NCBI GenBank assembly: GCA_903840265.1
Contig: CAIMFH010000201.1
Coordinates: 186,001-250,000 of the forward strand
DNA: 64,000 nucleotides
Reading direction: 5' to 3'
DNA from: an uncultured Schlesneria sp.
GTDB taxonomy: Bacteria > Planctomycetota > Planctomycetia > Planctomycetales > Planctomycetaceae
Part shown: one piece after another, positions 1 to 64,000 of the stretch
Position numbering within the stretch: the first letter of the stretch is position 1
How the letters are laid out: the number at the start of each line of letters is the position of its first letter
Translations under genes and position numbers: made by a program
Notes under the pieces: model-generated
Seen by the model: the letters and a program-made list of their open reading frames with translations, nothing else
Databases searched by the model: none
Told to the model about the DNA's origin: nothing

Positions 1-308
1 AGCACGATCACAAATTCGGCCGCTTTGCACAGCACAATGATCGTTCGTTTGCTGTATCTGTCCGACAGAAACCCCGCAAAACCGGAAAAGGCGATAAACG
101 GCCAGGCAAACAGGATCATCGCCAAGCCCTGAGCGTCACTTCCGCCTTCACGAGCCCGATCGATACACAGCAGCAACACCAGTTGCTTAAACAGATTATC
201 GTTGAAGGCTCCCAGAAACTGAGTCAGATTCAATCCCCAGAACGACCGGTCCTGCAGCAGAGGCGGATGGGAATTGTCCTGATCGGCGGGAAGCATCGTG
301 CTGGCCAT
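1..308 (-). CDS. MFS transporter, N-terminal part (cut by window edge)
   Basis: The reverse strand opens at an ATG at 308 and stays open to the window edge, giving the first 102 residues. A short hydrophilic leader is followed by a segment containing FWGLNLTQFLGAFNDNLF, which is the typical first helix of LplT/Aas-type major facilitator proteins that move lysophospholipids or are fused to acyltransferases. A second helix and the MFS loop SDRYSKR, equivalent to the G-x-x-x-D-R-x-G-R/K motif between helices 2 and 3, follow. The C-terminal part lies outside the window, so it cannot be said whether an acyltransferase or AMP-ligase domain is fused. It is divergent from the TPR gene at 580 with about 270 bp between them. 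Family call is good; substrate is inference. Confidence 0.8.
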   Translation of the reverse strand, partial: MASTMLPADQDNSHPPLLQDRSFWGLNLTQFLGAFNDNLFKQLVLLLCIDRAREGGSDAQGLAMILFAWPFIAFSGFAGFLSDRYSKRTIIVLCKAAEFVIV

Positions 309-579
309 GATCAATCCGTTGAGTTTAAGGCTTCGCCGGGACGACCGAATCGCCGCCGATCCGGTGCTGTGTGCCCACTATCCACGATCCGTCCACGACT
401 ATCTACTGCACCGGCCGGTCCGGGAATCCTGTCGAGACGTTCAATTCGACGAAAGAAGCTTGCGAAGTCGACGCGGGCGCGGTTTATTCTGTAGTAGCAA
501 GTCTTTAACGAGTCCACTGAGGCGGAAGCGTCATCCCTCAGAAGACTCCAAACATCTTTGACTGATGGAAAGCCAGCCG

Positions 580-3500
580 ATGAAATCACGGTTGCTTGCA
601 GTAGCCACCACCCTGGTGTGGCTCGCCAGTGCGAATATCTCTTTCGCCGCAGAACCTTTTCTGGACTTCGTGCAGGGACTGCGTGATCGACAATATTACG
701 ATTACGCATTGATCTACCTGGACCAGATTTCCGCCAAGGACAGCACGCCTGCCGAAATCAAGCAGGTTGTCCCTTACCAGAAGGCCATCGTCCTTCAGGA
801 AAGTGCCCGCACGAACCGCTCGGCCGATCGGCAACTGGAGCAGTTGAATCAGGCCGAAGCCTATCTCGAAGAGTTCGTGAAGGCGAATCCAAATCATCCG
901 AGCGCCGCCGACGCCAACTCGGACCGAGCCACCATTCTGCTGGACAAAGGCCGAGCGGAAGTCTTGCAGTCCAAGGCTCCTTCCAATCAGGGAACAAAGC
1001 GAGACTTCCAGAATAAAGCTCGCGAAACGATCGCCAAAGCCCGCACGGTCTTCCAGACCGCCTACGACCAGCACGAAGCCAACTTCAAGAAGTTTCCCGC
1101 CTTCATCGATCAGAAGATGGATCCGCAACAGTACAGCGCGCGAGCCAAGACCGAGCAGAATCTGATCACCGCCTCGCTGATGCTGGGACGCTGCACCTAC
1201 GAGGAAGCTCAAACCTACGAGCCAGATTCGAACGACTTCAAGCAACTGCTCAGCAAAGCGGCTGAAGAGTTCGAAAAGATGCATCAGAAATATCGCAGCC
1301 AGGTCGGCGGCCTGTATGCACGAGCCTACCAAGGTAAGTGCTACGAAGAGCAGCGCGATTTGCAGAAGGCGATGGGGATCTACAAGGAACTGCTGGACCA
1401 TCCCGGTAACGATCCCGCTTTGTCCGCCCTGAAAACGCAAACGCTCTACTTCATGTTGATCTGCCTCAACAGCAAGGAACGGCACGACTACGAGTTAGCC
1501 TCCAATCTGGCCGAAGAGTGGTTGAAGAAGCATCCCGGTGAAGCCAACTCGCAATATGGATTGGGTATTCAGTGGGAACAGGCGCGAGCCTACGAGGCCC
1601 TCGGTGACAACCGCGACCTGGTCAAGATCGATCAGGAACGCTACTGGAAACAGGCGCGCAATGCGGCCAACCAGATCCAGAAACTGCAGAGTGAGTATCG
1701 GGATCTCGCGAATTCGCTGAACCAGCGGATGACGGTGAAGTTGGGCGGCAAGGAAAAGGCTCCCGCCGATTTCGACACAGCCGTCGGGTTGGCCCGTCAG
1801 GCATTCTCCACCGCGCAGGACATCAAAAAGGAACTCGACGCCGAAGTCGCGAGAAAGGCACCTGCCGAGGATATCGCAAAGCTGAAGACAGACTGGACGA
1901 ACGAACTGAATGACGCCTTGCACAACTTCGAATTGGCGTTTGCACTCGCCAAGCCAAGCGATGCCAAGAAAGACTTGCTGCAGGCTCGTCTGTTTTACGC
2001 CTACACAAATTACTGGCTGCACAGAAACTACGAAGCGGCCGTGTTGGCTCAATTCGTCGCGCGAACGGCGGACAAAGAGGACAGCACACTTGGCTTGGAT
2101 GCGGCCTACATCGCGATGGCTGCCTTCGTGCAGGCCTATAACGAGAACAAAGCCCCGATCGATCAAAAGACAGACGATCTGAAGCTGATCGTCAAAGCCA
2201 GCAACCTGATCGTCGATCGTTGGCCCTCCAGCGACAAGGCCAGCGAATCGCGCATGATCCTGGGACGCATGCTCAGCGTCCAGAAAAAACCTGCTGAAGC
2301 GGCAGGCCACTTCGACAAAGTCCCTGCGTCTGACCCTAAATACCCGGAAGCGCAATTAGCTGCTGGTCAGGCTTATTGGACCGCTTATCTCAGCGAAAGC
2401 CGCAGGAGCGGTGCGGATAAGCCCAGTCCCGAACAGCTCGCTGACTGGCTCAAATCAGCTCAGGAACATCTGGCGAATGGTATCAAGAAGATGTCGGAGA
2501 CGACCCCCAAAGAAGGGGTTCCGCCCGCCGAGTTGATTGCCGCCAAGATGTCGCTGGCTCAAATCCTGATCAGTCAGGGTAAAGATGCAGACGCGCTGAA
2601 GCTGATGCTCGAAGATCCACACTCGGTCGTTAAGGCGGTGCAGATCGCCGACGAAGCCAATCGGCCAGAGAATGGGGTGACCAGCCGTAAGTTCGCGATG
2701 GAATCTTACAAACTGATCCTGCGATCCTACATCGGCATGGGCAATCTCGATAAAGCCCGCGACACCATGCAGACCTTGGAAAAAATCGCCGCTGCTGGCG
2801 GTGTCGAAGGGGGGGCCGAAGTCACCGAGTTGTACGTCGGCCTGGGCAAGCTGCTGAAAGACGAACTCGAACGCCTGCGAAATAACGGCGAGGCCGAACG
2901 ATCCGAGAAACTGATGACGTCGTTCGAGACGTTCCTGAATGACATGGCTGGCCGTAAGGATGGGCAGACATTCGGAACCCTCAGTTGGATCGGCGAAACG
3001 TATTTCGCACTCGGTGAAACCGTCACCGGGGACACCGCGAAGTCAAATTCGTTCTATGAAAAGGCCGGCACCGCATTCACCGAAATTCTGAACCGCACAA
3101 AAGCGGATCAGAATTTTGCATCTCCGGCACAGCTCTACGGGGTCAAGCTGCGACAGGTCTATGTCCTGCGGCTGAAAAAAGAATTCGAACCCGCCGAAGG
3201 CCTGATCAACGATGTGCTGAAAGAGAACCCCAACAACCTGAAAGTCCAGACGGCAGCGGCCGAACTTTATCAGGACTGGGGGACGAGCGGTCAGGCCGGC
3301 AGTATTCAGAAGCTGGTCAACGCGATCCAGGGAACGACCAAGATCAAGGACGGCTTGGCTTGGGGCTGGAGTCAGATCGCGGGCAAATTGCAGAAATCAA
3401 CCGAGTACCCCTCCAATCCCGTCTATGTCGAGGGGGTCTTGAACGCGCGCTACAACAGCTCGCTCTGTCGCTACAAATTCGGCCGCGAACAGACCACGAA

Positions 3501-4125
3501 AGAGAAGCAGAAGATTCTCGAAGAATGCCGGACCGGGCTGATCGGCACCTCGATTGTGACGAAGAACATGCCCGACGAGTGGTACGCGAAATACAACGCT
3601 CTGTATGGCGATGTGCTTAAGGATCTGGGTCAGCACGTGGCCGATCTACCCCGCAGCGCGGCGGATGCACCTGTGGCGGCCGCCCCAAAAACCGAAGAGG
3701 CACCGGAAAGTTCCGGCAAGGGCGAAGAACCGAAGACTGGCGAAGCTCCCGTTGTTGTGAAGCCGCCAGAGCCGGGTGGACTAAGCACCACGACCTGGGT
3801 TCTGTTCTTCGGCTGTCTCCTGGGCGGGGCGGGTTATATCGCCTGGACGTTCATCAAGAAGCCGGCGGCCAAGAAAAAAGGTTACGGAGCGAAAGCGACG
3901 GCTGCCCCGGCAACATTCGGCGGGATCGACGTTGGCGAAGCTCAGGTACCAGTCACCTTCGCCGCACCAAAACCAAAACCGCGTCCGGCCGCGGTCGCCG
4001 GACCTGCTGGGACCGCAACAAAGCCAGCAGCCAAGCCGACAGCTAAACCAGGCACGAAAGCCGCCGCTCCTGGAACGGCACCCCCAAAACCAAGACCGAA
4101 ACCACCAGCCCCACCCGCCGGTTGA
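580..4125 (+). CDS. Large secreted/membrane-anchored TPR protein
   Basis: This 1181-residue protein starts best at ATG 580, which gives a clean signal peptide (MKSRLLAVATT... ending SFAA before EPF); an in-frame codon 15 bp earlier would weaken it. The body is almost entirely alpha-helical with many tetratricopeptide-like helix pairs, matching the envelope TPR proteins seen beside ExbB/ExbD in planctomycetes. Near residue 1080 there is one transmembrane helix (TTTWVLFFGCLLGGAG), so the helical domain should face the periplasm and the C-terminus the cytoplasm. The tail after it is rich in Lys, Pro and Ala and looks disordered. The gene begins a same-strand run with a second TPR gene and the ExbB/ExbD genes. 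Probable role is a scaffold or load for the proton-driven complex; this is inference from context. Confidence 0.75.
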   Translation: MKSRLLAVATTLVWLASANISFAAEPFLDFVQGLRDRQYYDYALIYLDQISAKDSTPAEIKQVVPYQKAIVLQESARTNRSADRQLEQLNQAEAYLEEFVKANPNHPSAADANSDRATILLDKGRAEVLQSKAPSNQGTKRDFQNKARETIAKARTVFQTAYDQHEANFKKFPAFIDQKMDPQQYSARAKTEQNLITASLMLGRCTYEEAQTYEPDSNDFKQLLSKAAEEFEKMHQKYRSQVGGLYARAYQGKCYEEQRDLQKAMGIYKELLDHPGNDPALSALKTQTLYFMLICLNSKERHDYELASNLAEEWLKKHPGEANSQYGLGIQWEQARAYEALGDNRDLVKIDQERYWKQARNAANQIQKLQSEYRDLANSLNQRMTVKLGGKEKAPADFDTAVGLARQAFSTAQDIKKELDAEVARKAPAEDIAKLKTDWTNELNDALHNFELAFALAKPSDAKKDLLQARLFYAYTNYWLHRNYEAAVLAQFVARTADKEDSTLGLDAAYIAMAAFVQAYNENKAPIDQKTDDLKLIVKASNLIVDRWPSSDKASESRMILGRMLSVQKKPAEAAGHFDKVPASDPKYPEAQLAAGQAYWTAYLSESRRSGADKPSPEQLADWLKSAQEHLANGIKKMSETTPKEGVPPAELIAAKMSLAQILISQGKDADALKLMLEDPHSVVKAVQIADEANRPENGVTSRKFAMESYKLILRSYIGMGNLDKARDTMQTLEKIAAAGGVEGGAEVTELYVGLGKLLKDELERLRNNGEAERSEKLMTSFETFLNDMAGRKDGQTFGTLSWIGETYFALGETVTGDTAKSNSFYEKAGTAFTEILNRTKADQNFASPAQLYGVKLRQVYVLRLKKEFEPAEGLINDVLKENPNNLKVQTAAAELYQDWGTSGQAGSIQKLVNAIQGTTKIKDGLAWGWSQIAGKLQKSTEYPSNPVYVEGVLNARYNSSLCRYKFGREQTTKEKQKILEECRTGLIGTSIVTKNMPDEWYAKYNALYGDVLKDLGQHVADLPRSAADAPVAAAPKTEEAPESSGKGEEPKTGEAPVVVKPPEPGGLSTTTWVLFFGCLLGGAGYIAWTFIKKPAAKKKGYGAKATAAPATFGGIDVGEAQVPVTFAAPKPKPRPAAVAGPAGTATKPAAKPTAKPGTKAAAPGTAPPKPRPKPPAPPAG

Positions 4126-4218
4126 AAATCACGACACCGGCAATTGGCTGTTCAAACATCGATTCAACACAAATTCAACGAAGTGCAATCAACCGGAAAT
4201 CGGTCAGGAGTCTTGTCC

Positions 4219-5262
4219 ATGACACGTCAAGCTTGGATCGTCGCCGCAATGGCCACGCTCGTCTGCTCTCAGGCCTTTGCCATCGATATCATCACTCGAA
4301 AAAGTGACGGCAAAAAGGTGAGCGGTCAGATCTCGGAAATGACCCGCAACGAAATCACTCTGAAGAAGGCCGTCGGCGAACCCGATGTCGTCCAGGCCAA
4401 CGATGTGGCCGCATTTCAGTGGGACGGAGGTGGACCGGAACTTCCACTTGGTTATTCGGACGAAAACAACGGTAAGTTTGAAAGCGCGATCAAGCGCTAC
4501 ACGAAGGCCCGCGATGACGCCAAGAATCCCAGCGACTATCTGAAAGCGGAATTTGAGTACGTAATCGCTCGAGCCACCGCTCAGATGGCTCTGGCCGATC
4601 CGGAAAAGCAGAAGGCGGCAGTCGCCATGCTCGAAAAGGCCCAGAAAGCGCGTCCGGAACATTTTCGGTACTACGATTCGATCAACCTGCTGGGCAAGGT
4701 TCAACTGGAAATGGGTGACTTCGCTGCCGCACGAGCCACCTTCGAACAACTCACCAAGGCCCCGTGGCCCGACTACAAATTGTTGGCCAAGATTGCCTCG
4801 GGGCGAGTTTCCGTCAGGGAAGGAAACCTCGACAAGGCCGCTCAGGAATTTGCCGAAGCCGCCGCCGCCGCCACAGATTCGCCTGCCGATCAGGCCCGAA
4901 AGTACGAAGCCATGTTGGGACAGGCTCGGGCTTTGATCACTCAAAGCAAGTTCGAAGAGGCCTTGACGACCCTCGAAACAGTCACTGAAAAAGGGCCCGC
5001 GGACGAATCCGCTTTGCAGGCCGAAGCCTTCGTCCTGCAAGGAAATGCCCTGCAGGCACTGGGTCGGGCGAAAGAAGCCGCTCTGGCCTATCTGCACGTC
5101 GATATTCTGTTTCCCCGCGAAAGCGCGATGCATGCCGAGGCACTCTACAACCTGAGCAAGACTTGGAAGCTGGTCCAGCAGGAAGATCGCAGCTCCGCCG
5201 CAGGGGGAAAACTGGTTCAACTCTACCCGAATAGTGCCTGGAGAAAGAAACTGGCCCAATAA
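4219..5262 (+). CDS. Secreted TPR protein
   Basis: The protein has 347 residues from ATG 4219, chosen because a CAGGAG Shine-Dalgarno sequence lies just upstream and the N-terminus is then a signal peptide (MTRQAWIVAAMATLVCSQAFA). The mature part begins with a short beta-rich stretch (ITRKSDGKKVSGQISEM) like the start of many planctomycete envelope proteins, then continues as TPR-type helix pairs with AxxxFExAxxA spacing to the end. It lies 93 bp after the larger TPR gene and 141 bp before the ExbB gene, so the set is probably co-transcribed. Likely a periplasmic adaptor of the ExbB/ExbD machine; the partner is not identifiable from sequence. Confidence 0.72.
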   Translation: MTRQAWIVAAMATLVCSQAFAIDIITRKSDGKKVSGQISEMTRNEITLKKAVGEPDVVQANDVAAFQWDGGGPELPLGYSDENNGKFESAIKRYTKARDDAKNPSDYLKAEFEYVIARATAQMALADPEKQKAAVAMLEKAQKARPEHFRYYDSINLLGKVQLEMGDFAAARATFEQLTKAPWPDYKLLAKIASGRVSVREGNLDKAAQEFAEAAAAATDSPADQARKYEAMLGQARALITQSKFEEALTTLETVTEKGPADESALQAEAFVLQGNALQALGRAKEAALAYLHVDILFPRESAMHAEALYNLSKTWKLVQQEDRSSAAGGKLVQLYPNSAWRKKLAQ

Positions 5263-5403
5263 CCTCTGGAAACAGCGAGCACCGGTCCTTAGAATCTGCG
5301 CTGCGTTACAAACCGCCAAAGCTACCTAGACTCACGGCGGTTCAACTCAACTCAGGATCACGACTATCGGTTCGAACCGGATCGATAACTCAAGGACGGT
5401 AAC

Positions 5404-6255
5404 TTGAAAGGGATTGAATTGAATCGCTCGAACGGATTCGGCAGCGTCTGGGGTGCGGTATTGGCCGCGTTCTTTTGTCTCTTCCTGGTTGGCGGCACAG
5501 AGTCGATTAGCTTCGCTCAAGAAGACGACACCGCCACGCCCGCGCCAACTTTTGACAGGATGCCTGATTCCCATCACCGGGACTCATTCCTGGCCTCAAT
5601 GATCCACGCATCGGGGATCTTTGGGTTTTTGATCATGCTGGTGTCGGTCGTGATGATCTCCATCATCATGATCCTTGGCCTGCAACTGCGTCGCGACAAC
5701 TATCTGCCCCCCTCTCTCATTGAACAATTCGAGCAGCGGGTACAGGCGAGAGACTATCAGGGGGCCTACGACGCGGCGAAGGACAGTGATTCTTTTATCG
5801 GCCGCATCCTGGCTGCCGGCATGTCGCGTTTGCCTCGCTATGAAGAAGCTGAATCGCGAATGCAGCAAGTCGGCGAAGACGAAACGATGGCCATGGAACA
5901 CAAGATCGGCTACCTGGCCCTGATCGGCTCGATCGCCCCGATGCTGGGACTGCTCGGTACCGTCCAAGGGATGGTGTACAGCTTTCAGGTCATCGCGAAC
6001 TCAAACACCTCGCCAAAGCCAGCCGATCTTGCTGACGGTATCGCGACGGCGTTGTTCACGACTTTAGAAGGTCTAGTCGTCGCCATTCCGGCGATCATCT
6101 TCTATGCCCTCTTCAAGAACCGACTGGCCCGCTTCCTGATGGAATGCGGTTTCGTCGCGGACAACTTGATGAAAGACTTCCAAAGCGTGAGCCAATCGGC
6201 CGCGAAGGCTGGTGGGGCCGGTCCAATTGGTGTTCACGCGGCACGCCAGGAATAG
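5404..6255 (+). CDS. MotA/TolQ/ExbB proton channel family protein
   Basis: The 283-residue product probably starts at TTG 5404: an AAGGA box stands about eight bases upstream, and only this start supplies the N-terminal hydrophobic segment ending near SFAQED. Three more hydrophobic helices follow at about residues 62-85, 163-190 and 210-235. The third contains GSIAPMLGLLGTVQGM, the hallmark of TolQ/ExbB channels, and the fourth contains the ATALFTTLEGLVVAIPA segment. The extra N-terminal signal-like helix is common in ExbB-like proteins of planctomycetes and Bacteroidetes. Together with the two ExbD genes downstream it should form a proton-motive-force-driven stator in the inner membrane. No TonB, TolA or Pal gene is nearby. 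Confidence 0.9.
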   Translation: MKGIELNRSNGFGSVWGAVLAAFFCLFLVGGTESISFAQEDDTATPAPTFDRMPDSHHRDSFLASMIHASGIFGFLIMLVSVVMISIIMILGLQLRRDNYLPPSLIEQFEQRVQARDYQGAYDAAKDSDSFIGRILAAGMSRLPRYEEAESRMQQVGEDETMAMEHKIGYLALIGSIAPMLGLLGTVQGMVYSFQVIANSNTSPKPADLADGIATALFTTLEGLVVAIPAIIFYALFKNRLARFLMECGFVADNLMKDFQSVSQSAAKAGGAGPIGVHAARQE

Positions 6256-6297
6256 CCGCTCGCGATCGTGAACGGAATGCCTGCCCGGATCGCGTCG

Positions 6298-6315
6298 GTT
6301 ATGCTTCAGCATAAC
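6298..6315. repeat. Small perfect hairpin in the ExbB-ExbD spacer
   Basis: The 126-bp gap between ExbB and the first ExbD holds GTTATGC-TTCA-GCATAAC, a 7-bp perfect stem with a 4-base loop. There is no T-run after it, so it is not a classical terminator. It could adjust mRNA stability or the ratio of channel to ExbD subunits; that is inference. Confidence 0.4.
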
Positions 6316-6381
6316 ATCGGTCTTGCCGGGAATTAGCACTGATCGGGGCCGTCGGCATTGTTTCGCGGTGAAGGATGTTTC

Positions 6382-6864
6382 ATGAAGCTCGGCAAGATCG
6401 AACTGGGGTTTACTGGCCCCAATATGATACCGATGATCGATATCGTATTTCAGCTCGTGATGTTCTTCATGATCGCCATCACGTTTGAAAACTCGAAGGC
6501 CGATGAACGTGTCAAGCTTCCACTGGACGTGCTCGCCATACCGCGCGAAGTGAAGCCCGAGCATGAGCTGGTTTTGAACTTCGGATTTCAACGCGACAAG
6601 CACGGACACAAGATCAATTCCGTTCCAACCGTGTTCTATAACGATCGCGATTTCGAAGTGGGAGAACTGACGCGTGTTCTCGACGCCGAGAAACGCGCGC
6701 TGGAAGAAACTCAAGGAAGGGATGTCATCGAGAAGGTGACCGTTAAGATTCGTACGGACTCCGAAGTCGCTAATGGGCTCGTGCAGCAGCTCATCAAGAA
6801 ATGTCAGGACAGCGGCTTCACGAAGGTGACAGTCGTCGACCGCGGCCGAAAGGGTCTAGAATGA
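6382..6864 (+). CDS. ExbD/TolR family biopolymer transport protein (first copy)
   Basis: The protein is 160 residues long from ATG 6382, which follows a GAAGGA Shine-Dalgarno box at a 7-base spacing. It has the ExbD layout: a short cytoplasmic N-terminus, the phrase NMIPMIDIVFQLVMFF with the conserved proton-relay aspartate in a single N-terminal transmembrane helix, then a periplasmic alpha/beta domain of about 115 residues. The periplasmic domain ends in the typical amphipathic strand with GFTKVTVVD. Its stop codon overlaps the start of the second ExbD gene, which implies coupled translation. With the upstream ExbB it likely forms the channel core. Confidence 0.9.
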   Translation: MKLGKIELGFTGPNMIPMIDIVFQLVMFFMIAITFENSKADERVKLPLDVLAIPREVKPEHELVLNFGFQRDKHGHKINSVPTVFYNDRDFEVGELTRVLDAEKRALEETQGRDVIEKVTVKIRTDSEVANGLVQQLIKKCQDSGFTKVTVVDRGRKGLE

Positions 6865-7358
6865 AGTTCGCGAACAGCACGGAGCCGACGAAGATCGTCA
6901 TTCCAATGGCCCCGATGATTAATGTCATCTTCCTGTTGCTGATCTTCTCGATGCTCAGCATGAAGATCGTTTCGCCGGAAGCAAACTTCAATATCAACCT
7001 GCCAGTCTCCGCTCCTTCGCACGCGCGGCCTCATGCCAGCCCCCATGATATCAAGGTGGGCCTGGAGTCGGACCGGGATGGCAACCTGACTCAACTGACG
7101 CTGGGGGGTACCAACCTTGGCAACGACGAAGCCGCTTTCGACCGACTGAACAAGGAACTCCTCTTGCTCATCGGACGCCCGGGACACCCGCAGACCAAGG
7201 ATATCGAAGTCGAAATCGATGCCGACTACGAGTGCCAATACCAGTATGTCGCGAAGGCGGTCTCACTCTGCACAGGCAAGTTGGATCCACAAACTCAGCA
7301 AGGGGCCCGGTATGTCGAAAAGATCAAGTTCGCACCGCCGCATAGGCCCAAGAGCTGA
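6861..7358 (+). CDS. ExbD/TolR family biopolymer transport protein (second copy)
   Basis: Starting at ATG 6861, which overlaps the preceding stop codon as ATGA, the product has 165 residues. It contains one N-terminal helix (VIPMAPMINVIFLLLIFSML) in the ExbD position. The usual proton-relay aspartate of the P-x-x-D motif is an asparagine here (APMINVIF against IPMIDIVF in the first copy), so this copy may be proton-relay deficient. The periplasmic part is about 120 residues. Two unlike ExbD subunits beside one ExbB are typical of hetero-ExbD systems. The stop TGA at 7356-7358 directly abuts the stop of the convergent gene with no base between. Confidence 0.88.
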   Translation: MKFANSTEPTKIVIPMAPMINVIFLLLIFSMLSMKIVSPEANFNINLPVSAPSHARPHASPHDIKVGLESDRDGNLTQLTLGGTNLGNDEAAFDRLNKELLLLIGRPGHPQTKDIEVEIDADYECQYQYVAKAVSLCTGKLDPQTQQGARYVEKIKFAPPHRPKS

Positions 7359-9314
7359 TCATCGTACGGAGGGGACAGCTAATTCGATCGAGTAGTTGAT
7401 CGGCTGTGCACCGGCTTGGATCTGATAGGAGCCTGCTCCGCCTTCCAAGATTTGCGAGACCTTGCCTGGTCGTCCGCCCTCTGTCCAGCAATGCGTCACT
7501 TGCAGCGGCGTGCTTGGTGCTGGAGCATCGTCGACGCAATGAGCGAACAAACGATAGCTGTTCAGAGCCGGGCGACCATCGTAACGAACGTAGACTGCCT
7601 CTGCCGGCGGATCGAGTTTGATCTCGCGGTCGACGTTGTAGTACCAGTGCGATTGAGCCGTCGGACGATCAATCGAGGTGACGCCATTCGGACCATCGAC
7701 AAAAAGTGGCTGGAAGTTGCGGGGCACATTCGCGGCGTATTCGATGGAATTCCCAGGAGGTGGTGCGTCGGGACCAGTGTCCATCGCAAAGCTCGCACCG
7801 GCACTCAGCCAGGCGATTTTGGATTTTGGCAGAGACGGCAGACGAGCGATCATCGAGCCTTTGGCTCGCGCGGAGCGGTTGGAAGGATCGTATTCCTTAG
7901 GTGCTCGCAACAGGTAGTGCAGGAACGCGTTTTCGTCCGTGGCGTTCGGCTGAATCGACAACGTCCGCGTCGGCAGCCCATAGTGATCGCCGGTCTTGAG
8001 CTCGAAGACGTTCTCTCCTTCTTGAAGACCTGGCAATGTAGCAGGAGCCAATTGGACCCAGGTGGTAATCTTCAGTGATCGAACCGCTGCAGTTGCCGGC
8101 TTCCCTTTCAGACCGACCTTCAACAGGTAACCGTAGCTGCCGGCAACCTGAGCTGTCAGATCCACTGTGGCGGGCCACTGCTTGGACTCTAGCGTGATCC
8201 ACGTATCGCCGAAATCGGGTGACCACGCCAATGTCGCTTCGGTGGCATCAATCTCGATGATCGATGCCTGACTGTCATCCTTGGGGTCTTCCAGCTTTCC
8301 GACCAGCGGGACGATGACATACGGCGACCGCACTTCGAAGATCGCCCAGCCGTCACCCGGCTTGATCAAAGTGATCCCTTTATCGGTAACCGAGACGTTG
8401 TGGGAGTCAAATACGCCGTCTTCAAAGTCGGCGGCGTTTCCTGTCAGATTCGGCTCGTAAATGAATTGGCCGTTTCCATACGTGTGACGCGAGAATTCGG
8501 CGTACTGGGACTTGGGGCCGCGTGGTTCACGCTCCAGCAATTCCTTGCGAGCTTTGTCCTTGGCATCGTCGGGGCTCAATAGCCAGCGTCCTCCTTGCGG
8601 CTGCCACCAGCGAGTGAACTTTTCACCGCGTCTCAACACGAGGTCCATCGTGTGACCACTTGGAGCGACCGAATAGCGGTGCTCGACCTTGGAGTCCACG
8701 AATTGCTTGTGCAGCTTAACTAGGTCATCCATGGGAAATAATCGTGAGCGACGACGTTCTCGTTGCCAAAGGGTGTTATCACGGCGGGCCTCCTCAAGCG
8801 ATCGCAACGTTCCGTCGGGCGACTGAAACATTCCTCGCAAATCGATGTCGAGATAGCGCCATTGATCACCTGCCTGAACCTCACAGGCGACATGTTTCAG
8901 GCCGGGCAGATCGATCGTTCGTGCCGGGCCGCATCCCCCCTGCTCCCAAAGTCCGGCCATCACCGGGCCAAACACGTCGCAGCATCCGTATCCATAGACA
9001 TTGACGATCTTGATCGGATCGCGAACCAAGCCATATTCGTAAGTCTTGTCAGGGCCTTCGACAGCACCGGCCCCCAGCGGATACAGGCCAGTGTCATTGT
9101 CCGTCAGATATTCGAACATCGCGCGCGCCCGCTCGGCGGGAGCCAGGTCTTTCCAGGCCGGATGGTTCGCGAATGTCCTGGCGCTGTAAGCGTCGGCGGT
9201 GCGGTTTGAAATGATTCGAGGGGAATAAACCCGCGCCGAACTCGTTTCCGCAGTGGCAAGAACAAAAGCAAGAACGCAAACGATCCGACAGCCGACAGAA
9301 GAAAATGACATCAT
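7359..9314 (-). CDS. Secreted transglutaminase-like protein
   Basis: The reading frame is open from further upstream, but tandem ATGs at 9314 and 9311 give a plausible signal peptide (VCVLAFVLATAETSSARV), so a 651-residue product is preferred. The N-terminal third carries a transglutaminase-like core: YGYGCCDVFGPVMAGLW supplies the nucleophilic cysteine near residues 111-112, KHVACEV the histidine near 141, and WRYLDIDLRG the aspartate near 156-158. The C-terminal 400 residues appear beta-rich with no family I recognise. Such papain-fold proteins act as peptidases or cross-linkers; the substrate is unknown. It is convergent with the ExbD gene, and about 1.1 kb of non-coding DNA lies upstream. 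Confidence 0.72.
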   Translation of the reverse strand: MMSFSSVGCRIVCVLAFVLATAETSSARVYSPRIISNRTADAYSARTFANHPAWKDLAPAERARAMFEYLTDNDTGLYPLGAGAVEGPDKTYEYGLVRDPIKIVNVYGYGCCDVFGPVMAGLWEQGGCGPARTIDLPGLKHVACEVQAGDQWRYLDIDLRGMFQSPDGTLRSLEEARRDNTLWQRERRRSRLFPMDDLVKLHKQFVDSKVEHRYSVAPSGHTMDLVLRRGEKFTRWWQPQGGRWLLSPDDAKDKARKELLEREPRGPKSQYAEFSRHTYGNGQFIYEPNLTGNAADFEDGVFDSHNVSVTDKGITLIKPGDGWAIFEVRSPYVIVPLVGKLEDPKDDSQASIIEIDATEATLAWSPDFGDTWITLESKQWPATVDLTAQVAGSYGYLLKVGLKGKPATAAVRSLKITTWVQLAPATLPGLQEGENVFELKTGDHYGLPTRTLSIQPNATDENAFLHYLLRAPKEYDPSNRSARAKGSMIARLPSLPKSKIAWLSAGASFAMDTGPDAPPPGNSIEYAANVPRNFQPLFVDGPNGVTSIDRPTAQSHWYYNVDREIKLDPPAEAVYVRYDGRPALNSYRLFAHCVDDAPAPSTPLQVTHCWTEGGRPGKVSQILEGGAGSYQIQAGAQPINYSIELAVPSVR

Positions 9315-9487
9315 TGTTGCCTGGCAAAGCAGTAGGAATCGCGGTTCGGAGAGGAACCTTGATCCTATTCCATGTTGACCAGATCCGCACGTCCGCACGG
9401 GGGCAACAGCGGGCAGTCATTTATGAGCGGGGTTCCAAAGATCGCGATTGCGGAATGCTCAAGTCCACGCGTTCTTTGGCGTCTTCA

Positions 9488-9505
9488 AATTTGAAATTTC
9501 AAATT
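9488..9505. repeat. 18-bp AT-rich perfect palindrome
   Basis: The sequence AATTTGAAATTTCAAATT reads identically on both strands. An outer TCAAAT (9485) and ATTTGA (9511) extend the symmetry imperfectly. It lies about 175 bp upstream of the transglutaminase-like gene and could be an operator, but no regulator is assigned. Confidence 0.5.
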
Positions 9506-9742
9506 CTGAGATTTGAGATCGCTGCTCATCAGCACTTTTCAGACCGACCTTTCAGTCGCTAAATCAACTGTCAAAAACATGCACTTTTTTGAGGAAAACA
9601 GCCAAAAACAGGGCTGTTTTGTCCCCCAATGTCAAAAACCGTCCTGGGCCGTCAAAATCTGTCAGTGAAATCTTCAAAGAAAGATCCCAAGTTTTCCAAA
9701 CACCGTCTTGATCAGCGCACAACAAACCGGACAATCAGGGTG

Positions 9743-9756
9743 ACGACGATCGTCGT
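9743..9756. repeat. 14-bp perfect palindrome
   Basis: ACGACGATCGTCGT is a perfect dyad in the gene-free interval. Such sites can bind dimeric regulators, yet a 14-bp palindrome made of a simple ACG/CGT pattern can also arise by chance. Confidence 0.35.
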
Positions 9757-9873
9757 AGGTGCACCGTAACCAACGGGCACGCCTCTGGGCCGCTCTCTCA
9801 GCGGAAGATCAGAGGTTCCGGTTCCTCAGTTGATAACAACATAGACCACTCGGCCCCCACCTCTTTCTGAGCG

Positions 9874-9889
9874 GGGGGCGTAAGCCCCC
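9874..9889. repeat. GC-rich hairpin with GTAA loop
   Basis: GGGGGC-GTAA-GCCCCC forms a perfect 6-bp G/C stem with a GNRA-type tetraloop. GC stems with a short GTAA/GTGAA-like loop are frequent dispersed elements in planctomycete intergenic DNA. A related stem with a GTGAA loop occurs at 40859-40881 in this same window. Confidence 0.5.
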
Positions 9890-9967
9890 GGGCCCAACAA
9901 CATACAACCCCGCTTACCGTATGGGTTCACATGACAACTCAATCGCCCTCGTTCGGCACCCCTTCTT

Positions 9968-10111
9968 GTTCGGCGCGTGTCTCCCGACCCCGCCGAAACC
10001 GCCGACCGAAGGTCTCCAGACTTCCTGCGCACTTTCAAACGCTAGTTCCACGCCAGGGAAAAGGAGACCTCCGGTCGCACGTTTCAGCGGAGTCAGGAGA
10101 CCGCGCCGAAC
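9968..10111. repeat. Large imperfect inverted repeat (about 50-bp arms)
   Basis: The left arm (9968-10017, starting GTTCGGCGCG and ending GGTCTCC) matches the reverse complement of the right arm (10063-10111, starting GGAGACC and ending CGCGCCGAAC). I count about seven mismatches and one single-base gap over 50 bases, with a 45-bp spacer. Folding would give a long hairpin on either strand. No transposase-like frame sits inside. It may be a MITE-like or REP-like element or a fossil of one. Confidence 0.7.
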
Positions 10112-10420
10112 TGGGGACTCGCATTTGTCAGTCGCTTTCGCGATTTCCCTTGTTTTCAAGCGGCAAATCTTCCAACACCCCCAAAACACTGACATGGACT
10201 GACAAATTCTGCCAAATCGTAAGGAAACTACTCCCAATGATCCCTGCACACCTGCTCTTCCGCCCTCAATGGACCACCACGAAACGACTCGAGCCATGCA
10301 CGCGTATCCAACAAAGACTTCCGATTGGTTCGCTCAAATCGTACACTTGACCGGGTTCGGACTCAGTCCTGCCGATTGTTAGAATCCCCGCCGTGATGAT
10401 CTCCCACCGGTGACTTCGCC

Positions 10421-12736
10421 ATGCGTTCCACCTCACAGTCGCATTCGCCACCTTCACAGAAGGGGTTCACTGCGCGAAGAGCTTGCCAATTCAGTGTCGT
10501 TTTCTTGGTAGCGGTCGTGTTGATGTGCCGCACCAGTCACGCCGAAGAAAAAGTCTCGTTTCGCAACGATGTCATGGCCGCGCTGTCCAAGGCAGGTTGC
10601 AATCTGGGAACCTGCCATGGAAACGCTCGCGGCAAAGGGGGCTTCCAGATCTCGCTACGTGGGCAGGATCCTGCTCGCGATTACATTGTGTTAACTCGCG
10701 ATTGGTTGACGCGGCGAACGAACCCCAGCCAACCCGATCAAAGCCTGTTGCTGCTGAAGCCAACCATGCAGGTGGCTCACGAAGGGGGACGGCGATTCGA
10801 GGTCGGGTCGGCCGAGTACCAGATTCTGCGAGACTGGATTGCCAGCGGCACGCCGGACGATCCTGCCGACGCGAAGAAAATGGTCGACCTGATCGTCTCG
10901 CCTCGCGAAGAGTTTTTGAGCGAGTCCGGCGAAGGTCAGTCCAAAGGTTGGCAGGTTCAGCTCTCCGCGACCGCCGTCTACTCGGATGGATCGAAGCGAG
11001 ACGTGACTCCGCGAGCTGTCTACGAGATCTCAAATCCGATTGCAGAGATTTCGCCTGGAGGGTCCGTCCGCGGACTGCAAGTCGGCGAGACGACCGTTTT
11101 GGTTCGCTACCTGCACCAGCAAGTTCCCGTGCGCCTGGCGTTCCTGCGAGGTGGCCAACACTTCGCCTGGAACGCTCCCGCCCCGGCAAATGCCATCGAC
11201 GCCCACGTCTATGCGAAACTGCAGCGACTGCAAATCAATCCGTCACCATCAAGCGACGATGCCACATTCATCAGACGGCTGTATCAAGACTTGCTCGGCA
11301 TCCCACCGATAGCTGAAGCGGCTCGAAAGTTTGTCGTCGATTCATCGCCAACCAAGCGTGCCAAGCTCGTTGATGAACTTCTGGAGCGCCCTGAATTCGC
11401 CGACTGGTGGGCTCTAAAATGGGCAGACCTGCTGCGAGTCGAAGAGAAGACATTGGATCGCAAGGGGGTCGAAAACTTTCACGGCTGGCTGCGGGACGCT
11501 TTCGCGACGAACAAGCCGCTCGATCAAATCGTGCGTGAGATCATTTCCGCTCGAGGGAGCACCTATGAAGTCCCACCCGCCAACTTCTACCGGGCACTCC
11601 GCGATCCCTTTGAACGCTCAGAAGCAGCGGGACAATTGTTTCTGGGGGCTCGCCTGCAGTGCGCCAAGTGCCACAATCATCCGTTCGATCGCTGGACGCA
11701 GGACGACTACTACAGTTGGGGCAGCGTGTTCGCTCGGGTCGACTACAAGATCCTTGAGAACAACCGCCGCGATACGAATGACAAACACGAATTCGATGGC
11801 GAGCAAATCGTCTTTTTAGGTGCGAAGGGCGATGCGAAGGATCCGCGTACCGATGCTTCTCGGCCAGCGCAATTTCTTGGTGCCAAAGATCAAATTGGTA
11901 CCAAAGTCGATCCATTAGACGAACTCGCTAAGTGGCTGACTTCGCCGCAGAATGATCGCTTCGTGAAGCTGTTGGCCAACAGAACCTGGCAGCAGGTGAT
12001 GGGACGCGGCATCGTTGATCCCGTCGATGACTTCCGAGCGACTAATCCGCCGGCGAACCCGGAACTCTTGGAACTGCTCTGTCAGGAGCTTCGCAGCCCA
12101 GGCAATTCGACAGAATCACACGCGGCGTTCGATCTGCGGCATCTCCTTCGCTTGATTCTGAATTCGAATACCTACCAGGCCGCGTCCGCCCCGAATGCGA
12201 CGAACCGCGAAGACGAAGCGAATTTCAGTCATGCTCTGGTTCGACGGCATACCGCCGAGCAATTACTCGACGCGACCAGCCTGGTTCTTGATGTGCCGCT
12301 GAAGTTTTCGGGGTATCCGATCGGCCCAAGAGCGACTCAGTTGCCGGCGACACGGTTGGTGCGTCGCCGCGAAAGTCCGAGCACTACTGCTGATCAATTC
12401 CTGGCGGTGTTTGGCAAGCCGCCGCGTCTGCAATCGTGCGACTGCGAACGGTCTGATGAAACGACGCTGACGCAAACATTTCAACTCGTCAGCGGATCGT
12501 TGGTGAATCAGATGCTGGCTGACAAGGACAACCGAATCGAGGCGTTGATGCGAGTGCATTCTGAAACGCCTGCCTTGGTCACGGAGTTATTCTGGACGGC
12601 CCTCACACGAGCTCCGACGAATGACGAGTTGACACAGACTTGCCAATACATTGAAGCGACCAAATCACGACGAATTGCCGTTGAGGATGTCGTCTGGGGA
12701 CTATTGAATTCGCACGAATTCCTGCTGCGACGCTAA
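10421..12736 (+). CDS. DUF1549/DUF1553 (PSCyt2/PSD1) secreted cytochrome-like protein
   Basis: The 771-residue protein has a basic N-terminus and signal peptide (VVFLVAVVLMCRTSHA before EEKV). A c-type-cytochrome-like module follows, with CNLGTCHG at about residues 60-67. Then come a bacterial Ig-like segment (VQLSATAVYSDGSKRDVTP), a DUF1549 domain (FIRRLYQDLLGIPP to the CAKCHNHPFD box) and a DUF1553 domain with LLANRTWQQVMGRGIVDP-type sequence. This architecture is expanded in planctomycetes. It lies 22 bp upstream of a DUF1501 gene, its usual partner. Function is unproven; roles in extracellular polysaccharide or redox processes have been suggested for the family. Heme attachment at the CxxxxCH-like first site is uncertain, while the second site is a true CxxCH. 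Confidence 0.9.
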   Translation: MRSTSQSHSPPSQKGFTARRACQFSVVFLVAVVLMCRTSHAEEKVSFRNDVMAALSKAGCNLGTCHGNARGKGGFQISLRGQDPARDYIVLTRDWLTRRTNPSQPDQSLLLLKPTMQVAHEGGRRFEVGSAEYQILRDWIASGTPDDPADAKKMVDLIVSPREEFLSESGEGQSKGWQVQLSATAVYSDGSKRDVTPRAVYEISNPIAEISPGGSVRGLQVGETTVLVRYLHQQVPVRLAFLRGGQHFAWNAPAPANAIDAHVYAKLQRLQINPSPSSDDATFIRRLYQDLLGIPPIAEAARKFVVDSSPTKRAKLVDELLERPEFADWWALKWADLLRVEEKTLDRKGVENFHGWLRDAFATNKPLDQIVREIISARGSTYEVPPANFYRALRDPFERSEAAGQLFLGARLQCAKCHNHPFDRWTQDDYYSWGSVFARVDYKILENNRRDTNDKHEFDGEQIVFLGAKGDAKDPRTDASRPAQFLGAKDQIGTKVDPLDELAKWLTSPQNDRFVKLLANRTWQQVMGRGIVDPVDDFRATNPPANPELLELLCQELRSPGNSTESHAAFDLRHLLRLILNSNTYQAASAPNATNREDEANFSHALVRRHTAEQLLDATSLVLDVPLKFSGYPIGPRATQLPATRLVRRRESPSTTADQFLAVFGKPPRLQSCDCERSDETTLTQTFQLVSGSLVNQMLADKDNRIEALMRVHSETPALVTELFWTALTRAPTNDELTQTCQYIEATKSRRIAVEDVVWGLLNSHEFLLRR

Positions 12737-12758
12737 GCTGGCCGACTGGAGAGACTGA

Positions 12759-14123
12759 ATGAACGCCAATCCGATTTCTCGACGTCGAGCACTCTCCGTT
12801 GGCGGACTGGGCATGCTAGGCGTCACGATGCCGAAGCTGCTGCAAGCGGGCGACGTGCTTGGCACTCGGCCCGCGCACGCCAAGTCGGTGATCTTTCTGT
12901 ATCAATTCGGTGGGCCGAGTCATCTCGACACGTTCGATCCGAAGCCCGATGCGGCCGCCGGGGTTCGCAGTCATTTTGGTGTGATCGATACCGCCGCCCC
13001 AGGGATTCGGATCTGCGATCAGCTCCCCAAGATGGCCGCCGTGATGAACGACGTCTCGCTGGTGCGGACTGTTTATCACACGATGAAGAATCACAATTCG
13101 GCCTCGTACTATGCGCTGACCGGCCACGCGCCGCCGTTGGACGATATTCGCCTGCGCGACACGCTCGAGCTGTTTCCCGCCTACGGTTCGGTGGTCGACA
13201 CACTGGCGCCGGTGTCCGATGGGATGCCTTCGTTCGTCGCGTTTCCACATATTATTCGCGACGGCGAGGTGACGCCCGGCCAGCATGCCAGCTTCCTGGG
13301 GAAAGCTCACGATCCATTGCTGATCACGGCTGATCCCAATGATGCTAGTTTTTCGCTTCCCGAACTTAGCCTTCCGAGCGGGCTGACGACGCAGCGGTTG
13401 CAGGATCGACGATCAATCCAGCAACTGGTCAACAGCCAGACTCGCATGCTGGATCATTCGGTGGCCGCTCGTGGCCTGGACGCCTACTACGAGAAGTCGC
13501 TGACGATGCTGAATTCGTCTCGCGTTCGCGAAGCGTTCAATTTGTCGGCCGAACCGCAATCGGTTCGCGATCGCTACGGACGAACGACCTACGGACAAAG
13601 CTGCCTGTTGGCTCGCCGCTTGGTCGAGTCCGGCGTGAAGTTCGTCAATGTTTACTTCGCCAATAATATTGGCGGCAGAACGACAAACGGTGGTTGGGAC
13701 ACGCATGGCTTCGACAATACGCGGATGTATCCGATCCTGCGTGACTACCAGTTGCCAATCACCGACCAGACGTTGCCGACTTTGATCCTGGATCTGAAAG
13801 AACGCGGATTACTCGATGAAACACTGATCGTCTGGATGGGTGAATTTGGAAGAACACCCAAGATCAACGACAACATCAGCCGCGATCACTGGCCGCAGTG
13901 TTACACCGTGTTGCTGGCTGGCGGAGGAGCGAAGAAGGGATTCGTCTACGGAACCTCGGATAAACAGGCAGCCTACCCGGACAAGGATCCAGTCCTGTTG
14001 GACGATCTGGCAGCAACGGTCTTCGCGTTGCTCGGTATCGACCCGCACACCGAAGTGCGCGACAAGCTGAACCGTCCGCTGCCGGTCTCGGCGGGAAAGA
14101 TTGTTACACCACTATTCAGCTAA
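12759..14123 (+). CDS. DUF1501 protein (sulfatase-like, Tat-type signal)
   Basis: The 454-residue protein starts with MNANPISRRRALSVGGLG, a twin-arginine-like leader. Family marks are FLYQFGGPSHLDTFDPKP near residue 50, GGWDTHGFDN near 310 and WMGEFGRTPKIN near 360, followed by RDHWPQCYTVLLAGGG. The fold is related to alkaline phosphatases and sulfatases. DUF1501 genes nearly always follow DUF1549/1553 genes, as here with a 22-bp gap, so the two products are probably exported and work together. No substrate can be named. Confidence 0.92.
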   Translation: MNANPISRRRALSVGGLGMLGVTMPKLLQAGDVLGTRPAHAKSVIFLYQFGGPSHLDTFDPKPDAAAGVRSHFGVIDTAAPGIRICDQLPKMAAVMNDVSLVRTVYHTMKNHNSASYYALTGHAPPLDDIRLRDTLELFPAYGSVVDTLAPVSDGMPSFVAFPHIIRDGEVTPGQHASFLGKAHDPLLITADPNDASFSLPELSLPSGLTTQRLQDRRSIQQLVNSQTRMLDHSVAARGLDAYYEKSLTMLNSSRVREAFNLSAEPQSVRDRYGRTTYGQSCLLARRLVESGVKFVNVYFANNIGGRTTNGGWDTHGFDNTRMYPILRDYQLPITDQTLPTLILDLKERGLLDETLIVWMGEFGRTPKINDNISRDHWPQCYTVLLAGGGAKKGFVYGTSDKQAAYPDKDPVLLDDLAATVFALLGIDPHTEVRDKLNRPLPVSAGKIVTPLFS

Positions 14124-14301
14124 CTGAGAATCCCACCTTCGCGAATGCGATACGAGATCGTCGATCAGGTGTCATCGGCGCTTCTGCCGACTATACTCTG
14201 GTCCACCCGATCGACGCAGCCAACGTCGACGGTGACCCTATTAGTATTGTCTCACCGATGCCTGATGCTGGCCGCATCAGCGATTCAAGGTTTTTCGAAC
14301 G

Positions 14302-14808
14302 ATGTTGTGGGTCGCTATTGTTTCCCGTTGGATTCACATCATCACGGCGGTTGTTCTGGTCGGCGGCTCGATCTTCCTGCGGTTTGTGCTGGGCCCCGCC
14401 GCGGTGCAGTTGCCGGACGATTCGCATGCGAAGCTCAAGGAACTGGTCCTGGGAACGTGGAAAAAGTTTGTACATGGCGGAATCGCTTTTTTCCTAATCA
14501 GTGGCTTCTACAACTACCTTGCTGTTCAAGGCCCCCAACACAAGGGCGATAAGCTGTATCACGCCTTGATGGGAATCAAAATCCTGCTAGCGCTGGCCGT
14601 CTTTCTGATCGCATCTGGTTTGGTGGGACGCTCCAAGGCCTTTGCCGCGATGCGAGCCAAAGCGAAGCTGTGGCAGGGGATTATGATCGCTTTGGCGATC
14701 TTAATCATTGGCATTTCAGGGTTTCTGAAAGTTCGCCCGAACCCAGTCGCCGCGTCGAACGCAACGAACGCAGCAGTCGTAACATCGGTCGATAATTGCC
14801 TCATGTGA
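14302..14808 (+). CDS. Small CopD-like integral membrane protein
   Basis: The 168-residue product has four predicted helices: SRWIHIITAVVLVGGSIFL, the segment around HGGIAFFLISGF, the segment around HALMGIKILLALAVFLI, and the segment around GIMIALAILIIGISGFL. Histidines at or near the helix ends (RWIHII, VHGG, YHALMG) resemble the heme- or metal-binding pattern of the CopD-like superfamily of four-helix membrane proteins. The C-terminal 20 residues are polar. It stands alone between the DUF1501 gene and the sigma factor. A cytochrome-b-like redox role is possible but not shown. Confidence 0.6.
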   Translation: MLWVAIVSRWIHIITAVVLVGGSIFLRFVLGPAAVQLPDDSHAKLKELVLGTWKKFVHGGIAFFLISGFYNYLAVQGPQHKGDKLYHALMGIKILLALAVFLIASGLVGRSKAFAAMRAKAKLWQGIMIALAILIIGISGFLKVRPNPVAASNATNAAVVTSVDNCLM

Positions 14809-15017
14809 CCGCTCATCGGTCGACCAGTCTCAAACAAACTGCCGATCTGACCACAAAAATCCAAGTGGCGGCAGTGCCCGTGCGTGCGGGCCGCTGGATT
14901 TTGACGCTTTTGCGCGAAATTCCGTTCTTTTCTGTGTAAGAAGTTCACAGCCCGTCTGTAACTTCCTTTGGAGACGAATCAAGCAGGAAAATTCCTGACG
15001 AAATTCTGCTCTGCAAC

Positions 15018-15056
15018 ATCATCTTAAAAATCGAAAATGTGAACTTTTTAGATGAT
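15018..15056. repeat. AT-rich inverted repeat upstream of the sigma factor gene
   Basis: ATCATCTTAAAAA (15018-15030) pairs with TTTTTAGATGAT (15045-15056) apart from a single bulged base, leaving a 14-bp spacer. It lies about 240 bp upstream of the sigma factor start and could be an operator or part of a leader RNA structure. Confidence 0.45.
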
Positions 15057-15279
15057 CTGCGTGTCTTATTTCGACGTTTCCATGGAATGAACCAGGTTTG
15101 GACTCGAAAACAACGTAAATGTCAGGTTGATAAGTTCAAGCGATTTACGGTTAAGCAACGTAATGGAAATGAACTGCACGGGCATCAGTTTTGCATCCTG
15201 AGTTGTTGGGTTCACGCTGCGTCAGTTTGACAAAGCCAATGGAAATTCGGTGACGGTGTGAGGCTGGTTAACGACCAGC

Positions 15280-15285
15280 AGGAGG
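15280..15285 (+). promoter_or_regulatory. Consensus ribosome binding site fixing the sigma factor start
   Basis: AGGAGG is followed by eight bases and ATG at 15294. It outweighs the in-frame GTG at 15258, which lies upstream of this box. Confidence 0.9.
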
Positions 15286-15293
15286 TATACACC

Positions 15294-16958
15294 ATGTCCC
15301 TTTATCGCAATCCTGCACTTCGACAGTTACGAGATCAGCAGATCAAGTTCGCCCCACGCGACGCTCGATTGAAGCAAATTGAGCGTGCCGAGTGGCTGCT
15401 GAATGAATTGAATCCGGAAGAGTCGTACAAGTACCCCGAGCTCTGTGAGAAGATCACGAGCTACCGTGGCGAGATGTACCCCGATCTGGTTCTAACCGGT
15501 GAAGAAGCCGTTCACGATCTGCGCTGCTTCGTAGAAGATTTGTCGGATAGCGCCGAAATCGCTGCCGAGAATGCTGGCGAAGAAGTCTGGACTGTGGAAG
15601 ACGTCAGCCGTCGTTACAACGTCTCGACCAAGACCGTTTCGCGATGGCGAGACAAGGGTCTGGTCAGCCGTCGATTCCGCTTCGGCGGACGTAAACGCGT
15701 TGGCTTCCTGAAGTCATCGGTCGAGCGATTCGTCAACAAGCATTCCGACGAAGTTGACCGTGGCTCACGCTTTACTCAAGTGTCACTTGATGAGCGCGAG
15801 CGCTTAATCGAACGAGCCCGACGGCTGGCCCAAGCGGGTGGATGTCCGACCGACATCAGCCATCGCCTGGCCCGCCACTTTGGCCGATCACCTGAGACTG
15901 TCCGTTATACCTTGAAGAACTTTGACCGCGAACATCCCGAGTCTGCCGTGTTTCCAAATGCCACCAACTCTCTGACGAACGACCAAAAGCGAGAAATCCA
16001 TCGCCGGTTCGTGCAGGGTGTGGCTGTGGAAACGCTGGCTCGAGATTTCAGCCGCACGCGAACGAGTATCTACCGGTTGGTTGCAGAAGTTCGAGCCGAA
16101 CAGATTCTGAATCAGCCGATCGATTTCATGGACGCACCTGTCTTCCATGAAGCAGGAGCGGAGAAGCTGATCATGGCGCCGCTGCCAGCGTCCGATCGCC
16201 GGACGTCGGCCGTCAAGCCACCTCCAGGTTTGCCTCCTTATCTGGACAGCTTGTATGCGATTCCATTGCTGACCAAGGACGAGGAAGTTTACTACTTCCG
16301 TAAGATGAACTACCTGAAGTTCAAAGCAGCCGAACTGCGAAAGACTCTCGACCCCGCTCGTCCCAAGACGCGCGACATGGACGAAGTCGAAAGCTTGAAG
16401 CTGCAAGCGGACGAAGTAAAGAACTTCCTGATTCGCAGCAACTTGCGACTGGTGGTGTCGATTGCCAAGAAACATATGAAGCCGAATGTCAGCTTCTTCG
16501 AAATGGTAAGCGACGGCAACATGTCGTTGATTCGTGCGATTGAGAAGTTCGACTTCACACGTGGTTTTAAGTTCTCGACGTACGCCAGTTGGGCGATCAT
16601 GAAGAACTATGCCCGGTCGATTCCGGCCGAACATACTCAGATGGATCGCTTCCGAACGGGCAACGAAGAGATCTTCATGCAGTCGTCAGATCCACGTAGC
16701 GTGGGCCTGTCAGACGAATTGGTGAATCATCGCCAGCATGAGGCGTTGATGGGAATTTTGGCTCAGCTGTCACTGCGAGAACGAGACATTATCATCTCGC
16801 GTTATGGTCTGAGTGAAGGGGCTGCTCCGCAGACATTGGAACAAGTTGGTTCCAAACTGGGAGTGACCAAGGAACGAATTCGGCAGTTGGAAGCACGGGC
16901 CCTGGCCAAGCTGCGTCAAATCGCCGAAACTGAACATCTGGATGTTCCTGGGATTTAA
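15294..16958 (+). CDS. Sigma-70 family factor with N-terminal helix-turn-helix modules
   Basis: The 554-residue protein ends in a sigma-70 core. Region 1.2/2 spans about residues 315-450, with NLRLVVSIAKKHMKP, EMVSDGNMSLIRAIEKFDF and GFKFSTYASWAIMKNYAR. Region 4 spans about 485-545, with LSLRERDIIISRYGL and the DNA-recognition helix GVTKERIRQLEARAL. Region 3 is nearly absent. The first 300 residues hold a MerR/excisionase-like HTH near 98-148 (WTVEDVSRRYNVSTKTVSRWRDKG), a second HTH near 185-208 (DISHRLARHFGRSPETVRYTL) and a third near 237-265 (VETLARDFSRTRTSIYRLV). It may therefore bind upstream DNA on its own and recruit RNA polymerase. It is monocistronic, with a long leader and strong terminator. 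Confidence 0.88.
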   Translation: MSLYRNPALRQLRDQQIKFAPRDARLKQIERAEWLLNELNPEESYKYPELCEKITSYRGEMYPDLVLTGEEAVHDLRCFVEDLSDSAEIAAENAGEEVWTVEDVSRRYNVSTKTVSRWRDKGLVSRRFRFGGRKRVGFLKSSVERFVNKHSDEVDRGSRFTQVSLDERERLIERARRLAQAGGCPTDISHRLARHFGRSPETVRYTLKNFDREHPESAVFPNATNSLTNDQKREIHRRFVQGVAVETLARDFSRTRTSIYRLVAEVRAEQILNQPIDFMDAPVFHEAGAEKLIMAPLPASDRRTSAVKPPPGLPPYLDSLYAIPLLTKDEEVYYFRKMNYLKFKAAELRKTLDPARPKTRDMDEVESLKLQADEVKNFLIRSNLRLVVSIAKKHMKPNVSFFEMVSDGNMSLIRAIEKFDFTRGFKFSTYASWAIMKNYARSIPAEHTQMDRFRTGNEEIFMQSSDPRSVGLSDELVNHRQHEALMGILAQLSLRERDIIISRYGLSEGAAPQTLEQVGSKLGVTKERIRQLEARALAKLRQIAETEHLDVPGI

Positions 16959-16977
16959 TTTGGTGTCAAAAAACGTG

Positions 16978-16994
16978 ACCCGATCGGATCGGGT
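16978..16994. repeat. Short perfect dyad after the sigma factor gene
   Basis: ACCCGATC-G-GATCGGGT is symmetric over 17 bases and lies 20 bp past the stop codon. It is not followed by a T-run and may support the terminator just downstream. Confidence 0.4.
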
Positions 16995-17013
16995 TGCGAC
17001 AGGATAAACAAGT

Positions 17014-17043
17014 GGGGTACGCTTTCGAGCGTGCCCCATTTTT
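17014..17043 (+). terminator. Rho-independent terminator with UUCG loop
   Basis: GGGGTACGCT-TTCG-AGCGTGCCCC forms a 10-bp stem with one G-U pair and a stable UUCG tetraloop, followed by ATTTTTG. It ends sigma factor transcription and lies about 40 bp before the next start codon, so the next gene needs its own promoter or read-through. Confidence 0.9.
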
Positions 17044-17081
17044 GTTTGGACGATCGATCTTCTTGCGTCAGCCTGATTCAC

Positions 17082-18239
17082 GTGACTCGCATTTATCTCG
17101 ACAACGCCGCAACCAGTTATCCCAAGCCCGAATCCGTCTACACGGCGGTTGATGATTATCAGCGCCACATCGGAGTGGCCGTCGGTCGCGGAGCCTACCG
17201 CGAAGCCACGACCGCTCAGCGCATGCTCGATCAATGTCGCCAGTCCGCAGCACGACTGCTACACGCCGAAAGCCCCGATCGAATCGTCTTCACGCTGAAC
17301 GGCACTGACAGCTTGAACATGGCGCTGATGGGTGTCTGCCGCCACCGTGATCATGTGATCACTACGGAACTCGAACATAACTCCGTGCTGCGCCCGCTAA
17401 GGTGGCTCAAGGATTATCGTGATATCGACATCACATTCCTGCGCCCTGAGACAAACGGCCAGATCGATCCGAACCAAGTTCGTTCGCAGATACGGCCGAC
17501 GACACGCCTGATTGCGGTGCAACATGCCTCGAACGTCACGGGAGTCGTTCAGCCAATCGATGAGATTTGTGCCGTCGCGCGTCAGGCGAATGTGCTGACG
17601 CTGGTCGACGCCGCCCAATCGGCTGGGCACCTTCCGATCGACCTTGGCCAGTTGCCGATCGATCTGCTGGCGTGCCCGGGTCACAAAGGGTTGTTGGGGC
17701 CGCTCGGAACGGGATTGCTCTACATAAGACCGGGCGTTGAACAGGGAATGACGAACTATCGTCTCGGCGGCACCGGAACACAGAGTGAGGATGATCGGCA
17801 ACCCGATGCGATGCCTGATCGGTTTGAAGCAGGCAATCACAACGCACCGGGGTTAGCTGGCTTGGCGGCGGGACTCGCCTACTTGGAGGAACGCACTGTC
17901 ACAGCGCTGCAACAGGCGGAAGCGGAACTCACCGAACGTTTGGTGCAAGGGCTTCGAGAGATCGCCGGCGTCACCGTCTATGGCCATCAACTTGCTGTCC
18001 CGTCCGTGGGAGTCGTGTCGTTTAACATTGCAGGCTTTGCTCCGCACGAGGCCGCATCGATCCTCGACGACTCGTTTGGAATTCAGGCGCGAGCGGGCCT
18101 GCATTGTGCGCCGGGTGCTCATCGCTTCCTGGGGACGTTCGACAACGGAGGAACAATCCGCTTCAGCGTCGGAGCCTTCACTTCGATTAACGACATCGAA
18201 CAGGCATTGGCCAGCGTTCGCGAGCTAACCGGGGCGTAA
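17082..18239 (+). CDS. Cysteine desulfurase-like class V aminotransferase
   Basis: The likely start is GTG 17082, giving 385 residues beginning VTRIYLDNAATSYPKPE; starts further upstream would run through the terminator hairpin. The protein has the full NifS/SufS fold: the aldimine lysine in LACPGHKGLLGPLGTG, the aspartate in LVDAAQSAGH, and a candidate catalytic cysteine in RAGLHCAPGAH close to the C-terminus. The RAGxHCAP form is typical of the SufS/Csd-like group that takes sulfur from cysteine for iron-sulfur clusters or thio-cofactors. No suf or isc genes are adjacent. A selenocysteine lyase or other sulfur role is possible. Confidence 0.87.
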   Translation: MTRIYLDNAATSYPKPESVYTAVDDYQRHIGVAVGRGAYREATTAQRMLDQCRQSAARLLHAESPDRIVFTLNGTDSLNMALMGVCRHRDHVITTELEHNSVLRPLRWLKDYRDIDITFLRPETNGQIDPNQVRSQIRPTTRLIAVQHASNVTGVVQPIDEICAVARQANVLTLVDAAQSAGHLPIDLGQLPIDLLACPGHKGLLGPLGTGLLYIRPGVEQGMTNYRLGGTGTQSEDDRQPDAMPDRFEAGNHNAPGLAGLAAGLAYLEERTVTALQQAEAELTERLVQGLREIAGVTVYGHQLAVPSVGVVSFNIAGFAPHEAASILDDSFGIQARAGLHCAPGAHRFLGTFDNGGTIRFSVGAFTSINDIEQALASVRELTGA

Positions 18240-18338
18240 GCCTGCCCAACTTGCGACAACCTTGCCGATCTGCAATTCTCTCATCAATCCATTGTCATGC
18301 AACTTTTGGTCGGCAACTCAGAAGGGAACTTGTCCCCG

Positions 18339-19445
18339 ATGCGCTTCATCGTCGCGTGTGCCTTAGCCGGTTTATTTGCAGGGATCTCTTCGGCGAGAGC
18401 GGTGGCTCAAGACCTGAAAAAGGGAGTGACCGAACTGGCTCATGTCGATGCCGATTATCATCTGCAGGGCGAGTACGCGGGTTGCGTCGTATTCTCGGAC
18501 GGGTACCGCCGCAATGTGGGACTGCAAGTGGTCGCCTTGGGCGACGGCAAGTTCGACGCACTTTGGTATCAAGGTGGGCTACCAGGTAACGGGTACGACG
18601 GATCAACACGCCGAAAGTTCAGCGGCACGAAGATCGAATCCGGGACGACACTGGCTTCCGAGGGATTGGCTGTTGAACTTTATGCCGACGCCGCCGCGCT
18701 GGTGAAAAACTCAGCGGGTGGTCTGCTAGGCTCGCTGCAGCCACAACAACGGTACAGCCTGATGGAAGGGGCTCGTGCCCCAGCGAATGCGATCGTGCTA
18801 TTCGATGGCAAGAATATCGACCACCTGAAAAACGCCAAGGTGACGCCGGATGGATTGCTCGAAATCGGAGCCGAAACGAAGAACGCGTACCAGAACTTTA
18901 CGCTCCACGCCGAATTTCGCGTCCCGTACATGCCGTATGCCCGAGGACAAGGCCGTGGCAACAGCGGCTTTTATCTGCAGAAACGGTACGAAGTTCAGGT
19001 GCTGGATTCGTTCGGATTGGAACTGCAGTTCAACGACTGCGCCTCGCTCTACCGGTTCAAGGCTCCGGATCTGAACATGAGCTTCCCGCCGCTGCGATGG
19101 CAAACGTACGACATCGACTTCACGGCCCCCAAGTTTGACGCCGACGGAAAGCGAATCGTAAAGGGCCGCATCACCGTTCGACACAACGGCGTAGTCGTGC
19201 AAAACAATGTCGAACTGGAAAACAAGACTGGTGGCGGGACGCCGGAAGGCCCCAATCCCTTGCCGATCCTGCTTCAGAATCACGGCAATGCGGTTCATTT
19301 CCGAAACATCTGGCTAGTCGATCACGGTTCGCAGCCATCCACGTCGCTGTGTACGACGACGATCGCTGATTGTGGTGGAACAACTTCCAACTATTGCGCA
19401 CCCGTCGGCCATGCACGACACCTGCGGCCGCGTCGCTGCCGATAG
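18339..19445 (+). CDS. Secreted DUF1080 (3-keto-disaccharide hydrolase-like) protein
   Basis: The ATG at 18339 is chosen because it opens a signal peptide (MRFIVACALAGLFAGISSARAVA); the product has 368 residues. The first 140 residues form a repeat-free domain found ahead of DUF1080 in planctomycetes. The DUF1080 domain starts around APANAIVLFDGKN and shows the family phrases FTLHAEFRVPY, GRGNSGFYLQKRYEVQVLDSFG and NPLPILLQNHGNAVHFRNIWL. The fold is a concanavalin-like jelly roll linked to glycoside binding or 3-keto-glycoside cleavage. After FRNIWL, where the family usually ends, about 40 extra residues with Ser, Thr, Cys and Arg follow; a frameshift or random extension is possible. Confidence 0.85.
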   Translation: MRFIVACALAGLFAGISSARAVAQDLKKGVTELAHVDADYHLQGEYAGCVVFSDGYRRNVGLQVVALGDGKFDALWYQGGLPGNGYDGSTRRKFSGTKIESGTTLASEGLAVELYADAAALVKNSAGGLLGSLQPQQRYSLMEGARAPANAIVLFDGKNIDHLKNAKVTPDGLLEIGAETKNAYQNFTLHAEFRVPYMPYARGQGRGNSGFYLQKRYEVQVLDSFGLELQFNDCASLYRFKAPDLNMSFPPLRWQTYDIDFTAPKFDADGKRIVKGRITVRHNGVVVQNNVELENKTGGGTPEGPNPLPILLQNHGNAVHFRNIWLVDHGSQPSTSLCTTTIADCGGTTSNYCAPVGHARHLRPRRCR

Positions 19446-19536
19446 ATCGCAGAAGTGACATTTGTCGCCTGACAGCAGAATGGCCGTAGAGTGATCTCAA
19501 CGGCCATCCTGCGACAAGCGAAATCGTCGACAACGA

Positions 19537-20073
19537 CTATTTCTTGCGGGCGAGCTTCATGCCGCCGCACATTTCTTTAGCGGGTTCGCCATTTTCCCAG
19601 CCGACGCCGTCGATCTCGATGTGATCGGCATCGACAATGGTCAGCGTCGCGGCATGCATATGCTTGTCTTTCTTGACGTCGAGGTTCGAGCCGCCAGCGA
19701 ATTCAAAGTTGATCTTATTCGCGGGTGATTTGGAACTGGCCTTCATACGTGGCTGGTTGCCAAGCATGCAGTAATGAGTCATCACCAGGTCGGAACCTTC
19801 GGCAGTGTAGATCGAAACCATTTCGTGCTCTTGACCCGGAAACAGTGTTTCCTGGATTGCACTTCCACCCGCCGTCAGCTTGATCACGGAAGCAACCACA
19901 TCGGTCGGCTTGCCGTCCTTGTCGACGGTGACCCAGGTCCCGACCAGCGATTTCATCTTGTCAAAATTCGCACTCTTGGGTGCCGCCGTGGCATGGTCGT
20001 GCTTGTCATCTCCGCTGACCATCACTGAAAATCCAATTAGCAGCAATCCACAAGCCATTAATCTACGCACCAT
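19537..20073 (-). CDS. Small secreted DUF1579-like protein
   Basis: ATG 20073 lies eight bases after a GGAG box and gives a 178-residue protein with a signal peptide (VRRLMACGLLLIGFSVMVSG). The mature domain starts with a LVGTWVTVDKDGKPT-type phrase, continues as beta strands (GSAIQETLFPGQEHEMVSIY, DLVMTHYCMLGNQPRM), and resembles lipocalin-like proteins that measure roughly 150 residues and begin with a GxW motif. A His/Asp-rich linker (DDKHDHA) follows the signal. It is transcribed toward the DUF1080 gene. Ligand and role are unknown. Confidence 0.65.
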   Translation of the reverse strand: MVRRLMACGLLLIGFSVMVSGDDKHDHATAAPKSANFDKMKSLVGTWVTVDKDGKPTDVVASVIKLTAGGSAIQETLFPGQEHEMVSIYTAEGSDLVMTHYCMLGNQPRMKASSKSPANKINFEFAGGSNLDVKKDKHMHAATLTIVDADHIEIDGVGWENGEPAKEMCGGMKLARKK

Positions 20074-20445
20074 GATCATCACTCCGAGATACTGAAAAGG
20101 TTGTTGAGAAACCGGACATGCAAAGTTGTCGAATGCGAGAACGCGAAATCGACGGATGATCGTCACATTTTCCAAAACTCTTTCCGCAGGCGCTAAGGCA
20201 GTGGCCAATACATTACGTAAGTGTCGTTGTCGCTTGAGCTGCGGGGCTGCAACCGATCGCGGCCGGTTGCCATTTGCAGGTTGAGATCACTCGCCGATTC
20301 TGCCACACTTACTTCCGATAAGTTGCAACTTATCGTTCAAACACACCGACCCACAAGCAGTAAAATCGTGCTCATTCGAACGCCACGAATTCGACCCGCC
20401 GAACGCTGCCTGGGATTTTCCGTGGATACCAACGTGAGGCCACCA

Positions 20446-23175
20446 ATGCTGATTCGTTCCAGCCTGCCGCTGCTCGTTGTGCTTGGCATCACCACTCATC
20501 TTGCTGCCGTCGAACCCAAGATCCTAACTGGCCACGCCGACCCCGCTTATTCCGCCGTGTATACGCCGGACGGTTCGAAGCTGGTGACGGGAAGCTTCGA
20601 CAAGACCCTGCGGCTGTGGGATCTCAATTCTTCGACCACGCTGCGTTCAATGGCCGGTCATACGGGCCTGGTGCTTTGCGTCGCGATCACGAAAGACGGT
20701 AGTCGGCTGGCGAGTGGCTCGCTCGATAACACCATTCGGCTGTGGGATGTCCCCGTTGCGAAGCCGTCTGTCGTGCATCAGGCTAATCAGGGCAGCACGC
20801 ACCTGGCGATGAATGCCGATGGCACTCAATGGCTGACCGGTGGCGCGGACAAGATCCTGCGAATCTGGAATGCGGCCGATCGCCAACTGGTGAAAGAGAT
20901 CGGCCCGCTGCCGCACCCCATCGTCCGAGTCGCCTTTCGGCAGGATAAAGTTCAGATCGCCGCTGCCGATGCCGCGGGATTCGTAAGATTGTTTAATCCC
21001 ACCGATGGAGCACCTCAGGGAGTTTTTGGGGCTCACGCGACGGAGATCACCGGTCTGGCTTATGCGCCGAACAATGCTTGGGTATTGACCTCATCAGCGG
21101 ACGGTCTGGTGAAACGATGGCCGAATCAAGCTGCGGCCCCCAAGACTGCAGCCGGACACGAACAACCGATCCTTGCTCTGCGGGTTAGTCCGAATAATTC
21201 GATGGTCGCAACGGGGTCCGCCGACAAGACCTGTCGTCTGTGGAACAACGGCAATCAACAGCCAATCCGCAACCTGGACGGCCACGGCGGCGCTGTCACA
21301 GCGATCAGTTTTCAATTCGATGGCGGTCGCGTCCTGACCGGATGCGAAGACAAGATTGCTCGGTTGTTTGATGCGAATAATGGGATGCTGATCAAGGCGT
21401 ACCCCGAGCAAGCGGCGGCGATCACCGCGGTCGCGATTCATCCAAACAATCAGGAAGTTGCCGTCGCCGATGCCAGCGGCGCGATCAAGATCTGGAAGGC
21501 GAACGAAGGGACCGAAGTTCGCACGCTGCCGGGTCATGCCGGCGGCACCTTTGCCTTGGCGTATGCTTCAAATCAACAGCAGCTGGTTTCGGGCGGAGCT
21601 GACAAGCGAGTCCGCATCTGGAACGCAGGCGACGGCAATCAGATTCGTGAACATGACGCGGTGGAGGTAGTTCGATCAGTCGCGGTCTCGTGGGACAATC
21701 AACGAGTCGCCGCTGGATGCGACGACAAGAACATCCGCGTCTGGAACCTGGGTGATGGCAATCTGTTTGCAACTTACACCGGGCACACTGACAAGATCTC
21801 GGCTTTGGACTACAGCCGCGACAACCAGAAGTTGCTGTCGTCAAGCCATGACGGAACGGTTCGAAGCTGGAACCTGACGTCTGGTCGCCAATCTCAGCAC
21901 TACGTCAGCAAAGACGGGGGCGCGATCAATGGTGTCGGGTTCTGGAATGATAATCAGAACTTTGTGTTTGGCGGCGCGGACAAGTTGGCCACGTGGGACG
22001 TGCTGAACATTCAGATGATGCATGTCGCCGATGAGAAACGAGTCAACGCGTTGGTCGTGCATCCGAATGCGTCGCAACACTTCACTGCCGGTGAAGACGG
22101 GGTTATCAAGTATTGGGACGTGAACAACGGCAACCTGATTCGCGAATTCAAAGGGCACCAGGGGCCGACTCGTTCAGTCGCGATCAACCCTAATCAACAG
22201 CAGTTGGCGTCGGGTGGTAGCGATAAGAAACTGAAGCTATGGAACATCAATGATCCGTCAAAGCCACAATACGATATCACGACACCTGCAGAGGTGGTGC
22301 AGATTGCCTACAGCCCAGATCAGAAGAAGCTGGTTGTCGCAGGCAGCGATCATCTGATTCGCGGCTACGATCCAACTCCACCAAATCCTCAGCCACCGAA
22401 CCCGCCTTCACAAGACGCCGCACAAGTGACTGATGGTCACCCCGCCAGCATTACCAGTTTGGCATTCGCACCCGATAATCGAACGGCCGTCAGCGCGGCC
22501 GCCGATGGATCCGTCCGCACTTGGGCGATCGCCTCGGCAGCAGCAACGCTGGTACTAAGTGGGCACCAGTCGCAAGTCTACGGCGTGGCGTTTCATCCCA
22601 CATTGCCGCTGCTGGCCTCCGCGTCCAATGACAAGACCGTCAAGATCTGGGATTACGAAAAGAACCAGAACCTGCGAACGTTTGCGGCTCAAGGGGGCGC
22701 GATCTACGCGTTGACATTTACTCCCGACGGTAACTTCATCATCACCTCCGGTGGCGATAAGACCGTGCGAGTCTACAAGCAGGACGATGGGAGTCAGATT
22801 CGCCAGTACAACGGTCCGACCGACGCGATTTATTCCACCGCCCTCAGTCCCAATGGTCAGCAACTGGCAGCGGCGGGACTCGACCGCAAGATTTTCCTGT
22901 ACAGCTTCGACAATCCGAATCCAACCAAAGCCTTATCCGGTCACAAGGACGACATCTATAAGGTGGAGTTCAATCCCGCCGGAAATCGACTGCTCTCCAT
23001 TGGCTATGCGGGCAACATCCACGTCTGGGATCCAAACCAGGAGAAGCCGCTGTTCAGCCAGAAACTGCCGAGTGTCGTCTATTCGGCGACCTATTCACCC
23101 AGCGGCAAACAGATCGCGGTGCTCGCCAATGATGGCAAGATCTATCTGCTAGACCTGCCGCCGGAAGCATTGTGA
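20446..23175 (+). CDS. Secreted multi-WD40 repeat protein
   Basis: The frame is open from 20221 but ATG 20446 gives a signal peptide (MLIRSSLPLLVVLGITTHLAA) and a 909-residue product. Almost the whole mature chain is made of WD40 repeats, recognisable as GH-x-ACT/AxxFxPDG...SGSxDKTxRLWD, at least fifteen copies. A Pro-rich linker (PTPPNPQPPNPPSQ) near residue 650 separates two blocks, so two or three beta-propellers are expected. No enzymatic domain is visible. Secreted WD40 proteins are expanded in planctomycetes and often sit near DUF1549/1501 genes; they probably act as extracytoplasmic interaction scaffolds. Confidence 0.9.
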   Translation: MLIRSSLPLLVVLGITTHLAAVEPKILTGHADPAYSAVYTPDGSKLVTGSFDKTLRLWDLNSSTTLRSMAGHTGLVLCVAITKDGSRLASGSLDNTIRLWDVPVAKPSVVHQANQGSTHLAMNADGTQWLTGGADKILRIWNAADRQLVKEIGPLPHPIVRVAFRQDKVQIAAADAAGFVRLFNPTDGAPQGVFGAHATEITGLAYAPNNAWVLTSSADGLVKRWPNQAAAPKTAAGHEQPILALRVSPNNSMVATGSADKTCRLWNNGNQQPIRNLDGHGGAVTAISFQFDGGRVLTGCEDKIARLFDANNGMLIKAYPEQAAAITAVAIHPNNQEVAVADASGAIKIWKANEGTEVRTLPGHAGGTFALAYASNQQQLVSGGADKRVRIWNAGDGNQIREHDAVEVVRSVAVSWDNQRVAAGCDDKNIRVWNLGDGNLFATYTGHTDKISALDYSRDNQKLLSSSHDGTVRSWNLTSGRQSQHYVSKDGGAINGVGFWNDNQNFVFGGADKLATWDVLNIQMMHVADEKRVNALVVHPNASQHFTAGEDGVIKYWDVNNGNLIREFKGHQGPTRSVAINPNQQQLASGGSDKKLKLWNINDPSKPQYDITTPAEVVQIAYSPDQKKLVVAGSDHLIRGYDPTPPNPQPPNPPSQDAAQVTDGHPASITSLAFAPDNRTAVSAAADGSVRTWAIASAAATLVLSGHQSQVYGVAFHPTLPLLASASNDKTVKIWDYEKNQNLRTFAAQGGAIYALTFTPDGNFIITSGGDKTVRVYKQDDGSQIRQYNGPTDAIYSTALSPNGQQLAAAGLDRKIFLYSFDNPNPTKALSGHKDDIYKVEFNPAGNRLLSIGYAGNIHVWDPNQEKPLFSQKLPSVVYSATYSPSGKQIAVLANDGKIYLLDLPPEAL

Positions 23176-23303
23176 ACAAAGACCTGCTCACGGACTATTC
23201 AGATAAGCTACCCGATCGCGAACCGGTCCTTTCTGCATGTTGAATTCTGCAGTCGGTTCGTGATCACAACCAGATCGTGCCAATCGAGTGAGCAAAAGAA
23301 CTG

Positions 23304-23705
23304 ATGAACAAGTGGCTTGAATTCGTTTCGAAATCCGTCGAGCAACACTTCGGTTTCCTTCGCGACGAATTTGGTTTCACGATCGAGATTCCAAAGCACA
23401 CATCGACAGAGACCGCGGTAACGTTCTCGAAACATCGGGCAACAATTGAAGTGCTGCTACTCATGATGCCGATCCAAGATAGTGCGCCCTGGATCCTCAT
23501 TCGATCCACAACACAGCCAATAGGCAGATCGGTCAACCTCGACCACTTGATCAAAATGCGATGCCCTCAACTTAGTTTGTCTGCTCTCGAAAAAAGAGAC
23601 GAAGTTACGGTTTGGCGACGTTATTCTTTTGTCCTGCGAACTCAGTTCGAGGACCTGCTGCGAGGCACTGAAACTCTTGATGAAGTGGCGACCGATTCGA
23701 TATAG
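23304..23705 (+). CDS. Small hypothetical protein
   Basis: This 133-residue frame starts at ATG 23304 after a weak AAAAGAA stretch. The product is soluble with no signal peptide or membrane helix; it looks like a mixed alpha/beta fold (LEFVSKSVEQHFGFLRDEFG, then alternating strands such as TAVTFSKHRATIEVLLLMMP). Size and composition resemble small accessory or immunity-type proteins, but I recognise no family. It is flanked by the WD40 gene and the ABC transporter genes, with 97 bp before the latter. That it is a real gene is supported by its length and frame only. Confidence 0.5.
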   Translation: MNKWLEFVSKSVEQHFGFLRDEFGFTIEIPKHTSTETAVTFSKHRATIEVLLLMMPIQDSAPWILIRSTTQPIGRSVNLDHLIKMRCPQLSLSALEKRDEVTVWRRYSFVLRTQFEDLLRGTETLDEVATDSI

Positions 23706-23802
23706 GTCGCTAGATCGCATTAATCTCGCATTTGTTGCATTCTTAGCCGACGAAAATCGGCCGCGATTTCCAAACACTTTGATCACTCCGTAGAGTTCCT
23801 GA

Positions 23803-24591
23803 ATGGCCACCGACTCGACGACCGAGCCACCACTGATTGCCGTTCAGAATTTGTCGATGTCTTACGGACCTTCGCGACTTGTGCTGAGCGACATCAACTG
23901 CGATGTCGGGCGAGGTGAATTTGTCGCTCTGCTGGGGCCGTCGGGTTGTGGCAAATCAACGCTGCTGAGGCTGGTTGCCGGGCTGATTACGCAGACGTCG
24001 GGATCGCTGACGGTGGCCGGTCAAGACCCCGTCACCGCGCGGCGTTCGTCGCAACGAGTCGCGTTTGTTTTCCAAGAACCGAATTTGCTGCCATGGCGAA
24101 CGGTGTCAGCGAACATCGCGTTACCGCTTGAACTTCGCGGTATACCGAAGGTCGAGCAGACCCGTGCGGCGAATGAGATCCTGTCGTTGGTGGGACTGAC
24201 CGCGGACGATGCCCGCAAACGGCCGCGAAATCTGTCGGGAGGCATGCGGATGCGCGTGTCTCTCGCACGGGCATTGGTGACTCATCCCGATCTGCTGCTG
24301 CTCGACGAACCGTTCGCGGCTCTTGATGATGTGCTGCGTCAGCAATTGAACGAAGAACTCGTGCGAATCTGGCGCGATCGCGGCTGGACGGGGCTCTTCG
24401 TGACGCACAACGTCGCCGAGGCGGTGTTTCTGGCCCAACGGGTGCTGGTGATGGGGGCTCGTCCTGGACGAATCGTCGCTGACATTCGCGTCCCGTTCGA
24501 TTATCCGCGCGAACCGCGCCTGCGAGCCGAACCCGAATTCGCACGACTCTGCGGCGAGTTGAGCCGGCAACTGCGGGAGGTGTCGCGATGA
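23803..24591 (+). CDS. ABC transporter ATP-binding protein, NitT/TauT type
   Basis: The 262-residue ATPase has all nucleotide-binding motifs: Walker A GPSGCGKST near 46, Q-loop FQEPNLLPWR near 90, signature LSGGMRMRVSLARAL near 145, Walker B LLLLDEPFAALD near 165 and switch histidine in VTHNVAEAV near 202. The LLPW after the Q-loop is typical of SsuB/TauB/NrtD-like ATPases for nitrate, sulfonates, taurine, or pyrimidine precursors. Its stop overlaps the start of the permease gene as ATGA. A substrate-binding protein gene is not adjacent, so the substrate stays unknown. Confidence 0.93.
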   Translation: MATDSTTEPPLIAVQNLSMSYGPSRLVLSDINCDVGRGEFVALLGPSGCGKSTLLRLVAGLITQTSGSLTVAGQDPVTARRSSQRVAFVFQEPNLLPWRTVSANIALPLELRGIPKVEQTRAANEILSLVGLTADDARKRPRNLSGGMRMRVSLARALVTHPDLLLLDEPFAALDDVLRQQLNEELVRIWRDRGWTGLFVTHNVAEAVFLAQRVLVMGARPGRIVADIRVPFDYPREPRLRAEPEFARLCGELSRQLREVSR

Positions 24592-25388
24592 GGCTTCCTT
24601 CGGTTCGATCGGTGCTCCAAGCCACAGTCCCGCCGCTCGTCCTGTTCGCGATCATTGTCGCGGTGTGGCATTTCTGCGTGCAGTTCTATGGAATCAAGCG
24701 GTATATCCTGCCGTCGCCCTGGCAGGTCGGTACCGCGTTCTGGACCGACGCGGCCTTGCTGCAGCGAGCCGTGCTCTACACCGGTTCGGCTGCACTGTGC
24801 GGGTTCGTGGGCAGTTTGATCCTGGGAACGGTCATCGCGTTTTTGTTTTCGCAATCCAAGATGTTGCGCAGCGCGGGCTATCCCTACTTCGTCTTCCTCC
24901 AAACGGTCCCGATCGTCGCCATCGCTCCGCTGATCGTGCGCTGGTACGGCAACGGATTCCAAAGCGTCGTGCTCGTGGCGGGGATCCTGGGGCTGTTCCC
25001 CATTCTGACGAATGCGACTCAAGGGCTGCTGGATATCGACCCCGATCTGTTCGACCTGTTTCGGCTGAATAACGCGTCGCGGTGGCAGATCCTGTTCAAA
25101 CTGCGCTTCCCCAGTGCAGTCCCGGCGATCTGTGCGGGGGCGAGAACATCGAGCGGACTGGCGGTGGTTGGATCAATAGTCGGCGAGTTCTTCGTCGGTC
25201 AGAGCACCACTCACTATGGGCTGGGATACTTGATCGAAGCAACCAATTCGAACGCGCAACTCGACCGGCTGTTTGCCGCCGTCTTCACGTCGACGCTATT
25301 CGGAGTGACCAGTTTCGCACTCATCAATCTGGCCAGTTCGACGATTCTCAGTCGCTGGTACGACGGCCCCATCGAAAATCGCCAATAG
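24588..25388 (+). CDS. ABC transporter permease, SsuC/TauC type
   Basis: The 266-residue membrane protein has about six helices and the BPD-transport EAA-like loop near residue 165 (NNASRWQILFKLRFPSAVPAI, shown in part), as in nitrate/sulfonate/taurine permeases. It overlaps the ATPase stop by four bases, so both are translated together. The pair needs a periplasmic binding protein that is presumably encoded elsewhere. No regulator is adjacent. Confidence 0.92.
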   Translation: MRLPSVRSVLQATVPPLVLFAIIVAVWHFCVQFYGIKRYILPSPWQVGTAFWTDAALLQRAVLYTGSAALCGFVGSLILGTVIAFLFSQSKMLRSAGYPYFVFLQTVPIVAIAPLIVRWYGNGFQSVVLVAGILGLFPILTNATQGLLDIDPDLFDLFRLNNASRWQILFKLRFPSAVPAICAGARTSSGLAVVGSIVGEFFVGQSTTHYGLGYLIEATNSNAQLDRLFAAVFTSTLFGVTSFALINLASSTILSRWYDGPIENRQ

Positions 25389-25567
25389 GTGAAACCAGTT
25401 TGCTGGAGAAACGGTCTTTCCCTCAATCCTGGATTTTTGTTACTATTACAAGTGAATGAGAAATGGCCCTGCTTGGCATGGATTCTTCCTGCCAAGGCAC
25501 AGCGGTTATTGGATGGAATCGACGCTGACGGCACACCGCTGTCAGCCAGCCATGGGAAGGCGGCACC

Positions 25568-27580
25568 GTGCGGTCACGGCTCTGGGCACTGATATTGCGC
25601 GAGCTTCCATTTCCCTTCCGGGAACTGGGGACGGAGATCGTTCGAACATTGACGTGGATCGATGCCACGGCCGCTCGAATTTGGCTCGGCTTTGTCCGTT
25701 CTCCCGCATGGTATGTCGTGACCCTGATGGGCACAGCGGCCTTCGTGCTGACGGGGTTGCTGTTTTCGACATTCGTCGCCACACATGATCCCACGCTTAA
25801 ACAACTGGTGAATCGCACTCAGAAGCTGGCTCCCGCGACGCGAGAAACGCTCGAAGAAGCAGGTGATTGGGCTGCGCAGGATAAATGGCGTTTGGCTCAC
25901 TTCTTCGTCGAGCATCGCCCCCCGCGCCGCCATACCAATCCCCAGATTGATAGCAGCATGCTGGATGACTTCGCCCCTTCGGCCGCTCCAAGGCGTCCGA
26001 ACTCGCGAAGACCAGTACCGCGTTATGAACCGCAAGAATCGCTCGCTCAGGTCGTCCTCCCCGAAACCGAAGTCCAACTGGATTTGGGGCGGCCCAAAGT
26101 TGCCGAAGAGCCGAAGCGGTTGGTTTACGGCCAATATGTTCGCGAAGTCGGGGCTGATAATCCGGTTCGACCCATCGCAAACTATCGATCACGCGAATCA
26201 AGGTTGCTGGTCCAGGCCGAATGGTCCTTCGCTGCCGAATGCGACAACCTGCCAATGCCGCGACCAACTCGACGAATCATTCCCGTGCCTGAGCCAGATT
26301 GGGACGAACTTCCCGCGGTGACTGAGCATCCGGATCTGTCGTTTCAGATGTCGATGCTGCGTGAATTCCTGCCGGTGACGGGAGAATTCCCCGCGCGATC
26401 GCGACTGGCTTCGGTGACGGCTCATAGCGAATTCCCGACATTTCAGCACAAGCATCGGTCCCCATTCGACGCCGAATCGTCCCCATGGACCCGCGCGACA
26501 AACCACAGCGAGCCGCATCGACCTTCGGAAGCCTATGCCGATCGGATCGCCAACGAACTTGATAGCCAGCCGCCGAATATCGATCTCGAACGGGCCCTGC
26601 ATGCGAACACAGCACCGTCTTTTGCGGAAGTGGCTTTGCGACTGGAGCTGCAGGCTCCGGAATCGACAGTGACCGGTCGAGTCACTCAGTCGTCCGTGAT
26701 CGTGCATAATGACGGATTGCGAGAAATCCCAATCGTCATCGTGCATGAGCCGCTGGCTCACTTGAGCACCGTGACTGATGCCATCCCAACGGCTCGAGTC
26801 CATCAACTGGACAACTCGCTGGAACGAAGCATCGAACATCTGGAAGCGGGTCAGCATCAGCGATTGGAACTGGTCTGGCGACCCGATTCCGAAGGCGTGC
26901 GACGGCATTCCGCCTTTGTCACCGTGCATACACTCGTCGGGGCAACGACCGAAATCGTTGCTCCTGAAATCGTGGATCCGATGCCAAGCGTGATGCCGGA
27001 AGAGCTTCCCGTTCGCGAACCCGAGCCGACGTTCGAGCCCGAACCCGAACCCGTCGCAGAGCCTGAGCCGGTCCCGATCCCAGAGACTCGCCCCGAAGTT
27101 TCGTTGGATGTTCACAACGAACCGAAGGCGATCGTCGATGACCTGGTTGAGATCGGCATCACCGTTCGCAACACGGGGGATGTGCCGTTGCACGACGTCT
27201 GCGTGCGAGCTCATCTGCCCGAACAATTGAAGCACCGCCAGGGGACAGAGGTCGAATACACCATTCGAAGCCTCGCCGTGAACGGCACCCAGAAGGCTGT
27301 CCTGCGAGTCGTCGCCGATTCCGCCGGCAAGGCCGTTTGTCGAATTGAAGTCACCGCCGCGGAACCGACCGAGGCCAAGCAAAAAACGGTGGTCGATGTC
27401 GTCGCGAAACCAGCGTCAGCGCCGATCGCCAGGACTGAACCTCGCAAAACGCCACCAATTCCGATCACGATCCCAAAGCGCCCAGGACCAGCACCAAGTC
27501 CGGCCAAGCCAGCCGGCAACTGCTGCTGCCAGTCTCAACCGGCGATGATGATGGATTACGATCCCTGGTACGGGCCGTAA
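25568..27580 (+). CDS. Membrane-anchored DUF11-like repeat protein
   Basis: The probable start is GTG 25568 after GGAAGGCGG, giving 670 residues. Residues about 45-68 form one transmembrane helix (WYVVTLMGTAAFVLTGLLF), so the large remainder should be outside the cytoplasm. The middle region is polar and low in order. Around residue 350-450 there is a first Ig-like DUF11-type domain (VTGRVTQSSVIVHNDGLREIP), then a Glu/Pro-rich linker of EPEP repeats near 480-510, then a second DUF11-like domain (VDDLVEIGITVRNTGDVPLHDV). The C-terminus is Pro/Lys-rich with a CCC stretch (GNCCCQSQP). Likely an envelope structural protein; function unknown. Confidence 0.7.
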   Translation: MRSRLWALILRELPFPFRELGTEIVRTLTWIDATAARIWLGFVRSPAWYVVTLMGTAAFVLTGLLFSTFVATHDPTLKQLVNRTQKLAPATRETLEEAGDWAAQDKWRLAHFFVEHRPPRRHTNPQIDSSMLDDFAPSAAPRRPNSRRPVPRYEPQESLAQVVLPETEVQLDLGRPKVAEEPKRLVYGQYVREVGADNPVRPIANYRSRESRLLVQAEWSFAAECDNLPMPRPTRRIIPVPEPDWDELPAVTEHPDLSFQMSMLREFLPVTGEFPARSRLASVTAHSEFPTFQHKHRSPFDAESSPWTRATNHSEPHRPSEAYADRIANELDSQPPNIDLERALHANTAPSFAEVALRLELQAPESTVTGRVTQSSVIVHNDGLREIPIVIVHEPLAHLSTVTDAIPTARVHQLDNSLERSIEHLEAGQHQRLELVWRPDSEGVRRHSAFVTVHTLVGATTEIVAPEIVDPMPSVMPEELPVREPEPTFEPEPEPVAEPEPVPIPETRPEVSLDVHNEPKAIVDDLVEIGITVRNTGDVPLHDVCVRAHLPEQLKHRQGTEVEYTIRSLAVNGTQKAVLRVVADSAGKAVCRIEVTAAEPTEAKQKTVVDVVAKPASAPIARTEPRKTPPIPITIPKRPGPAPSPAKPAGNCCCQSQPAMMMDYDPWYGP

Positions 27581-27730
27581 GAGACCCGAATAAGTCGTAG
27601 ATTCGCAGCCATTCTCGGCGCGATCCGACTCCAAGAGCTCGTCTAGGTACCCTGACCGCAAGTGGTCGGGGACCGGCCAGCAGACAACGCTCGTCTGGAT
27701 TGATCTCGCTTTGTCCTTGGTCTACCAACA

Positions 27731-27761
27731 CAGACGCCCCCGAGGATATCGGAGGCGTCTG
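27731..27761. terminator. Terminator-like hairpin between convergent genes
   Basis: CAGACGCC pairs with GGCGTCTG, with an inner CCG/CGG, in the gap between two genes that point at each other. A clear T-run is missing on both strands, so termination is a guess. Confidence 0.45.
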
Positions 27762-27826
27762 AGGTGCTATCAATTTCGCTTCATAGCATCGGGGCTTTGG
27801 AGACCCTGATCTGCTCCACGGCCGAT

Positions 27827-28966
27827 CTACTCGGCCAAAGCCTGCTTCAAATCGGCGATCAGGTCGTCTGGGTGTTCGATGCCAACGGAGACTCGCAGAG
27901 TCTTTTCCGAGATCCCTGCCTCGCGTCGTGCTGGCTCGCTCATGGAAGCGTGGCTCATGGAGTCGGGGTATTCGATCAGCGATTCAACACCGCCCAGCGA
28001 TTCGGCGAGTTGGAACATCTTCATCTTGGACAACGCCTTCTCGACGGCAGGCAATCCTCCCTTCAGGTCGAAGCTGAGCATCGCACCGAAGCCGGATTGC
28101 TGACGCTTGGCCAGGTCGTGCTGGGGATGATCTTTCAGGCCGGGGTAGTAAACGTGTTCGACACGGGCATGCGAATCCAGGAACTCGGCGACGGCCATCG
28201 CGCCGCGCTGATGAGCTTCCATGCGAGGGCCCAACGTTTTGACTCCTCGCAGCACCAGCCAGGCGTCGAATGGCGAGCAGCCGAGACCGAGCGCGTTCAC
28301 GATGTAGCTGACTCGTTCGGCGTGTTCCTTGTGACGCGTGATCACGCAGCCGCCGACCACGTCGGAGTGACCGTTCAGATACTTCGTCGTCGAATGGACG
28401 ACGATGTCACATCCGTGTTCGAATGGTCGTTGCAGATACGGTGACAGGAACGTGTTGTCTGCGATGCTAATCGCGCCGCCCTTGCGAGCGACTTCGCAGA
28501 TCGCGGCAATGTCGACGATGTTCAGCAACGGATTGCTGGGTGTTTCGAGCCAGACACACTTCGTGTTGGACTTCATCGCCTTGCGGACGTTTTCGGGATC
28601 ACCCATCCTGACGAACGAGAATTCAATCCCCATCTTGCGGAAGACGGCGTCGAACAGACGGTAAGTCCCGCCGTAGATGTCGTGGCCAGCGATGATGTGA
28701 TCGCCGGGCTGAAACATATGCATTGTTGCGGCGATCGCGGACATGCCGGTACAGGTGGCTCGGCAATCGATGCCCCCTTCGAGGGCCGCCAGGTTTTCTT
28801 CGAGCGCTTTGCGAGTCGGGTTACCGCTGCGGGTGTAATCGAAGCCGCGATGACTCTTGAGGTCGTCCCACCGGAAGGTGGATGTCGGGTAAATGGGAGT
28901 CGTAGCGCTCAGATAGGTGGAGTCCTTGTCGACACCAACGTGAACGCACCGAGTTTCAAACTGCAT
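27827..28966 (-). CDS. Cystathionine gamma-synthase/lyase family PLP enzyme
   Basis: The 379-residue enzyme begins at ATG 28966 after an AAGGA box. It has the trans-sulfuration fold throughout: FDYTRSGNPTRKALEENLAALEGG near residue 42 (shown in part), the cofactor-phosphate region, ADNTFLSPYLQRP near 180, and the aldimine lysine in HSTTKYLNGHSDVVGG near 203. Members act on cystathionine, O-acyl-homoserine or methionine; which reaction this one performs cannot be told from sequence alone, although YTRSGNPT and the C-terminal SLGGVESLIEYP phrase fit cystathionine gamma-lyase/synthase. A metallophosphoesterase gene lies 172 bp upstream on the same strand. Confidence 0.9.
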   Translation of the reverse strand: MQFETRCVHVGVDKDSTYLSATTPIYPTSTFRWDDLKSHRGFDYTRSGNPTRKALEENLAALEGGIDCRATCTGMSAIAATMHMFQPGDHIIAGHDIYGGTYRLFDAVFRKMGIEFSFVRMGDPENVRKAMKSNTKCVWLETPSNPLLNIVDIAAICEVARKGGAISIADNTFLSPYLQRPFEHGCDIVVHSTTKYLNGHSDVVGGCVITRHKEHAERVSYIVNALGLGCSPFDAWLVLRGVKTLGPRMEAHQRGAMAVAEFLDSHARVEHVYYPGLKDHPQHDLAKRQQSGFGAMLSFDLKGGLPAVEKALSKMKMFQLAESLGGVESLIEYPDSMSHASMSEPARREAGISEKTLRVSVGIEHPDDLIADLKQALAE

Positions 28967-29138
28967 GGCAAAAAATCCTTGGTCAAATTTTCCGAGAACG
29001 CTGGGGCCACAATCCTACCGACCGATCCGGCCACTACCAATCGAAGGCGACTTACTTGTGAGGCTGGTGCACGGAGTCGCCGTTATTTCCGAAATCTACG
29101 TCCGGAGCAGCGCAAAAGACGGTGCGAAGCAACACTCG

Positions 29139-29831
29139 TCAGGGACGGCCGCCGGTGCGCAACATCGACTCGGCCAGTTCCGTCACCTCTGGCGGCAGGT
29201 TGGCGTCTTTCAAAGCGGAAACCGCCGCATCGATGTCATATTCCACCCTTTTCAGTTGCACCTGGCCATTTTCAATGATGGCGTAAGCCGCCCGGGGATC
29301 ACCGTCGCGCGGTTGGCCGACGCTGCCCGGATTGACAAGTTGGATCTTCCCCAAGTTCAGGTGAAATTGCAGATGGGTGTGACCGACGCAGACAAAATCA
29401 GCGTCGATGCCCGCCAACCGGGCTTTCCAGGTCTCCGGGTCGGCCGCCAGGTATTCGTCCATGGGATCTCGCGGAGTTGCGTGAACCAGATGAAACTTTT
29501 TGCTGTCGAGTTCCAATGTTTGAGAGACGGGTAATCGCGACAGATATTTGAGATGGGTGGGGGACAGCACATTCCAATGCTGCTGCCGAGTCGCCCCGGC
29601 GAGAGCGCGTAGCCCGTGTCCGGTCGGAGGGGGGACGCGCTGCGACGCAGAATGATCATGATTTCCACGAATGACGACGGTTCCGTACTGTCGAGCCCAC
29701 TCGATGCAGGGAGCGGGTTCCACGCCGTATTCCACGATGTCACCAAGGATTAAGCACGCATCAAAGGGCTCGCGGATCGCAGAGAGTGCAGACCAATTCG
29801 CATGAATGTCAGCAAGTAGCAGAATTCGCAT
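29139..29831 (-). CDS. YfcE/MJ0936-type metallophosphoesterase
   Basis: The 230-residue protein shows the five metal-binding motifs of calcineurin-like phosphoesterases in order: LADIHAN near 6, GDIVEYG near 30, RGNHDHS near 55, HATP near 117 and GHTHLQF near 150. The compact size and the NPGSVGQPRDGDPRAAY ending are typical of the small YfcE/MJ0936 group that cleaves phosphodiesters. The substrate is unknown. It points toward the PLP-enzyme gene and may share its transcript. Confidence 0.9.
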   Translation of the reverse strand: MRILLLADIHANWSALSAIREPFDACLILGDIVEYGVEPAPCIEWARQYGTVVIRGNHDHSASQRVPPPTGHGLRALAGATRQQHWNVLSPTHLKYLSRLPVSQTLELDSKKFHLVHATPRDPMDEYLAADPETWKARLAGIDADFVCVGHTHLQFHLNLGKIQLVNPGSVGQPRDGDPRAAYAIIENGQVQLKRVEYDIDAAVSALKDANLPPEVTELAESMLRTGGRP

Positions 29832-29981
29832 GCGTTTCGGCTTAAATGGAGCGGTCTAAAAGGTCACAAACCTGAAGGTATCGAGAACCAGCGGTGGTGC
29901 CAAATCAAAAAGCATCTTGACGGGCGGATGACGATCACGATTTAATCGAGTGTTCAATCGGAATTCCGACGGGAGATTTTT

Positions 29982-30290
29982 ATGACGCGGTCTCTGAACC
30001 TCAGTCAGTTAACGCTCCGCGATAAAATCCGAGAAGCGGCGCGCCGTTCGCACGATTTGAACGAGCACCTTGAGCAGGCATTTGTACCTAAAGTTCACGC
30101 CCTGCGAAAGCTGAGTCGACCGCCTGAGCCTGACTCTATTCCCGCACAAGACACTTCGATCCGCCACCAGGCGGCAAGTGTGCTGGAAAGCGAAAAGTAC
30201 ACCGTGGGCATGGATGAAGAGGTTTCCGCCTTGTTTGCAGCGATCGTGGAAGACGTCGAACAAGCACTGGACAAGAAAGCATTTCACTAG
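29982..30290 (+). CDS. Small hypothetical protein, helical
   Basis: The frame of 102 residues starts at ATG 29982, seven bases after a GGGAG box, which favours a real gene. The product is soluble, charged and mostly helical (LRDKIREAARRSHDLNEHLEQAF), with a proline break near residue 48 and a second helix toward the end. I recognise no family. It is divergent from the metallophosphoesterase, with 150 bp between starts. Confidence 0.55.
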   Translation: MTRSLNLSQLTLRDKIREAARRSHDLNEHLEQAFVPKVHALRKLSRPPEPDSIPAQDTSIRHQAASVLESEKYTVGMDEEVSALFAAIVEDVEQALDKKAFH

Positions 30291-30301
30291 ATTTGAGAAA
30301 A

Positions 30302-30327
30302 CCGGAAAACATCCAAGAAGTTTCCGG
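30302..30327. terminator. Weak hairpin after the small hypothetical gene
   Basis: CCGGAAA and TTTCCGG form a 7-bp stem with a 12-base loop 12 bp past the stop codon. No strong T-run follows, so it is at best a weak or factor-dependent terminator. Confidence 0.35.
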
Positions 30328-30576
30328 AATTGGTCGTAGAATTAGTTCACAAGTCGTCAGCGTTCAAGATTCAATTCTGAAGCTTGATTTCTTCATAAAT
30401 AAAATCTGACAAATAACTTAAATCACTGATCTGTTCATGCGCCCTGTTCGTACATGATTGTCGAATCTTGGGATTTTGGGTGACGGACGTGGTTTTACAC
30501 GGTATCGTGCGATCGCGCAAAAACGGTCGAAGGATTGACCCGATGCAGACGGCATCGTTGATTGGATTGAGGGATC

Positions 30577-33375
30577 ATGGCTAGCAGCCAATTCAAATCG
30601 GACGTGTCTCCAGGATCTGGTCCTGCGGCATTCCCATTTGTTTGGAACCGGCCCTCCGTCCCCGGGACCGAAACCGTCGTCACAACGCTTCGTTCGGATC
30701 CGCACCTCGCGATCCCAGAAATTGGTGACCGCGAGCAAACTCCCGAACATGTGCGGCGTTTGTTTCCTGCCAACATGGAAGCGGACGATTCGTGGGGCAT
30801 CCGGCTGGGGCACTTCACGATTCAGCGGCGGATTGGCGTCGGCGGCATGGGGTCCGTCTTTCTCGCCACGGACGAGCAATTGCGGCGCAGTGTCGCCCTG
30901 AAAGTTCTCTCGCCCTCGCTGGGAACAGACCCCTCGGCTGTCTTGCGATTTCAGAACGAAGCCCGCGCGGCGGCACGACTGGATCACGACAACATCGCGC
31001 GCATCTTTTTCTACGGTGAAGATGCGGGGCTGCACTACATCGCCTACGAATACATTCCCGGATCGAATCTGCGGGATGTCATTCGCGCCAAGGATCGTCT
31101 CGCTCCTGCGGAAGCGGTCAACTACACGATGCAACTGGCCGCGGCACTCAGCCATACGTCGGCAGCTGGCGTCATTCATCGCGACATCAAGCCGTCGAAC
31201 GTCTTGATTACGCCTCAAGGTCGCGCCAAGCTCGTCGACTTGGGGCTGGCTCGCAAAGAATCGGCTGATGCCTCCGCAGAACTGACCGTGGCCGGCACGA
31301 CGCTCGGCACATTCGATTACATCTCGCCCGAGCAAGCCAAAGATCCACGTAGCGTTGATGTCCGCAGCGATATCTACTCGCTGGGATGCACGCTCTATCA
31401 CATGCTGACTGGCGAACCGCCCTACCCTGACGGAACAGTCCTGCAGAAGCTACTGGACCATCAGGGGAAAGAACCGCCAGATCCGTCGCGAAAGAATCGT
31501 CGCGTTCCTCCCGCACTTTCGGCAATTGTCCGCAAGATGATGGCGAGCGATCCTCGGAAGCGATTTTCGAGTCCCGCCAAGTTGCTGGGTGAACTGCTGA
31601 AAGTTGCTCGACAGCTCGGCACAGGAGCGGTCCCGATCGATGGTCAGGTCTGGTTGACGGCCACGCGAGCGGACCAACCCGCCTGGCATGGAAACATCGG
31701 TTGGATTGCCACCGCAGCCGCATTGCTGTTGCTGGTGATTGCGATGGAGAAATTCCCCGGACTTTCTCGTCGGTTAGATCCTCGCGGTTTGTCGACGACC
31801 ACCGGCACCAAATTACAGTCGCCTGCGGACCAAGTCCCATTGCCGCCGAACCCATCATCGGTAGTCGGCAAAGGAACTTCTGATCGGACATCGACAGCGC
31901 TGCCGCAGTTCTCCCAACCTGTCCAGCCGGGAACCATCGGAGCCCCCACTCCGTTGTTGCCCAAGCGGGACCAGGGAACAGCGAAGAAGATTTTTGACGA
32001 TCTGGAGATCCTCAGCCAGGTTCCCGGTGATACCGATTTTGTGACCCGGCCATCGTCGGAGAAGCCAAAGGCGCAGCCGGTCGAGTCAAAAGTGGCCGAC
32101 CTGCCGCGCGAGACGATTTCAAAACCAAACACGACGACGAACGTCACGCCGAATATTTCTACCAATGTCGAGACGCGGCCTGCGATCTCGATCATCGGTG
32201 GCAAGTCGTACACCTCACTCGAAGCGGCTTGCTCCGAAGCAAAAGACGGTACGATCATCGAGTTGCGTTACAACGGACGACGCGGACAATCGGAAACCCC
32301 AATCCACCTGACGAACAAAGAGAACGTCATCATTCGCAGTGGGATCGGCTTCCGCCCCACCATCGAGTTTGCACCGGACGTGACTTCATCCGGTGCGGAA
32401 TCGCGGATGGTGACCGTCACCGGCGGCTCGATTCAACTGATCAATGTCGACCTGCTGATGACGATCCCGGAACGGGTACCGGCAGATCGGTGGGCGTTGT
32501 TTTCACTCGAGCGGCCGCGCAAGCTGCAACTGGAGGATGTCACAGTCACGATTGTGAACCCGTTGAATCGACCGGCCTGCGTGATCGAGCAGAAGGCGGC
32601 ACCCGGCCAGGGTGTCGGCAATATGGGGATCATGAAGAATGGTTCTCCGGCCGAGCCACCACTGATCAGCGTGACCAAATCGTTGATCCGTGGGCAATGC
32701 GACTTGCTCTATCTGTGTGATGCAATCTCCGCTCGCTTTCAAATGGAACGAGCCGTGGTCGCAGTGCAAGGAGCTCTCTTGCATGCCGTTTGCCAGTCTG
32801 AAATGAACAATTCCGAAAACGATCGCTACTGGATCGATTTGGAGTCTGTCACGTGCCTGACGTACGATGGACTGGTGGTGACCGAGGGAGTGAATCCCGT
32901 TAACGACTATACCCCGCATTTGACGGTCACCGCTCGCGATAATATCTTCTGCTGCGGACCGAACCGGCGATTGATCTCGATGATCGATACTTCAGATCTG
33001 ATGGAAATGCAGCGCCGGTTTGTCTGGACAGGTGATCGCAATCACTACGACGGGCTGGCGACTTTCTGGCAGTTGGGTGGTCGGCTGGGATTGGCCACTT
33101 CACGCCAGCTTAATTTTGAGGACTGGCGAAACTATTGGGGATCAGGCGAGGGAAGCGGATCGATTAACACGCCTGTCAAATGGCGTACGAGAGCCGCCGA
33201 CAACAGTGGCCCGATTATCGTCGCCTGGCCGAACGTGGACTATTCAACCGTTGAGCTGGATGTGGTCGCGAATCCCACAACTCGAGTTCCCGGCGCACCG
33301 CTGTCCAATCTTCCCGTGATTCCCAGCGAGCGCACGAACTCTGCGAACGACGACGACGTAAACGATTCCGAGTAG
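30577..33375 (+). CDS. Ser/Thr protein kinase (PknB type) with beta-helix-like outer domain
   Basis: The 932-residue protein has a 75-residue leader and a complete kinase domain: glycine loop GVGGMGSV at 87-94, lysine 109 in VALKVL, HRDIKPSN at 201-208 and DLGLA at 221-225 (DLG in place of DFG, common in bacterial kinases), then SPEQA at 250-254. One transmembrane helix covers about 374-391 (IGWIATAAALLLLVIAM). A Pro/Ser/Thr-rich stalk leads to a C-terminal domain from about 530 with repeated short strands like those of right-handed beta-helix proteins (KDGTIIELRYNGRRGQ, ENVIIRSGIGFRPTI). It should sense something outside and phosphorylate inside; ligand and targets are unknown. A NuoM-like gene follows after 78 bp. 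Confidence 0.88.
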   Translation: MASSQFKSDVSPGSGPAAFPFVWNRPSVPGTETVVTTLRSDPHLAIPEIGDREQTPEHVRRLFPANMEADDSWGIRLGHFTIQRRIGVGGMGSVFLATDEQLRRSVALKVLSPSLGTDPSAVLRFQNEARAAARLDHDNIARIFFYGEDAGLHYIAYEYIPGSNLRDVIRAKDRLAPAEAVNYTMQLAAALSHTSAAGVIHRDIKPSNVLITPQGRAKLVDLGLARKESADASAELTVAGTTLGTFDYISPEQAKDPRSVDVRSDIYSLGCTLYHMLTGEPPYPDGTVLQKLLDHQGKEPPDPSRKNRRVPPALSAIVRKMMASDPRKRFSSPAKLLGELLKVARQLGTGAVPIDGQVWLTATRADQPAWHGNIGWIATAAALLLLVIAMEKFPGLSRRLDPRGLSTTTGTKLQSPADQVPLPPNPSSVVGKGTSDRTSTALPQFSQPVQPGTIGAPTPLLPKRDQGTAKKIFDDLEILSQVPGDTDFVTRPSSEKPKAQPVESKVADLPRETISKPNTTTNVTPNISTNVETRPAISIIGGKSYTSLEAACSEAKDGTIIELRYNGRRGQSETPIHLTNKENVIIRSGIGFRPTIEFAPDVTSSGAESRMVTVTGGSIQLINVDLLMTIPERVPADRWALFSLERPRKLQLEDVTVTIVNPLNRPACVIEQKAAPGQGVGNMGIMKNGSPAEPPLISVTKSLIRGQCDLLYLCDAISARFQMERAVVAVQGALLHAVCQSEMNNSENDRYWIDLESVTCLTYDGLVVTEGVNPVNDYTPHLTVTARDNIFCCGPNRRLISMIDTSDLMEMQRRFVWTGDRNHYDGLATFWQLGGRLGLATSRQLNFEDWRNYWGSGEGSGSINTPVKWRTRAADNSGPIIVAWPNVDYSTVELDVVANPTTRVPGAPLSNLPVIPSERTNSANDDDVNDSE

Positions 33376-33453
33376 AATCGAATTCACTCTCTGTCGTTCG
33401 CATCCTTTCAGACGGCCGCGTCATTTCGGCGCTACGGCCAGGAAAATCGCTTC

Positions 33454-35082
33454 ATGCCGTGGCCTCAATTGCCCGCCCAGATGTTGCCGCTGCTGATCAT
33501 GGTCTCTCCGCTGATCGGGGTGGCGACGACAATTGCAATGTCGCGTTGGAACAAGGCGCTCGTCCGTCCGATGGCCGTATCGAACGCCACGTTCACGCTC
33601 TTCCTGGTCGCGATGGCGATCTGGCTGCAGCCTGCCGCGGATAGCGACGGACTTCGCGAAGGTTCGAAGAATTCGCCTGGGATTGAATGGCTGGCAGATA
33701 CCGTGGCCAACGAACCGGGCCCCGCGCTCAGCGGAATCAGGGTTCGCGTGAGTTGGTGGCTGAACGGACTCTCGACTTGGACCGCTGCGATCGTGGGACT
33801 AACCGTTTGGGCGGTCCTCTGTTGTCCTAACGAGTTGGCAGGCGAATCTTTTGCCGCGAACTGCGGGAAATTGCTTTGTTGCCAGGCGCTCCTGTTCGCC
33901 TCGACGTTCTCTTCGGATTGCATTGCGGCGATTGTGTTTCTCGAAATGTCCGTGGTCCCAATCTATTTGATTATCGGACGACACGGCGACAGCAATCGAA
34001 GGCAGGTCGCTGGCGGATGGTGGATGTGGCAACTGAGCGGATGCACCTGTTCATTGTTGGGAGCAACTCTGCTCGTTGTCTCGCAACCGTGGATGCAGGC
34101 CGAGTTCGTCACTGTGCGACAAGGACTGGGCTTCGACACGCACCTGTTGACTCAGGCAATCCAGCAAATGCTGAATCGAAGTGAGTCGGCGCTACACATC
34201 TGGAATAACGTGCGGCCATGGGCTTCGGTATTGATGTTGTCAGGGCTACTCATTCGACTGCCTACGTTCCCTGTTCAAGGTTGGTACCAATCGACTCTGA
34301 TGAGCGCTCCTACGGGCATCGCCGCTTTGATTGCCGCCGCCTATCCGTTGGCGGCCTTCGGAGGTTGGCTGCGGCTCGGGATGCCGCTGTTCGGGTTCCA
34401 TTCCGGGACGATGAACAGCGCGCTGGCCGTTGCCGCGTTAGTGGGACTGCTTTACGCCAGCATCGCCGCACAGTCGCAGACCGATCTCAAGCAACTGCTC
34501 GTTCTGATCTCTTGCGCGATGATTTGTGTTGCTGGAATCGGCCTGAGCTTTCGCAACGTCGATGGCGTTCGAGCCGCATGGCTCATGATGCTCTCGCATG
34601 GGTTATCGATTCCCTGCGGTTTGCTGTTGGTTCAGTCGATGGAAGCTCGTCTCGGTACGCGCGAGTTGACTCGATTGAGCAGTCTCGTGTCGACATCTCC
34701 TCGCCTGACAATCCTGCTTGAACTGTTGTTGCTGGGCTGGACCGGCGTTCCGGTTTTGGCTGGCTTTACCGCGGTTTATCAGCAACTGGCGGGAGCCTCA
34801 AATATCGGCCTGTGGCTGATCCTGGGCGAATCCATCGGACTGGTTGCTCTGGCAGCAGCCGGATTGCGAGCGTTCTCGCACGTCTGGAACTGGTCGCCTG
34901 TCTCGAGCGTGGCATCATCGCAGCCAGTGCTACCGAGTCCGCTCGATGGCAGTTCTCGCGAACTCATTGCCCTTGCTCCTTTCATCGTGCTGCTGATCAT
35001 GGTGAATGCAGCGCCGATGTACTTTCTGCCGGCGGTCGATGCCACGATTCCAAGTCGCCATCGCAGCACGCAGCAGCAGTAA
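33454..35082 (+). CDS. Divergent NuoM/MrpD-like membrane protein
   Basis: The 542-residue product has 13 or so membrane helices. FLEMSVVPIYLIIG near residue 164 matches the helix-5 glutamate segment of antiporter-like subunits of complex I (NuoM), and LLIRLPTFPVQGWYQSTLMSAPTG near 266-287 (shown in part) matches the K-x-P-x-x-P-x-H-x-W-L-P-D-A-H-x-x-A-P-T segment. In that second segment the pumping lysine is arginine and both histidines are replaced (Gln and Leu), so proton or ion transport may be altered. No other nuo or mrp genes are nearby; it follows the kinase gene closely and may be co-transcribed. A DabB-type partner role is not supported because no DUF2309 gene is present. Confidence 0.75.
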   Translation: MPWPQLPAQMLPLLIMVSPLIGVATTIAMSRWNKALVRPMAVSNATFTLFLVAMAIWLQPAADSDGLREGSKNSPGIEWLADTVANEPGPALSGIRVRVSWWLNGLSTWTAAIVGLTVWAVLCCPNELAGESFAANCGKLLCCQALLFASTFSSDCIAAIVFLEMSVVPIYLIIGRHGDSNRRQVAGGWWMWQLSGCTCSLLGATLLVVSQPWMQAEFVTVRQGLGFDTHLLTQAIQQMLNRSESALHIWNNVRPWASVLMLSGLLIRLPTFPVQGWYQSTLMSAPTGIAALIAAAYPLAAFGGWLRLGMPLFGFHSGTMNSALAVAALVGLLYASIAAQSQTDLKQLLVLISCAMICVAGIGLSFRNVDGVRAAWLMMLSHGLSIPCGLLLVQSMEARLGTRELTRLSSLVSTSPRLTILLELLLLGWTGVPVLAGFTAVYQQLAGASNIGLWLILGESIGLVALAAAGLRAFSHVWNWSPVSSVASSQPVLPSPLDGSSRELIALAPFIVLLIMVNAAPMYFLPAVDATIPSRHRSTQQQ

Positions 35083-35328
35083 CCGCTGGATCGGCGCGAC
35101 AAGTTGGTCAGACGTTGCGCTGCGTGTGGCAAATCTTGCCATCATCGACAATCTGATCGGCAAAGTTTGCGCAAGCCCGATTGTAAGATGCGCCTATCGG
35201 TGACGTTTTTGACGTGCTCACTGGGATTGGCTGAAGCACCTCCGGTCCCCTCGTCGATGCTACAGACGATGCGGGCTTGAACAGACTCGATTTTCGTCAT
35301 GAGACGCGCGAGACAGAGGAGCTTTCTG

Positions 35329-36237
35329 ATGAGGCATTTCCTGTGGACTTGGATGTTGTTGGGAGGAGCTTTGGCCTTCCTGCCATGCTCAGCCGAGGCT
35401 CAACGATTTCGCCGTCCGTTCAGTGGTTGTTGTGAAACGTGCCAGCACGCCCACGCGAACTGCACTTGCTCGCAAGCCGCGGTTCCCGTGCAAACACAGG
35501 CAGTCGTGCAGACTCACATGCAGGCTCAACAAGTGACGACCTTCCAGAATGTCACTGAAACTCATGTTCGCAACGAAACGATCGTTCAGAACGTACCTGT
35601 CACCACCTTTAAGCAAGTCACCGTGGATGAAGGGGGCTACCAGATGGTCTGGGTTCCCAAACCTGTAACCAAGCAAGTGGCTCAAACCGTTATTCAACAA
35701 CAAACAGCCACACGCGCCGTTCCCTATCAGGTGACGCGCCAAGTGCCCCAAATCTCGACACAGCTTGTTCCGGTTCAGACCGTGCAGCACGTGACCGCAG
35801 CCGTACCCATGGCGACGTTCGCTCCGGTTCGGTTCCAGGCCGCCGCCAGTTCGTGCAACGTCTGTAATCACAATCACTCGCAGTTCGGGGCCACAGCCTT
35901 CGCCGCTCCTGTGTACGCCGCACCACCTCAGTACAACACGGCACTGGCACCGACAATCCAGTACGCTGCGCCGCAAACGGCCACAATTCAGACCCTGCCA
36001 GCGATTCCAGTTCCAGTGCCGCAAACAGCTCGAGGGCCGCTCCCTGCTCCTGCGAACTCGACCGAGCAGTGGCAGACCATTCCTTCGCGTCCATCGCCCA
36101 GCACCAGCCAGTACGAACCTCCGATGAGCCGAACGGTCCCGGTTCCCATGGATGAAGCTCGGACGATGGCACCGCGCATGGCATCGCGATTTACGCCCGC
36201 TCCATCCGCCGCCACGGTGTGGAATAGCCGACAGTAA
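35329..36237 (+). CDS. YTV-like secreted repeat protein (cysteine-bearing)
   Basis: ATG 35329 follows a GAGGAG box and yields 302 residues with a signal peptide (MLLGGALAFLPCSAEA). After it stands a Cys/His cluster (CCETCQHAHANCTC), then a region of about 130 residues built of V/T/Q-rich beta-type repeats such as TFQNVTETHVRNETIVQNVPV and VTRQVPQISTQLVPVQT (parts shown), like the YTV-domain proteins of planctomycete cell walls. A second CxxC-His cluster (CNVCNHNH) precedes a Pro/Ala/Gln-rich C-terminus. The protein resembles the one encoded at 40958-42238. Probably a surface or cell-wall protein. A strong terminator follows. Confidence 0.78.
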   Translation: MRHFLWTWMLLGGALAFLPCSAEAQRFRRPFSGCCETCQHAHANCTCSQAAVPVQTQAVVQTHMQAQQVTTFQNVTETHVRNETIVQNVPVTTFKQVTVDEGGYQMVWVPKPVTKQVAQTVIQQQTATRAVPYQVTRQVPQISTQLVPVQTVQHVTAAVPMATFAPVRFQAAASSCNVCNHNHSQFGATAFAAPVYAAPPQYNTALAPTIQYAAPQTATIQTLPAIPVPVPQTARGPLPAPANSTEQWQTIPSRPSPSTSQYEPPMSRTVPVPMDEARTMAPRMASRFTPAPSAATVWNSRQ

Positions 36238-36277
36238 CGACTCGTCCAACTGCTGGAACGACGACACAAATAACAGA

Positions 36278-36322
36278 AGCCCAGACCGTCATCCCTAGGT
36301 TGATGATGGTCTGGGCTTTTTT
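36278..36322 (+). terminator. Strong Rho-independent terminator
   Basis: AGCCCAGACCGTCATC pairs over 16 bp (one G-U) with GATGATGGTCTGGGCT across an 8-base loop, followed by TTTTTTG. It closes the YTV-like gene and may shield the convergent gene as well. Confidence 0.92.
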
Positions 36323-36347
36323 GTTTGCACTCGTCAGGTGACGGAAC

Positions 36348-36875
36348 TCAGTCGTCGCGATCTTCCCGACGGTCGTCTCGTCGATCCGACCGACGAGGTT
36401 TTTTCGGTCCGCTCTCCTGAGCGGGCGACACCTTCGGCTCGGGGTCCTTCTTCAACTGTGGCACCGGGATTTGGTTTGGGATCACCGGAGTTGGCTCTTG
36501 GACCTGCGGTGCCGCGGCTGGCTTTGGCGGGACAGTGGGAAGATGGCTCTCCCGATACATGTCGACGTGCTTCTGAATCGCTCGCACGTCGGTATCACCG
36601 GTCGCACAGAGGTCAGAAAGCGATTGTGAGACGTCCTGTTGTCGATAGTACGAGCCCGCAGTGAAGGCACGGCAGGACTGATGTCCTACGTAGCCGTAAC
36701 TCTGGTCGAGGCTGCGAATTGCACCTGCGTACTCTTTCATTTCCTGATCCACTGCCGTGCTGACAGTATTCAGGCCCACGACAGCCCCCAGAACGCCGAC
36801 CGTACCCAAGAGAACGGCCTCGGCGGACAGCACGACTCCAGACTCATCTTGCCACAACTTCTGAATTACCTGCAT
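36348..36875 (-). CDS. Flp-pilin-like small membrane protein with charged tail
   Basis: The 175-residue product starts at ATG 36875 after a GAGGTG box. Its N-terminus (MQVIQKLWQDESGVVLSAEAVLLGTVG) combines a D-E-S-G-x-V motif with a hydrophobic helix, as in Flp/Tad-type pilin subunits and the related planctomycete small proteins annotated near them. The rest is polar, ends in a Pro-rich stretch and then a tail dominated by Arg and Asp (RRSDRRDDRREDRDD). A GYVGHQSCRAFTAGSYY phrase is a family mark I have seen in such planctomycete proteins. No prepilin peptidase or Tad genes are nearby. Confidence 0.6.
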   Translation of the reverse strand: MQVIQKLWQDESGVVLSAEAVLLGTVGVLGAVVGLNTVSTAVDQEMKEYAGAIRSLDQSYGYVGHQSCRAFTAGSYYRQQDVSQSLSDLCATGDTDVRAIQKHVDMYRESHLPTVPPKPAAAPQVQEPTPVIPNQIPVPQLKKDPEPKVSPAQESGPKKPRRSDRRDDRREDRDD

Positions 36876-37210
36876 GTTGCACCTCGATTCGGGATTAACG
36901 TTGAGGAGCCACCATTCGGCGCCTCATTGGATCCGCGGCAACGCTGCACGGTAACGATTGTAGCGACTGTATCGATTGTAGTGAATATAGGAATTATGGA
37001 ATATTTCGGAGTTTTGCGAAGATTGGGTTCGAGTCGTGAGGAGCAGACCTTCAGGAGCGATCTCGCGATGCTTGTGACGACACGAAGCACGCGATTTCCC
37101 CTATGCACGGAAAACCGCCTAATTGAGTTGCTTGATGGAAACGGGATCCCAAGGCATCATCTGCGCGACTGAAAACAAGTTCCGAGTCCGAACCTGAAGG
37201 GCTGGCCCAG
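36876..37210. other. 335-bp divergent intergenic region
   Basis: This stretch separates the Flp-like gene (minus) from the NupG-like gene (plus). It contains the 9-bp repeat cluster at 36955-36990 and an AT-rich segment near 36985-37015 that could hold the promoters of one or both genes. No coding frame is convincing. Confidence 0.5.
36955..36990. repeat. Four quasi-tandem 9-bp units
   Basis: CGATTGTAG, CGACTGTAT, CGATTGTAG and TGAATATAG follow each other without gaps; units one and three are identical. They lie 80-115 bp upstream of the Flp-like start and could be regulator sites or a small slippage repeat. Confidence 0.5.
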
Positions 37211-38548
37211 ATGCAGCGGTCTGTGTTCTACAAACTGTTCGCGATGATGTTTCTCGAGTTTTTCATCTGGGGAGCTTGGTTGCCGTTGATCTTCGGCTAT
37301 CTGCCGGCATTGCAGTTCAATGCCTTTCAGCAGTCGCTGATCTTGAATGCATTCCCCGCCGCGGCCATCCTGGCGATGTTCTTCAGCAATCAGTTTGCTG
37401 ACAGATATTTCGCTGCCGAGAAGTTTCTCGCAATCAGTCATCTGATCGGCGGGATCTCGATTCTGGCGCTGTTCTGGGTCACTAACTTCTGGGCGTTCTT
37501 CGCCTTGATGCTGATTCATTGCATCTTCTACGTGCCAACGATTTCGATCACAAATTCGATCGCCTTCGCGAGTATGAAAGATGCTCAGAAGGAATTCGGG
37601 ATCGTTCGCATGGGCGGCACCATTGGCTGGATCGCCGCCGCGTGGCCGCCGGTCTTTCTTCTGGTCGATTGGAAAGCAGTCTCGGCTAAGGGAGCTAGTG
37701 GCTTAACTGGATGGCTCGATGCCGTGTTCGCGTCACCGCTCGCTGGCAAGGCGATGCAGGACGCGACCGCTTGGACTTACGTCGTGGCCGGTATTGCTTC
37801 ACTTCTGCTGGCGGTCCTCAGCTTGAGCCTGCCACACACGCCTCCTAAACCGGCCGCGAAGGGCGAAGACGCCTCGGCCTGGCTGAAGTCATTCAAACTG
37901 CTGGCTCATCCCTTCGTGCTGGTATTGTGGGTTGTCACTTTTGTCGATTCGTTTGTGCATAATTGCTTCTTCAACTGGACGGGGCGCTTCCTGCCGACCG
38001 TCGGCATTCCAGGTAACTGGGTGACGCCTGTCATGAGCATCGGTCAGATTGCCGAAATCTTGACGATGGCCATCCTCGGGGCCTGCCTGAAAAAGCTGGG
38101 CTGGCGAGTGACGATGATCATCGGCATCCTGGGCCATGCCGCTCGGTTCGCGATCTTCGCGTTCTGCGGGACTCCTGACTTTGCGTGGTTGATCGTCACT
38201 ATCAACATCCTGCACGGTATCTGCTATGCGTTCTTCTTTGCGACGGTCTATATCTTCGTGGACGAATTCTTCCCGAAGGACGTTCGCACCAGTGCTCAGG
38301 GGCTGTTTAACCTGATGATCCTGGGATTGGGTGCCCTGGTCGCAAACTTTGTTTGCCCCTGGTTGCTGGAAGAGGTCTACACGAATCCTGTAACCAAGGC
38401 CGTTGATTTCCGTGGCCTGTTCCTAGTCCCCTGCGGAGCGGCTCTGGTGGCCACGATCATCCTGGCCTTGTTCTTCCATCCCCCGAAGAAGTCAGCCGAA
38501 GTGACTCCGGAAGAAGAAGCAGACGCATGGAAGACAGAAACAGTCTGA
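37211..38548 (+). CDS. NupG-family nucleoside/H+ symporter (MFS)
   Basis: The 445-residue membrane protein has twelve predicted helices. FFIWGAWLPLIFGYLP at the start and SITNSIAFASMKDAQKEFGIVRMGGTIGW near residue 115 (parts) are hallmarks of the nucleoside:H+ symporter group (NupG/XapB-like) widespread in planctomycetes and Bacteroidetes. A VDEFFPKDVRTSAQGLFN segment near 355 belongs to the same family. It likely imports nucleosides or related compounds by proton symport. It is monocistronic, closed by a strong bidirectional terminator. Confidence 0.88.
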   Translation: MQRSVFYKLFAMMFLEFFIWGAWLPLIFGYLPALQFNAFQQSLILNAFPAAAILAMFFSNQFADRYFAAEKFLAISHLIGGISILALFWVTNFWAFFALMLIHCIFYVPTISITNSIAFASMKDAQKEFGIVRMGGTIGWIAAAWPPVFLLVDWKAVSAKGASGLTGWLDAVFASPLAGKAMQDATAWTYVVAGIASLLLAVLSLSLPHTPPKPAAKGEDASAWLKSFKLLAHPFVLVLWVVTFVDSFVHNCFFNWTGRFLPTVGIPGNWVTPVMSIGQIAEILTMAILGACLKKLGWRVTMIIGILGHAARFAIFAFCGTPDFAWLIVTINILHGICYAFFFATVYIFVDEFFPKDVRTSAQGLFNLMILGLGALVANFVCPWLLEEVYTNPVTKAVDFRGLFLVPCGAALVATIILALFFHPPKKSAEVTPEEEADAWKTETV

Positions 38549-38574
38549 GTATCGAAATCGGGTGTTGAAATACA

Positions 38575-38614
38575 AAAGAGGCCGGACATCGTGATGATGT
38601 CCGGCCTCTTTTTA
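38575..38614. terminator. Strong bidirectional Rho-independent terminator
   Basis: AAAGAGGCCGGACATC and GATGTCCGGCCTCTTT form a 16-bp perfect stem with a 5-base loop, followed by T-runs on the plus strand and, by symmetry, on the minus strand. It serves the convergent NupG-like and acetolactate synthase genes. Confidence 0.95.
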
Positions 38615-38665
38615 TCCTTTGCAGAACGGACACAACATCCGTTCTGCATCATGCACTCAATACAA

Positions 38666-40492
38666 CTACTCTGTAATGATGTCTTTGACGGTCTTCCCGC
38701 CTGGAATCATCGGCAGCACGTGTTCCTGGTAAGGACAGATCACGTCCAGCAGGTATGGGCCATCGTATTCGAGCATCGCCTTCACGGCCGCAGGGAATTC
38801 CTTCTTACTGCGAACCTGAGCCGCACCGACCCCGAAGCCTCGGGCCACTTGCACGAAGTTCGGATAGGTTTCTTCATAGTGCGGTCCAGCGCCGACACCC
38901 TTGGCTTCCGGATGATCGACCGGACCCAGATAGGTGTGAGCTCGGTTCTTGCCGTGGAAGCGGTCTTCCCACTGCACCACCATCCCCAAGTGCTGATTGT
39001 TCAGCAGCAAGGTTTTCACCGGCAACTTTTCACAATACAGCGTCGCCAGTTCCTGAACGTTCATCAGCATGCAGCCGTCGCCGTCGATGTCGATCACCAG
39101 GCGATCGGGATGCGCCGCCTGCACGCCCATCGCCGCAGGCAGACCGAAGCCCATCGTTCCCAGTCCGGAACTGCTGAGCCAGCGTCGTGGATTGCGGAAC
39201 TGAAAGAACTGAGCCGCCCACATCTGGTGCTGGCCCACGCCCACGGCGACGAAAGGATCCTGATCGATCGTCTGTCTCCACAGTTCCGAGATCGCATACT
39301 GTGGAATGATGAAGTCGCCCGAATCCTTCACCTTCAGCGGGTACTGCTTCTTCCAGGCATCGATTTTTTCCCACCAGGGGGCGATCTGCGGAACGTCTTC
39401 GTCCGCGATCATCGCGTTCAAGCCCTGCAGCACCTCTTTGATGTTGGCGACCACAGCAATGTCAGCGATCTTGTTCTTATGGATTTCGGAGGGATCGATG
39501 TCCACATGCACGACTTTACCATGCTTGGCGAACTCGCTGAGCTTGCCAGTCACGCGATCGTCAAACCGCACTCCGAAAGCCAGCAGTAGATCGGCTTCGT
39601 TGATCGCATAGTTCGAATAGACCGTGCCGTGCATCCCAAGCATGTGCAGCGACTGATCGTCGTCGGCTGGGAAGCAGCCGATCCCCATCACGGTCGTCGC
39701 CACGGGAATACCGGTCTTGCGAGCGAACTTGGTGAACTCTTCGGTCGCCCCAGCCTGAATGATCCCGCCACCCGCATAGAAAATCGGCTTCTTCGCTTCG
39801 CGGATCATCTTCAGGATTGCGCGGATCTGATTCGGATGAGCCCGTCGAACTTCGGGATGATAGCCGGGCAGGTTCATCGGGGGATCGAAATCGACCACCC
39901 ACGGCTTGCCGTCCACTTTCACTTCGTCGACGAAGTTCAACTGCACGTCTTTGGGAATATCAATCAAGACTGGACCGGGTCGTCCGGTCTGTGCGATATG
40001 GAACGCTTCCTTGATCACGCGGGGAATATCCGACGTCTTCGTGATCAGGTAATGATGCTTGGTGATGGCGCGACAGATCTCGACCATCGGCGTTTCTTGA
40101 AACGCGTCGCTGCCGATGAGGTGTGTATGAACTTGCGCGGAGATGGCGATCAGCGGGATGCTGTCCATCTTGGCGTCGGCGATGGCGGTCACCAGGTTCG
40201 TCGCGCCGGGTCCACTGGTTCCCATGCAGACGCCGACCTTGTCGGTCGTGCGCGAAACGCCTTGAGCGGCGAAGGCCCCCCCCTGCTCATGACGAGGCAG
40301 AATCGTGCGGATGTCGTCGCTGCGGAATGTCAGCGCCTGATGGAGCGGCATGCTGCAGCCACCGGGATAGGCGAAAATCAGGTCCGTTCCCTGGCGAATC
40401 AGGCACTCGACGAATACATCGGCACCGTTCAACCGGCCATTTGCTGTTGATGCGGGGGGAGCCGATGGTTTTGCTTCTGTCGCAGTCGCCAC
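38666..40492 (-). CDS. ilvB: Acetolactate synthase large subunit
   Basis: The preferred start is GTG 40492, seven to eight bases after a GAGGAT box, giving 608 residues; an in-frame start 69 bp upstream is possible. The enzyme joins two pyruvates (or pyruvate and 2-oxobutyrate) with thiamine diphosphate and FAD for branched-chain amino acids. Marks include [15 protein letters not shown] and the catalytic glutamate in [10 protein letters not shown] near residue 69, [10 protein letters not shown] near 95, the thiamine site [15 protein letters not shown] near 495, and [15 protein letters not shown] near 520. The regulatory small subunit (ilvN) and ilvC are not adjacent. It shares a terminator with the convergent transporter gene. 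Confidence 0.95.
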
Positions 40493-40957
40493 AATCTTAT
40501 CCTCGAAACAGTATTCGCTAATCCGTACCGACAAACAATGCCGCACCACGGGGTACGGCAACTGGGTAACAGTTTATCGCCCAAATGGGCTCAAGGCGAG
40601 TGGCAGTTTCTGCCGCTCCCGGATTTCCACCTCAATCGGTGAGATTGAAGTCCCCACAATTCTCGGGACTGTTGCCACCTTTACAGACTGCCTGAGTTCC
40701 CGAAAGGTTCGCCTTCTTTAGGTAAGTCAGCTTGTCCAGAATCAGCGCAAAGTCCGCTCTACCAAGAGAAAGGGTTGATTTCGCTTGACGAATCTTTCAT
40801 CCAGAATCATCCGGGTGAGCTGACCTCGCGGTGCAAAAGAGCGATACAAAGAAAAAAGGACGCCGGCGTGAAGCCGGCGTCGCGGGGATCGTTCATTCAG
40901 GCGGATATGACTACTGAGCGATCGGATGATCCGATCATCAGCAGTGAGGGCAGATCG
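40493..40957. other. 465-bp intergenic region upstream of ilvB
   Basis: This stretch lies between ilvB (minus, starting here) and the end of the second YTV-like gene (minus). It contains the terminator of the latter at 40852-40881 and a GCCCAAATGGGC dyad near 40580 close to the ilvB start. I see no leader peptide with runs of branched-chain codons and no coding frame. Confidence 0.5.
40852..40881 (-). terminator. Rho-independent terminator of the second YTV-like gene
   Basis: On the minus strand GACGCCGGC-TTCAC-GCCGGCGTC forms a 9-bp G/C-rich stem and is followed by CCTTTTTTC. It stands about 80 bp past the stop codon. The stem with its GTGAA-type loop resembles the GC hairpin near 9880. Confidence 0.88.
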
Positions 40958-42238
40958 TTAAGGAGCGTTGCCAGCGAGGGCCATTGACGATGGTGAAGCT
41001 GGTCGTGGGGTCCGGGCCACCCATTGGCTGACTCGGACAACCGATGGGGTGCTGGTCGAAGTGCCAGCCATCGTTGGGCTGCTACCCTGTGATGAGCGGC
41101 TGGGGATCACCGTTTCGGTCACTTCGCCACGATCGTTGCTATGATCGTGTGATGGGTACGAAATCTTCTTTGGATTGCGATTGAAACCATCCGAGTTGAT
41201 CGTATCGCCCGGATCGGCAGCCGTGCGATCTGCGTCTGGACGACGAGCATTCTGAACTGGCGTTGGAGTTAAAGCCGTTGGGCCGCTGTTGTCAGTTGGA
41301 CCGCTGGCAGTGACTCCACCACCGACTGGGGTCGTTCCGGCAGGGGCGTAGCTGACTCGCGTCCCCACTTGCATGGTGCGAGCAACCGTGACCGGCTTCA
41401 TCGCGGTCACTTCTTCTTCGACGTAGCGTGTTGTATTCACAGCGACCTTGCGAGTGGTCTGTTGGGCGACCATCGAGGTGACGTTGTAAGTGACTTGCTT
41501 CATTCCCTGAACAGCGACCTTCTTCGAGCACGGAACCGTGCAGGTCATCGTTTGTGGAACAAAGGTGCGTGAGACCTTCTGGTTCGGCGTGACGGCGTTG
41601 CGGACATCGCGGCTGGTGCGATTCATCCAGCCGACGACACCGGGGCGGTTATCATAGGCACAACCGGAAACCTTATTGACGGCTTCGGTCTTGGTGGCCC
41701 AGTAGCCAACCTGCTTCTGAACTTGCTTGTTTTCCGTAACAGTCTGGTACTCAACTGTCGGCACATTGGCTGTGCGTTGAGTCGTGACCGGACGCATTTC
41801 GGTGACAGCCTGGTCGACCCACTTGGTCTCAATGACAGGCCGCGACACCTTCTGCTTCACCGCTTGATATTCGGTGACATGGACAGTGTCGTAGACCGGT
41901 TGCACGACCTGCTGCATGGCCTGCACCCTGACGGTTTGCACCGGGGCAATCGCCATGGCCTGAACTTGAACAGGCTGCGAGATCGTGCAGTTGACGGGCT
42001 GGCCGCAGGAGACTTCCTGCGACGAGTACGCGGTCTGATAAACGGGCATCGGATTGTAGGCTGCACTATACGAAGCCGACTGCATGATGGGAGCAGAGCT
42101 CATCATGCTGGGTCGAGCGCCACAATTGCAGGAGCTGCCTCCGCCAAATGGGAACCATTGAGCGGATGCGGTACCGGTCAATGCCAGCACAGCCAACGTG
42201 CCCCAGACAGACTTGGAGCAAAACAACGAACGAACCAT
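40958..42238 (-). CDS. YTV-like secreted repeat protein (larger copy)
   Basis: The ATG at 42238 lies eight bases after an AGGA box; a second ATG two codons earlier is possible. The 426-residue product has a signal peptide (SVWGTLAVLALTGTASA), a Gly/Cys stretch (GGGSSCNCG), and then a long run of V/T/Q/K-rich repeats of about 20-25 residues, for example YDTVHVTEYQAVKQKVSRPV, VEYQTVTENKQVQKQVGYW and TTRYVEEEVTAMKPVTV. These are like the YTV repeats of planctomycete cell-wall proteins and the protein at 35329-36237. A few cysteines (CAYDNRPG, CTVPCSKK) could cross-link chains. The C-terminus is polar. Likely part of the proteinaceous envelope. Confidence 0.8.
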   Translation of the reverse strand: MVRSLFCSKSVWGTLAVLALTGTASAQWFPFGGGSSCNCGARPSMMSSAPIMQSASYSAAYNPMPVYQTAYSSQEVSCGQPVNCTISQPVQVQAMAIAPVQTVRVQAMQQVVQPVYDTVHVTEYQAVKQKVSRPVIETKWVDQAVTEMRPVTTQRTANVPTVEYQTVTENKQVQKQVGYWATKTEAVNKVSGCAYDNRPGVVGWMNRTSRDVRNAVTPNQKVSRTFVPQTMTCTVPCSKKVAVQGMKQVTYNVTSMVAQQTTRKVAVNTTRYVEEEVTAMKPVTVARTMQVGTRVSYAPAGTTPVGGGVTASGPTDNSGPTALTPTPVQNARRPDADRTAADPGDTINSDGFNRNPKKISYPSHDHSNDRGEVTETVIPSRSSQGSSPTMAGTSTSTPSVVRVSQWVARTPRPASPSSMALAGNAP

Positions 42239-42537
42239 GGGCATCTTCCTACCTGGGAGAAGTGGCAGAGAGCCGTCAAAACGAGATGTGTACGGGAGAG
42301 GTGAACGGCACGTTCGACCGAAGGCTGTTTGGCCATCCGTCGAACGCGGCGGGTTTTTAGAAGAATCTGAAAAATGGGTCAAGACCGCGGCGAGAGATGC
42401 CGAGGGTGGCCACAAAGATTCCGCAAATTTTCGAGTCGCGATTGATCAGAAACTCTGCCTGACAAATAGGTTCCGTGCTGACATCAATTTCTGCTAATTG
42501 CGAAATTTCGTAACTGGGTGTCAGCAGTCTGCGATCG

Positions 42538-43425
42538 TCAGTCCAAGACTAATTGCTCAGCGGGAAAGACGGGGCCTTCGACGCAGACTCGCTTGTAGTC
42601 CCATGTGCCATCCTCCTGACGCACCTTGGTCACGCAACTGAAACACGCGCCGAACCCACAAGCCATCGGTGTTTCCAACGATAGCCAGCAGGGTGTCTTC
42701 GCTGCTGCGGTGAGCTTGCTGACGGCATGCATCATCGGTTCGGGACCGCAGCAATAGACGGCTGCCGGAGGCGTCGATTCCGCCAACAGTTGCTTCAATA
42801 GGTCAGTCACGAAGCCGTGATGTCCCACAGAGCCATCGTCGGTCGCAATTCGAACGTCGATCCCTTCGCTCTCAAATTCTTTGACACCAGCGAGATACTC
42901 TTTCGAGCGAACGCCGTAGCACAACGTGATTCGCGAAGGAGCCTGTGCCAGGCTTCGAGGTGGCACGCCGTACGATCGACGACGCAATGCTTCGCGGATC
43001 ACTGCCAGGAATGGGGTCTGACCGATACCGCCAGCAGCAATGACCAGGTGACCACTTGGAGGAAGCGGAAACCCATTCCCCAGCGGGCCCCAGACCTCAA
43101 CGGTGTTGCCGGACTTCAGTTGCTCGAACAGCGATGTCATCTTGCCAACGACGACATAGCCAAAGTCGATCCCCTGCGGCTCACCGGCAGCATCGCAGTA
43201 CACGTCATAGAGCGCGAATGGCCGACCAAGCAGTGGATCACTGCGATCGGGCATCCGGATCATGAAGAACTGTCCGGGCAGAATCTGTCGCGCCACCTCG
43301 GGGCAATACAATCGCATCCGCCACGTGTTGCGAGCCATCAATTCATGTTCGACGACTTCGGCTCGACATTGAATCGCAGTGCGGACGATGCCCGGCAGGC
43401 ACAGTTCCGGTACGGTGGCAGCCAT
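42538..43425 (-). CDS. Dihydroorotate dehydrogenase electron-transfer subunit-like (PyrK family)
   Basis: The 295-residue product starts at ATG 43425. It has a ferredoxin-reductase layout: an FAD domain with GQFFMIRMPDRSDPLLGRPFALYD near residues 51-74 (in part), an NAD-binding domain with LVIAAGGIGQTPFLAV near 125, and a C-terminal [2Fe-2S] site with CGFGACFSC and a later cysteine in KRVCVEGPVF. This is PyrK, which passes electrons from PyrD to NAD+. No pyrD lies next to it, so it could serve another oxidoreductase, or PyrD is encoded elsewhere. Confidence 0.88.
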   Translation of the reverse strand: MAATVPELCLPGIVRTAIQCRAEVVEHELMARNTWRMRLYCPEVARQILPGQFFMIRMPDRSDPLLGRPFALYDVYCDAAGEPQGIDFGYVVVGKMTSLFEQLKSGNTVEVWGPLGNGFPLPPSGHLVIAAGGIGQTPFLAVIREALRRRSYGVPPRSLAQAPSRITLCYGVRSKEYLAGVKEFESEGIDVRIATDDGSVGHHGFVTDLLKQLLAESTPPAAVYCCGPEPMMHAVSKLTAAAKTPCWLSLETPMACGFGACFSCVTKVRQEDGTWDYKRVCVEGPVFPAEQLVLD

Positions 43426-43543
43426 CAAGATCTCTCGGTGTCGTAGTGAGGCGCGGTCATAATTGATGGACGTGACCGCAACGAGTTATTGGTAGTACCC
43501 CGCGCGGGGCGTTGCCCACGCGGTTAAACGACAGCGTCGTCAA

Positions 43544-44554
43544 CTAATCTCGTCCTCCTCGTCGCGGCTTCTTATTGTCCTTGAAGGTCCCTTTAGGCCG
43601 AGTCGGCTTGCGCGGCGTACGCTTGGGGCTGCGAGTCGGTGCAGGACGCCTCGTGGCGGGACGACGAGTCGGATCGGTGGCTGCGAACTGTTGCAGCAAC
43701 TTCAGTTCGGCCGGGGTCAAGGGACGATAACCGCCCGTGACGAGTTCACCCAGTCGCAACGGACCGAAGGAAACTCGCTTCAGCTTCATGACCTTGTGGC
43801 CGATGCGTGCCAGCAAACGTCGGATTTCGCGGTTCTGACCTTCCGTCAGGACGAGTTCCAGGATCGTCGATTTCAGGCTGCTTTTGATGCGCCGGACATC
43901 GCGAACTTTGAACTTGCCCTCAGTGAAGTACATCCCCTGACGGATTTGCCGCAACTCTTCGTCGGTGGGCGTGCCAGCAACTAAGGCGCGGTAAACGCGT
44001 TCGACCTGGAACTTGGGATGAGCCAAGCGATGGGCCAGATCGCCATCATTTGTGACGAGCAACAGCCCTTCGGAGCCTTCGTCCAGACGGCCGACGGAAA
44101 ATAATCGGCCTTTCCAGGGAGGCAACAGGTCGATAACGCGGGGCCGACCATTCGGATCGGCATTCGTGCTGACCACGCCAGGCGGCTTGTTCACCAGGAA
44201 GTACTGGCGTTTCTCCAGCTTGACGCGTTCGCCGTCGACGCAGACGCGTTGCTTGTCGAGATCGACCTTGATTCCCAGTGCAGTGACGACCTTGCCGTCG
44301 ACCGTGACTCGACCATCAAGAATGTACTCTTCGCAGTGTCGACGCGACGCAAGCCCTGCACCAGCAAGCACTTTCTGAAGACGCTCTTGTGTCGAATCAT
44401 CTTCGACCAAGTCTTCATCCGTGATCGTGGGGGGCTTACGGCGACGCGGCGAATTCCGCGACGTGGCGCGGACTTTCGGTTGTTCCGGTGCGGGAGCATC
44501 CAAATCGGACTCGTCGAGTTCGTCGGAATCATCGACGGGCAAATCGGCATTCAT
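43544..44554 (-). CDS. RsuA/RluB-family rRNA pseudouridine synthase
   Basis: The 336-residue product starts at ATG 44554. A low-complexity acidic/basic leader of about 55 residues precedes an S4 RNA-binding domain (ERLQKVLAGAGLASRRHCEEY, in part). The catalytic domain follows with the active aspartate in SVGRLDEGSEGLLL and the family phrase EGQNREIRRLLARIGH. It makes pseudouridine in 23S or 16S rRNA; RluB, RluE and RsuA cannot be told apart here. The C-terminal tail is a run of Arg, Pro, Thr and Lys, probably an RNA-contacting tail. Confidence 0.92.
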   Translation of the reverse strand: MNADLPVDDSDELDESDLDAPAPEQPKVRATSRNSPRRRKPPTITDEDLVEDDSTQERLQKVLAGAGLASRRHCEEYILDGRVTVDGKVVTALGIKVDLDKQRVCVDGERVKLEKRQYFLVNKPPGVVSTNADPNGRPRVIDLLPPWKGRLFSVGRLDEGSEGLLLVTNDGDLAHRLAHPKFQVERVYRALVAGTPTDEELRQIRQGMYFTEGKFKVRDVRRIKSSLKSTILELVLTEGQNREIRRLLARIGHKVMKLKRVSFGPLRLGELVTGGYRPLTPAELKLLQQFAATDPTRRPATRRPAPTRSPKRTPRKPTRPKGTFKDNKKPRRGGRD

Positions 44555-44668
44555 GGGACAGCTACAGTTCAAACAAAGGTTTCGAAACAGGCATAGTGTA
44601 CCGTGAGAAAATGCGACTAGAAAGGAATACTATGTTCCGATCGCCGTCATTCCCAATTGAGCCGATGG

Positions 44669-46441
44669 ATGTCCGATTTTACCGCCAGTCAAATCGATCA
44701 ACGCCACGCTGTTGTCCCTTTCGCGTTGCAGATCACTGCTTGGCTGGCTGGCATGGCTGCCTGCATCCCGGGGATGCTGGATCTGGTTGGGAATTGGAAA
44801 CCGGAGGTCGCGACAACGCAGTTTGTCACTCTGGCAATCACCCCGCTGCTTTTCATGCTGCCGCGCCAACGACGGCGAGCGACCGCAAAGGGGGAAACGT
44901 CCAACTCAACTGGGGTTACTCAGGTCGACTGGCTGATCTGCTTGACTCTGGGCGTGATGGCGTTCGCGGTGAACTACGTTGTGGGAATCAAACTCGCAGA
45001 TCTGCCTCCTGCTTACCATGACGAGTTCAGCTACCTGTTTGAAGCGAAAACCCTGCTGGCCGGTAGGCTGTCTTACCCCAGCCATGCGATGCATCCCGAG
45101 CTTTTCGATCAGATGCATGTCATGAACGAAGGCCGCATGGCGAGCCGGTACTATCCAGGCACGGGCTTGTGGCTCGCACCGTTTGTCGCAATTGGCTATC
45201 CCTATCTTGCGGCTTGGGTCGCCAGTGCGATCGCCACGATGCTGATCTATTGGGCCGGACGCGAATTGGGTGGCAGGGGTGCCGGACTCTTTACGGGCCT
45301 GACTTTGGCGCTGTCGCCTGGGGTCGCGTTGTTTGGCACGACGTACCTGGCCCATCAGCCGACACTGGTGTCTTTAACGCTGTTCTTGCTGGGCGTGATC
45401 CGTTGGCGACGTACGCGCAGTGCGTCTGATGCTTGGATGGCCGGTTGCGGACTCAGCTTCGCCATGTTGTGCCGTCCTATGACTGCTGCGGCGATGGGGC
45501 TGCCATTCGGAATCGACGCCGCGATCTGGCTAATTCGCCCTCGTCCCTCCACAGCGGTCGCTGCGTCATCGCGATTCGGGACGCTGATCGGCTTTGGGAT
45601 TCCGTTGGTCGTCGGCTGGAGTGTCATGGCTGTCTACAACGAAGCTGTGACGGGCGAATGGACGCGATCGCCGTATCAGGTCTACACCGACATCTACACG
45701 CCGCGACACGTCTATGGCTTCAATAACCGCGTGCGGGGTGAGCAACATCTCGGGCCGAAGGTGATCGAAGATTATGACTCGTGGGCGGAAAACCTGACTC
45801 CGGAGGTCGCGGCTCGAAACGTGTTTGTTCGCTGGATCGCGAGCTGGCAGTGGACGCTTGATGTTGTGCCGATACTGATCTGTACCATTGTTATTGCAGG
45901 AATGCTGTGGCGGCTGGATCGACGCTGGATGCTGATTGTTGCCGCGATTGTCAGCTTGCACGCGCTGCATGCGCCGTACTGGTACGTCGGAATCATGGGA
46001 TGGCACTACGTCTTCGAGAGTGTCCTGCTCTGGTGTCTAATTGTAGGTGGTGCGACTGCCCTGCTGACGGCCGATTGGCAGCGGCGCGGCATCCGAGGGT
46101 TATCAATGTGGTGGTGTGGACTGCTGATGCTGAGTGTCACCGTTAACTTTCAGTATCGCATCCACGATGGGATCGGGGCTTTGCGATACCCACGTCAGCG
46201 GCATGCAGACCTGCGTCACTGGATTGAAGCACGTGTTGATCAACGGCCGGCGCTCGTCTTGATCGAGCAGAATGATCCACACCTGGATCTGGTCGTGAAT
46301 GAGCCGGGGCTGAGTGCCGACTTATTGCTGGGGCGCTATCGCCCCGGCAAGACCGACGTGAAACAGATTCGCAGAGACTTTCCGGATCGAAGCCTCTATG
46401 TCACCTGCCCGGATCGCAAAGAGATTAAGCGGATTGAATAG
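44669..46441 (+). CDS. GT39/ArnT-like membrane glycosyltransferase
   Basis: From ATG 44669 the protein has 590 residues. Around twelve helices and a first-loop acidic motif (PPAYHDEFSYLFEAKTLLAG, with the Asp-Glu pair) match dolichyl-/undecaprenyl-phosphate-sugar-dependent glycosyltransferases of the PMT/ArnT group. Two loops contain HPELFDQMHVM and YYPGTGLWLAPFVAIGYP, also typical. The C-terminal soluble part is about 100 residues. The start is uncertain: a better ribosome box (AAAGGAA, before ATG 44631) is in another frame. The acceptor is not known. Confidence 0.78.
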   Translation: MSDFTASQIDQRHAVVPFALQITAWLAGMAACIPGMLDLVGNWKPEVATTQFVTLAITPLLFMLPRQRRRATAKGETSNSTGVTQVDWLICLTLGVMAFAVNYVVGIKLADLPPAYHDEFSYLFEAKTLLAGRLSYPSHAMHPELFDQMHVMNEGRMASRYYPGTGLWLAPFVAIGYPYLAAWVASAIATMLIYWAGRELGGRGAGLFTGLTLALSPGVALFGTTYLAHQPTLVSLTLFLLGVIRWRRTRSASDAWMAGCGLSFAMLCRPMTAAAMGLPFGIDAAIWLIRPRPSTAVAASSRFGTLIGFGIPLVVGWSVMAVYNEAVTGEWTRSPYQVYTDIYTPRHVYGFNNRVRGEQHLGPKVIEDYDSWAENLTPEVAARNVFVRWIASWQWTLDVVPILICTIVIAGMLWRLDRRWMLIVAAIVSLHALHAPYWYVGIMGWHYVFESVLLWCLIVGGATALLTADWQRRGIRGLSMWWCGLLMLSVTVNFQYRIHDGIGALRYPRQRHADLRHWIEARVDQRPALVLIEQNDPHLDLVVNEPGLSADLLLGRYRPGKTDVKQIRRDFPDRSLYVTCPDRKEIKRIE

Positions 46442-46488
46442 GTCGGGATTGTCGATTCACAGTCATTACAAATCAGGCGACTCGAAAA

Positions 46489-46527
46489 GAAACAGGCTTG
46501 TTTCGAAAATCGAAACAAGCCTGTTTC
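46489..46527. terminator. Perfect 18-bp bidirectional terminator stem
   Basis: GAAACAGGCTTGTTTCGA and its exact reverse complement are separated by three adenines. A TTTTCG follows on the minus strand. It lies between two convergent genes and ends both transcripts. Confidence 0.85.
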
Positions 46528-46587
46528 AGCAAGCAATCACTCGATGTTGTCCGGCCGAAACAAGACAACACCAGCAAACGTGACGAA

Positions 46588-46887
46588 TCACGTGGCTGGC
46601 TTCGGAGCGCTTTCGACTGGAGGCTGAGGAGCGGTAGCTGGAGCAGTGGCTGGAGCAGCCATAACTGCGCCGCATCCGCCAGTTGCGCAACCGCCGGTTG
46701 CACAGCCGGTGGTGCAAGCAGCTGGAGCTGCACAGGTTGAACAGCCAGTGCTGCAGCAACGGGTGCGAGCTGGCTTGCAGCATCGGGTACGAGCTTGACG
46801 GCAGCAGCTACGTGCTTCAACCACATCGCCCATCGTGAACAACACCGCAACTGCAGCAGCAGCCGCAAAACCGATCTTACGAACCAT
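46588..46887 (-). CDS. Cysteine-rich small secreted protein
   Basis: The 99-residue product starts at ATG 46887 just after a GGGAGG box. It has a signal peptide (IGFAAAAAVAVLFTMGDVVEA), after which come twelve cysteines in about 45 residues: three CC pairs spaced by Arg-rich RTRCC/PARTRCC units, then single cysteines in STGCSTC, CTTGC and two TGGC repeats. The C-terminus is an Ala/Pro/Thr-rich low-complexity tail. The regular spacing implies a disulfide-rich or metal-binding surface protein. It is of unknown family; related cysteine-rich proteins occur in planctomycete walls. Confidence 0.72.
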   Translation of the reverse strand: MVRKIGFAAAAAVAVLFTMGDVVEARSCCRQARTRCCKPARTRCCSTGCSTCAAPAACTTGCATGGCATGGCGAVMAAPATAPATAPQPPVESAPKPAT

Positions 46888-47135
46888 TCTGAACCTCCCT
46901 CAACGTGGACAGAGAACCAAACCGTGGCTGCCGACGCTCGGCGCGCCTACCCCCCGCAGCAGCCCTATCCATACTCGTGTTGCGGAGGAATACTTTGAGA
47001 AGACTGGGAGAACTACTCCAAGTTTCCCTTTAACGAGGTTGCAGAATATCGGGGTAAATCTACTTGTCAAACGACTCGGGGAACTTTTCCTGACCTTGGG
47101 GACTAGTGAAAAAGCTCTCGGAGGGCAATTTTTGT

Positions 47136-48068
47136 ATGCATTCGCTTGACGTGATGCCTTGCGAAGCCTCCAAATTTGATTCCTGTATTACCCACTTCCA
47201 AACTGGAAAAGTCGAGATGGCTAGTTGCGATGATCAGAGAGTCTGGGAGTTTGGTGACTTTCGCTATGCTCCAAGGGAACGGCCCCTGCTGATGGGTATC
47301 GTCAATGTGACCCCCGATAGTTTTTCCGACGGGGGTCGATTTCTGCAATCTTCGGCCGCAGTTGAGCATGGGTTGCGACTTGCCGAAGAAGGGGCGGATA
47401 TTCTCGACGTGGGGGGCGAGTCGACGCGACCGGGCTCGGGCGGAATCTCCGTAGAAGAAGAACTGCAGCGAGTCGTCCCTGTCATCCGGCAGTTGGCCGA
47501 ACGGACCAAGATCCCGATCTCGGTCGACACCTCGAAAGCCGCTGTCGCTCGCGAGGCCCTGCAGGCCGGGGCCGTGATCGTCAATGACATCTCGGGCCTG
47601 CGATTTGACCCGCAGATGATTGATGTCTGCCGCGATTCGCAGTGCGGAGTCATCTGTATGCACATGCAGGGGACGCCGCAAACCATGCAGGCCGCGCCGC
47701 ACTATGAGGATGTCGTTGAGGAGATCTGCACCTTTTTCAAAGAGCGTCTGCAAACGTTGACGGCAGCCGGCATCGCGGCTGAACGAATCGCCTTCGATCC
47801 CGGAGTCGGTTTTGGTAAGACCGCTCAGCACAACGTTCAGATTCTGGCATCAATCCGTCAGTTCCAAGCTGTTGGCCGACCGATTTTGATCGGCCATTCG
47901 CGCAAAGGGTTCCTGAAGAAGGTGACGGGCAGAGAACTTGATGAACGATTATTCGGGACGATTGGCGTGTCCGTTGCGGTCGCACATCAGGGTGTTGATC
48001 TAATCCGAGTGCATGATGTGGCGGCCAATCTCGACGCGATCACTGCCTTCCTGGCGACATCAAAATAG
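47136..48068 (+). CDS. folP: Dihydropteroate synthase
   Basis: ATG 47136 follows GGAGGG at nine bases, giving 310 residues with about 45 extra residues before the domain. The enzyme joins para-aminobenzoate to the pterin pyrophosphate in folate synthesis. Motifs are MGIVNVTPDSFSDGG near residue 53, LDVGGESTRPGS near 88, SVDTSKAAVAREAL near 128, IVNDISGLRFD near 147, and GHSRKGFL near 265, all in the expected order. It is followed at 155 bp by the M16 peptidase genes. The N-terminal extension is unusual and has three cysteines (shown by MPCEASKFDSC). Confidence 0.95.
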   Translation: MHSLDVMPCEASKFDSCITHFQTGKVEMASCDDQRVWEFGDFRYAPRERPLLMGIVNVTPDSFSDGGRFLQSSAAVEHGLRLAEEGADILDVGGESTRPGSGGISVEEELQRVVPVIRQLAERTKIPISVDTSKAAVAREALQAGAVIVNDISGLRFDPQMIDVCRDSQCGVICMHMQGTPQTMQAAPHYEDVVEEICTFFKERLQTLTAAGIAAERIAFDPGVGFGKTAQHNVQILASIRQFQAVGRPILIGHSRKGFLKKVTGRELDERLFGTIGVSVAVAHQGVDLIRVHDVAANLDAITAFLATSK

Positions 48069-48224
48069 TGCGGTCGGCGATGTAGCCCCTGACTCCAACT
48101 GGCGATACGCCGCGAACTTGTTTCTGCCATGGCATTTGCGACTGGAACAAGGTTCTGCGATACTGGCGATTCGTCTCGATCGATCCCCGCGCCCATTTAC
48201 GACTGAAGGAATTCGGCCCGCTTC

Positions 48225-49454
48225 ATGTCTCAACACGTCGTCAAGCATGCGACCTTGTCTAATGGACTGACCGTCCTCGTCGAAACGATGCCCGCCGTAC
48301 AATCGGCGGCATTTTCTCTGCTGGTGAATGCCGGCAGCGTCTACGATCCACCACATCAAAACGGGACCACGACCGCGCTGGCCGACTGGACAGCTCGCGG
48401 TGCTGGAAACCTGAACAGCCGCCAGTTGCTCGCTGAACTGGATCGCCTGGGGATCCAAGGGAATGAGTCTGCGGGAACGCAGCACATGGTCTTTCGCGCG
48501 TCCTGCCTGGCCGCGAATCTGCCAGCAGCCCTGCGACTATACGGCGATATCGTGAGAAAGCCTCATCTTCCCGAAGAGGAATTCGAAGCGGTCCTATCGG
48601 GTGTCGAGCACGGCCTTCTGGCGATTGAGGACGAACCTCGACAAAAAGTCATGGTCGAACTGCTGCGTCGGTGTTACCCGCATCCCTGGGGTCAGCCCTC
48701 GGAAGGAACACTGGAAGATCTGCCGAATATCACACCCGAATCCGTGCGGAACCATTTCGAACGCTGTGTGAAACCAGACAAGGCGATTCTGGGTGTCGCG
48801 GGCAACGTCACGCTCGAAACGGTCTTGCCGGTTGTCGAGAGTGTCTTTGGTGATTGGACGGGATCGAATGATCAAACCGTCCCGACGGGCACCGTCTCTC
48901 CGGTGCGCGAGCACTTGGATCACGAGTCGACTCAAACACAAATCGGCGTCGCCTATCCCGGCGTCGCTTATGCTGATCCCGAATACTACGCCGCCTGGGC
49001 CGCTGTGAATGTGCTGAGCGGCGGGATGAGTTCGCGTCTGTTTACTGAGATCCGCGAAAAGCGTGGTCTGTGCTATTCAGTCTATGCGACGCTGAACACC
49101 CTGAAAGACCGCGGACAGGTTCTGTGTTATGCCGGGACCACATCGGAGCGAGCTCAGGAAACGCTGGACGTGTTGCGAGCGGAATTGGTGCGACTGGGCG
49201 AAGGGATCGGCCAGGATGAGCTCGATCGCTGCAAGGCTCGCGCAAAGAGCTCGCTGATTATGGCTCAGGAGTCGAGCGGGTCGCGGGCCTCATCGTTGGC
49301 TCGCAACTGGTATCACCTTGGTCGAGTGGTCACGCTCAACGAAGTTCGTTCGGAAATCGAAGCGTTAACCGTCCAGAAGGTTTTGGATTACGTGCACAAG
49401 CATCCCGCGCAAGATTTTTCGATTCTGACAATCGGACCCGCAGCGTTGAAATAG
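48225..49454 (+). CDS. M16 peptidase-like protein lacking the zinc motif (inactive subunit)
   Basis: The 409-residue protein has the M16 layout of two 200-residue halves. Where the active partner has HFLEH, this one reads NGTTTALADW, so no zinc ligands exist. The second half keeps the substrate-binding Arg/Tyr-type segment SSRLFTEIREKRGLCYSVYA near residue 275 (in part). This matches the M16B arrangement in which a zinc-less subunit pairs with an active one. The active gene follows after 63 bp. Confidence 0.88.
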   Translation: MSQHVVKHATLSNGLTVLVETMPAVQSAAFSLLVNAGSVYDPPHQNGTTTALADWTARGAGNLNSRQLLAELDRLGIQGNESAGTQHMVFRASCLAANLPAALRLYGDIVRKPHLPEEEFEAVLSGVEHGLLAIEDEPRQKVMVELLRRCYPHPWGQPSEGTLEDLPNITPESVRNHFERCVKPDKAILGVAGNVTLETVLPVVESVFGDWTGSNDQTVPTGTVSPVREHLDHESTQTQIGVAYPGVAYADPEYYAAWAAVNVLSGGMSSRLFTEIREKRGLCYSVYATLNTLKDRGQVLCYAGTTSERAQETLDVLRAELVRLGEGIGQDELDRCKARAKSSLIMAQESSGSRASSLARNWYHLGRVVTLNEVRSEIEALTVQKVLDYVHKHPAQDFSILTIGPAALK

Positions 49455-49517
49455 ATCCCCTGCTTCGAGCCCCCTTTCAGGGCACGAACAGAAGTTCCCT
49501 CATCGACAAAGAGTTCC

Positions 49518-50750
49518 ATGCAGTTCCATCACACTACGCTTCCGAACGGTCTTGAGGTCGTTGCTGAACTGAATAACGATGCCTACAGCGTTGCGTTCGG
49601 TTTCTACGTCAAAGCCGGTGCCCGCGACGAAAGCGGCGACGTGTCCGGAGTCAGCCATTTTCTGGAACATATGGCGTTCAAAGGGACCGAGCGGTTCTCG
49701 GCCGAAGACGTTAATCGGATCTTCGATGAATACGGGGCTGACTACAACGCGATGACCGGAGAAGAGAGCACCGTCTTCTACTCATCCGTCCTACCTGAGT
49801 ACTTGCCGCAAACATTCGAATTGCAAGCGAGCATCCTGTTTCCGACGCTGCGGCAAGATGACTTCGATATGGAGAAGAAGGTCATCCTCGAAGAAATCGG
49901 CATGTACGAGGATCAGCCTTCTTCAGTCGCGTACGACAAAGCGATGCAGTTGCACTTCAGCGGTCATGATCTTGGCCAATCGATCCTGGGAACGGTGGCC
50001 AGTGTTTCGGGCCTGACTTCAGAACAGATGCGAAGCTATCACCAGGATCACTATCGCGCGGGCAATATTGTGCTAGCGGTGGCCGGCAATACGGATTGGA
50101 AGACTGTTCTCGAACTCGCAGAGAAACATTGCGGCCACTGGCCTGCTGGAGTCAGCCCTCGAAGTACTGCTGCAGCAACGCATGCCGCTCAGACAGAGTT
50201 CGTGGTGAAAGACCAGTGCCAGCAAGAGCAGATCATTCAGTTGGCATCGGCTCCGTCTTGTACTGACCCACGGCGGTTCGCGGCCGAATTGCTGACCGTC
50301 ATTGTCGGTGACGACAGCAACAGCCGGCTCTATTGGGAACTGGTCGACCCGGGCCTGGTCGAATCTGCCGAATGCGGCTACTACGAATTTGAAGGAGCGG
50401 GCACGTACCTGACGTTCTTGAATGGGGATCCGGAAACAACTCGAGAGAATCTCGAAACGATCAATCGCCTGTATGAAGCTGTGAATGCCGAAGGGATCAC
50501 TGCTGACGAACTGGAACAGGCTAAAAACAAGATCGCAACGCGAATTGTTCTGCGCAGCGAACGCCCCATGGGGCGCCTGAGTTCACTCGGCGGCAACTGG
50601 CTGGTGCGTCGAGAATATCGCAGCGTGGAAGACGATCTGGCTACGGTTCGCGGTGTCACGCTGGAAGACATTCGGCAGTTGCTGAAAGAATTTCCGCTGA
50701 TGCAGACGACAACTGTCGGTGTCGGGCCGCTGGACAAGTTGCCAGCCTAA
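49518..50750 (+). CDS. M16 zinc metallopeptidase (active subunit)
   Basis: The 410-residue protein carries HFLEH at residues 47-51 and the third zinc ligand in LEEIGMY near 125-127, a 75-residue spacing that is normal for M16 (inverzincin) peptidases. The second half begins near residue 215 and holds SNSRLYWELVDPGLVESAECGYYEF-type sequence (in part) that forms the other half of the clamshell. Paired with the inactive gene just upstream it should degrade small peptides in the cytoplasm or periplasm; no signal peptide is seen. Its stop lies 11 bp from the convergent regulator gene. Confidence 0.93.
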   Translation: MQFHHTTLPNGLEVVAELNNDAYSVAFGFYVKAGARDESGDVSGVSHFLEHMAFKGTERFSAEDVNRIFDEYGADYNAMTGEESTVFYSSVLPEYLPQTFELQASILFPTLRQDDFDMEKKVILEEIGMYEDQPSSVAYDKAMQLHFSGHDLGQSILGTVASVSGLTSEQMRSYHQDHYRAGNIVLAVAGNTDWKTVLELAEKHCGHWPAGVSPRSTAAATHAAQTEFVVKDQCQQEQIIQLASAPSCTDPRRFAAELLTVIVGDDSNSRLYWELVDPGLVESAECGYYEFEGAGTYLTFLNGDPETTRENLETINRLYEAVNAEGITADELEQAKNKIATRIVLRSERPMGRLSSLGGNWLVRREYRSVEDDLATVRGVTLEDIRQLLKEFPLMQTTTVGVGPLDKLPA

Positions 50751-50761
50751 AGAGCTTGAGA

Positions 50762-51667
50762 TTACTTGCTTCGCTTCGGAGATTTTTTGCGGTTCGACAA
50801 CGACTTGGCCAGCTCTGTCGCGAACGAATCCAGGCTTTGCATGGAGTCGCAGTAGGCAGTGCAGGTCATTTTCGATCGCATCGCCTCGGTGAGAACCCGC
50901 CCTCCGATGAAGAGCGATGCACCGGCGTCCTGGCAGGCGTCAGATAGCTCGGCAAATTCTCGGACGAAGTCGATCGACGGCAGAATGTGAGAGACGCTTA
51001 GCCAGAATAATTTAGGCTTCGTCTCTCGAACCGCGCGACAGAGTGACGCAAATGGGAGCGAGGTTCCGAGCGATGTCGCATTCCAGCCCGATTCCCGCAG
51101 CACCAGTTCGGCCATCGTCGACGGCAGTGCATACACGTCACCTTCAATAGTCCCCCCGATCGCCAGTTTCGCTTTCGGGAGAACTCGCTGCTTTTGTCGC
51201 AGGTCAAACATGATGCGCACCGCGATCTCGCACCCGCGACGCTCCTGGTAGGTATCCGCCTCATGGCAAGCCCAGCGATCACCAATATCGCTGAACGCGC
51301 CGGCAATGACTTCATCGCAGATTATGCTCAGCGGATGCTTCGCGAGATAAAGATCGATAATTATTTGTCGGGCGAGTTCTTCATTTCCGCCCAACAGGGC
51401 GTCGACCAGGAGAGGCCGACCACGGGCTAGACCAAGCGGAGCCCCTGACGTGGTAGCGGGAAGGTTCAGGAGTTCCGGGGAGACCAGGTTTTGGTTCGTT
51501 TCGCGCACAAATCGCAGGACATCGCTGATCCGCATTTTGCGGTGACCACCAGCCGTCCGCACTGTTGCGATCAGCCCCTGGTCACACCACCGCTTTAGCG
51601 AGGATTCGCTGACACCGATCGCGCGAGCCACCTGCTTCGGTGAGACGAGATCGGATGAATGCTCCAT
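50762..51667 (-). CDS. MerR-type regulator with cobalamin-binding-like domain (CarH/LitR-like, ligand residues altered)
   Basis: From ATG 51667 (after AAGGGG) the protein has 301 residues. Residues 8-60 form a MerR/excisionase HTH (VSPKQVARAIGVSESSLKRW). Residues about 90-160 look like the helical cap and 165-280 like the Rossmann B12 domain of CarH/LitR regulators. Key positions differ: the cap has W132 and E142 but Arg143 where CarH has the EH histidine; Ala133 replaces the histidine next to the tryptophan; and the E/DxHxxG motif reads GDVYALP, so the lower-axial histidine is Tyr179. The gene is divergent from the lipid operon it probably controls. Either cobalamin binds without histidine or another signal is used. 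Confidence 0.85.
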   Translation of the reverse strand: MEHSSDLVSPKQVARAIGVSESSLKRWCDQGLIATVRTAGGHRKMRISDVLRFVRETNQNLVSPELLNLPATTSGAPLGLARGRPLLVDALLGGNEELARQIIIDLYLAKHPLSIICDEVIAGAFSDIGDRWACHEADTYQERRGCEIAVRIMFDLRQKQRVLPKAKLAIGGTIEGDVYALPSTMAELVLRESGWNATSLGTSLPFASLCRAVRETKPKLFWLSVSHILPSIDFVREFAELSDACQDAGASLFIGGRVLTEAMRSKMTCTAYCDSMQSLDSFATELAKSLSNRKKSPKRSK

Positions 51668-51840
51668 ATGCCCCTTGCCCTGCGATGCTGCCAAATTGGT
51701 TGCAGAACTGTAGTTATCGACGCAGTCTCGGTCAATTCGCTAAGTTTTTGACCAGCCTTCTGATACCGGCTCTTGAATCGATCGCTGGTGGTGACTACCA
51801 TCATGAACGATTTGAACGTTTTTTAAAAGAGGTAATCGTG
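51668..51840 (+). promoter_or_regulatory. Candidate control region of the lipid operon
   Basis: This 173-bp divergent gap contains TTGAAT at 51773-51778 and TACCAT at 51796-51801 with a 17-bp spacer, a possible sigma-70 promoter. An imperfect dyad (TGGTGGTGACTACCA, 51786-51800) overlaps the -10 side, and GAACGATTT/GAACGTTTT repeat at 51805-51822. The AGAGG box for the first operon gene lies at 51828-51832. All assignments are by eye. Confidence 0.4.
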
Positions 51841-53157
51841 ATGAAAGCGGCAATCATCGGTTCCGGGATTTCCGGCCTGACCGCCGCCTACCGCTTGCAC
51901 CAGCGTCATGAGGTCGTCGTTTTTGAAGCGGCCAGCTATGGGGGGGGGCACACGAATACCGTCGATGTGAACTTAGATGGCGAGCAACATTCGATCGATA
52001 CCGGGTTCATCGTCTTCAACGACTGGACCTACCCGAACTTTATTCAAATGCTGACCGAACTCGGAGTTGCCTCAAAACCGACTTCGATGAGCTTCAGTGT
52101 TCGTGATGATCGAGTGAACCTCGAATACAACGGTGAATCGCTGAATTCTCTGTTCGCTCAACGCCGCAATCTGCTGCGACCCCGCTTTTATCGAATGGTC
52201 GCTGACATTCTCCGGTTCAATAAGCATGCGGTCCGATTGGTCACTGGTGAGGATGCTGAAGCGACTGTCGGTGAATTTCTGGCACGTCATCGCTATTCGC
52301 AGGAATTCGCCGATCGTTATCTGCTGCCGATGGGTGCCGCGATCTGGTCCTGTCCGACCGGTACGTTCTCGCAGTTTCCAATTCGATTTGTGGTCGAATT
52401 CTATCGCAACCACGGATTGCTGAGCATCACCGATCGCCCAACCTGGCGAGTCATCGTTGGTGGTTCACGCAACTATGTCAGGCCCCTGACCCGCGGCTTT
52501 CGGAATCAGATTCGATTGAACACCCCTGTCAGTCGTGTCACTCGGTTCGCTGATCGAGTCGAAGTGCAGCCTTTGCATGGAGCCCCCGAAAAATTCGACC
52601 ACGTCATCTTTGCCTGCCATAGCGATCAGGCACTCAAGATTCTCGGCACTGACGCTTCGCCAATCGAGCGCGAGGTACTGCTCGCGTTTCCCTATGAGCG
52701 GAACATGGCCGTCCTGCACACTGACGCATCGGTGCTCCCAGAGCGAAAACGATGTTGGGCGAGTTGGAATTACCGCGTCCATCGCGAACAGCCGACCGCT
52801 GCGACAGTCACGTACAACATGAACATCCTGCAGGGGCTGCGGTCGCAGAAAACGTTTTGTGTGACCCTGAACGACGAACCCGCCATTGATCCAAAGACGA
52901 TTCTGCAGCGATTTGAATACCACCATCCCGTGTTCACAGCAAAGCGAGCCACCGCTCAAGCACGGCACGCGGACCTGATCAACGTCAATCGAACTTCGTA
53001 TTGCGGTGCTTATTGGGGAAATGGGTTTCACGAGGACGGCGTTGTCAGCGCCCTTGCCGTCGTGAAGTCGCTGGACCCGCAGGCACTCCCTGTTGCCTCG
53101 ACAAACGAGGTGCGGGTTTTAGCAGCCCGTCGGTCATCTGTGAGCCAGTTCACATAA
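51841..53157 (+). CDS. FAD-dependent amine-oxidase-like protein of the lipid operon
   Basis: ATG 51841 follows an AGAGG box and starts at once with the dinucleotide-binding motif (MKAAIIGSGISGLTAAYRL). The 438-residue protein has FAD-binding and amine-oxidase-like segments, including EAASYGGGHTNTVDV near residue 33, DTGFIVFNDWTYPNF near 57 and NRTSYCGAYWGNGFHEDGV near 380. Proteins of this group accompany CFA synthase and DUF1365 in many bacteria and are thought to act in acyl-chain or membrane-lipid modification, but the reaction is not established. It heads the operon opposite the CarH-like regulator. Confidence 0.87.
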   Translation: MKAAIIGSGISGLTAAYRLHQRHEVVVFEAASYGGGHTNTVDVNLDGEQHSIDTGFIVFNDWTYPNFIQMLTELGVASKPTSMSFSVRDDRVNLEYNGESLNSLFAQRRNLLRPRFYRMVADILRFNKHAVRLVTGEDAEATVGEFLARHRYSQEFADRYLLPMGAAIWSCPTGTFSQFPIRFVVEFYRNHGLLSITDRPTWRVIVGGSRNYVRPLTRGFRNQIRLNTPVSRVTRFADRVEVQPLHGAPEKFDHVIFACHSDQALKILGTDASPIEREVLLAFPYERNMAVLHTDASVLPERKRCWASWNYRVHREQPTAATVTYNMNILQGLRSQKTFCVTLNDEPAIDPKTILQRFEYHHPVFTAKRATAQARHADLINVNRTSYCGAYWGNGFHEDGVVSALAVVKSLDPQALPVASTNEVRVLAARRSSVSQFT

Positions 53158-53332
53158 CGGACTCGTCGCTTCGGCTAAAATCAACGAGAGGTGGACTGAT
53201 GCGGGCCTGGAAAGATAACACAATCGAAGGGAAAAGCAGCCGATTCGACTTTACAGGTCGTCACGGTTCCCCTGCGCACGACGCCTCGTCTGCATCACCA
53301 GTTCGGATGACCTGCTTAGAGGAATCCGTGCC

Positions 53333-54127
53333 ATGACCATGCAGAGTTGTCTCTACGAAGGCGAAGTCTTCCATCGTCGTTTAGTCCCGGTTCTGCACGA
53401 ATTCCGCTATCGGTTGTTTTTGCTTTACCTCGATCTTGATGAGTTGCCAACCGTCTTCAAAAGACGTTGGCTGTGGTCGGTGAATCATCCCAGTGTGGCC
53501 TGGTTCCGCCGCCGCGATCATCTCGGCCCGCCCGAACAGTCGCTGGCCGAGTCAGTTCGCGACATTGTTGAGTCGCAACTCGGCTGGAGACCGGCCGGTC
53601 CAATCCGACTGCTGACTCATCTGCGCTACTTTGGGTTTCTGATGAATCCAGTCAGCTTTTATTATTGCTTCGATGCGCAAGGTGATCGACTGGAAGCAAT
53701 CCTGGCCGATGTCAGCAACACTCCATGGAACGAGCGGCACTCCTATGTGCTCGATCTTCGCAATCAATCCGACGACGTTTTGCAGGCGGCATCAGTCAAG
53801 CAGTTTCATGTCTCGCCCTTCTTGGGAATGGATTTCGAATACCACTGGCGATTGAACAATCCCGGCAGCGAACTGAACCTGCAAATTGAGAATGAGCAGC
53901 ACGGCGACAGACCGTTCTCGGCCCGGATCGAACTGCAGCGGCAACCGATCACGACCTTCAATCTAACGCGGATGCTACTCCGTTACCCGCTGATGACCGC
54001 TCAAGTCTATTTCGGCATTTATTGGCAAGCCTGGCGGCTGTGGCGGAAGCGAGTTCCGTATGTGCCGCATCCAGGGAAAGTCGCCAGCTCGATCGATCTT
54101 TCAGACTATAAGGAAGTTTCCGTATGA
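53333..54127 (+). CDS. DUF1365 protein
   Basis: The 264-residue protein begins at ATG 53333 (GAGGA box upstream; a second ATG two codons later). It has the family's features: [22 protein letters not shown] at the start (part), [19 protein letters not shown] near residue 95, [14 protein letters not shown] near 128 and the [13 protein letters not shown] block near 160. DUF1365 genes sit beside FAD oxidoreductase and CFA synthase genes across bacteria. Its stop overlaps the start of the CFA synthase gene as ATGA. Its exact reaction is unknown; a lipid-related role follows from context. Confidence 0.9.
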
Positions 54128-55449
54128 CCATTGCGTCTGGTGACATCCCGCGACCGGGAAGGTTTGCGAGCCTCATGCGTTCGGTCGTGACGAGCCGTCT
54201 GCAGGGCCTGCAGCGCGGTCAAATTCGGCTGATCGATGGAGCCGGAGTCGTTCATCTGGGACAAGGCGACGACTTGGAGGTTGACCTCCAAGTTCACAAC
54301 CCGCGGTTCTATCGCGAAACGGTCATGGGCGGTGCGTTGTCGTTTGCAGAGTCCTATTTTCAAGGGGATTGGGACTGCGAAGATTTGACGACGCTGTTCC
54401 GGATCTTTGTTCGCAACCTGAATCAGGCCGACCAATTCGATGGCGGACTCGCAGGAGTCGTCGGCTTCGGTCAGCGGCTGTTTCACTGGTGGCGTTCCAA
54501 TAGTCGAACGGGAAGCCGGAAGAACATCGGAGCTCACTACGACTTGGGAAACGGTTTCTTCAAGTTGTGGCTCGACGAGACGATGGCCTATTCCAGCGGG
54601 ATCTTTCTGCATCCGGAAGGTTCGCTGCAAGAAGCCTCGGAAGAGAAGATTGACCGCGTCTGCCGCAAGTTGGCACTTCGCCCCCACGATCATCTGCTGG
54701 AGATCGGAACGGGTTGGGGTGCCCTGGCGATTCATGCGGCCAGCCACTACGGCTGCCGCGTCACGACAACGACGATCTCGCAAGAACAAGCCACTGTGGC
54801 GCGCGAGCGAATTCAGCAAGCGGGGTTGTCTGACCGAGTCACGCTGCTGACTTCTGATTATCGCGACCTGACAGGCCAGTTCGACAAGCTGGTCTCGATC
54901 GAGATGATCGAAGCCGTCGGTTTCAAGTACTTCGACACATACTTCCGTAAGATCGGCCAATTGCTTCGCCCCGAGGGAACCGCCGTCCTGCAGGCAATCG
55001 TGATGCCGGAGCGTCGCTACCAGGAATACCTGGGGGGCGTCGACTTCATTCAGCGATACATTTTCCCGGGAGGTTGTTTGCCATCGACTGCAACCATGCT
55101 GGAATCCGCGGGCCGAACGACGGATTTGCGGTTTGTTCACGCGGAAGACTTCGCGCCACACTACGCCGAAACGCTTCGCAGATGGCGGTATGCCTTCTGG
55201 ACGCAGATCGAGTCCGTTCGAGAACAGGGTTACTCGGAACGGTTCATTCGGCTGTGGAACTATTACCTCTGCTATTGCGAAGCGGTGTTCGAAGAACGGC
55301 ACGTTGGGGTAGTCCAAGTCCAGTTCGACAAGCCCCTTTGTCGCCGCGATCCCATCCAAATTAGCGACCATGCTGCGAATAGACGCCGCGCTGCCGTACG
55401 TACGGCCAGCGGAAAGATGGACACCTGCCGAGAGCAACTATCGACATGA
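54124..55449 (+). CDS. cfa: Cyclopropane-fatty-acyl-phospholipid synthase
   Basis: The 441-residue enzyme overlaps the previous stop. It has an N-terminal lipid-binding region, the phrase [28 protein letters not shown] near residue 140 (in part), the SAM-binding motif [16 protein letters not shown] near 195, then [17 protein letters not shown] near 258 with the family glutamate, and [12 protein letters not shown] near 313. It adds a methylene from S-adenosylmethionine to a double bond of phospholipid acyl chains. The stop overlaps the start of a second methyltransferase gene. The C-terminal tail after residue 405 is Arg-rich and unlike known CFA enzymes; its ends may be less conserved. Confidence 0.94.
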
Positions 55450-56528
55450 GCATTCTGCAGCTGGGTATATCGGCAGTCGAGCAGGGATTGGTCCCCGATT
55501 CCATCACACGTGCGGCGATGCGTCGACTCTGCAGCCAACGGCTGGAGGATCTAACCCGCGATCGACTTCAAGCGACTCGGGCCGCTCACCAGGCTTTTAT
55601 CGAATCAACTCGTACTGCCGCGGTGGCGCCAATGCCTGAAAAGGCAAATCAACAGCATTACGAATTACCTCCTGAGTTCTTCGCGAATGTGTTGGGGACA
55701 CATCGAAAATACAGTTGCTGCCTGTGGTCTGAAGGTGTTGCAACATTGGACGAAGCGGAGGAGGCTGCACTCGCGCAAACGTGCGAGCATGCCCAGCTTC
55801 AAGACGGACAGAACATTCTGGAACTCGGCTGCGGTTGGGGATCGCTGTCGTTGTGGATGGCGCGGCGTTACCCCCACAGCATGATCACGGCCGTCTCCAA
55901 TTCCACCCCGCAACGAAGTTACATTGAGGCTCAGGCGGCGGCTTCCGGAATCACAAATCTCCAAGTGATCACCGCGGATATGAACGAGTTTCATCCGCCA
56001 GGACTCGATTCGGCCGAAGACAAGTTCGACCGCGTCGTCTCGGTCGAAATGTTCGAACATATGCGCAACTACGAATTGCTACTGTCGAGGATCGCGTCCT
56101 GGCTGAAACCTAATGGCAAACTATTTGTGCATATCTTCTGCCATCGCCTGCTGGCGTATCCGTTCGAAACGGCGGGAGCGTCAAATTGGATGGGGCAGTA
56201 CTTTTTCACCGGCGGAATCATGCCGAGTGCCGATTTCTTCAGCCACTTCGATCGCGATCTGAAAGTCGTTTCGCAATCTCAGTGGGACGGCCGTCACTAT
56301 CAGAAAACCTCCGAAGCCTGGCTGGCACTTCTGGACAAGCGTCGCGCCATCATCCTGCCGATCCTGAAGGCGACTTATGGACCTGCGGAAGCACGACGCT
56401 GGTTTCATCGATGGCGAATGTTCTTCCTGGCAGTTGCCGAGCTATTCGGCTATGCGGAAGGTCAGGAATGGTATGTCTCGCACTATCTGCTGGAGCCAAC
56501 AGGCGCACCGGCAAGTTCTTCCAAGTAG
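55446..56528 (+). CDS. Second CFA-like SAM-dependent methyltransferase
   Basis: The 360-residue enzyme overlaps the CFA synthase stop by four bases. It keeps QHYELPPEFFANVLG-type phrases near residue 70, the SAM motif ILELGCGWGSLSLWMARR near 124, and SVEMFEHMRNYELLL near 200, and it differs from the first enzyme outside the fold. This variant belongs to the coclaurine N-methyltransferase-like group that accompanies CFA synthases in lipid-modification clusters, where a further methyl group on the acyl chain has been implicated for some members. The substrate here is inferred, not shown. Confidence 0.86.
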   Translation: MSILQLGISAVEQGLVPDSITRAAMRRLCSQRLEDLTRDRLQATRAAHQAFIESTRTAAVAPMPEKANQQHYELPPEFFANVLGTHRKYSCCLWSEGVATLDEAEEAALAQTCEHAQLQDGQNILELGCGWGSLSLWMARRYPHSMITAVSNSTPQRSYIEAQAAASGITNLQVITADMNEFHPPGLDSAEDKFDRVVSVEMFEHMRNYELLLSRIASWLKPNGKLFVHIFCHRLLAYPFETAGASNWMGQYFFTGGIMPSADFFSHFDRDLKVVSQSQWDGRHYQKTSEAWLALLDKRRAIILPILKATYGPAEARRWFHRWRMFFLAVAELFGYAEGQEWYVSHYLLEPTGAPASSSK

Positions 56529-56537
56529 ACCCTTTTG

Positions 56538-57317
56538 ATGTCTCCTCTCGCTCAGACTTTGCTCATTAGCTTCGGATGTCTCACCGGGATCATGGTGATC
56601 CTGTGGCTGTTAAGTCTGGCCCGTCATGACGCCAGTATCATTGACCCGTTCTGGGGGACTGGTTTCGTCATCATCGCGTGGTTGTCGTGTGGGTGGAATC
56701 ACGCGACGGATCCCCGATCGCTATTGCTTGCCGAGCTGACGACGGTGTGGGGATTGCGGCTGTCGCTGTATCTGCTCTGGCGAAACGCAAATCACGGTGA
56801 AGATCGTCGTTATGCCGCGATGCGGGCTCATCATGGAGCCAACTTCGCCTGGGTCAGCCTGTTCACGGTCTTCCTTCTGCAAGCCGTCATCTTGTGGTTC
56901 GTTGCGTTTCCTCTGCAAGCAGCATTGGCTTCTCAAAAGGCGGCCCCGCTGACAGCGATCGATGCCATTGGTGTCGCCATCTGGTCGTTAGGGTTCCTAT
57001 TTGAATCGATCGGCGACTGGCAAATGGCTCGCTTTCAAGCCAACACCGAGAACGCCGGCCGAGTTATGGATCGCGGGTTGTGGAGATACACACGCCATCC
57101 CAACTATTTTGGCGACTTCTGCGTTTGGTGGGGACTCTACCTGCTGGCCGCACCAGCCGGCGCCGCCTGGACAATCGGCAGCCCCATCATCATGTCACTG
57201 TTGTTAATGAAGGTCTCTGGAGTGACGTTGCTCGAAAGCACAATCACAGACCGCCGCCCGGACTATGCGGCGTACAAGGAACGTACCAGTTCGTTCTTTC
57301 CCTGGTTTCCGAGGTAA
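56538..57317 (+). CDS. DUF1295 (steroid 5-alpha-reductase-like) membrane protein
   Basis: The 259-residue protein starts at ATG 56538, ten bases after the previous stop. It has six or so helices and the C-terminal family core RYTRHPNYFGDFCVWWGLYL near residue 190, followed by SPIIMSLLLMKVSGVTLLE. An earlier phrase WGLRLSLYLLWRNANHGEDRRY near 75 (in part) is also typical. The family includes 5-alpha-reductases and isoprenylcysteine methyltransferase relatives. In this operon it likely reduces or modifies an unsaturated lipid intermediate made by the preceding enzymes. Confidence 0.9.
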   Translation: MSPLAQTLLISFGCLTGIMVILWLLSLARHDASIIDPFWGTGFVIIAWLSCGWNHATDPRSLLLAELTTVWGLRLSLYLLWRNANHGEDRRYAAMRAHHGANFAWVSLFTVFLLQAVILWFVAFPLQAALASQKAAPLTAIDAIGVAIWSLGFLFESIGDWQMARFQANTENAGRVMDRGLWRYTRHPNYFGDFCVWWGLYLLAAPAGAAWTIGSPIIMSLLLMKVSGVTLLESTITDRRPDYAAYKERTSSFFPWFPR

Positions 57318-57388
57318 GTGCAAAAAACTCGCTCATTACCGAAGATGATGTCGAATTTCTGAGCGCCCTCGGTGAGACGCTGGTCTCT

Positions 57389-58474
57389 CTAAGGCACGAT
57401 GAGTATCGATGACTCGTGACCGCCTTCGATCAGACACTCCGTTCTTCGCAAGATACTGCTCAATCGCTGTCCTACCGCAGTCAGATCTGGAAACGAACGC
57501 TGCTCCACATAGATCCACTGCAGCCAGGTCCAGCCACTCAGCAGAACTCCGCTGTGATCTAACACCTCGATGAGTTTCAATTCACTAACCGAGAGATCAC
57601 GATGGCGCTGGTAATCGGCCAGTGCCTGACTCCATCGGTTTCGATCATCTCCCACTAAGCTGCCGATCAGCCGTGATAGATCGCAGGCGACATTTTCTTT
57701 GCGACATGCCGAGGGATCGATCAGTCCGGTCACCACGTCGCCGGTGAAGAGCAGATGATCATGCCACACATCGCGCAAGCAGGGTTGCAGCCGCACCTTG
57801 ATGTCCCGTTCGGCCAGTAGTTCGCCCTGAATCGGAGTCAGACCTTGTCGGACCAGTTTCAGGATTCGCAAGCTCTGATCCCTGACCGTTGTCGGCGTGG
57901 CGTTCGTAATGGCGGTTGCCATCCTCTGGAGGATCGGTTCTTGGATTTGTTGGATGATCGCAACTCGTTCAATCACGGCCGGGGATGTTTCAGCGGTTGA
58001 TCGTTGAAACCATGGTGCGGCACTGGCCGCGGGGACGTGGCGTTCGGCACTTAAATGCCAGCGTGCCAAAGCTTGCATGGCTGCAGTCAGACGAAGTGCG
58101 CTGGGATCATTGCGGAAGTCCGCGATGCCCGGCTTCCACGGTTCCAACTGCCAGTCGTAGCCCCCCTCGGTGATCAACGTGTTGCCGTCGCCCGCGCCGA
58201 TCGGAGCGGCGACGAAATCGAGTTTATCCCGATGAAGGTGCTCCAAGAATCGGTGCAGACCCAGGATACGCTCGCGCGGCAAGCTCGCAACCGGCCAGCA
58301 CCGCAGGGCAAAATCTCCTTGCTCTGTCTTCACGCGCCAGATCGCGGCCCCGCTGAATCCGCCGCGATTCCCCAGCGACTCTACATCCGTCGGCCTGATC
58401 CTTGGTGCATATCTGGCCAGTACTTGCGGCCAGCTTGCCGTATGCGCCGGATTGTCGTGTTCGAACATCGTCAT
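57389..58474 (-). CDS. Phosphotransferase (APH-like fold) with altered catalytic motif
   Basis: The 361-residue protein begins MTMFEHDNPAHTASWPQV. It has the APH/choline-kinase layout: GGFSGAAIWRVKTEQGDFALRCWP near residue 38 (part) for nucleotide binding, and CLRDVWHDHLLFTGDVVTGLIDPSA near 230 (part) in the place of the HxDxxxxN loop plus the D-F-D region. The usual first histidine is Arg here and the usual Asn is His (RDVWHDH), and the second Asp lies in IDPSA. So activity may be changed, though this variant appears to be a planctomycete type. Target could be a sugar or small molecule. It is convergent with the DUF1295 gene and divergent from the NtrC-type gene. Confidence 0.72.
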   Translation of the reverse strand: MTMFEHDNPAHTASWPQVLARYAPRIRPTDVESLGNRGGFSGAAIWRVKTEQGDFALRCWPVASLPRERILGLHRFLEHLHRDKLDFVAAPIGAGDGNTLITEGGYDWQLEPWKPGIADFRNDPSALRLTAAMQALARWHLSAERHVPAASAAPWFQRSTAETSPAVIERVAIIQQIQEPILQRMATAITNATPTTVRDQSLRILKLVRQGLTPIQGELLAERDIKVRLQPCLRDVWHDHLLFTGDVVTGLIDPSACRKENVACDLSRLIGSLVGDDRNRWSQALADYQRHRDLSVSELKLIEVLDHSGVLLSGWTWLQWIYVEQRSFPDLTAVGQRLSSILRRTECLIEGGHESSILIVP

Positions 58475-58747
58475 GATGCTCTGTCACCTCGCTCGACCCG
58501 CCAAAAGCCAAAATTGTTGACTGTTGGCAACAATCTTTTTCGCCTCATGTTGACGACTCGCCACCATGACCTATGTTTCACAGACCCTCGATGATTGAAG
58601 TCTCCCAGCAAGACGCTGAGCCGATTTCCCCAAGAATCCGGTTCCACTGATTTGTTTACGTTGACGAACGGAAGTCCGTTCGGCGACTCCGCTCAGGTTT
58701 CGTCCACAAGCTGGTCAGAAGACTGTTCTAACACAAAGCCACATGCC

Positions 58748-60154
58748 ATGCCTCAAGCCTCAAATCAAGGCTCTCTGCTCGTCGTTGATGATGATCGCCC
58801 ACTCCTGGAGGCCATGGCCGACTACTTGCGTAGCCTGGGCCATCGGACGGAGACGGCGTCGACTTGCGACGAAGCGATCGCCCGAATGAAAGAGTATCCG
58901 TTTGACGCCGTCATCTGCGACGTCAATCTGCCGGACAAGGACGGATTCGAGCTGCTCGAATGGGCCACGCAAGCCGTCCCTGATACACAGGTCATCCTGC
59001 TGACGGGGTTTGGCACCATCGACAATGCCGTCGAAGCGATCCGCCTGGGAGCTTTCGACTACCTGACCAAGCCAATCATCGACGATGAACTGAACTTCTC
59101 GATCCGCCGCGCCTTGGGCCAACGGCAGATCGTCTCTGAAAATAAGAACCTTCGCGAACAACTGCATCAGCGGTTCGGCCTCGGCAACATCGTCGGTCAC
59201 GACTACCGCATGCTGAAGATGTTCGATCTGATCGAAAGCGTTGCGGACACTCGAACAACTGTGTTGGTGCTCGGTGAATCCGGGACCGGCAAGACGATGA
59301 CGGCTCGAGCCATCCATCAGATGAGCAACCGCCGCGACAAGCCGTTTGTGGAAGTCGCCTGCGGGGCTCTACCCGATTCGCTACTGGAAAGCGAACTGTT
59401 CGGCCACGTCGCTGGTTCATTCACAGGAGCCACCCACGACAAGATGGGCAAGTTCCTGCAAGCCAGTGGCGGCACGATCTTCCTCGACGAAATCGGCACT
59501 TCCTCGGCCAATCTGCAAGTGAAATTGCTGCGAGTCCTTCAGGACCGCGAGTTTGAACCGGTGGGTGGCAACAAGACTCACAAGGTCGACGTTCGCATGA
59601 TCCTGGCGACGAATCTGGATCTGGAAGAAGCCGTCCGCAAGGGCGAGTTCCGCCAGGACCTATACTACCGCATCAACGTCGTGACGTTGACGCAACCGCC
59701 ACTGCGTGAACGGATGAGCGACATCCCGTTGCTCGCCGATCATTACCTGAAGGATTTTATCGAACAGACGGGTAAACACGTCACAGGATTCAGTCATCAA
59801 GCGATTGAATTGATGCAGCGTTATCGCTGGCCGGGCAATGTTCGCGAACTGGTCAACGTCGTTGAACGAGCAGTCGTACTATCAAAGTCACCTGTCATTG
59901 GCCCGAACGATTTGCCTGAAGCTCTTCGTCGTGATGACCCGCTGTCTGACTTTGGTGGTCGGCTGTCGAACGTCGGAGGCAACAATCTGAAGTCGGCGTT
60001 GGCCACACCTGAGCGACAATTGATTCTGGACGCATTGGAATCGAACGGTTGGAACCGTCAGGGAACAGCCGACACGCTCGGGATCAATCGCACGACGCTC
60101 TACAAGAAGATGAAGAAATACGGCATCAGCTTTGAACAGCAATTGATGTCTTAG
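58748..60154 (+). CDS. NtrC-family sigma-54-dependent response regulator
   Basis: From ATG 58748 the product has 468 residues. A receiver domain ([17 protein letters not shown], with the phospho-acceptor in [12 protein letters not shown] near 60) is followed by an AAA+ domain with Walker A GESGTGKT near 180, the sigma-54-contact loop GSFTGA near 228 (GAFTGA in most members), Walker [11 protein letters not shown] near 245, RLRE-type arginine fingers, and a Fis-type HTH at the end ([17 protein letters not shown]). A sensor kinase gene is not adjacent. The start is uncertain because the frame is open further upstream and the ribosome box is weak. Confidence 0.92.
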
Positions 60155-60198
60155 CGCATAGCAAGAGTTCCACCTGGCCGGAACCAGTTGAGCGAGCG

Positions 60199-60240
60199 AC
60201 AGCCCCAGAGTGCAAACTCTGCGGGCTGTGTTCGTTTTGA
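60199..60240 (+). terminator. Probable Rho-independent terminator
   Basis: ACAGCCCCAGAGT-GCAA-ACTCTGCGGGCTGT folds into an interrupted stem of twelve pairs and is followed by GTTCGTTTTG. It stands 45 bp past the NtrC-type stop codon. Confidence 0.65.
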
Positions 60241-60450
60241 TACTGGTCGCCGTCCACAGCGGTCGATCCGGCTGAGCCGTCGCAAGAAGGCCCGGTACTT
60301 TGAGTTGTCCTTGGTATGAACGGCATTCGAATCCAGAAAATCGGACAGCCAGATTAAATTCACGTCATCTTCCGGTCTCTTCTTAACGTGGTTGTGTTAA
60401 AGGTTTGGCCAGTTCATCAAGAAGTCCTCCGCTCGTAAAGTGAAACGCAC

Positions 60451-61986
60451 ATGTTGAAGGCGATGTCGGTCCTTGTATTGGCAACCGTTGTGTTGTCGTT
60501 GGGCGATTGCGATGTCCGTGCGGGCGACAAGAAATGTCATCCCTATTTCAAAATCGCGAATAAGGTTTCTAAAAAGGCCACGCCGAAACTCAAGCACGCG
60601 ATCACAGGCAAAACGTCGTCCTCGGCGGATGCTCCGTGGTTGATCGCGGATCTTTGCAATGCCTACGGCCTCCCACAAAATCTGAGCGGCACCGGCGTCA
60701 TCGGCATTCTGGAACTGGGTGGTGGCTGGGTTCAAGCAGATCTTGATCAGTTCTGCGCGCTGAACAACCTGCCGCCGATCGTGGTGACGAATATTTCTGT
60801 CGACGGAACGCAGAACTCACCCAGTGACCCGCCTGACCTGAACAGTGCCGATGTCGAAGTCGCTTTGGATATCGAGATCGCAGCGGCGACTTACTACTAC
60901 GCGACCGGGAAAATGCCCGAAATCAAAGTCTTCTTCGCCGAGAACACGTACGAAGCGATGGAGGCGGTGATCAATGCCGCTGTCGCCGCCAAGTGCGATG
61001 TGTTATCGATTAGCTGGGGTGCCGACGAAGCGTCATGGCAGCAAGACGCTCCGGGTGCGGCCGAAAGCCTGGAGGCAGCCGCGAAAGCCGCTGCAGCCAG
61101 CGGGATGGTGATCCTCGCCGCGTCGGGCGACAGCAGTTCATCTGATGACAATATCGGGAACAACGTCGATGTCCCTTCGTCATGTCCTCATATCTTAGGC
61201 TGCGGGGGAACGACCAAGACAGCAGCTACCGAGACTGTCTGGGGTGACGGGGTCGCGACCGACTACGGAACAGGCGGTGGGTTCTCGGTCATCTTTCCGA
61301 AGCAAGCCTTTCAAATAGGTGCTCCCAAAGGAACCGGGCGAATGGTCCCGGACATCTCCGCCAATGCCGATCCAGCGACGGGCTATCTGATGGTGTATGG
61401 CGGCTTGGAACTGCAGGTCGGCGGCACCAGCGCGGTCGCCCCTTTTTATGCGGGCTTACTCGCCGCGAGCGGGCGACGTTTGGGGTTCATTTCTCCCACA
61501 CTCTGGAGTCATCCGTTGGCATTCACCGACATCACGCAGGGTTCGAACGGAGCCTACAGTGCTGCTGTTGGGGCCGATCCGTGTACCGGTTTGGGAGTTC
61601 CGCACGCTGGTGGCATCACAGGACTCTTCTCCGATGTCGGCCAGACGTTTACGATCAAAGTCATCGATCGAGTCGCAGGAAACTATCAGGGAACGCTCGA
61701 CTTCAATGATCCCGATCTGCACGATTTCGTCGTCACCGGCCCGCGCGGAACGGGTCACGGAACCTACCGGCAGGTTCCGTCGACCGCCCTGATCTCGACG
61801 GTGATTGGACACAGCCCGAATTCGACGCCCCTCTTTCCGGGGACGTTCTACGCGATTATCATCGACCTGAGGGCCATCGGGATCCCCTATCTTTTCGATC
61901 AAACCCCATCCCGGATCTACGGCACCGGCTTCGGTTTGAATTCGTCGAAGAAGTTGGAGATCTACAATTTCACAGGTCAGAACTGA
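60451..61986 (+). CDS. Sedolisin-family (S53) serine carboxyl peptidase without visible propeptide
   Basis: The 511-residue protein begins with a signal peptide (MSVLVLATVVLSLGDCDVRA). The catalytic core follows closely: E136 and D140 in DVEVALD, the oxyanion aspartate D227 in AASGDSSSSD and the nucleophile S327 in GGTSAVAP, with SISWG near 186. These fit the Glu-Asp-Ser triad of acid-active sedolisins. The usual 150-200-residue pro-kumamolisin domain is absent; only about 60 residues lie between the signal and the core. A C-terminal domain of some 130 residues (TFTIKVIDRVAGNYQG) is unknown to me. Likely secreted. Confidence 0.85.
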   Translation: MLKAMSVLVLATVVLSLGDCDVRAGDKKCHPYFKIANKVSKKATPKLKHAITGKTSSSADAPWLIADLCNAYGLPQNLSGTGVIGILELGGGWVQADLDQFCALNNLPPIVVTNISVDGTQNSPSDPPDLNSADVEVALDIEIAAATYYYATGKMPEIKVFFAENTYEAMEAVINAAVAAKCDVLSISWGADEASWQQDAPGAAESLEAAAKAAAASGMVILAASGDSSSSDDNIGNNVDVPSSCPHILGCGGTTKTAATETVWGDGVATDYGTGGGFSVIFPKQAFQIGAPKGTGRMVPDISANADPATGYLMVYGGLELQVGGTSAVAPFYAGLLAASGRRLGFISPTLWSHPLAFTDITQGSNGAYSAAVGADPCTGLGVPHAGGITGLFSDVGQTFTIKVIDRVAGNYQGTLDFNDPDLHDFVVTGPRGTGHGTYRQVPSTALISTVIGHSPNSTPLFPGTFYAIIIDLRAIGIPYLFDQTPSRIYGTGFGLNSSKKLEIYNFTGQN

Positions 61987-62091
61987 TCGGTCGGAATCTT
62001 AGAATGCACCCCGCCTGACGGTGTCGTCCCGCGAGCCGAAACCGACTGCTTCTAACCGAGGTTTCAACGCGACACGGAAGCGCGACACGCA

Positions 62092-62511
62092 CTAGATTTC
62101 CCAATACTGCCCAGGTCGATAAGTCGCGAAGCACCAGACAAAGCCTTCTGGATCTTTCGCCATATACCCGCGAGAGCCATAGTCTTCGTCTTTCAACTCG
62201 CGCACGATGATTGCTCCTTCCGCTTTCGCCTGAGCGTAGTGGGCATCTGGATCATCGATGCGGATCGACAACACCTGATTGACGTACGGTGGATTGTGCG
62301 GGCAATCGAACCCGAGTTCCAGATTGGGCGACGCCACCATGATCACGGCCGCCCCACAGGTCAGTTCGGAATGCTCGATTCGACCGTCAGGGCCACGCAT
62401 CACAAATCGCTGAGCGAATCCGAACGCGCGGCAAAGCCACTCGATCATCTCGCCAGCATTCTCGTAGAACAGACTGGGATAGACATCGCCCACTTGGGGT
62501 GAAGGATTCAT
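62092..62511 (-). CDS. VOC/glyoxalase-fold protein
   Basis: ATG 62511 gives 139 residues. The fold signature is seen in YPSLFYENAGEMIEWLCRAFGF at the start (part), EHSELTCGAAVIMVASP in the middle and YMAKDPEGFVWCFATYRPG at the end, the paired beta-alpha-beta-beta-beta units of vicinal-oxygen-chelate proteins. Such proteins are metal enzymes or resistance/binding proteins; the substrate cannot be named. It is divergent from mgtE, with 163 bp between starts. Confidence 0.85.
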   Translation of the reverse strand: MNPSPQVGDVYPSLFYENAGEMIEWLCRAFGFAQRFVMRGPDGRIEHSELTCGAAVIMVASPNLELGFDCPHNPPYVNQVLSIRIDDPDAHYAQAKAEGAIIVRELKDEDYGSRGYMAKDPEGFVWCFATYRPGQYWEI

Positions 62512-62674
62512 AAGCCACCTGAAATGCGACTGGGAAGTGATTCGGTCGCCACCATCATGTTCGCACACGTGCAACGAAATCAACCACTCGAAGAGAATCG
62601 GCACACTTGTTGCTAACTCGCTCTAGTGACAGGATGTGCGACGAATCCTCCTACTTATCACTGAAAGCGTTTCT

Positions 62675-64000
62675 ATGATGCTGCAGGCCTTGGTGCTGCC
62701 CGAAATACGCGAACTGATTTCGACGGGCGACAGTGTCACTTTGCACGAAGTCCTGGATCACTGGCTGCCCGCCGACATTGCCACTTTGATGACCAGGCTG
62801 TCTGATGAAGAAGATGTCGCGGTCTTCAAACTGCTGCGAGGTCCCCAGCGAGTCCGCATCTTCGAGTATCTGGACCGAAGTGCGCAGCAACGCCTATTGG
62901 TGTCGCTTCCCGAAGACGAAGCCGGGTCGCTACTCACCGACATGGCGGACGATGACCGAACATCTCTTTTAGGATCACTTTCCGAAGAAGAGCGTACCCG
63001 CTGGCTGGATCGCCTGAGCGTCGAACAGCGCGCTCTGGCGGAATCGCTATTGAAATACCCGCCCGATTCAGTCGGTCGTCTGATGACGCCACACTTTGTC
63101 TGCGTGCGTCCGCACTGGACTGTGCAGCATGTTCTGGATCACATTCGACTCCATGGTCGCGACAGCGAAACGTTGAACGTGGTCTATGTGGTGGATGACA
63201 ATCATCGCTTGATCGATGATTTGCGAATTCGGCAACTTTTGGTTGTAGATCCCTCAAAACGTATCAAGGAACTGATGGACGACAACTTCATCGCCTTGCG
63301 TGCTGATGACGAAAAGCGCTCTGCGGTCGAAGTGTTCCGGCGTTACGACCGCACCGCCATGCCGGTCGTCGATGGCGACAACCATCTGCTGGGGATCGTC
63401 ACGATTGACGACGTGATTGATATCGCTGAAAGATCCGCCACCGAAGATATGCATCGCTTAGGGGGCCTGGAAGCGCTGGAAGATTCCTACGCCAATACGC
63501 CGATTCTAACCTTGGTCCGCAAGCGAGCCGTCTGGCTGGTTGTGTTGTTCCTGGGTGAAATGTTGACGGCCACCGCGATGGGCTATTTCGAACATGAACT
63601 CGCGACAGCCGTCGTGCTGGCGCTGTTCGTTCCGTTGATCATCTCCAGCGGCGGAAATTCCGGTTCGCAGGCAGCCACGTTGATCGTGCGAGCACTTGCG
63701 CTCGAGGAAATCAAACTTTGCGATTGGCGTCGTGTCCTCGTACGCGAACTCTCATCGGGCGCAATATTAGGGATCGTGCTCGGCGCGATCGGTTTCTTTC
63801 GGATCGCACTCTGGAGCACGTTCTCGACGATCTACGGCCCCCACTGGATGCTCGTCGGTCTCACTGTCAGCTTGTCCCTAGTGGGCATCGTCTTGTGGGG
63901 CTGTGTCTCGGGATCGATGCTGCCATTTGTCCTGAAGCGATTCGGTTTGGATCCTGCGACCTCATCAGCCCCGTTCGTCGCGACGCTGGTGGATGTGACT
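62675..64000 (+). CDS. mgtE: MgtE magnesium transporter, C-terminal part missing (cut by window edge)
   Basis: Tandem ATGs at 62675 and 62678 start a frame that runs off the window after 442 codons. The N-terminal superhelical domain covers residues 10-130 (LPADIATLMTRLSDEEDVAVFKLL, in part). CBS domains cover about 130-255, with VGRLMTPHFVCV and TAMPVVDGDNHLLGIVTIDDV. The membrane domain starts near 275. Family marks are PLIISSGGNSGSQAATLIVRAL near 325 (part) and GLDPATSSAPFVATLVDVT at the cut end. MgtE is a Mg2+-gated Mg2+ channel. No Mg-sensing riboswitch is evident in the 163-bp leader. Confidence 0.95.
   Translation, partial: MMLQALVLPEIRELISTGDSVTLHEVLDHWLPADIATLMTRLSDEEDVAVFKLLRGPQRVRIFEYLDRSAQQRLLVSLPEDEAGSLLTDMADDDRTSLLGSLSEEERTRWLDRLSVEQRALAESLLKYPPDSVGRLMTPHFVCVRPHWTVQHVLDHIRLHGRDSETLNVVYVVDDNHRLIDDLRIRQLLVVDPSKRIKELMDDNFIALRADDEKRSAVEVFRRYDRTAMPVVDGDNHLLGIVTIDDVIDIAERSATEDMHRLGGLEALEDSYANTPILTLVRKRAVWLVVLFLGEMLTATAMGYFEHELATAVVLALFVPLIISSGGNSGSQAATLIVRALALEEIKLCDWRRVLVRELSSGAILGIVLGAIGFFRIALWSTFSTIYGPHWMLVGLTVSLSLVGIVLWGCVSGSMLPFVLKRFGLDPATSSAPFVATLVDVT

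Follow-up and report, generated by a model that had tools for sequence, protein, structure and literature searches.

A regulator gene facing a lipid operon

The window considered here is the whole 64-kb stretch of DNA that was analyzed. On its minus strand, an open reading frame spans positions 50762 to 51694, and the ATG at 51667 gives a protein of 301 residues (50762 to 51667), numbered below from that ATG. The reading frame, Pfam, alignment, and an AlphaFold model identify the product as a CarH/LitR-like regulator. Divergent from it on the plus strand are five genes. The first, from the ATG at 51841 to 53157, encodes an FAD oxidoreductase (Amino_oxidase/NAD_binding_8 by Pfam) resembling the desaturase UfaD. 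It is followed by genes for a DUF1365 protein of the UfaO family (53333 to 54127; Pfam, 281.5 bits), a cyclopropane-synthase-type SAM methyltransferase resembling UfaM or CfaS (54124 to 55449; Pfam CMAS, 283.3 bits), a second, diverged CMAS-type methyltransferase resembling UfaM or FufM (55446 to 56528; Pfam CMAS, 129.9 bits), and a DUF1295 protein (56535 to 57317; Pfam, 256.2 bits). The junctions are, in order, a 175-bp gap, two overlaps of 4 bp each, and a 6-bp gap. Reading frames and Pfam agree with the earlier sequence-only reading, which had described a MerR-HTH/B12-domain regulator divergent from FAD, DUF1365, CFA, CFA-like, and DUF1295 genes, with three of the four junctions tight.

UfaD is described as a fatty-acyl desaturase and UfaO as acting in O2-dependent formation of the furan ring in the available part of PMC7380195. 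By family and by these published descriptions, an FAD desaturase-like gene together with DUF1365 and CMAS-type genes makes up the furan-fatty-acid gene set (UfaD, UfaO, and UfaM). The match supports assignment of the operon to furan-fatty-acid synthesis, a putative photo-oxidative-stress lipid pathway. The light- or oxidative-stress membrane lipid pathway proposed earlier is in this way supported and narrowed down, both by the gene families and by a likely operator, described below, that ties the operon to the regulator and to fasciclin genes; the response to light or stress would be expected. The same divergent arrangement is seen in L221 to L223, the three closest named relatives (64-67% identity). 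Of 80 family loci, 28 have an FAD gene of this type in the region fetched, 21 of them in divergent orientation. This recurrence indicates that the arrangement is beyond chance. Full-text search found no paper on CarH or on furan fatty acids in planctomycetes, most subscription papers being outside its reach.

The regulator comprises a winged-helix DNA-binding domain, a four-helix bundle, and a Rossmann domain, and thereby has the CarH domain set of MerR-type DNA-binding domain, helical bundle, and Rossmann B12 domain. In domain order and predicted fold, it is like the adenosylcobalamin (AdoCbl) photoreceptor-repressor CarH of Thermus, Myxococcus, and Bacillus. HTH_17, MerR, and MerR_1 exceeded the Pfam cut-offs, and the B12-binding (24.0 bits versus 32.1) and B12-binding_2 (22.0 versus 23) models fell below theirs. 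The structure-prediction check proposed earlier gave a whole CarH fold (pLDDT 91.9). With this model, Foldseek returned as top hit CtMerR of Chloracidobacterium thermophilum (8JBS; TMt 0.82), followed by photocobilins and TtCarH. Sequence comparison likewise puts CtMerR 8JBS nearest among solved structures (family profile, 151.2 bits); Thermus CarH (5c8d) is a weak match to that profile (E = 0.0012) but a clear structural match to the model. NCBIfam TransRegCarH (NF052513) scored 31.7 bits against a cut-off of 400, and exceeded it in none of 120 family genomes and in none of 14 control genomes, so that its absence says little. In its own genome, a search at E<=1 gave only two marginal matches besides the regulator itself, and a second regulator of the same type was rejected. 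PHROGs gave weak matches to the DNA-binding part only, and a plasmid search gave one weak Rhizobium match. An Aeromonas plasmid regulator (P0001) lying beside the same operon is unlike the regulator and was set aside as a different protein.

Replacement of the cobalamin-ligating histidines

Residues A133, R143, and Y179 of the regulator correspond to H132, H142, and H177 of CarH; both the lower-axial histidine and His142 of CarH are thus absent from it. Alignment with CtMerR 8JBS placed W132 on W156, E142-R143 on E166-H167, and Y179 on H204, the roles of the CtMerR ligand residues being taken from PMC11796333. The assignment of W132, A133, E142, R143, and Y179 to the CarH ligand positions, made earlier from the sequence alone, held up in this alignment and in family conservation. 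A different histidine in the lower-axial position would have spoken against it, and the CtMerR alignment offers none. Misalignment was ruled out, with pairwise and profile alignments with CtMerR both giving tyrosine. The alanine at position 133 is not diagnostic because proven B12 photoreceptors can have Arg, Gln, or Tyr as their residue at the light-state ligand position (PMC11796333).

The published motifs are retained in part. In place of the motif D/ExHx2G/P-x41-SxT/V-x22-27-GG, which belongs to the definition of CarH in PMC8156234 and PMC9304148, the regulator reads D177-V-Y179-A-L-P182-x41-S224-V-S226-x28-GG (G255-G256), differing by Tyr for His, Ser for Thr/Val, and a final spacing of 28 rather than 22-27. 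The Wx9EH motif of CarH reads W132-x9-E142-R143. Of the SignatureFinder signature for light-responsive cobalamin-binding domains (PMC11796333), GxxW and GxxxP are kept, as they are in CtMerR (8JBS/8JBT), and EH has become ER and GxxH has become GxxY. CtMerR, which binds AdoCbl, has EH and His204 (PMC11796333), whereas the regulator has ER, Tyr, and additional conserved cysteines.

These replacements were examined in 82 family open reading frames from 80 loci, one of them a fragment (L102_4) that was left out of the tree and of one residue count. Tyr179 was found in 76 of the 82 and Arg143 in 75; Glu142 and Trp132 were each kept in 77, and Gly256 in 81. Lineage cysteines occurred at positions 134 (64 of 82), 146 (72), and 273 (66). 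Conservation across diverse species is strong for Tyr179, Glu142, Arg143, Cys146, and Gly255-256. Outside its histidine, the B12 motif stays in register in 76 of the 80 named relatives and in 69 of the 82 family frames. The named set holds the 80 best of 410 loci. Because the patterns used to find them contained YQER..CE, R143 and C146 counts in this set are biased upward, and the family counts are fairer. One further row set used 44 of 63 rows, L228 (with a stop codon in the stretch) and 18 others being left out. Some family copies look degenerate, for example the second tandem copy in L094.

A tree was built from 95 of 143 rows, comprising every third family row, some chosen extras, and all 61 phylum rows. 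It placed 88 of the 95 rows in one planctomycete branch (support 99). Nested within it is the regulator's own branch (support 95), where 38 of 39 rows have tyrosine and nearly every member has other residues at both the His177 and the His142 position. In the sister branch, tyrosine is mostly the lower-axial residue, and the EH of Wx9EH is retained. Ligand replacement is a lineage trait of the planctomycete branch, and a private mutation of one genome is ruled out.

A candidate operator and its targets

Between the divergent genes lies the direct repeat TGAACG-ATT-TGAACG (51804 to 51818, plus strand), with a 9-bp period and followed by TTTT, the core of which has its sole exact match within the window at this position. 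A sigma-70-like operon promoter is predicted by eye at 51773 to 51801 (TTGAAT at 51773-51778, a 17-bp spacer, and TACCAT at 51796-51801); with 8 of 12 consensus matches, it is under the promoter-scan threshold and absent from the scan list. The repeat begins 2 bp past the predicted -10 element and lies over the predicted transcription start. For the regulator gene, the scan predicted a promoter TTGACC-N17-TACAGT at 51707 to 51735 on the minus strand, the -35 element of which is overlapped by a weak operator-like repeat (51729-51743, minus strand) with three mismatches, not significant alone.

Across upstream regions of 119 distinct loci, 52 repeat pairs occurred at spacing 9 on one strand, and mononucleotide shuffles gave about 0.02 per spacing. 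Strict sites numbered 55 in 38 of 120 genomes, and the reversed pattern gave 3 sites in 2 genomes. A TAnnnT ending 3-5 bp upstream of the repeat was present at 22 of 125 sites, against an average of 3.7 for 3-bp windows elsewhere, which supports the placement of the predicted operon promoter; 16 of the 25 sites with TAnnnT at 2-6 bp also have a -35-like hexamer at a spacer of 16 or 17. In the regulator's own genome, the 19-mer within three mismatches gave three sites (the reversed control gave two), of which one precedes the operon and the others precede the two fasciclin genes that Pfam identified in this genome, one site per gene. A looser 17-base pattern had a second match there, inside an apparent reading frame, which was set aside by eye as chance.

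The loci around the 125 distinct sites in relatives were fetched for their regulator (83 of the sites) or for a strict site (the other 42), and the tally of targets is biased accordingly. By the longest downstream frame, 105 sites could be labeled, as sigma factor (51), fasciclin (37), FAD (9), folE (4), PQQ-type propeller (3), and regulator (1); 18 were unlabeled and 2 had no frame. Of 48 FAD genes near a regulator, 6 are preceded by a strict site at a distance of up to 300 bp.

The TGAACG direct repeat is likely the operator of the regulator, an assignment drawn from position and co-occurrence. Sites cluster upstream of regulators (41 of 119 loci), and both family branches carry the same repeat there. 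Where a strong regulator match was present, 33 of 75 genomes had a strict site; where it was absent, 5 of 45 did, relatedness being uncorrected. That the repeat belongs to another regulator sharing these loci by chance is quite improbable: a strong regulator match is missing in 5 of the 38 genomes with a strict site, and the site is missing in 42 of the 75 with a regulator, but the clustering, the presence in both branches, and the resemblance of TGAACG to the CarH half-site TnnACA (in the available part of PMC9304148) all argue against it. Like CarH, the regulator has a tandem direct-repeat operator near a promoter and a photoprotective pathway alongside. CarH operators are described there as 11-bp nnnnTnnACAn repeats, in contrast to the 9-bp TGAACG repeats here, and the targets seen here, in a search without carotenoid genes, are lipid, fasciclin, and sigma genes.

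Proposed mechanism, alternatives, and defense genes in relatives

Residues, conservation, predicted fold, the repeat with its statistics, and downstream genes were computed here; we infer repeat binding by the regulator, repression, responsiveness to light or singlet oxygen, and the nature of the signal. We consider it probable that this CarH-like protein represses a photo-oxidative-stress regulon and has ceased to use AdoCbl as CarH does, the planctomycete lineage having abandoned that mode of holding the cofactor. As an oligomer, it would most likely bind the direct repeat at 51804-51818, lying over the predicted transcription start of the furan-fatty-acid operon, and the similar site before each fasciclin gene. 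Photo-oxidative stress would release it from DNA, and furan fatty acids, as singlet-oxygen scavengers, and fasciclin proteins would then be made. Since the operator precedes an alternative sigma factor in many relatives, relayed control of other defense genes is probable. The signal is most likely other than photolysis of His-ligated AdoCbl because His177 has become Tyr, His142 has become Arg, and conserved Cys134, Cys146, and Cys273 have been gained. We favor, as a guess, that the rebuilt pocket responds to a redox signal, a tetrapyrrole, or a partner protein.

With Trp and Glu of the upper face, the tail-tunnel motif, and the spacing of the B12 motif conserved, continued binding of a cobalamin-like ligand, perhaps in an altered mode, is conceivable. 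In its fullest form, this would leave the regulator a cobalamin photoreceptor, with AdoCbl in the kept tunnel, Tyr179 below the cobalt or the cofactor base-off without a protein ligand, and cleavage by light as in CarH. GxxW, GxxxP, E142, D177, S224, and GG at the exact x41 spacing fit such a photoreceptor, as do the sister branch, which holds the EH although it mostly has tyrosine, and the variability of the residue after Trp in proven photoreceptors (PMC11796333). With both histidines replaced in nearly all of the regulator's branch, the B12-binding Pfam models under cut-off, and limited AdoCbl space described for a protein whose His177 counterpart is Arg (PMC11796333), we regard it as distinctly unlikely. 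Mere degeneration, in which the sensor domain only dimerizes and the protein is a constitutive or growth-phase repressor, finds some encouragement in decayed-looking copies such as that in L094. Decay would not give the strong conservation of Tyr179, Glu142, Arg143, Cys146, and Gly255-256 across species, and we hold it to be very improbable.

Somewhat unlikely, in our estimate, is a protein without cofactor that is relieved by a separate photoreceptor or anti-repressor, with CarS (acting on CarA in Myxococcus) and SB-LOV (acting on class II LitR in Pseudomonas) as precedents. The available parts of PMC8156234, PMC9304148, and PMC9758184 describe CarA and class II LitR as B12-independent CarH relatives controlling light genes. 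CarA of M. xanthus, a CarH paralogue B12-independent in photo-oxidative regulation, keeps a B12 motif with its His and EH and has lost the Trp and flanking residues (PMC9304148), whereas here Trp and Glu stay and both histidines are replaced. The class II LitR proteins PplR and PmlR of Pseudomonas govern photolyase, UfaM, and FolE, partly the same kinds of genes as here, and have a short LOV protein as partner (PMC9758184). Their C-terminal part is recognizable by Pfam as a four-helix bundle alone, whereas the Rossmann domain of the regulator, weak in Pfam, is confidently modeled; their operator is TGTACA-N12-TGTACA versus TGAACG-N3-TGAACG here. The regulator's own genome encodes LOV-type sensors in four frames with an NCRFLQ-type motif, but none of the four shares the regulator's contig, and three of them are long, at 533, 826, and 970 residues. 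No small conserved partner appeared among neighbor clusters of frames of at least 80 residues, and a partner alone leaves the conserved Tyr and Cys unexplained.

A bolder reading, which we judge unlikely, is that the planctomycete Tyr branch forms a new sensor class on the CarH scaffold, its tunnel holding another tetrapyrrole or Tyr-ligated cobalamin, with Cys134 and Cys146 near in sequence, and reading light or singlet oxygen directly. It would then be the planctomycete counterpart of RpoE-ChrR, with the same kinds of defense genes and a different machine. The available part of PMC7074977 lists ufaD/ufaO, ufaM, photolyase, fasciclin, folE2, SDR, and a second sigma factor in the RpoE-ChrR singlet-oxygen regulon of Rhodobacter, the same kinds of target as here. 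An anti-sigma factor controls that regulon, in contrast to the apparent CarH-like repressor here. No ChrR above cut-off was found in the 120 family genomes (51 gave weak partial matches, and none was listed for the own genome), and ChrR control was rejected. If the repressor mechanism judged probable above is true, a singlet-oxygen gene set stands under unrelated controllers in different phyla, and a B12 photoreceptor scaffold was re-tooled by replacing two histidines. For photo-oxidative defense in Planctomycetota, the analysis supplies a defined regulator, together with a defined candidate site on the DNA and a small set of targets.

Neighbors of the regulator in relatives include photolyase, ferrochelatase, FolE, and SRPBCC genes. 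Pfam was checked on one or two members each for the sigma factor, fasciclin, FolE, SRPBCC, one photolyase group, ferrochelatase, PQQ propeller, and SDR; a second photolyase group, below cut-off or unmatched, was named by eye. One neighbor group is AhpC-TSA by Pfam, not DoxX.

Ligand positions of the regulator

The regulator gene lies at 50762-51667 on the minus strand, as read from its ATG, in a source genome of 7.49 Mb and 204 contigs (window at G000:C201:186001-250000). Its helix-turn-helix scored above the Pfam cut-offs, and two B12 domains were matched, but below cut-off. The closest solved protein was CtMerR of Chloracidobacterium thermophilum (8JBS; E = 1.2e-22 with the single sequence and 3.5e-43 with the family profile). 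In these alignments, W132 was paired with W156, E142-R143 with E166-H167, and Y179 with the cobalt-binding H204, and therefore the residues listed in the sequence-only reading (W132, A133, E142, R143, and Y179) were correct. A133 does occupy the light-state ligand position, but it is weak evidence, because proven B12 photoreceptors vary there according to the available text of PMC11796333.

The regulator was modeled with AlphaFold from 44 aligned sequences (mean pLDDT 91.9, pTM 0.87), and the predicted domains were a winged helix, a four-helix bundle, and a Rossmann domain. Foldseek of the model against the PDB returned CtMerR as top hit (TMt 0.82), photocobilins next, and then full-length TtCarH. 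By this model and ranking, the predicted architecture is that of CarH, although neither of the two CarH-defining motifs tested was found, and for this reason the regulator should not be classed as CarH. The upper-face Trp132 and Glu142 were kept, and the B12 motif was otherwise in register (D177-x-Y179-x2-P182, 41 residues, S224, then G255-G256); with the proline position free to vary, the same motif spacing was seen in 76 of 80 named relatives (the best 80 of 410 loci) and 69 of 82 family ORFs. The ligand pocket looks rebuilt, not abandoned.

A regulator match at E <= 0.001 was found in 85 of 120 family genomes. By regulator sequence, the closest named relatives among the best 80 of 410 loci were two Schlesneria bins and one planctomycete bin. 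The 82 family regulator ORFs (80 loci) had Tyr (76), Asp (4), Cys (1), or a gap (1) at position 179, and Arg (75), His (6), or a gap (1) at position 143. Phylum-wide, 252 of 392 genomes gave some match at E <= 0.001, many of them weak; the 61 ORFs from 60 further loci picked from these matches had Tyr in 44 and His in 8 at position 179, and His143 in 49. Cys134, Cys146, and Cys273 were frequent in the family (64, 72, and 66 of 82) and rare among the phylum ORFs (3, 6, and 11 of 61). Counts of R143 and C146 from the 80 named loci (best 80 of 410) are biased, since one scan pattern contained both residues. CarH scored above the NCBI cut-off in none of the 120 family genomes, which means little because none of 14 control genomes did so either. 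Regulator copies stood in tandem at two loci, L094 and L102; the second L094 copy lacked the key residues, having Asp at 179 and Asp-Arg at 142-143, and the second L102 copy was truncated by the contig end.

A tree of 95 rows was built with the columns of the residue trait itself removed; it was of a quick type, with long branches and warnings, and was relied on for large groups only. One branch (support 99) held 88 of the rows, with 74 Tyr, 11 other residues, and 3 His. Inside it, the branch of the window regulator (support 95) comprised 39 rows, of which 38 had Tyr and almost all had Arg143; a sister branch comprised 47 rows, mostly EH, with Tyr in 34, His in 3, and other residues in 10; and two further rows were EH/Tyr. 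The simplest reading would be that Tyr179 came earlier and Arg143 later, a direction beyond what the tree alone can fix.

The divergent operon and its relatives

The Pfam families of the operon (51841-57317, plus strand) are those of the furan-fatty-acid pathway: a UfaD-like NAD/FAD-binding enzyme, DUF1365, and CMAS-type methylases like UfaM or FufM. The earlier observation of a regulator with replaced ligands facing a lipid operon was right, and its interpretation as a light- or stress-induced lipid pathway under a possibly altered sensor is supported in part and can now be stated far more specifically. In the available text of PMC7380195, UfaD, UfaM, and FufM are furan-fatty-acid enzymes, DUF1365 is the UfaO family, and the furan fatty acid 9M5-FuFA is lost under singlet oxygen and protects cells. 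We use UfaD, UfaO, and UfaM for the window proteins as family-level names, taken from the Pfam families.

DUF1295 accompanies the operon in planctomycetes, and a Rhizobium plasmid copy has DUF1295 near DUF1365, behind RpoE-ChrR. The pathway was also found with RpoE-ChrR on a Pseudoalteromonas plasmid, and with a photolyase and a MerR regulator, of a different type from that of the window, on an Aeromonas plasmid. Two ORFs within 48225-50750 adjoin the regulator, the second (49518-50750) an M16 peptidase by Pfam; an ORF at 47106-48068, recognized by eye, we take to be dihydropteroate-synthase-like. None of these obviously belongs to the system.

Candidate operator and predicted regulon

The direct repeat TGAACG-N3-TGAACG was enriched upstream of regulators (119 distinct loci), with 52 spacing-9 pairs on one strand, whereas mononucleotide shuffling gave about 0.02 pairs at each spacing. 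Pairs were present in 41 of the 119 loci, a second copy frequently lying 57-58 bp off. In the sister branch, CGTTCA occurred in 28 of 41 upstream regions versus 5.6 expected, with 9 as the commonest repeat spacing. The TGAACG half-site is similar to TnnACA in CarH operators, which repeat every 11 bp in the available text of PMC9304148. Across the 120 family genomes, the strict pattern gave 55 sites in 38 genomes and the reversed pattern 3 in 2.

TAnnnT ended 3-5 bp upstream of the repeat at 22 of 125 distinct sites, versus a mean of 3.7 for other 3-bp windows, and a hexamer matching the -35 consensus at 4 of 6 positions stood at spacer 16 or 17 in 16 of the 25 sites having TAnnnT at 2-6 bp. 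Thus, at sites where a promoter is visible at all, the predicted transcription start tends to fall within the repeat, a position that points to repression. In the window, the candidate operator (51804-51818) begins 2 bp after TACCAT and ends 22 bp before the FAD gene ATG; the predicted promoter just before it (TTGAAT, 17 bp, TACCAT) was read by eye and was absent from the list of a consensus promoter scan.

The 19-base site had three matches within 3 mismatches in the whole source genome, versus two for a reversed-pattern control, and the weight therefore is in the identity of the sites, not their number. The operon site had 0 mismatches; the other two, with 2 each, precede the two fasciclin genes found by Pfam search. 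They are correctly oriented and lie about 120 and 50 bp away from the start codons, which were assigned by eye.

The 125 sites came from loci fetched for the regulator (83) or for the strict site (42), and so the target tally leans towards regulator neighbors. By longest downstream frame, 105 were labeled, 18 were unlabeled, and 2 had no frame. A sigma-70-type factor was most frequent (51), followed by fasciclin (37), the FAD gene (9), folE (4), a PQQ-type propeller (3), and the regulator (1). At 40 sites in regions away from regulators' own promoters, 23 preceded fasciclin and 7 the sigma factor. Regulator neighborhoods also contain photolyase, ferrochelatase, FolE, and an SRPBCC protein. Comparable sets are described in the available text on the Rhodobacter RpoE regulon (ufaM, as cfaS, photolyase, ufaD/ufaO, SDR, a second sigma factor, fasciclin, and folE2; PMC7074977) and the Pseudomonas class II LitR regulon (photolyase, UfaM, and FolE; PMC9758184).

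The sigma-70-type factor (regions 2 and 4) was in the fetched region of 33 of 80 family loci, or 31 excluding frames >450 aa, often divergent from the regulator (e.g. L044, L056, L071, L083). Ferrochelatase was near the regulator in seven of the 80 (L071, L083, L084, L099, L100, L106, L107; Pfam on L084), which would fit a link to photosensitizing porphyrins.

Proposed regulation and possible signals

As far as can be judged from sequence, the regulator acts like a CarH-type repressor of light-damage defenses: it would sit on the repeat and repress the operon, and photo-oxidative stress would relieve the repression. Several results speak against this reading. Among the 75 genomes that had a strong regulator match, only 33 contained the strict site, versus 5 of the 45 other genomes (Fisher p = 2e-4, genome kinship ignored). 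The site lay within 300 bp of only 6 of 48 FAD genes tested, and the operon may be controlled indirectly, or not at all, when the target is the sigma factor. ChrR-like stretches below cut-off occurred in 51 of the 120 family genomes. In the five genomes with strict sites and no strong regulator match (G007, G057, G061, G112, G113), most of the sites preceded fasciclin or sigma genes; candidate explanations are that the regulator has diverged or is missing, or that the assembly is incomplete.

We favor, as a hypothesis, a signal other than photolysis of His-ligated adenosylcobalamin. That a partner protein provides it is a serious rival, because the genome encodes LOV-motif frames. Two B12-independent relatives are countered by such partners in the available texts, CarA by CarS (PMC8156234) and class II LitR by a LOV protein (PMC9758184), although by these descriptions neither has the residue pattern of the window regulator. 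Altered cobalamin binding by the regulator itself is possible.

The LOV-type sensor frames of the source genome (L380-L383) carry an NCRFLQ motif, and three are in long reading frames. The sister branch, from other planctomycete families (loci among L158-L217, e.g. L166-L197), keeps Trp and EH, has mostly Tyr and sometimes His, Ser, Thr, Gly, or Phe at the lower-axial position, and also has the TGAACG repeat upstream. This branch may suit a study of Tyr-ligated cobalamin better than that of the window regulator.
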